NCBI GenBank assembly: GCA_013694685.1
Contig: JACDBY010000438.1
Coordinates: 1-18,781, forward strand
From: Actinomycetota bacterium
GTDB taxonomy: Bacteria; Actinomycetota; Thermoleophilia; Gaiellales; Gaiellaceae
Direction of reading: 5' to 3'
DNA: 18,781 bases
Under the pieces are notes generated by a model. That model saw only the letters and a list, made by a program, of their open reading frames with translations. It was not told the origin of the DNA and ran no database searches. Below are positions 1 to 18,781 of the stretch, piece after piece. A program made the position numbers and the translations under genes. Numbering within the stretch: position 1 is the stretch's first letter; the number at the start of each line of letters is the position of its first letter.

Positions 1-354
1 ATCCGTCCGGAGCATCTCGAGGACGCTTCGCTCGAGGAGGCCCCGGACGGTCCGCGCCTGCGCGGCACGATGACGCTACGAGAGGCGCTCGGCGCAGAGG
101 TCATGGCCCACTTCACGATCGACGCCAGACCGGCTGTCACGGACGAGGTGCGCGAGCTCGCCCACGATGCCGGTGGGACCGCCGAGGACCTCGAGCAGGG
201 GTCAGGCGCGACGCTCGTCGGCCGCTTCGGGGCGCAGTCCCGGGTGGGCGCCGGCGAGGCGGTGGAGGCCGCGATCGACACCCGTGCCTTGCATTTCTTC
301 GATCCCGATACGGGACTCGGAATCTACGACGAGAGAAAGGGAGCCACTTCATGA
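1..354 (+). CDS. Sugar ABC transporter ATP-binding protein, MalK/UgpC type (3' end only)
   Basis: This is the C-terminal 117 residues of an ABC importer ATPase; the nucleotide-binding domain lies upstream of the window. The opening residues IRPEHLED match the start of the TOBE/MalK regulatory domain, where the family usually reads GIRPEHL. The end, LHFFDPDTGLGIYD, is the characteristic last strand of MsmK/UgpC/MalK proteins (ALHxFDPxTGxxI). In the cell it would sit on the inner face of the membrane and drive the two permeases downstream. Its TGA overlaps the start of the binding-protein gene in an ATGA arrangement, so the two are translationally coupled. Substrate cannot be deduced from this fragment. 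Confidence 0.9.
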   Translation: MRPEHLEDASLEEAPDGPRLRGTMTLREALGAEVMAHFTIDARPAVTDEVRELAHDAGGTAEDLEQGSGATLVGRFGAQSRVGAGEAVEAAIDTRALHFFDPDTGLGIYDERKGATS

Positions 355-1655
355 CGAGGAGAATTCGCGGGCGCGCGGCAGCGCTCACGCTGATCGGAGC
401 GCTCGCTCTGATCGCCGCCGGCTGCGGCGGAGATGACGGCGGAAGTAGCGGGGACGGCGGAGACGTCTCGGGCACGCTCGCCGTGACCGCAATCTGGTCG
501 GGAGCCGAGCAGGAGGCGTTCCAGGCCGTGATCGACGGATTCACCGAGGCCAATTCCGGCGTCACGGTGAACTACACCTCTGGCGGCGATCAGCTGCCGA
601 CGCAGCTCTCGACGGCAGTCGAGGGCGGCAACCCGCCCGACATCGCGTTTCTGGGTCAGCCCGGACTCGTGCGCGACTTCGTGGAGAAGGACGCTCTACA
701 GCCGCTCGACTTCGCGCGGGAGGACGTCGAGACGAATCTCGGCGACTCGGCCGTCCAGCTCGGCTCGGTCGACGACACGCTGTACGGGTTCCTCTTCAAG
801 GCGGCCAACAAGTCCCTCGTCTGGTACAACGTCGCCGCGTTCGAGGACGCCGGCGTCGAGCCGCCCGGAACGTGGGACGACTTCCTCGCCGCGGCGGACA
901 CGATCGGCGCGTCCGGCATCCCGGCGTTCTCGATCGGCGGCGCCGACGGCTGGACGCTCACCGACCTGTTCGAGAACATCTACCTGCGGACCGCGGGCCC
1001 GGAGAAGTACGACCAGCTCGCTGCGCACGAGATCCCCTGGACCGACCAGTCGGTGAAAGACGCCCTCACCGAGATGGCAAAGGTCGTCGGGAACGGCGAC
1101 AACATCGCCGGTGGAACGACGGGGGCGCTGCAGACCGACTTCCCGACGTCGGTGTCGAACGTCTTCTCCGAGAGCCCGAAGGCCGCCCAGGTGATCGAGG
1201 GCGACTTCGTTCCCGGCGCGGTCGAGTCCGGGCTCGAGCCCGAGACCGACTACAACGTGTTCGACTTTCCGGCGATCAACGACTCCGCCCCGTCCGTCGT
1301 GGGAGGTGGCGACACGGTCGTCATGTTCAAGGACAGCCCCGCCGCACAGGCGTTCATCCGCTACCTGACGACGGTCGAAGCGGCGGAGATCTGGGCCGAG
1401 CGGGGTGGCTTCGGATCGCTCAACCAGGATCTCGACACGGGGACGTACCCGGACGCGATCCAGCAGACGGCGGCCGGGGCGCTGAGCGAGGCGGAGGTGT
1501 TCCGCTTCGATCTGTCCGACCTCCAGCCTGCCGCGTTCGGCGGCACGGTCGGTCAGGGTCTCTTCAAGCTCTTCCAGGACTTCGTCCAGAACCCGGACGA
1601 CGTCGACGGAATCACGCAGCAGATGGAGGATGCGGCGGCGAAGGCATTCGGCTAG
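351..1655 (+). CDS. Extracellular carbohydrate-binding lipoprotein of an ABC importer (family 1 solute-binding protein)
   Basis: A 434-aa secreted lipoprotein. The N-terminus has arginines (MTRRIRGR), a hydrophobic stretch and a lipobox LIAAGC with the lipidated Cys at residue 25, then a Gly/Ser/Asp-rich linker. The mature part has family 1 solute-binding features: TLAVTAIWSGAEQEAF, then NPPDIAFLGQPGLV near residues 94-107, and an aromatic-containing hinge (ANKSLVWYNVAAFEDAG) near residues 152-168. Length is normal for sugar binders. The start is supported by AAGGGAG at 337-343, 7 bases before the ATG, and by the ATGA overlap with the ATPase gene. It would capture a sugar or oligosaccharide outside the membrane and hand it to the permeases at 1814-4053. 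The TAG stop is also the first triplet of the structured repeat at 1653-1753. Confidence 0.93.
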   Translation: MTRRIRGRAAALTLIGALALIAAGCGGDDGGSSGDGGDVSGTLAVTAIWSGAEQEAFQAVIDGFTEANSGVTVNYTSGGDQLPTQLSTAVEGGNPPDIAFLGQPGLVRDFVEKDALQPLDFAREDVETNLGDSAVQLGSVDDTLYGFLFKAANKSLVWYNVAAFEDAGVEPPGTWDDFLAAADTIGASGIPAFSIGGADGWTLTDLFENIYLRTAGPEKYDQLAAHEIPWTDQSVKDALTEMAKVVGNGDNIAGGTTGALQTDFPTSVSNVFSESPKAAQVIEGDFVPGAVESGLEPETDYNVFDFPAINDSAPSVVGGGDTVVMFKDSPAAQAFIRYLTTVEAAEIWAERGGFGSLNQDLDTGTYPDAIQQTAAGALSEAEVFRFDLSDLQPAAFGGTVGQGLFKLFQDFVQNPDDVDGITQQMEDAAAKAFG

Positions 1656-1753
1656 CGCCGCGTCTCGCAAGGCTCCACCGGAGAGTGCCCCGGTGGAGCC
1701 TTGCGACTCCCGCGGCACTCGGTGCCGGACAGGTCCGGCACCTACACCGGTTC
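1653..1753 (+). repeat. Structured intergenic repeat, copy 1 (hairpin plus palindrome)
   Basis: A ~100-base element that begins at the TAG stop of the binding-protein gene. It contains a perfect 16-bp stem (1666-1681 with 1690-1705) around an 8-base loop. About 15 bases later comes a perfect palindrome of 10-base arms, GGTGCCGGAC (1721-1730) and its complement (1733-1742), around a central AG. A second copy in reverse orientation lies at 15267-15367. By eye the two align along their full length at about four-fifths identity, with compensatory differences in the first stem. No T-tract follows the hairpin, and the next gene of the same operon starts 61 bases beyond. It therefore looks less like a plain Rho-independent terminator than an RNA-stability or attenuation element, or a REP/MITE-like repeat. 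Confidence 0.85.
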
Positions 1754-1781
1754 CAGGACACGCTAGGAGACGACGCACCAG

Positions 1782-1817
1782 ATGACTGAGTTCGTATCTC
1801 GGCAGGCACCGAGATGA
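1782..1817 (+). CDS. Possible 11-codon leader ORF overlapping the permease start
   Basis: The reading frame encodes MTEFVSRQAPR and ends in a TGA that overlaps the permease ATG as ATGA (1814-1817). An AGGAGA sequence at 1765-1770 lies 11 bases before its ATG, whereas the permease ATG itself has no clear Shine-Dalgarno sequence of its own. The arrangement suggests ribosomes load on the leader and re-initiate at the permease. This is inferred from spacing only; so short an ORF can arise by chance. Confidence 0.3.
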   Translation: MTEFVSRQAPR

Positions 1818-3157
1818 GCGTGACCGGATCGGTGGCGGGGGACCCCCCCGTCACCCCGACCCCCGAGGCCGTGGAGTCCGGCGGCTGGCGTAGGCACGCG
1901 CTCGCCGCCGGGTTCCTCGCCCCTGCCGCGATCTTCCTCGGTGTCTGGATCGTCTACCCGACGCTGACGACGATCTGGCGCAGCTTCTTCGACGAGTCGG
2001 GTGACGAGTTCGTCGGGCTGCAGAATTACCAGACGCTCTTCACGAGCGACGTCATCCTGACCGCCATCAAGAACAACGCGATTTGGGTACTCGTCGTGCC
2101 TGCGCTCGTGACCTCGGTGGGGCTCGTGTTCGCCGTGCTCACCGAACGGATCCCCTGGTCGGTCGCATTCAAGACGGCCGTCTTCATGCCGATGGCGATC
2201 TCCGCGTTCGCGGCGGGGATCACCTGGCGGATCGTCTATCTCCAGGAGCCGGACCGGGGGGCGCTGAACGCCGGAATCGCGGTCGTCAAGGACTCGTTCT
2301 CCTCCGGCGGGGTGCTGGCGGACGCGCGGCCGTCGTCCGACGCGCTCGAGGGAACCTCGCAAGGGACCATCCGGCTCGCCGAGCCCGTGGGACGCGGCGA
2401 CATCGCGCTCCTCGGCCTGACGGCGATCGGCTCGTCCGAGGTGCCGGACGACGCCGAGCAGGCCGTCCGACCTGAAGCGCTGCAGGGTGGGATCAGGGGT
2501 GTCGTGTGGCGGGACTTCAAGCCGGGTGGCGGTACGGCGGGAGAGGTCGAGCCCGACGAGCTCGGCCTTCCGGGCGTGACCGTGAAGCTCCGCACGAGCG
2601 GCGGCGGCGCCGTCGGCTCGACCATGACCGCGACCGATGGGACGTTCTCCTTCGACGAGGTGGAGTCGGGTGAATACAGCGTTGCAATCGGGTCGGAGTC
2701 GTTCTCGCAGTCCTTCGGGGGCGTCACCTGGCTCGGGGAGAAGCTCGTCACCCCCGCGATCCTCATCTCCTACCTCTGGATCTGGGCGGGCTTCGCGATG
2801 GTCGTCATCGCGGCCGGTCTCGCCGCGATCCCGCGCGACGTGCTCGAGGCGGCCCGGACCGACGGCGGTACGGAATGGCAGGTCTTTCGGCGTGTCACCG
2901 TCCCGCTGCTCGCGCCCGTGCTGACGGTCGTCTTCATCACCATGCTGATCAACGTCCTCAAGGTGTTCGACATCGTGATCGCGATCGCGCCCGGCTCCGT
3001 CCAGGACGACGCGACGGTGCTCGCGCTGCAGATGTGGCGCACGGCCTTCGGTGGCTCGAACGATTTCGGCGTCGGCTCCGCGATCGCCGTCTTCATCTTT
3101 CTGCTCGTAGTCCCGATTCTGGCGCTCAACATCCGGCGCTTCCGAAGGGAGCTGTGA
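1814..3157 (+). CDS. Sugar ABC transporter permease, MalF type, with an inserted SdrD_B/Ig-like outer-loop domain
   Basis: A 447-aa inner-membrane permease, about 150 residues longer than the usual ~300. Residues 27-141 hold the first three transmembrane segments (e.g. AAGFLAPAAIFLGVWIVYP; WVLVVPALVTSVGLVFAVL; TAVFMPMAISAFAAGITWRIVY). The loop after YLQEPDRGALN then runs on for about 160 residues. Within it, about residues 226-291 read GVVWRDFKPGG...GLPGVTVKLR...ATDGTFSFDEVESGEYSV, the signature of SdrD_B / carboxypeptidase-regulatory-like Ig folds. The permease resumes at TPAILISYLWIWAGFAMVVIAAGL, and the EAA coupling motif is EAARTDGGTEWQVFRRVTVPLL (345-366). The insert falls where E. coli MalF carries its P2 domain. 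The TGA overlaps the next ATG by one base. Membrane topology and domain boundaries are by eye. Confidence 0.93.
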   Translation: MSVTGSVAGDPPVTPTPEAVESGGWRRHALAAGFLAPAAIFLGVWIVYPTLTTIWRSFFDESGDEFVGLQNYQTLFTSDVILTAIKNNAIWVLVVPALVTSVGLVFAVLTERIPWSVAFKTAVFMPMAISAFAAGITWRIVYLQEPDRGALNAGIAVVKDSFSSGGVLADARPSSDALEGTSQGTIRLAEPVGRGDIALLGLTAIGSSEVPDDAEQAVRPEALQGGIRGVVWRDFKPGGGTAGEVEPDELGLPGVTVKLRTSGGGAVGSTMTATDGTFSFDEVESGEYSVAIGSESFSQSFGGVTWLGEKLVTPAILISYLWIWAGFAMVVIAAGLAAIPRDVLEAARTDGGTEWQVFRRVTVPLLAPVLTVVFITMLINVLKVFDIVIAIAPGSVQDDATVLALQMWRTAFGGSNDFGVGSAIAVFIFLLVVPILALNIRRFRREL

Positions 3158-4053
3158 TGGCACACGCAGAGACCGCAGGCCCGATCACAGCACCACCGGC
3201 CGAGGACGAGCGGCTCTCAGCCCGCATCCTCCGGTTTCTCGGGCGAGCACCCGTGCACATCTTCCTCGTCGTCATTGGCCTGCTGTGGCTCGTGCCGACG
3301 CTCGGTCTCTTTCTCACGTCATTGCTCTCGCCGGGGGATTTCGGCGACCAGGGCTGGTGGCAGCTCTTCTCGGAGCCGAGCAAGGTGACGTTCGAGAACT
3401 ACGAGGCGGTCTTCGACAATGACACGCTCATCTCGGCGCTCTTCACGACCCTGATCGTGGCGGTCGGCGGCACGATCCTGCCGATCATCGTCGCCGCGAT
3501 GGCGGGCTATGCGTTCGCCTGGCTCGACTTCCCGGGTCGCGACTGGCTCTTCATCCTCGTCATCGCTTTGCTCGTGGTGCCGTTGCAGATGGCGCTGATC
3601 CCCATCTTCTCGCTCTACAACAAGCTCGGGATCTTCGACACCACGCTGAGCCTGATCCTCTTCCATACAGCATTCGGGCTGCCGTTTGCGATCTTCCTGC
3701 TGCGGAACTTCTTCATCGGGATCCCGAGAGACCTGATGGAGGCCGCGCGGATCGACGGGGCATCCGAGATCCGCATCTTCCTCCGCCTGATCCTCCCGCT
3801 TGGCCTGCCGGCGATCGCCTCGCTCGGCATCTTCCAGTTCCTCTGGACGTGGAACGACCTGCTCGTGGCTCTGACGTTCTGTCGCGAGACACAGCCGATC
3901 ACGGTCGCGATCTTCTCGCAGCTCCGCCAGTTCGGCGCCAACATCGAGTTGATCGCGCCCGCGACCTTCGTCTCGCTCATCATCCCGCTCGGGGTCTTCT
4001 TCGCTTTCCAGCGGTACTTCGTCGAGGGGCTGCTCGCCGGCTCGGTGAAGTAG
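3157..4053 (+). CDS. Sugar ABC transporter permease, MalG type
   Basis: A 298-aa inner-membrane permease of normal family length, partner of the preceding MalF-type subunit. It has an N-terminal membrane helix (VHIFLVVIGLLWLVPTLGLFLTSL), the typical TFENYEAVF segment before the core, and about five further helices. The cytoplasmic EAA loop, EAARIDGASEIRIFLRLILPL, matches the MalG consensus, and the end FVEGLLAGSVK is the usual C-terminus of these proteins. I placed the start at 3157 because GGGAG lies just upstream and the ATG overlaps the previous TGA (ATGATGG context). An in-frame open stretch reaching back to 2875 lies inside the upstream permease gene and is not needed. Together with the upstream genes this completes an ATPase / binding protein / two-permease importer. 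Confidence 0.95.
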   Translation: MAHAETAGPITAPPAEDERLSARILRFLGRAPVHIFLVVIGLLWLVPTLGLFLTSLLSPGDFGDQGWWQLFSEPSKVTFENYEAVFDNDTLISALFTTLIVAVGGTILPIIVAAMAGYAFAWLDFPGRDWLFILVIALLVVPLQMALIPIFSLYNKLGIFDTTLSLILFHTAFGLPFAIFLLRNFFIGIPRDLMEAARIDGASEIRIFLRLILPLGLPAIASLGIFQFLWTWNDLLVALTFCRETQPITVAIFSQLRQFGANIELIAPATFVSLIIPLGVFFAFQRYFVEGLLAGSVK

Positions 4054-4063
4054 GCGCGCCCGG

Positions 4064-5158
4064 GTGTACGCGATCGTCGGCGGTGGGCTCGCCGGATTCA
4101 CGACGTACGCGACGCTACGCCACGCCGGGATCGAGGCGGGCGAGATCGCCGTCTTCGACAACGACCCGGATCCGGTCGCCTGCTGGCGTCCGCGCGTAGC
4201 GGCGATCCGTCAGACCGAGATGCGCTCCGAGAGTGACGGGCACTGCTCCGCCCGCAGCTTCCCGGGCCTCGCAGTGCGCGAGGCGCGCCGCCGCCGTACC
4301 GTCGGGCCGCTTCTACGCTCGGTCTGTGATCGCTACCGCCCGTCGGTCGCCGAGTTCCTCGACCACGTCGAGGAGTTGCGGGCGCGAACCTCGTGGGATG
4401 CGAGCTTTCAGCCCTTCGAGATCTCACGCGTCGCGGCCGTACCCGGGGGCTTTGAGCTCGACGGACGGGGGGTCTTCCAGCATGTCGTCCTCGCGACCGG
4501 CCACCCGGGGCTCGCGCTCCCGCATGGTGTGCTCGGCGACCGCCGGGCGGTTCATGCCTACGAGCCGCACGACTACACAGGCTCGGTCGCGATCGTCGGA
4601 GCCGGAATGGCTGCGGCGACGGAGTGGCGGAACGCTCTTGCCAGCGGCGCGAACGTCGTCTCGATCCGCAGGCGCGAGCCGCTCCGGCGACCGCTGAACG
4701 TCGAGCGGCAGTTCTTCGCGAAACGGGGTCTCCGGATGTTTCACGGGGCCGAGCCCAACTGGCGCGCCGAGCTGCTCACGAGCTTCTCCGCGCCTTCATA
4801 TCCGCCGGGCCGTGCCTGGGACGAGCCGATCGAGCGGGCGACGGCCGAGGGCCGCTTTCGCGTTGCGAGCGATTGGAGAGAGACGGAGCAGGTGATCTGC
4901 GCAACCGGCTTCAAGCGCGGCTATCGGGAGGATCAGCTTCTCCGGAGGCTCGTGGACGATCATGGACTCGACACGGTGGAGCGCTGGGTCGTTCTGGAGC
5001 CCGACGCCGGCGTCGGCCGGCTCTGCGATGCGTCCCGGACCCTTGCCATCGCCGGTGTTGCCGCCCAGTGGGCCTACCCGGCTGCGGATACGCTCGCGGG
5101 CATGAAATACGTCGCGCGGCGGTTCCTTGCCCGGTCGAGACGATGTCGTACACGCTGA
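4064..5158 (+). CDS. FAD/NAD(P)-binding oxidoreductase (flavoprotein monooxygenase-like), substrate unknown
   Basis: A 364-aa protein with a GTG start 10 bases after the permease stop. The N-terminal MYAIVGGGLAG is an FAD-binding Rossmann motif (GxGxxG). A second nucleotide-binding fold begins at SVAIVGAGMAA (about residues 173-183). Two ATG-type motifs, VLATGHPG (about 141-148) and VICATGF (about 281-287), are typical of two-dinucleotide flavoproteins such as flavin-containing and N-hydroxylating monooxygenases. The C-terminal LAIAGVAAQWAYPAADTLAGM resembles the closing FAD-contact segment. No clear Shine-Dalgarno is visible, so translation may depend on coupling to the permease gene. Its place directly behind a sugar importer suggests it acts on the imported compound or a product, but that is inference. 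No specific reaction can be assigned. Confidence 0.8.
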   Translation: MYAIVGGGLAGFTTYATLRHAGIEAGEIAVFDNDPDPVACWRPRVAAIRQTEMRSESDGHCSARSFPGLAVREARRRRTVGPLLRSVCDRYRPSVAEFLDHVEELRARTSWDASFQPFEISRVAAVPGGFELDGRGVFQHVVLATGHPGLALPHGVLGDRRAVHAYEPHDYTGSVAIVGAGMAAATEWRNALASGANVVSIRRREPLRRPLNVERQFFAKRGLRMFHGAEPNWRAELLTSFSAPSYPPGRAWDEPIERATAEGRFRVASDWRETEQVICATGFKRGYREDQLLRRLVDDHGLDTVERWVVLEPDAGVGRLCDASRTLAIAGVAAQWAYPAADTLAGMKYVARRFLARSRRCRTR

Positions 5159-6321
5159 GAGGGCGATTCGAGTCTCGGCTCGCAGCGAGCGTGCTGCCGC
5201 TGCTCATCGCCCTCGTGCTCTCACCCCTTCAGCGCGAGTGGTGGCCACTCGAGCTCGTCGGGTGCATGATCGCGGTCGGCCTCGTGCTCGACCTCGTCGT
5301 GTACGACCGGTTCGAGTATCAGCCGGGCTGGGCGGCGCTCCCGCTCGGCGTCCTCGAGCTCATCCTGACGATGGCTCTCGCTCGGGTGCTCTCGGTCGAC
5401 CCGCCGCTTTGGCCGGCGCTCGCGATCTTCGCGAGCTCATGGGTCGTCGCCCAGCTGCTCACCCATGCGGTGCTCCCCTCCAGACGACTCACGTATGCCG
5501 AGGAGAGCGGCGAGCTCGGGCACAGTGGGCGGGCGCTCGCTGCCGTCGGCGCGGTGGTCACCCTCGCGACGCTCGGGGCAGCGTGGTCGATGCAGCCCCC
5601 GACGTACCGGCTCGCGCGCGGAATCCACGACGGCCCGCTCGTGCTCGCAAGCGCGCAGCGCCTGATCGGCGAGCCCGGTGCGGTCGTCGAAGGTGGCATC
5701 GTGATCACCGCGGACGACATCGTCGTCCGCAACGTCACGGTGCGCGGCGGCGATCACGGGATCGAGGTCGACGGGGCAGATGCGGTCGTCCTCGACGGAG
5801 TCGAAGTCGAAGGAGCGAAGCTCGACGGGATCAATGTCCGCCGCAGCTCCGTCGAGATCCGCGACTGCGAGATCCGGTCGCGTTCCGGCGCCTACATCCA
5901 GGGAATCGACATCTCCTTCGGCTTCGACCTCGCGCCGAGCCTCGTGGAGGGATGCTCCGTGACCGGTGGACTCGAAGGCATCGTCGTCCACTTCGCGCGC
6001 GTCATGGTGCGCGAGAACCGCGTCTCGGAGACGGAGCTGCGGGCGATCACGATGACCGAGATGTCAGACGGCTCGGTCGAGAAGAACGACATCGACGGCG
6101 CACAGGGAGTCGGAATCTTCTGCGGCGACTATTCCCGCTGCGTCGTGGACGAGAATGCCGTGAGCAACGTCAGCGCGGACACGGGCTCAGACGACCGTAC
6201 CCGGCAGGGAGTGGCGATCCAGTCCCATTTCTGGGCGACGATCGAGCTCGGGGAGAACACGGTGCACAGCAGCCCGCAGGCGGTCGGGGCCGCGCTCGGT
6301 GGCACGATCGAAGGAAAGTGA
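5143..6321 (+). CDS. Membrane-anchored right-handed parallel beta-helix protein
   Basis: A 392-aa protein whose ATG lies inside the end of the flavoprotein gene (16-base overlap, different frame). Five hydrophobic segments occupy about residues 13-29, 36-54, 66-84, 90-108 and 131-149. After a short linker (QPPTYRLARGIHDGP), residues ~160-385 form a run of NosD/PbH1-type repeats: GIVITADDIVVRNVTVRGGDHGI, VVLDGVEVEGAKLDGI, VEIRDCEIRSR, LEGIVVHFARVMVREN, SVEKNDIDGAQGVGI, CVVDENAVSNV and so on. Such beta-helices often bind or cleave polysaccharide, but no catalytic residues can be named here. I infer that the helix domain faces outside. A longer open frame reaching back to 4624 runs through the flavoprotein gene and is discarded because the M-start at 5143 begins the membrane domain sensibly. 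It is convergent with the gene ending at 6335. Confidence 0.8.
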   Translation: MSYTLRGRFESRLAASVLPLLIALVLSPLQREWWPLELVGCMIAVGLVLDLVVYDRFEYQPGWAALPLGVLELILTMALARVLSVDPPLWPALAIFASSWVVAQLLTHAVLPSRRLTYAEESGELGHSGRALAAVGAVVTLATLGAAWSMQPPTYRLARGIHDGPLVLASAQRLIGEPGAVVEGGIVITADDIVVRNVTVRGGDHGIEVDGADAVVLDGVEVEGAKLDGINVRRSSVEIRDCEIRSRSGAYIQGIDISFGFDLAPSLVEGCSVTGGLEGIVVHFARVMVRENRVSETELRAITMTEMSDGSVEKNDIDGAQGVGIFCGDYSRCVVDENAVSNVSADTGSDDRTRQGVAIQSHFWATIELGENTVHSSPQAVGAALGGTIEGK

Positions 6322-6334
6322 CGAGCCGGCGCAG

Positions 6335-7555
6335 TCACTCTTCGAGCACGGTCCGTTCGTAGCCGACGTTGCGCAAGACCGTCTCGACGTACGACTCGAC
6401 CACCGGGATGAGGCCGACGTCCTTGCCGTCGCGCTGCGACAGGTACCACCGGTGCTCGAGGATCTCGTGGAACATCTCGGCCGCCTCGCGCTTGCCGTAG
6501 AGCTCGGGTGGGATCGCAGCGATCGCAGGCTCGAAGACGTCCATCAGCCAGCGGGCCGCGGCGACGCTCGACGGCAGCGGACGCCCGTCAACGTCTTCGA
6601 TGTAAGCGCGGTAGCGGGCGAGGTCGTTGAGCAGGCGCCGCGCCTGCTTCTCCTGCGCCCGCAAGCCCGTGGTCTCGAGCAGGCGGCGTCGATGGTGGCC
6701 TGGCTCGACGACGCGCGGACTGAGCTTCAACCGATAGCCCTCCGGTCCGGCGACGAGCTCCAGCTCCTCGACGTCGAAGCCGAGCTCGTTCAGACGGCGC
6801 AACCGATCGTCGATGCGGTAGCGCTCGTCGTGTCCGAAGACCTCCTCGTGCACGAGCTCGTCCCAGAGCCCGCCGTAGCGCTCGACGAGCTCGTTTGCGG
6901 TCTCCTCCGGACGCTCGACCGCGAGACCGAACTCGGCGCCGACGTCCATCAGCTCGCCGACGAGGTTCTCGCGCGCGATCTCGAGATCGTGCCCCCGCTG
7001 GCCGTCGCTCAGGGTCGGGTGGAGCTCGCCGGTCTCGGCGTCGACCAGATAGGCCGTCAGCGCGCCCGCGTCACGGCGAAAGAGCGTGTTGGAGAGCGAG
7101 AAGTCGCCCCAGAAGAAGCCCGCCAGATGGAGGCGGACGAGCAGCTCGGCCCCGGCGTCGAGCAGCCGGTGACGGAGGTCGGAGACACCGCCGCGGGCGA
7201 AGAGCGTGCGGAACGGGAGCGAATAGTCCAGGTGCCGGGTGACGAGGATTGCCTCCAGGTCCTCGCCGCGGCCGGCGGCGACACCGACGACCTCGACCAC
7301 CGGCATCCCGTCCTCGGCAAGCGAGCGGAGCAGCCGATACTCGCGCCAGGCGAGGCTCTCGGGGAGCTCTTTCAGCGCGTACAGGGCGCCGTCGTACTCG
7401 ACGAACCGCACGACGTGCCGGCTGATGCCGCGGACGACTTCCACGAGGCGATCCGACGACCAGTCAGCGAGCGGCTCATCCCACGGGAGGTCGAGGAAGC
7501 TCGGGTGCCCCGTGCGGGTAACGAGCCGGAGCCGGCTCGGGGTGGAGTCGCTCAT
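6335..7555 (-). CDS. DUF4032-type protein with an LPS-kinase (Kdo/WaaP-like) kinase fold
   Basis: A 406-aa cytoplasmic protein. The N-terminal half carries kinase-like landmarks: YALKELPE with a candidate catalytic Lys near residue 62, a Glu in WREYRLL near 72, then RLHLAGFFWGDFSLSNTLF, whose GDFSLSN resembles the catalytic HxD....N loop, and AYLVDAETGEL, resembling the DFG metal-binding segment. This pattern is that of small-molecule/LPS kinases of the WaaP/RIO type, and the overall protein resembles the actinobacterial DUF4032 family; the substrate is unknown. I chose ATG 7555 (MSDSTPSRLRLV), with GAGGGA 11 bases upstream. An open extension to 7723 is Arg/Pro-rich, runs into the BMP gene and is unlikely to be protein. 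The gene lies 118 bases downstream of the BMP gene on the same strand. Confidence 0.75.
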   Translation of the reverse strand: MSDSTPSRLRLVTRTGHPSFLDLPWDEPLADWSSDRLVEVVRGISRHVVRFVEYDGALYALKELPESLAWREYRLLRSLAEDGMPVVEVVGVAAGRGEDLEAILVTRHLDYSLPFRTLFARGGVSDLRHRLLDAGAELLVRLHLAGFFWGDFSLSNTLFRRDAGALTAYLVDAETGELHPTLSDGQRGHDLEIARENLVGELMDVGAEFGLAVERPEETANELVERYGGLWDELVHEEVFGHDERYRIDDRLRRLNELGFDVEELELVAGPEGYRLKLSPRVVEPGHHRRRLLETTGLRAQEKQARRLLNDLARYRAYIEDVDGRPLPSSVAAARWLMDVFEPAIAAIPPELYGKREAAEMFHEILEHRWYLSQRDGKDVGLIPVVESYVETVLRNVGYERTVLEE

Positions 7556-7623
7556 GGCCCTACGCGTCCCTCGCCGAGCTCGCTGATCCTGGCCACGGGT
7601 CCGCAGGCTAGACGGGGGACGCG

Positions 7624-7649
7624 GCGGGCGGGCCCGATGGGCCCCCCGC
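7624..7649 (-). terminator. GC-rich hairpin after the BMP-family gene
   Basis: An 11-12-base inverted repeat (7624-7635 with 7639-7649) around a GAT loop with one mismatch lies 25 bases past the stop of the BMP gene. No T-tract follows on the minus strand, so it could be a pause/stability hairpin or a Rho-assisted terminator. It lies before the DUF4032 gene and may separate the two transcripts. Confidence 0.4.
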
Positions 7650-7673
7650 GACGTTCTTACGTGTGCTTCCGGC

Positions 7674-8687
7674 TCAGCCGGCGACGGTGCGGGGCGGCTT
7701 GACCTTCCCCGCCGAGATATCACGCGACCACTTGCCGAGCAGGTTGACGAGCGCCACGCGGTTCGGCGCCTTCGTGCTCACCTTGCCGAAGCCGACGCCC
7801 TTGTTCTTCACGTTGAACGTCGTGTCGACGCCGCCCTTCCAGGCGCGCGACTGCGCGAGCTTGATCGTGTTGTAGACGCCCACGTTGACCTTCTTCGTGG
7901 CGCTCGTGAGGACGTGTGTTCCCAGGAAGCCCTGGTCGTTGTCCACGCCGATGCCCCACTTCCCGGCCTCTTTGGCCGCCTGGACGGCGCCGAGGCCGCA
8001 TCCACCGGCCACCTGGAAGACGACGTCCGCGTCCTCACCGAGCTGGTTCAGCGCGACTTCCTTGCACTTGTCCTGCGCAACGAACTCCTGCGAGTAGCCG
8101 TTCAGCGTCGTGATGCTCGGCTTCAGCTTCTTCGCGCAGAACTGGTACCCCGCGATGAACGCGTCGACCGGCGGGATCTTGAGACCGCCGACCGAGGAAA
8201 TGACGTTCGTCTTCGAGACACGTGCCGCCGCGATGCCCGCCAGACAGCCCGCCTCCTGCTCCGCGAACACGATGCCGCGCACGTTCTTCGGCTTGCCCTT
8301 CATGAAGGGAGCGCTCACGTCGACGATGCCGAACTTGACGTCCGGGAACCGTCTCGCGACGGCGGCGGTCGTGTCGGACATGAGGAACCCGACCGCGATC
8401 ACCAGGTCGTAGCCCCTGGCGCCGGCCGACAGGTTCGGGACGTAGTCCGACGTTTGCTTGGAGATGAAGACGCGTCCGTCCACGTTGAGCTTCTTCATCG
8501 CGTCCTTCAGGCCCTGATACGCCGAGGCGTTGAAGCCCTTGTCGTTGAGCCCACCGATGTCGGTCACGAGCGCCACCCGGTACTTCGCGGATGCCGCCGG
8601 CTTGGCCGACCCGATCGAGGCGACAGTCAGCGCCAGCGCCGCGACGAGCGCGAGCGAAGCGACGACCATCCATTTGCGAATCGCCAC
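7674..8687 (-). CDS. BMP-family substrate-binding protein (nucleoside-type ABC receptor), stand-alone
   Basis: A 337-aa secreted protein of the BMP/PnrA/Med family. The mature start YRVALVTDIGGLNDKGFNASAYQGL is diagnostic, as are the later YDLVIAVGFLMSDTTAAVARRFPDVKFGIVD and the GIGVDNDQGFLGTHVLTSATKKVNVGVY segment. Family members studied elsewhere bind purine nucleosides for ABC import. The GTG start at 8687 has a strong AGGAGGG ten bases upstream (8691-8698), while the longer frame up to 8774 has none. The signal peptide (IRKWMVVASLALVAALALTVA) ends in SAKPAASA with no lipobox Cys, unusual for a family that is normally lipidated. No ATPase or permease gene adjoins it. A GTGTTGAAT word 54 bases before the start is shared with the nucleoside hydrolase gene. 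Confidence 0.92.
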   Translation of the reverse strand: MAIRKWMVVASLALVAALALTVASIGSAKPAASAKYRVALVTDIGGLNDKGFNASAYQGLKDAMKKLNVDGRVFISKQTSDYVPNLSAGARGYDLVIAVGFLMSDTTAAVARRFPDVKFGIVDVSAPFMKGKPKNVRGIVFAEQEAGCLAGIAAARVSKTNVISSVGGLKIPPVDAFIAGYQFCAKKLKPSITTLNGYSQEFVAQDKCKEVALNQLGEDADVVFQVAGGCGLGAVQAAKEAGKWGIGVDNDQGFLGTHVLTSATKKVNVGVYNTIKLAQSRAWKGGVDTTFNVKNKGVGFGKVSTKAPNRVALVNLLGKWSRDISAGKVKPPRTVAG

Positions 8688-8740
8688 GTACCCTCCTTGA
8701 TTCTGCTTTGACGGAGCCTCCCGCCCCACTTCGACGCGGG

Positions 8741-8756
8741 ATTCAACACGAAGTTG
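8741..8756 (-). promoter_or_regulatory. Candidate operator upstream of the BMP gene
   Basis: The minus strand reads GTGTTGAAT at 8749-8741, about 54 bases before the GTG start. It is preceded by a small inverted repeat, CAAC (8744-8747) and GTTG (8753-8756) on the plus strand. The same 9-mer forms one half of the perfect palindrome before the nucleoside hydrolase gene. TTGAAT could alternatively be a weak -10 hexamer, with TTGCGG 18 bases upstream as -35. The assignment is inference from two occurrences. Confidence 0.35.
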
Positions 8757-8820
8757 CACCCGAGCCGCAACCACTCAAGCCTAGACGCTGAGCCGGCCGC
8801 AGGTTGTAAAGGCCCTGGGT

Positions 8821-11043
8821 CTACTGTGGCGTCAGGACGGACGCAAGCTGATGCTCCTCGACGAGGACGCGGCGCGGCTTCGAGCCCTCGTAGCCCGAGA
8901 TGATCCCACGCCGCTCGAGCATGTCGATCAGGCGGCCGGCACGGGTGTATCCGACACGGAGCCGCCGCTGGATGAGCGAGACGGAGGCCGTCTGCGTCTG
9001 CACGACGAGCTCGATCGCGCGGTCGAGCAGCGGATCCTCGTCCGGATCGAAGTCGAGCTCGTCGCCGTCCTCGGCCGGGGCGCTCTCGGGCAGCTCGAGG
9101 AGCGTCTCGTCGAGCTGCTGGCCGCGCTGGGCACGGCACTGCTCGACGATCAGCGCGATCTCATCCTCGGTCACGAACGCCCCCTGGACGCGCTGGAGCC
9201 GCGAGGTGCCGAGCGGCTTGAAGAGCATGTCACCCTGCCCGAGCAGGCTCTCCGCGCCGGAGCCGTCGAGAATCACGCGTGAGTCCGTCTGGCTGGAGAC
9301 GGCAAAGGCGATCCGGCTCGGGACGTTCGCCTTGATCATCCCCGTGATCACGTCCACCGAGGGGCGCTGCGTCGCGAGCAAGAGGTGGATTCCGACCGCA
9401 CGCGACTTCTGGGCGAGCCGGATGATCGCGTCCTCGACCGCCTGCGGCGAAACCATCATCAGGTCTGCGAGCTCGTCGATCACGACGAGCAGGTACGGGA
9501 GCGGGTCCTCGCCGCGCGCCTTGAAGGCCCGGTTCGCCTCGTGCAGGTTGCGCGCGCGGACGAGTGACAACCGCTCGTAGCGGCGCTCCATCTCGGCGAC
9601 GACATTGTGGAGGACGGCGGAGGCTTCCTTCGGGCTCGAGACGACGGGCGTCAGGAGGTGCGGGATCGACTCGTAGAAGTTGAGCTCGATCCGCTTCGGG
9701 TCGATCAGGATCATCCGGCACTCGTCCGGCGTCGCACGGAGCAGGATCGAGGTCAGGATGGTGTTGATGCAGCCGGACTTTCCCGATCCGGTAGTGCCGG
9801 CGATCAGCAGGTGCGGCATGCGCGCAAGGTCGGTCCAGACGGCGTTTCCCGAGATGTCCTTCCCGAGCCAGACCGAGAGCGGGCTCGCGGTCGCAGGCAG
9901 GTCGTCGAAGACGTCGCCGAGAGTGACCATCCGGGGCGCGAGGTTCGGTACCTCGACGCCGACCGCCTGCTTGCCGGGGATCGGGGCGAGGATCCTGATC
10001 TCTGTCGTGGCGAGCGCGTACGAGAGGTCGTCCTTGAGACCTGCGACCTTGGAGACCTTCGTCCCCGGTGCGAGCTGGAGCTCGTAGCGGACGACACGCG
10101 GCCCCGCAATCGTTCCCACGATCGTCGCCTCGACGCCGAAGTTCGCGAGCGCCTGGACGAGCACCTGTGCCGTGCGGGCGCTGACATCGGCCGAGTCGCC
10201 GCGGGCGGGTGGGCTCGGATTGAGCAGGCCGCGATCGGGAAGCCGGTACTCCGCACCGGCCCGCGTGTCGAAGACGAGGTCGGCGTTCTCCCCCGTCGGT
10301 TCCTCTGCGGGCGGGAGGAGCTGCGGGGGCTCGAACGCGAGCGCATCGTCGACCACGACGTCGGGGAAGGCCTCCACGCCGTCGACGGGCGGCGCCTGCC
10401 TTCGCGAGGCGCTCGCCGGCTCGGGCATCTCCTCGACGACGTCCTCGTGCGACCAGTCCGTCCACTCGCGGGTCTCGAGCGAGCCCAGCGAGCGCCTGGC
10501 GACCGTGCCCGCGCGCCGCATCGCCGTGCCGGATCGCCGGAGCAGCGCGCCGGCCGAGGCCCCCGTCACCAGGAGCGTCCCTGCGAGGACGAGCGCGATC
10601 CCGACGATGAGGGCGCCCGCGGTACCGACGACGCGCGCCAGCCCACCGCCGAGCACCTCTCCCAGCGCGCCGCCGTGCCCCTCACCGAGCGCGATCGCCA
10701 TCCCGAGCGCGCCGACGGCGAGGCCCGTCCGGAACGGGCGCAGGTCGACGAGGGCACTCCGCACGAGCATCAACCCACCGATTCCGATGAGGGCGGCGGG
10801 GACGAGCGGGGCAGCGGCCCCCAGACCGGCGTCGAGCCGGTCGGAGACGTTCGAGCCGACTGGTCCGCCGTCGAAGCCCAGCCAGACGACGGTCGCGAGG
10901 ACGACGCCTGTCGCGACGAGCCCGAGCCCCCAGAGCTCGGGATGGTGGTGCCCGCGGGCCTTCTTGGCCCGCTTGCGGACGCGTGCGGGGCTCCGCGGCT
11001 TGCGCGCCCGAGCGGGTGCGGCACGCTTCTTCCGGGTCGCCAT
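8821..11043 (-). CDS. ftsK: DNA translocase FtsK/SpoIIIE
   Basis: A 740-aa septal DNA pump that moves chromosomal DNA during division. The first 33 residues are a Lys/Arg/Ala-rich tail, followed by about four membrane segments (roughly 37-57, 77-97, 105-121, 137-160). A charged, proline-rich linker runs to ~280. The RecA-type motor contains Walker A GTTGSGKS (416-423) and Walker B LLVVIDELADLM (518-529), then the conserved LLLATQRPSVDVITG. The C-terminal gamma winged-helix domain (about 672-727, LIQRRLRVGYTRAGRLIDMLERRGII) reads the KOPS-like orienting sequences in the family. The membrane part is short enough to be SpoIIIE-like. The ATG at 11043 is preceded by GGAGAAG. It follows the nucleoside hydrolase gene after a 133-base gap containing two hairpins. 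Confidence 0.97.
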   Translation of the reverse strand: MATRKKRAAPARARKPRSPARVRKRAKKARGHHHPELWGLGLVATGVVLATVVWLGFDGGPVGSNVSDRLDAGLGAAAPLVPAALIGIGGLMLVRSALVDLRPFRTGLAVGALGMAIALGEGHGGALGEVLGGGLARVVGTAGALIVGIALVLAGTLLVTGASAGALLRRSGTAMRRAGTVARRSLGSLETREWTDWSHEDVVEEMPEPASASRRQAPPVDGVEAFPDVVVDDALAFEPPQLLPPAEEPTGENADLVFDTRAGAEYRLPDRGLLNPSPPARGDSADVSARTAQVLVQALANFGVEATIVGTIAGPRVVRYELQLAPGTKVSKVAGLKDDLSYALATTEIRILAPIPGKQAVGVEVPNLAPRMVTLGDVFDDLPATASPLSVWLGKDISGNAVWTDLARMPHLLIAGTTGSGKSGCINTILTSILLRATPDECRMILIDPKRIELNFYESIPHLLTPVVSSPKEASAVLHNVVAEMERRYERLSLVRARNLHEANRAFKARGEDPLPYLLVVIDELADLMMVSPQAVEDAIIRLAQKSRAVGIHLLLATQRPSVDVITGMIKANVPSRIAFAVSSQTDSRVILDGSGAESLLGQGDMLFKPLGTSRLQRVQGAFVTEDEIALIVEQCRAQRGQQLDETLLELPESAPAEDGDELDFDPDEDPLLDRAIELVVQTQTASVSLIQRRLRVGYTRAGRLIDMLERRGIISGYEGSKPRRVLVEEHQLASVLTPQ

Positions 11044-11104
11044 GGGCAGCCTGCTTCTCCGCGCTTCGGGCGTCTCCTCTTACCTGGCTCGGATCCAGCA
11101 CCAT

Positions 11105-11163
11105 CCCCGCGGCGGCTCGCCAAGGCGGGGCTCGAGAACCTCACGGCGAGGCGAGCTCTCGAG
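11105..11163 (-). terminator. Two tandem stem-loops between nucleoside hydrolase and ftsK
   Basis: Reading on the minus strand from the nucleoside hydrolase stop, the first stem-loop has arms CTCGAGA/TCTCGAG (11131-11137 with 11157-11163) with an inner CCTC/GAGG pair. The second has CCCCGC plus GGCG pairing with CGCC plus GCGGGG (11105-11130). Both are GC-rich with no T-tract. They probably end or attenuate the upstream operon before ftsK. Confidence 0.5.
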
Positions 11164-11176
11164 TGACTCGACGCGG

Positions 11177-12097
11177 CTACCCGACCGTTCCAATCCGGTC
11201 GACAAGGAGGTCGAAGAACGCGTCGGTGTCCAGGTCGACCCCGACGTGCGCGTTTGCGGGACGCTCCGTGCGGTGCCACAGGTCGACCACCGTACGGCCG
11301 CGACAGAGCTCGGAGTCCCGCTCCACCTCGACGTTCCGGAGCCTGGTCTCGACGAGGTCGGGTGCCAGGAGGTGGGCGACCGCGACGGCGTCGTGGATCG
11401 GCGCCCCGTCCCACCCGTACGTCTGCCGATGGTAGACGGTGAATAACTCGACGAGCTCGGCGACGAAGACGCCGACCCGACCCGTCTCGCGCAGGCGGCG
11501 CTGGACGCCGGGGCCCGTCACGGCCTTGTGCGTCACGTCGAGCCCGATCATCGTCACGTCGAGCTCGGCGTCGAAGACGATCTGCGCCGCCTCGGGATCG
11601 GCCCAGATGTTGAACTCCGCGGCCGGCGTCATGTTGCCCTCCGCGATCGCGCCGCCCATGAGCACGATCCGCTCGAGACCCGCCGTCCCGTGTGTCTCGA
11701 GATAACGGGCGACGTTCGTGAGCGGCCCGGTCGGCACGAGCGTCACCGGTGTCCCGGCGCCGTCGATCACGCGCGCGAGCCACGCGAGGGCGTCGTCGGA
11801 GACGGGCTCGGTACTCGCAGGCGGGAGCGTAGGACCGTCGAGGCCGCTCTCGCCATGGACATGGGCGGCGACGACGAGCTCGCGCTCGAGCGGCGCGGAG
11901 GCTCCCATCGCGACGGGGACGTCCTGCCTCCCCACGAGCTCGAGCACCCGTAGCGCGTTGGCCGTCGTCTTCTCGAGCGTCTGGTTGCCGTAGGTCGTCG
12001 TCACCCCGAGCAGCTCGAGCTCCGGGCTCGCGAGCGCGAGGAGGAGCGCGATCGCGTCGTCGTGACCGGGATCGCAGTCGAGCACGATCGGTGTCAT
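11177..12097 (-). CDS. Nucleoside hydrolase (inosine/uridine-preferring type)
   Basis: A 306-aa cytoplasmic enzyme that cleaves the N-glycosidic bond of nucleosides to base and ribose. The N-terminal IVLDCDPGHDDAIALLLAL carries the aspartate cluster that binds Ca2+ and the ribose (D7, D9, D13, D14). Other hallmarks are GVTTTYGN, VPTGPLTNVA, ERIVLMGGA, EFNIWADPEAA (161-171) and GAPIHDAVAVA with the active-site His near 235. Length is as expected. I chose ATG 12097, which has GGGGA about 11 bases upstream, over an upstream TTG at 12118. It follows ribokinase by 74 bases; that gap holds a perfect palindrome. Together the two enzymes convert a nucleoside to base plus ribose 5-phosphate. Confidence 0.95.
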   Translation of the reverse strand: MTPIVLDCDPGHDDAIALLLALASPELELLGVTTTYGNQTLEKTTANALRVLELVGRQDVPVAMGASAPLERELVVAAHVHGESGLDGPTLPPASTEPVSDDALAWLARVIDGAGTPVTLVPTGPLTNVARYLETHGTAGLERIVLMGGAIAEGNMTPAAEFNIWADPEAAQIVFDAELDVTMIGLDVTHKAVTGPGVQRRLRETGRVGVFVAELVELFTVYHRQTYGWDGAPIHDAVAVAHLLAPDLVETRLRNVEVERDSELCRGRTVVDLWHRTERPANAHVGVDLDTDAFFDLLVDRIGTVG

Positions 12098-12133
12098 CGG
12101 GCGATTATCCCCGCGCAACGCCGGGAGAGCGCT

Positions 12134-12150
12134 TGTGTTGATTCAACACA
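12134..12150. promoter_or_regulatory. Perfect 17-base palindrome, candidate operator
   Basis: TGTGTTGA, one central base, TCAACACA: an 8-1-8 perfect dyad, with GC/GC extending it after one mismatch on each side. It lies between the ribokinase stop and the nucleoside hydrolase start, 36 bases before the latter. Its AT-rich sequence stands out from the surroundings. The size and symmetry suit a dimeric repressor site. There is no stem-plus-T-tract layout, so a terminator is less likely. Half of the dyad recurs upstream of the BMP gene. Confidence 0.6.
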
Positions 12151-12171
12151 TGCGTTGTCTCGGTCGCCGCT

Positions 12172-12987
12172 TCACGCGCGCAGGAGCGCGTCGACCTCGG
12201 CGGAGGTCGGCAGTGACGGCTGCGCACCGAAGCGCGACGCGGCCAGGGCGCCGGCAGCACACGCGCGGCGTAGCGACTCCTCCTCCCCCCGCTCCTCGAG
12301 CAGCGACACCAGGAGGCACGCGGTGAACGCGTCCCCGGCCGCCGTCCCGTCCACGGCGTCGACCGGTGGCGGCGCAGCACGGGCTATCTCCTCCCCGTCG
12401 TCGAGGAGCACCGCTCCCTCGGCTCCGAGCGTCAGAGCGACGAGGCCGTCACGGCGGGCAAGCGCCTCGAGCTCGTGCGTATTCACGACGGTCAGCTCCG
12501 CATCGACCGCGATCGGGCGCGCGGGGGCAGCGTTGAGGCAGAACAGACCGGCACACGCCTCCCACGCCGCGAGCACTGCGGTATCGGGCACCTCGAGCTG
12601 GCAGAGAACGGCGTCGTGCGGCGGCAGCTCGACCTCGGCGAGCGTCCCGTTCGCCCCCGGTGCGACCGAGATCGTCGTCTCGCCGCGCGCGTCGACCTGG
12701 ATCAGCGCGACGCCGGTGGGCTCCTCGCGCTCGGTGAGCGAGAGCGTGACCCCCGCCTCGCGCAGGCCCGCGAGCGCCTCGGCGGCCATCGGATCGCGAC
12801 CGACGGCGGCGATCATCGTCGTCTCGGCTCCGAGCCGTGCGCAGGCAACCGCCTGGTTCGCCCCCTTACCACCGGGCACGCGCGCAAATGTCGCGCCACC
12901 GACCGTCTCGCCGGGCTCCGGGAGGCGCTCGACTCTGGCGACGAGATCGAGGTTGACCGAGCCGACGACGACGATCCTAGGCCCCAT
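12172..12987 (-). CDS. rbsK: Ribokinase (PfkB family sugar kinase)
   Basis: A 271-aa cytoplasmic kinase that would phosphorylate ribose, using ATP, to ribose 5-phosphate. The N-terminus RIVVVGSVNLDLVARVERLPEPGET and the GGKGANQAVACARLG signature (ribose-contact region) are classic ribokinase. The C-terminal PfkB motif reads DAVDGTAAGDAF, with the catalytic Asp in GTAAGD; the more usual form is DTTGAGD, and AAGD is common in true ribokinases. It is somewhat shorter than the usual ~300 residues, with a compact middle. Two in-frame ATGs exist (12996 and 12987). I prefer 12987 because a GGGT lies just ahead, but the difference is three residues. It starts 22 bases after the sucrase-ferredoxin-like gene and is followed by nucleoside hydrolase, giving a nucleoside/ribose salvage pair. 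Confidence 0.93.
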   Translation of the reverse strand: MGPRIVVVGSVNLDLVARVERLPEPGETVGGATFARVPGGKGANQAVACARLGAETTMIAAVGRDPMAAEALAGLREAGVTLSLTEREEPTGVALIQVDARGETTISVAPGANGTLAEVELPPHDAVLCQLEVPDTAVLAAWEACAGLFCLNAAPARPIAVDAELTVVNTHELEALARRDGLVALTLGAEGAVLLDDGEEIARAAPPPVDAVDGTAAGDAFTACLLVSLLEERGEEESLRRACAAGALAASRFGAQPSLPTSAEVDALLRA

Positions 12988-13009
12988 GTGACCCATCGTA
13001 CGACGGGCG

Positions 13010-13882
13010 CTACGTGATGCCGCGCAGCTCCCAGGTTCGGACGGAGGTCGACTCGAGCGCGGCGCAGGTCAGCCGCGGGATCGGCTCCGAGCGGTGCGCG
13101 CGCACGACCACGCGCATCTCGCCCGCGTCGTATGCGAGCCGCACCGCGACGCTCTCGTCCGGCTCCCGCTCGAGACCGAGCGCGTGGAGCGCGTCGATCG
13201 CGTCGAGTCCGAGCTCGAGCCGGGCGTAATGCTGCGCCGCCTGTACGGCGGACGTGAAGCACGACCGACCGCGGAGGAGCTCGAGCCGCACGCGGCCGGC
13301 AATGTGCGTCGAGGCGAGCTCGACGGAGTTGGCGGGCGTCACCCTGCCGTAGTAGAGCCCGTGCGGGAGCGCGACAACGTTTGCCGCGAAGCGATCGCCA
13401 CCGACGTGCGAGCACTGCCAGACCTGGCCGGGGAGGGCGTCCGTCAGTGCCGCAGCGACAGGCCAGCCACGCTGCGCACAGCACGCATCTCGCCTGCCGT
13501 GCGTGCAGACGAGAAACGTCGGCTCGTCCGAGGCGCTGCCCGACGGATGCAACGGATCGACGTGGTCGAGCTCGTCGTCGGTGTCGAACGAGCCCCACCA
13601 CGTCCGCTCGCACCCGGGTCGCGCGTCGGCGATCGCGAACCGCCTATGCTCGCCGGGCTCCCGGTGGACGCGACGGATCAAGAGCAGGCGCGCCGCCGCC
13701 TCGAGACAGCGATCGTAGAGCGCTGCGAGCGCAGGAGAACGGCCGCACGCCTCCCCGACGGCGTTCCGGCCCCACGCACCCGGTCGCTCGACGAGGACGA
13801 AGCGTCGGGCCGGGGCGGCCGTTCCGTGGAGCTGGTCGTCGCGCCGCTCGGAGGCAGGCGCGCAGCGTTCGAGCGGAGCCAT
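13010..13882 (-). CDS. Sucrase-ferredoxin-like [2Fe-2S] protein (thioredoxin-fold ferredoxin)
   Basis: A 290-aa protein of the Suc_Fer-like family. The diagnostic region is LVCTHGRRDACCAQRGWPVAAAL followed by VWQCSHVGGDRFAANVVALPHGLYYGRV, giving C126, C134, C135, C157 and H159 as candidate cluster or active-site residues. The family is thioredoxin-like and thought to carry a [2Fe-2S] centre; its physiological role is poorly known, despite the sucrase name. It could pass electrons to a partner oxidase or oxygenase. The gene starts 25 bases after the JmjC-cupin gene, so the two are very likely co-transcribed. No strong Shine-Dalgarno is seen before the ATG. Confidence 0.85.
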   Translation of the reverse strand: MAPLERCAPASERRDDQLHGTAAPARRFVLVERPGAWGRNAVGEACGRSPALAALYDRCLEAAARLLLIRRVHREPGEHRRFAIADARPGCERTWWGSFDTDDELDHVDPLHPSGSASDEPTFLVCTHGRRDACCAQRGWPVAAALTDALPGQVWQCSHVGGDRFAANVVALPHGLYYGRVTPANSVELASTHIAGRVRLELLRGRSCFTSAVQAAQHYARLELGLDAIDALHALGLEREPDESVAVRLAYDAGEMRVVVRAHRSEPIPRLTCAALESTSVRTWELRGIT

Positions 13883-13907
13883 TCGCGCAGTGTCGCTCGG
13901 CAGGGCG

Positions 13908-14855
13908 TCAGTCCGCGGCAGGAACGCCGCTCTCGGCGAGGAGCGTCCGGACGGGGGAGACGGGCGCAGGCCGCATCGCGGTCGCGAGCGTCTCGCGCAC
14001 CCGTTCTCCCACCTCTGTCGGCGCGACCGCGTCGAGGTGGGCGCGGAGCGCGGCGACGGTTGCCGCGACCTCTCGCGCGACGAGGTCCTCGTCGGCGAGG
14101 TCGAGGTGGAGGGGCAGCGACGTCCGCAGCCCTTCCTCGTCGTCCCCGAGCGCGACGAGCGCCTGAAGCAGTGCGTACCGGGTCACGACATGGATACCGA
14201 CCGTCAGGTGCGCGGAGACGTCTCCGAGCGCATCGGCGGCATGGACGAAGCCACGCGGCAGATAAAGCGCATCACCCGGTCGCAGGACGACGTCCAACAG
14301 TGGGCTCGACTCGGCCGCGCGCTCGACGGCTGCCCGGTTCGACGTCCACGGCTGCGTCCGCAACGGTGCCTCGAGCACCGGCTCGTGGACGACCCAACGC
14401 TTCTCGCCGGACACCTGTAGGACGAAGACGTCATGGATGTCGTAGTGCGCCGCAAAGCCGCGCGAGGACGGCGGCGTGACGTAGGCGTTGACCTGGACGG
14501 GATGGCCGAGCTCGGCGCCGAGTGCGTGGGCGAAGTCCATCACCGGCGACCAGACCCGGTGCAGAGCCTGGAGGACGATCGTCGCGCCTTCGGCGAAGAG
14601 ACGCGCGACGGCCGCGTCGTCCACCTGGTCGGCGATCTCCGCTCCGACACCGCCGGAGCGCGTGAACGCCGAGCTCGGGACCACGACGCCGTCCTTCGCG
14701 AGCCGGAGAAACGGCGTGCGGAGCCCCCGACGGGAGAGGAGCTCGTCGACCGCATCGAGGTCGAGGAGATCGTCGAAGGGACGAGGGAGCTCGGACGCCG
14801 TCGCGTGCAGGGCATCGCGGCCCCAGGCCGCGGCGAACGCCGCCGGATCGGCCAC
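13908..14855 (-). CDS. JmjC-type cupin oxygenase (RoxA/YcfD-like 2-oxoglutarate, Fe(II) family)
   Basis: A protein of at least 315 residues. QVNAYVTPPSSRGFAAHYDIHDVFVLQVSGEKRW contains the HxD iron-binding pair (H137, D139) and a downstream Lys in GEKRW. LRPGDALYLPRGFVHAAD supplies the third ligand (H205), typical of JmjC ribosomal-protein hydroxylases such as YcfD/RoxA, NO66 and MINA53. The C-terminal third is helical, as in that family. The first standard start in frame is GTG 14855, but it has no Shine-Dalgarno and cuts into a plausible family N-terminus (ALARCVADPAAFAAAWGRDAL). A CTG at 14924-14922, preceded by GGAG 9 bases upstream, would add 23 residues. It follows the 74-aa repeat-peptide gene directly and precedes the Fe-S protein gene. 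The substrate is unknown; the neighbouring peptide is a candidate. Confidence 0.88.
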   Translation of the reverse strand: MADPAAFAAAWGRDALHATASELPRPFDDLLDLDAVDELLSRRGLRTPFLRLAKDGVVVPSSAFTRSGGVGAEIADQVDDAAVARLFAEGATIVLQALHRVWSPVMDFAHALGAELGHPVQVNAYVTPPSSRGFAAHYDIHDVFVLQVSGEKRWVVHEPVLEAPLRTQPWTSNRAAVERAAESSPLLDVVLRPGDALYLPRGFVHAADALGDVSAHLTVGIHVVTRYALLQALVALGDDEEGLRTSLPLHLDLADEDLVAREVAATVAALRAHLDAVAPTEVGERVRETLATAMRPAPVSPVRTLLAESGVPAAD

Positions 14856-14936
14856 ACAGCGCGCGAGAGCCCGGCTGGACGCCGGGCCCTCGGTTTCCTG
14901 GAGGGCTGACCGCGGATCCGTCAGCGCTCGGCGCTC

Positions 14937-15161
14937 CTACTCGTCCGCGCCGCTGTCGGCACCACCGTCGGCACCACCGTCGGCGCCGCCGTCCTGCTCG
15001 CCGGGCACGCCCGAGGCCCCACCGTCGGCCGGACCGTGGGTACCGCTGTCGGCACCGCTGTCGGCGCCACCGTCCGCACCACCGTCGTGCTCGCCTTCCA
15101 TGCCACCTGCCGCACCGCCGTCAGCGGGGCCGTGCTCGTCGTCGCGCTCCATGTCGGACAC
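14937..15161 (-). CDS. Small Gly/Asp/Ala-rich repeat peptide (74 aa), unknown
   Basis: An acidic, low-complexity peptide with a GTG start at 15161 and an excellent GGGAG 5 bases before it. After nine mostly charged residues (MSDMERDDE) come two tandem ~32-residue units. Each begins HGPADGGA, continues through a variable GxxGE segment, and ends in a run of GGAD/SGAD tetrads. The peptide has no Cys, Lys, Leu, Ile, Phe, Tyr, Trp or Asn, and a single Arg, so it is unlikely to fold as a globular protein by itself. Its TAG stop is embedded in the GGAG that precedes the possible CTG start of the cupin gene, suggesting coupling. Possible roles are a modification substrate, a metal-binding peptide or an acidic linker-like protein. 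I do not recognise a family. Confidence 0.65.
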   Translation of the reverse strand: MSDMERDDEHGPADGGAAGGMEGEHDGGADGGADSGADSGTHGPADGGASGVPGEQDGGADGGADGGADSGADE

Positions 15162-15266
15162 CTGCGCTCCCTTCGGAGTCGATGGACGTGACTGCCCCGG
15201 GGTCCTTCCCTCGGCTGGAGCGAATCTAACGTGCTTTCCAGTGCATCCTCTCCCGACGACTCACCC

Positions 15267-15367
15267 GAGCCGGTGTTGGTGCCGGACCTGTCCGGCACCT
15301 GGTGCCCCGGAATCGCAACGTTCCGCCCGGGGCAGTTTCCGGTGGAACGTTGCGTGACGAGGCACTA
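15267..15367 (-). repeat. Structured intergenic repeat, copy 2 (reverse orientation)
   Basis: The reverse complement aligns end to end with 1653-1753. It starts at the TAG stop of the 178-aa gene (15367-15365). It has a hairpin CGCAACGTTCC/GGAACGTTGCG (15344-15354 with 15314-15324), extended by CCGG/CCGG past a small bulge. The palindrome GGTGCCGGAC (15278-15287) with its complement (15290-15299) follows, then ACACCGG. In the hairpin, two base pairs differ from copy 1 by paired changes that keep the stem. It lies between the 178-aa gene and the repeat-peptide gene, 106 bases before the latter's start. Confidence 0.85.
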
Positions 15368-15901
15368 GGCCGCGAGTGCGCGGAGGTCGTCCACGGTGGA
15401 CTCGAGCAGGGTGTCGCGGAGGTCGAAGAGCCCGGCCCAGAGCGACGAGCGGTCGAGAGCCACACCGAGTCGGGAGGCGTCGTCGAGCCCCTGGAGCGCA
15501 CGTACGAGGACGGCGAGCTCGAGGTAGACCGCCGCGACGCGGTTCGGGCAGGCGACGACGCCGGCTCGCTCGAGCACGGGTTGCCATTCGACGAGCTCGG
15601 CTGCGCCAGGCCCGCCGTACCACGAGCGACCCTCGGCTCGGTCCGAGCCGAGCTCGACGAGGTACGCGGAGAGCGGCCGCTCGAGCCCCGCGAGCGCTGT
15701 CTCCACCCGATCCGCGGCGTGACGGAAGGCCGCCTGGCGGCCGCCCGGGGTCGCCGGGACGGCCTCACCTCGTCCCCACCGCTCGAGAAGCCGGCAGAAG
15801 GCGAGCGCCGCGGCCTCGCAGGCGCGAAGCTGCCCAATCAGTCGACGCGCGTGACTCGGGGTCACGCCGTTCGCCTCGAGCACCGCGGGCCAGCCGGTCA
15901 T
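15365..15901 (-). CDS. Hypothetical 178-aa helical protein coupled to RNase J
   Basis: I do not recognise this protein. It is predicted from composition to be mostly alpha-helical: Ala/Leu/Arg-rich runs such as SHARRLIGQLRACEAAALAFCRLLERWG, AAFRHAADRVETALAGLERPLSAYLVELG and VAAVYLELAVLVRALQGL. There is no signal peptide or membrane segment. Conserved-looking aromatic patches are RSWYGGPGAAELVEWQPVL and SSLWAGLFDLRDTLL. The ATG overlaps the RNase J stop as ATGA (15901-15898), so it is translated by coupling to RNase J and is very probably real. Its stop is the first triplet of the structured repeat. A role beside RNase J or in cell physiology cannot be assigned. Confidence 0.75.
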   Translation of the reverse strand: MTGWPAVLEANGVTPSHARRLIGQLRACEAAALAFCRLLERWGRGEAVPATPGGRQAAFRHAADRVETALAGLERPLSAYLVELGSDRAEGRSWYGGPGAAELVEWQPVLERAGVVACPNRVAAVYLELAVLVRALQGLDDASRLGVALDRSSLWAGLFDLRDTLLESTVDDLRALAA

Positions 15902-17550
15902 ACCTCGATCACGATGGGCAGGATCATCGGCCGGCGACGCGTGCGCGAGTACACCACCTGGCCGATCCCGTCGTGGATGTGCTCCTGGACGAGCTTGATC
16001 TCGGAGATCCCGTTCTGCGCGAGCTCCGTGACGATTCGCTCGGCCTCGTCGCGCAGGTCGTCGATCAGATCCAGGTCCTCCCCGAGCCCGCGAGCGATCA
16101 GCTCGGGAGCCGCGACCGCCGCGCTCCCGTCGGTCGCCCCCACCGTGGCGACGACGATCAGAACGCCGTCCTCCGACAGGCGTCGCCGGTCGCGAAGCGC
16201 CACGTCCTCCACGTCGCCCACCCCGAGGCCGTCGACGAACCTCACGCCGGCCTCGACGCGGCCGGCGAGCCGGACTCCCTCTGGCGAGAGCTCGACGACC
16301 GAGCCGTTCTCGGCGATCACGATGCCAGACTCCGGGACCCCCGCATCCTGCGCGAGCCGCGCGTGGGCGGCGAGCATCCGGTACTCCCCATGGATCGGCA
16401 TCACGGCCCGTGGGCGGACGAGCGAGAGCAGGGTCCGCATCTCCTCGGCACAGGCGTGGCCCGAGACGTGCACGGGCGCGATCTCCTGGTGCAACACCTC
16501 GGCGCCCAGCTTCGCCAGGCGGTTGATCGAGTCGTGGACGCGGAGCTCGTTCCCCGGTACGGGCTTCGCGGAGATGATCACCGTGTCACCTCGCTCGACG
16601 GTCACGTTCGCGTGGTCGCCGTACGCGATGCGGGTGAGCGCGGACATCGGCTCGCCCTGGCTGCCGGTGCAGAGGATGAGCACCTCGTCGCGCGGAAGCT
16701 CCATCGCCTCCTTCGGCGAGACGATCGACTCCTCGGGCAGCTCCACGTACCCGAGGGTGCGGGCGATGTTCATGTTCTTCCGCATCGAGCGGCCGACTAC
16801 CGCGACGCGGCGCCCGTTCGCGATCGCGACCTCGGCGGCCTGCTGGACGCGGTGCATGTTCGAGGCGAACGACGCGACGATGATCCGGCCCGTCCGAAGC
16901 GGGATGAGCTGCCGGAACGCCTCCCCGACGAGCCGCTCGGAGCCGGTCATGCCGGGCCGCTCGGCATTCGTCGAGTCGCCGAGGAGAAGGTCGACGCCGC
17001 GGTTTCCGAGCTCCGCGAGCGCCCCGACGTCCGTCTTGAGGCCGTCGACGGGGGTGTGGTCGAGCTTCCAGTCGCCCGTGTGCAGGAGGCGACCGGCCTC
17101 GGTCTCGATCACGATCGCCATCGAGTCGGGAATCGAGTGCGCCATGCGAACGAACTCGAGCGTGAACGGGCCGAGCCGCATGGGCGCCTGGCCCGGCTCC
17201 GCCTCGGTGAGCGTCGTGGACGCGCTGAGGCCGTGCTCGTCGAGCTTCGACTTGACGAGCCCGAGGGTCAGCCTCGTGCCGACGACCTCACCCACCTCGA
17301 GCTCGCGGAGTGCGTACGGCAATCCGCCGACGTGATCCTCGTGCGCGTGGGTGAGTACGATCGCCCGCACGGGCCGACCGACGAGGTAGGCGAGGTCTGG
17401 CAGCACGAGATCGACACCGAAGTGCTCGTCGCGCGGGAACGCAAGCCCGGCGTCGACGACGATCCGGTCGTCGCCGAGCTCGAAGACCGTCATGTTCTTG
17501 CCGACCTCGCCGAGACCGCCGAGGGGGATGATCCTTAGAGGTGAGCTCAC
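15898..17550 (-). CDS. rnj: Ribonuclease J (metallo-beta-lactamase/beta-CASP RNase)
   Basis: A 550-aa cytoplasmic RNase combining endonuclease and 5'-3' exonuclease activity in mRNA decay and rRNA maturation. The family start is IIPLGGLGEVGKNM (about 7-20). The zinc-binding motif HAHEDH is at 68-73, with further metal-ligand regions RMAHSIPDSMAI and LLHTGDWK. The beta-CASP part includes LLLGDSTNAERPGMTGSE, IIVASFASNMHRVQQ and LILCTGSQGEPMSAL. VHVSGHACAEEMR and MPIHGEYRML complete the active site. Length is normal. I chose GTG 17550 because the open frame upstream, through the double-hairpin element and into dapA, lacks RNase J character; no clear Shine-Dalgarno is visible. It sits downstream of dapA, a common actinobacterial order. 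Confidence 0.96.
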   Translation of the reverse strand: MSSPLRIIPLGGLGEVGKNMTVFELGDDRIVVDAGLAFPRDEHFGVDLVLPDLAYLVGRPVRAIVLTHAHEDHVGGLPYALRELEVGEVVGTRLTLGLVKSKLDEHGLSASTTLTEAEPGQAPMRLGPFTLEFVRMAHSIPDSMAIVIETEAGRLLHTGDWKLDHTPVDGLKTDVGALAELGNRGVDLLLGDSTNAERPGMTGSERLVGEAFRQLIPLRTGRIIVASFASNMHRVQQAAEVAIANGRRVAVVGRSMRKNMNIARTLGYVELPEESIVSPKEAMELPRDEVLILCTGSQGEPMSALTRIAYGDHANVTVERGDTVIISAKPVPGNELRVHDSINRLAKLGAEVLHQEIAPVHVSGHACAEEMRTLLSLVRPRAVMPIHGEYRMLAAHARLAQDAGVPESGIVIAENGSVVELSPEGVRLAGRVEAGVRFVDGLGVGDVEDVALRDRRRLSEDGVLIVVATVGATDGSAAVAAPELIARGLGEDLDLIDDLRDEAERIVTELAQNGISEIKLVQEHIHDGIGQVVYSRTRRRPMILPIVIEV

Positions 17551-17575
17551 GCGCCAGAGTCTAGGGCGGAATCCT

Positions 17576-17680
17576 GGGGTCTGTCCCTGCAGGGGACTGA
17601 CTCCTGCGCGACTGGCGCCCTGTCCTGCGGCAGCTCCTGGCGGGTCGCACGGGGGACAGACCCCTGCGGGGTCAGTCCCC
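17576..17680. repeat. Double-hairpin intergenic repeat between dapA and RNase J
   Basis: Two hairpins frame a ~47-base centre. The left one is GGGGTCTGTCCC, TGCA, GGGGACTGACTCC (17576-17604), pairing with a T-T mismatch. The right one is GGGGACAGACCCC, TGC, GGGGTCAGTCCCC (17652-17680), pairing with an A-A mismatch. Each arm of the left hairpin is also complementary to an arm of the right one (12/12 and 12/13 bases), so alternative long-range pairing is possible. There is no coding potential of note. It may attenuate transcription from dapA into RNase J or be a mobile palindromic repeat. Confidence 0.75.
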
Positions 17681-17687
17681 TCGCCGA

Positions 17688-18569
17688 TCAGGCTGCGACT
17701 GCGCTGACGAGCCCGAGACGCTCGAGACAGCCGCGAACGAGCTCGGTCTCGCCGTCGTCCGCCTCGACGAGCGGCAGCCGGAGCCCACCGACCTCGTGAC
17801 CGAGGAGCGTCAGTGCCCGCTTGATCGCGATCGGGTTGGTCTGCACGCGCAGGAGCTCGATCGCCGGCCGGAGCTCCTCGTCGAGCTCCTGTGCGCCAGC
17901 GACGTCGCCGGCTCGGAAGCGCGAGACCATCTCCTTGACGCGCAACCCGACGACGTGCGTGTGCACGCAGATCCCGCCAACCCCTCCGACGCGCAGGAAC
18001 GGGAAGACCAGGTCGTCGTCGCCGGCGTAGAGATCGAGCCCGCACTCGACGACGTGCTGCGCGGCCTCGAGGCTCGGCTTCGCCTGCTTCACGGCGCGCA
18101 CGTTCTCGATCTCTGCGAGCTGCGAGATCGTCTCGGGCTCGGCATCGACGACGACGCGGCTCGGAATGTCGTAGAAGACGATGGGCCTGTCGGTGGCGGC
18201 GGCGATCGCCTCGACGTGCGCGACGATTCCGCGTTGCGGAGGCTTCGAGTAGTACGGCGTGACGACGAGCATCCCGTCGACCCCCACCTCGTGGGCGCGC
18301 TCCGTGAGGTGGATCGAGTGCGCCGTCGAGTAGGTGCCGGTTCCCGCGACCACCGTCGAGCTGCCGCCGCTGACCTCGACCGCCGCCTCCCAGAGCGCGA
18401 CACGCTCGTCGTCGGTGAGCGTCGGCGCCTCACCGGTCGTGCCGGTCACGACGAGCCCGTCGGAGCCGTTCTCGAGCAGGAAGCGGCAGAGCGCTCGGAA
18501 CTTTGCGAGCTCGAGCGAGCCGTCGCCGCGGAACGGCGTCACGGTCGCTGTCAGGACCTGGCCGAGCAC
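17688..18569 (-). CDS. dapA: 4-hydroxy-tetrahydrodipicolinate synthase
   Basis: A 293-aa aldolase of lysine/diaminopimelate synthesis, condensing pyruvate with aspartate semialdehyde. Family marks are LTATVTPFRGDGSLEL at the N-terminus, GTTGEAPTL (about 43-51) with the Thr pair used in proton relay, VVTPYYSKPPQRG, FYDIPSRVVVDAEPET with the active-site Tyr and Arg, and NVRAVKQAKP, where the first Lys should form the Schiff base. Length is typical. The GTG start at 18569 has GGAGA two bases ahead. A near-consensus TACAAT lies only 8 bases upstream of the GTG, so the transcript may have a very short leader. It heads the dapA - RNase J series on this strand and is divergent from mscL. Confidence 0.96.
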   Translation of the reverse strand: MLGQVLTATVTPFRGDGSLELAKFRALCRFLLENGSDGLVVTGTTGEAPTLTDDERVALWEAAVEVSGGSSTVVAGTGTYSTAHSIHLTERAHEVGVDGMLVVTPYYSKPPQRGIVAHVEAIAAATDRPIVFYDIPSRVVVDAEPETISQLAEIENVRAVKQAKPSLEAAQHVVECGLDLYAGDDDLVFPFLRVGGVGGICVHTHVVGLRVKEMVSRFRAGDVAGAQELDEELRPAIELLRVQTNPIAIKRALTLLGHEVGGLRLPLVEADDGETELVRGCLERLGLVSAVAA

Positions 18570-18577
18570 GATCTCCG

Positions 18578-18583
18578 ATTGTA
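18578..18583 (-). promoter_or_regulatory. Candidate -10 hexamer for dapA
   Basis: TACAAT on the minus strand, 8 bases upstream of the dapA GTG; five of six positions match TATAAT. No good -35 is visible 16-18 bases further up. If real, transcription would begin at or next to the start codon. It also overlaps a weak plus-strand pair for mscL (TTGTAG, 17 bases, TATGGA). Confidence 0.3.
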
Positions 18584-18641
18584 GTGGTCGCGCCGGTGGA
18601 TTATGGATGCCGTTCTGCCGTCAGCAAGAGGAAACGAGCGC

Positions 18642-18781
18642 GTGATGCTGGGGGAGCTCAGGGACTTTCTCTTCAAGGGAACATCGTCGACCTGGCCGTG
18701 GCGTTCGTCATCGGCGTGGCCTTCGCCGCGGTCGTCACGTCGCTCGTCGACAACCTGATCATGCCGATCGTCGCGATGATC
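18642..18781 (+). pseudogene. mscL: Large-conductance mechanosensitive channel, 5' part with a one-base frameshift
   Basis: GTG 18642 (or ATG 18645), preceded by AGAGGA, opens a frame reading MLGELRDFLFKG. After 18679 the frame must shift by one base to continue as NIVDLAVAFVIGVAFAAVV and then TSLVDNLIMPIVAMI, the conserved first transmembrane helix and loop of MscL, which releases solutes on osmotic downshock. The read shows AAG GG then AAC ATC: one base of a Gly codon is missing between 18679 and 18680. Without the extra base the frame turns to TSSTWPWR and loses all similarity. The cause is either a true inactivating deletion or an assembly error in a purine run. The gene runs off the window end. 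Confidence 0.85.

Follow-up and report, generated by a model that had tools for sequence, protein, structure and literature searches.

IS630 reportedly prefers the TA found within CTAG, as Tenzen and Ohtsubo are said to have described in 1991. For ISY100, a relative of IS630 within the IS630/Tc1-mariner group, insertion into TA with duplication of TA is reported in vitro (PMC2170065). Bacterial MITEs, namely NEMIS, RUP, ERIC, Nezha and others, are described as non-coding elements of 70-300 bp with inverted ends and strong stem-loops, often lying next to genes (PMC3733652), and TA at the termini is given as usual for them (PMC5896051). PMC3733652 also describes GTAG-tagged REPs and, in Anabaena variabilis, GTAG-15 dimers inside long palindromes that end in TATAGGA...TCCTATA.

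The window considered here, i.e. the whole stretch of 18,781 nucleotides that was analysed, carries two copies of a repeat that is probably a MITE, non-autonomous and with IS630-like ends, which inserts at TA and preferably in CTAG. The term IS630-like is used as a statement on mechanism and not as one of proven membership. Judging from its ends, the repeat would be a short non-coding element moved in trans by a transposase of this type.

Organization of the repeat

The original prediction had described a two-part structured repeat running from TAG through a hairpin and the palindrome GGTGCCGGAC-AG-GTCCGGCACC to ACACCGG, and direct reading bears out both copies with this internal order, as well as two compensated base pairs in the stem, where CGCAAGGCTCC/GGAGCCTTGCG of one copy becomes CGCAACGTTCC/GGAACGTTGCG in the other with both sides changed in each pair. 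While the two modules, the multiplicity of copies and pairing beyond that of shuffled sequences all stand, the extent assigned to the unit was too short: the full unit covers 128-129 nt in the window, i.e. 26-27 nt beyond the limit initially proposed (Table 1). In an alignment of ten copies, the conserved sequence spans CTAG to GCACT over 125-131 nt, which is too short to encode a transposase, and what had been taken as a spacer includes part of an outer stem, namely its 3' arm; in the consensus of the ten copies, GGCAC pairs with GTGCC. In the genome of the window (G000), the element is laid out as a left end, an inverted copy of this left end (making the hairpin), the palindrome GGTGCCGGACAGGTCCGGCACC and a right end. 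The long hairpin results from this doubling of the left end, and the middle carries different hairpins depending on the species, here a GTAG-type REP palindrome. This palindrome has four matches in the window at up to 3 mismatches (two sites, both strands) vs. none in 200 shuffles.

Table 1. Features of the two copies of the element in the window
Feature	Position	Strand	Details
Element copy 1	1652..1779	+	Model R1 match of 128.4 bits; copy belonged to the training set
Copy 1 setting			Flanked by two genes of an ABC transporter, those of the sugar-binding protein and of the first permease (gene prediction and Pfam of flanking genes)
Genes flanking copy 1	351-1655 (TAG stop) and 1832-3157		Gene prediction
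Copy 1 left-end CTAG	1652..1655	+	TAG at 1653-1655 is the stop codon of gene 351-1655
Copy 1 left hairpin	1657..1716	+	Left terminal repeat and its inverted copy; DNA and RNA folds
Copy 1 left hairpin, inner arms	1665-1681 and 1690-1706	+	
Copy 1 central palindrome GGTGCCGGACAGGTCCGGCACC, REP-like hairpin	1721..1742	+	GTAG precedes on the minus strand
Copy 1 right terminal inverted repeat, degenerate	1747..1779	-	Alignment of ends; inner limit approximate
Copy 1 right end			CACC-AG, one change from CAC-TA-G
Element copy 2	15240..15368	-	Model R1 match of 134 bits; copy belonged to the training set as well
Copy 2 setting			Downstream of the 178-aa gene 15365-15901(-), TAG stop, adjoining the RNase J gene
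Copy 2 left-end CTAG	15365..15368	-	TAG at 15365-15367 is the stop codon of gene 15365-15901(-)
Copy 2 left hairpin	15302..15365	-	DNA fold
Copy 2 central REP-like palindrome	15278..15299	-	CAAC next, so GTAG tag altered
Copy 2 right terminal inverted repeat, degenerate	15240..15272	+	Alignment of ends; inner limit approximate
Copy 2 right end			CACT-GG, one change from CAC-TA-G

In the vicinity of the copies, the ABC permease (window 1814-3157, +) exhibits an SdrD_B domain over the Pfam cut-off at residues 230-293, ahead of BPD_transp_1, and a CarboxypepD_reg match that overlaps SdrD_B and lies just under its own cut-off. Besides, a tract of 12-nt GC-rich repeats (GTCGGCACCACC-like) adjoins copy 2 at 14938-15132.

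Siblings from two sister species of the same genus (G001 and G006) share the ends of the element (CTAGTGc..GCGTCTCgCAAC..ACCGGAAA, with the inverted form at the opposite end) and differ in their middle hairpins. The G006 version associates the same kind of hairpin with two other hairpins and the right end, mostly over 161-164 nt, and the G001 version consists of either two back-to-back hairpins (about 126 nt) or a single one (54-56 nt). The right end is the left end inverted with changes, e.g. CTAGTGCGGCGTCTCGCAACATTGCACCGGAAA vs. CTAGTGCGCCGTCTCCAGACGTTCGACCCGAAA in G006; these terminal inverted repeats are clear in the examples from G001, G006, Lentzea and 0813_bin7, and degenerate in the right ends of both window copies. 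The G001 and G006 versions that were read are multi-copy and devoid of the GTAG REP of the window genome's version. In other words, the unit originally predicted consists of two modules, namely transposon-like ends common to sister species and a GTAG-type REP occurring only in this genome's version. The middle module seems replaceable, as in copy C33:6635 the left hairpin is followed by a GGGCC-type REP instead of the usual palindrome.

REP sequences and Y1_Tnp genes

On the opposite strand, the central palindrome reads GTAG-GTGCCGGACCTGTCCGGCAC, the CTAC/GTAG tag being intact in 7 of the ten aligned copies and altered in the other three, copy 2 of the window among them. With GTAG beside a palindrome, the central hairpin has the form of a GTAG REP. 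A second repeat family, CGTAGGGGCCGGACCTGTCCGGCCC (L329-L348, contigs of G000), carries GTAG tags, is REPIN-like and seems more numerous than the element; in the 20 stretches considered, the palindrome is immediately followed by CTAC, on the strand shown, in 24 of 29 matches, and inverted pairs occur in at least four stretches (L336, L345, L346 and L347), a layout that is the one given for GTAG REPs in PMC3733652.

One Y1_Tnp gene lies over the Pfam cut-off in contig C241. This RAYT-like gene of 191 aa (L026:2847-3422(-)) is bordered on either side by GTGCCTGGCAC beside GTAG, the two copies being inverted. This REP differs from both the element palindrome and the CGTAGGGGCCGGACCTGTCCGGCCC family, and no cognate RAYT flanked by the element's own REP was found. 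A second, weaker Y1_Tnp match in C216, a contig scanned for the core palindrome only, is below the Pfam cut-off. Y1_Tnp was rejected as the mobiliser of the whole element, considering that the flanking palindromes differ and that versions without REP are multi-copy.

Copy number and distribution

A covariance model (R1) was built from the ten aligned copies, which match it by construction. From two copies within the window, the original prediction had anticipated many in the genome, and this expectation holds: with 150 of the 3976 first-look candidates scored, the model locates the element, with scores of at least 50 bits, in no fewer than 24 separate places of the 2.56-Mb assembly, some matches being incomplete or situated at the end of a contig. 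When up to 3 mismatches are allowed, there are 77 oriented matches of the palindrome in the whole genome vs. 0 for the reversed control, a figure that counts both strands of near-palindromic sites and includes the second, GGGCC-type family.

In a search of relatives, as had been suggested, model matches at E ≤0.001 occur in 8 of 61 related genomes, the own genome included and under stricter filters. On reading the loci, those of G001 and G006 are real siblings and that of G002 is a diverged trace; those of G034 are mostly GTAG-REPs, some with a piece of element end alongside, those of G017 and G022 are only GC-rich palindromes followed by CTAC, and G049 has a single match limited to the hairpin region. 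Searching with the end sequence yielded 15 oriented matches in G000, 26 in G001, 27 in G006 and 1 in G002, with none for the reversed control and no match in G003, G004 and G005 of the genus. Siblings are hence found in two of the six other genomes of the genus, with a trace in one more. By RNase J, the closest relative is G004 (86% identity vs. 74-79% for the others), in which no end match was found, so that the presence of the element is patchy and does not follow kinship.

Within the family, the end pattern at up to 1 mismatch occurs in 12 of 103 genomes and reversed-control hits occur in 9 genomes, so single hits outside the genus mean little; several of those read across the family look like chance matches inside genes. 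In G116, from another genus of the family, short inverted tails come after a small number of TAGTGCGGCGTCTCGCAACGTTCCGCCTGGA-like units (L122, L127, L132 and L136), which could represent a further sibling. In a plasmid collection, the window element has only one weak 35-base match (E 0.3), on a Thermus plasmid, and the Lentzea element (see below) has none; no match to the window element was found in a phage collection, nor in viral contigs by exact pattern. In searches of open-licence PMC papers, none of those listed named this element family in its title or at the start of its abstract.

Ends, target sites and candidate transposases

Among 84 outer ends scored in 56 elements, 44 are flanked by CTAG, 11 by GTAG (10 of these in G001) and 29 otherwise. 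NTAG flanks are found at 55 of the 84 ends, the 44 with CTAG included, and the ends start with GTG, both being IS630-type end traits. With ends of the form C-TA-[GTG...CAC]-TA-G, IS630-like or Tc1/mariner-like, the element would enter TA, preferably inside CTAG, and would duplicate TA, as suggested by the flanks and the codon positions.

Scanning GTDB genomes for CTAGTGSSGYGTCYCRCAAC returned 18 stretches. Apart from Thermoleophilia, these come from three Lentzea genomes, one MAG each of Actinomycetota and Rokubacteria, and a short contig of Planctomycetota. Lentzea and these two MAGs contain 12 paired units of about 110-165 nt with unrelated interiors, 8 of which have CTAG at both ends; as Lentzea and the other distant matches came from an end-sequence search, the similarity of their ends is partly selected, the far end being outside the search. 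When up to 3 mismatches are allowed, the end pattern does not occur more often in the Lentzea genomes than its reversed control, so the evidence there comes only from the paired units. Two of seven Lentzea DDE_3 (IS630-type) loci have TA-flanked inverted ends, CTAGTG...CACTAG, one element starting with CTAGTGTCCTGCGCC... and the other with CTAGTGTCGTGAGG..., each closing with ...CACTAG; the other five gave no matching ends. The two with the same end grammar support an IS630-like mechanism for the present element. The DDE_3 element with CTAGTGTCCTGCGCC ends (L286:769-2069), which has an open frame of 366 aa, sits precisely within the CTAG that forms the right end of a miniature element, and this insertion offers a natural example of target choice. 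Lentzea L147, which has one matching end, was dismissed as an autonomous element since there is no second end within 8 kb and no transposase-like frame by eye.

Regarding the host genus, PF13358 (DDE_3) gave no hit in G000 (assembly 86.7% complete) or in G001. The IS630 of G006 has a good PF13358 hit and was rejected as the source, its ends being GGTTACTAAC-type and unrelated, and the weaker PF13358 hits in G002 and G004 have no such ends. Since no cognate transposase with the element's ends was found among the DDE_3 hits of the genus, the element is filed as IS630-like in mechanism only.

Position relative to stop codons

According to our own gene prediction, on which all stop-codon tallies rest, in 28 of the 56 elements the TAG of one end also serves as the stop of the neighbouring gene; 38 ends face the 3' end of a gene within 60 nt, 28 sharing its stop and 10 not. 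In the same DNA, 74 CTAG sites lie outside elements, of which 27 are predicted stops, 12 are in genes and 35 are intergenic. CTAG-ended elements are at stops in 23 of 37 cases vs. 27 of all 74 other CTAG sites (binomial p 0.002), or vs. 27 of the 62 CTAG sites outside genes (binomial p 0.03, Fisher p 0.10). Because 27 of the 74 other sites are predicted stops too, the overlap of elements with TAG stops is largely explained by CTAG targeting combined with the loss of insertions inside genes, though perhaps not entirely. A special attraction to stop codons beyond CTAG was set aside, the excess over non-genic CTAG sites being weak. Insertion into a CTAG containing a TAG stop would leave TAG at the same position, and we propose that such insertions would for this reason be tolerated and accumulate at gene ends.

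In orthologues without the element, the gene stops at an identical codon position for two loci and at a close one for the remaining locus, and no empty site was seen at base level. For the RNase J-adjacent gene, 8 of the 26 relatives with a hit were looked at and all 6 readable tails stop at the same codon position, these stops being TGA in four and GTAG in two, with no CTAG. CysN has the same end position in 6 of 6 genus relatives, 5 of them with TAG, including 3 CTAG. For PurQ of G006, the tails of relatives measure 36-45 residues vs. 38 (9 of 24 relatives with a hit looked at), and 4 of the 9 have a TAG stop, 3 as CTAG. In all three cases, the element went into a gene end that already existed, and the protein was not clearly altered. 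L174 of G001 is different: both of its ends read GTAG, so that the codon before insertion would have been TAC, which is not a stop. As an aside on gene order, a ribokinase-like frame (by eye) directly follows the RNase J-adjacent gene in relatives with a readable tail, and in the window there is a PfkB gene some 2 kb beyond it.

Folding and covariation

Both copies fold more strongly than shuffled sequences, as DNA (z -6.2 for copy 1 and -5.4 for copy 2) and as RNA (z -6.2 and -4.7, respectively). A statistical check of covariation, proposed along with the original prediction, was carried out on an alignment of 20 copies made without structure information, and it places stem pairing above shuffles: 91.0% of cells are paired, 10 pairs are changed on both sides vs. 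a shuffle mean of 4.1 (reached in 2 of 500 shuffles), and the paired-cell count and covariation score were reached by none of 500, with the qualification that such shuffles ignore the descent of copies from shared masters. When the alignment was slid by 1-3 columns, paired cells and score were both far lower, yet 3-9 pairs changed on both sides persisted vs. 10.

The original prediction had gone further in reading the compensated pairs as direct evidence that the fold is maintained, and this is not supported for an RNA fold. Traces like those of covariation would also arise if the arms of a DNA palindrome corrected one another. Comparing mismatches by strand is more informative, as selection on one transcript should favour G-T mismatches on its own strand. 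G-T and A-C mismatches number 27 and 17 in the 20 copies, and 7 and 9 in the 12 best copies; in view of no clear difference, nothing points to selection on one RNA strand. Besides, scanning the window against Rfam gave no match at gathering scores, and no intrinsic terminator was found around either copy, the reading of the repeat as such a terminator being rejected on account of a GC stem without T tract after the hairpin at both copies.

Origin of the repeat

An IS630-like MITE accounts best for the copy number, shared ends with different middles, majority CTAG or GTAG flanks, unchanged stop positions in orthologues at the tested loci and a patchy distribution. Against it stand the failure to find a transposase with these ends, the 29 of 84 ends with neither CTAG nor GTAG, the degenerate right ends of both window copies and the absence of CTAG at the stops of the RNase J-adjacent gene in relatives. 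A MITE of another DDE family, which would rely on a different transposase and duplicate 4 bp, YTAR or CTAG, as for IS5-like elements, would suit the prevalence of CTAG among the flanks (44 of 84 ends), and in Pseudomonas, CTAG or YTAA is duplicated by a MITE that has been provisionally linked to IS5 (PMC3189936); we regard this reading as unlikely, considering that GTAG accounts for 11 of the 55 NTAG ends, which is better suited to TA with a preference than to a fixed CTAG, and that the same end grammar occurs in two Lentzea DDE_3 elements. Slightly less probable still is a REP-type nature of the entire unit, which a Y1 (RAYT) transposase would then spread by acting on single-stranded hairpins. 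The GTAG tag of the central hairpin, the many GTAG-REPs and the Y1_Tnp gene of the genome, as well as the REP dimers in long palindromes of A. variabilis (PMC3733652), all speak for it, and they are countered by the multi-copy versions of G001 and G006 without this REP and by the different palindrome around the Y1_Tnp gene. The ends of the element also weigh on this point, since REPs are not known to have CTAG-flanked inverted ends as a usual feature.

The remaining readings give the repeat a role at gene ends. A cis-acting RNA maintained as such, e.g. an mRNA 3'-end stabiliser or a terminator right after stop codons, would agree with the strong folds, the covariation above shuffles, the half of the elements that abut a TAG stop with their excess over other CTAG sites, and the location of copy 1 between the binding-protein and permease genes; its probability is nevertheless put as low as that of the REP-type reading, given mismatches without clear strand bias, the lack of a terminator-like T tract at either copy, a patchy occurrence in the genus with orthologous genes devoid of the element at the three loci tested, a stop excess that weakens against CTAG sites outside genes, covariation controls that ignore shared masters, and a number of pairs changed on both sides that slid alignments approach. 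With a small chance of being right, the repeat might serve as a portable gene-end cassette: by targeting CTAG stops, it would place in one step a kept TAG and a strong hairpin behind a coding sequence, and hosts would retain copies because these insulate neighbouring or convergent genes or set unequal expression within an operon, copy 1 being a candidate instance. Under the preferred reading of an IS630-like MITE, any effect on mRNA ends would be a side effect, and a host function is neither shown nor needed. In more general terms, the target choice of a transposon can by itself yield much seemingly regulatory placement, such as hairpins starting at stop codons, and an RNA function is not demonstrated by compensatory changes alone when the copies compared belong to a palindromic mobile element. 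The family, in which the middle hairpins vary and whose end grammar recurs in other Actinomycetota, provides natural insertions for testing the effects of hairpins on gene ends.

Comparison with known systems

Compared to IS630/Tc1-mariner elements such as IS630 and ISY100, the repeat is alike in its TA flanks in a CTAG setting and, through two Lentzea examples, in its GTG-starting ends; it differs in having no transposase gene, and no IS630-type element with matching ends was present among the DDE_3 hits of the host genus. The likeness to GTAG-tagged REPs and REPINs is limited to the middle module, with GTAG beside the palindrome in the majority of aligned copies, and was not seen in the sister-species versions read. 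The GTAG-15 repeats of A. variabilis nonetheless constitute a close precedent for a GTAG REP within a larger palindromic repeat, from which the present case departs by a single REP instead of a dimer and by different sequences and host. With bacterial MITEs, the element shares its short length, the lack of a transposase gene, many dispersed copies, terminal inverted repeats, a frequent location beside genes, strong stem-loops and TA at the termini, but one of its ends is doubled into a hairpin and its middle differs between species; its end sequence is not known to match any named MITE family. Rather than a new regulatory RNA, the repeat appears to represent a new family within a well-known class of elements.
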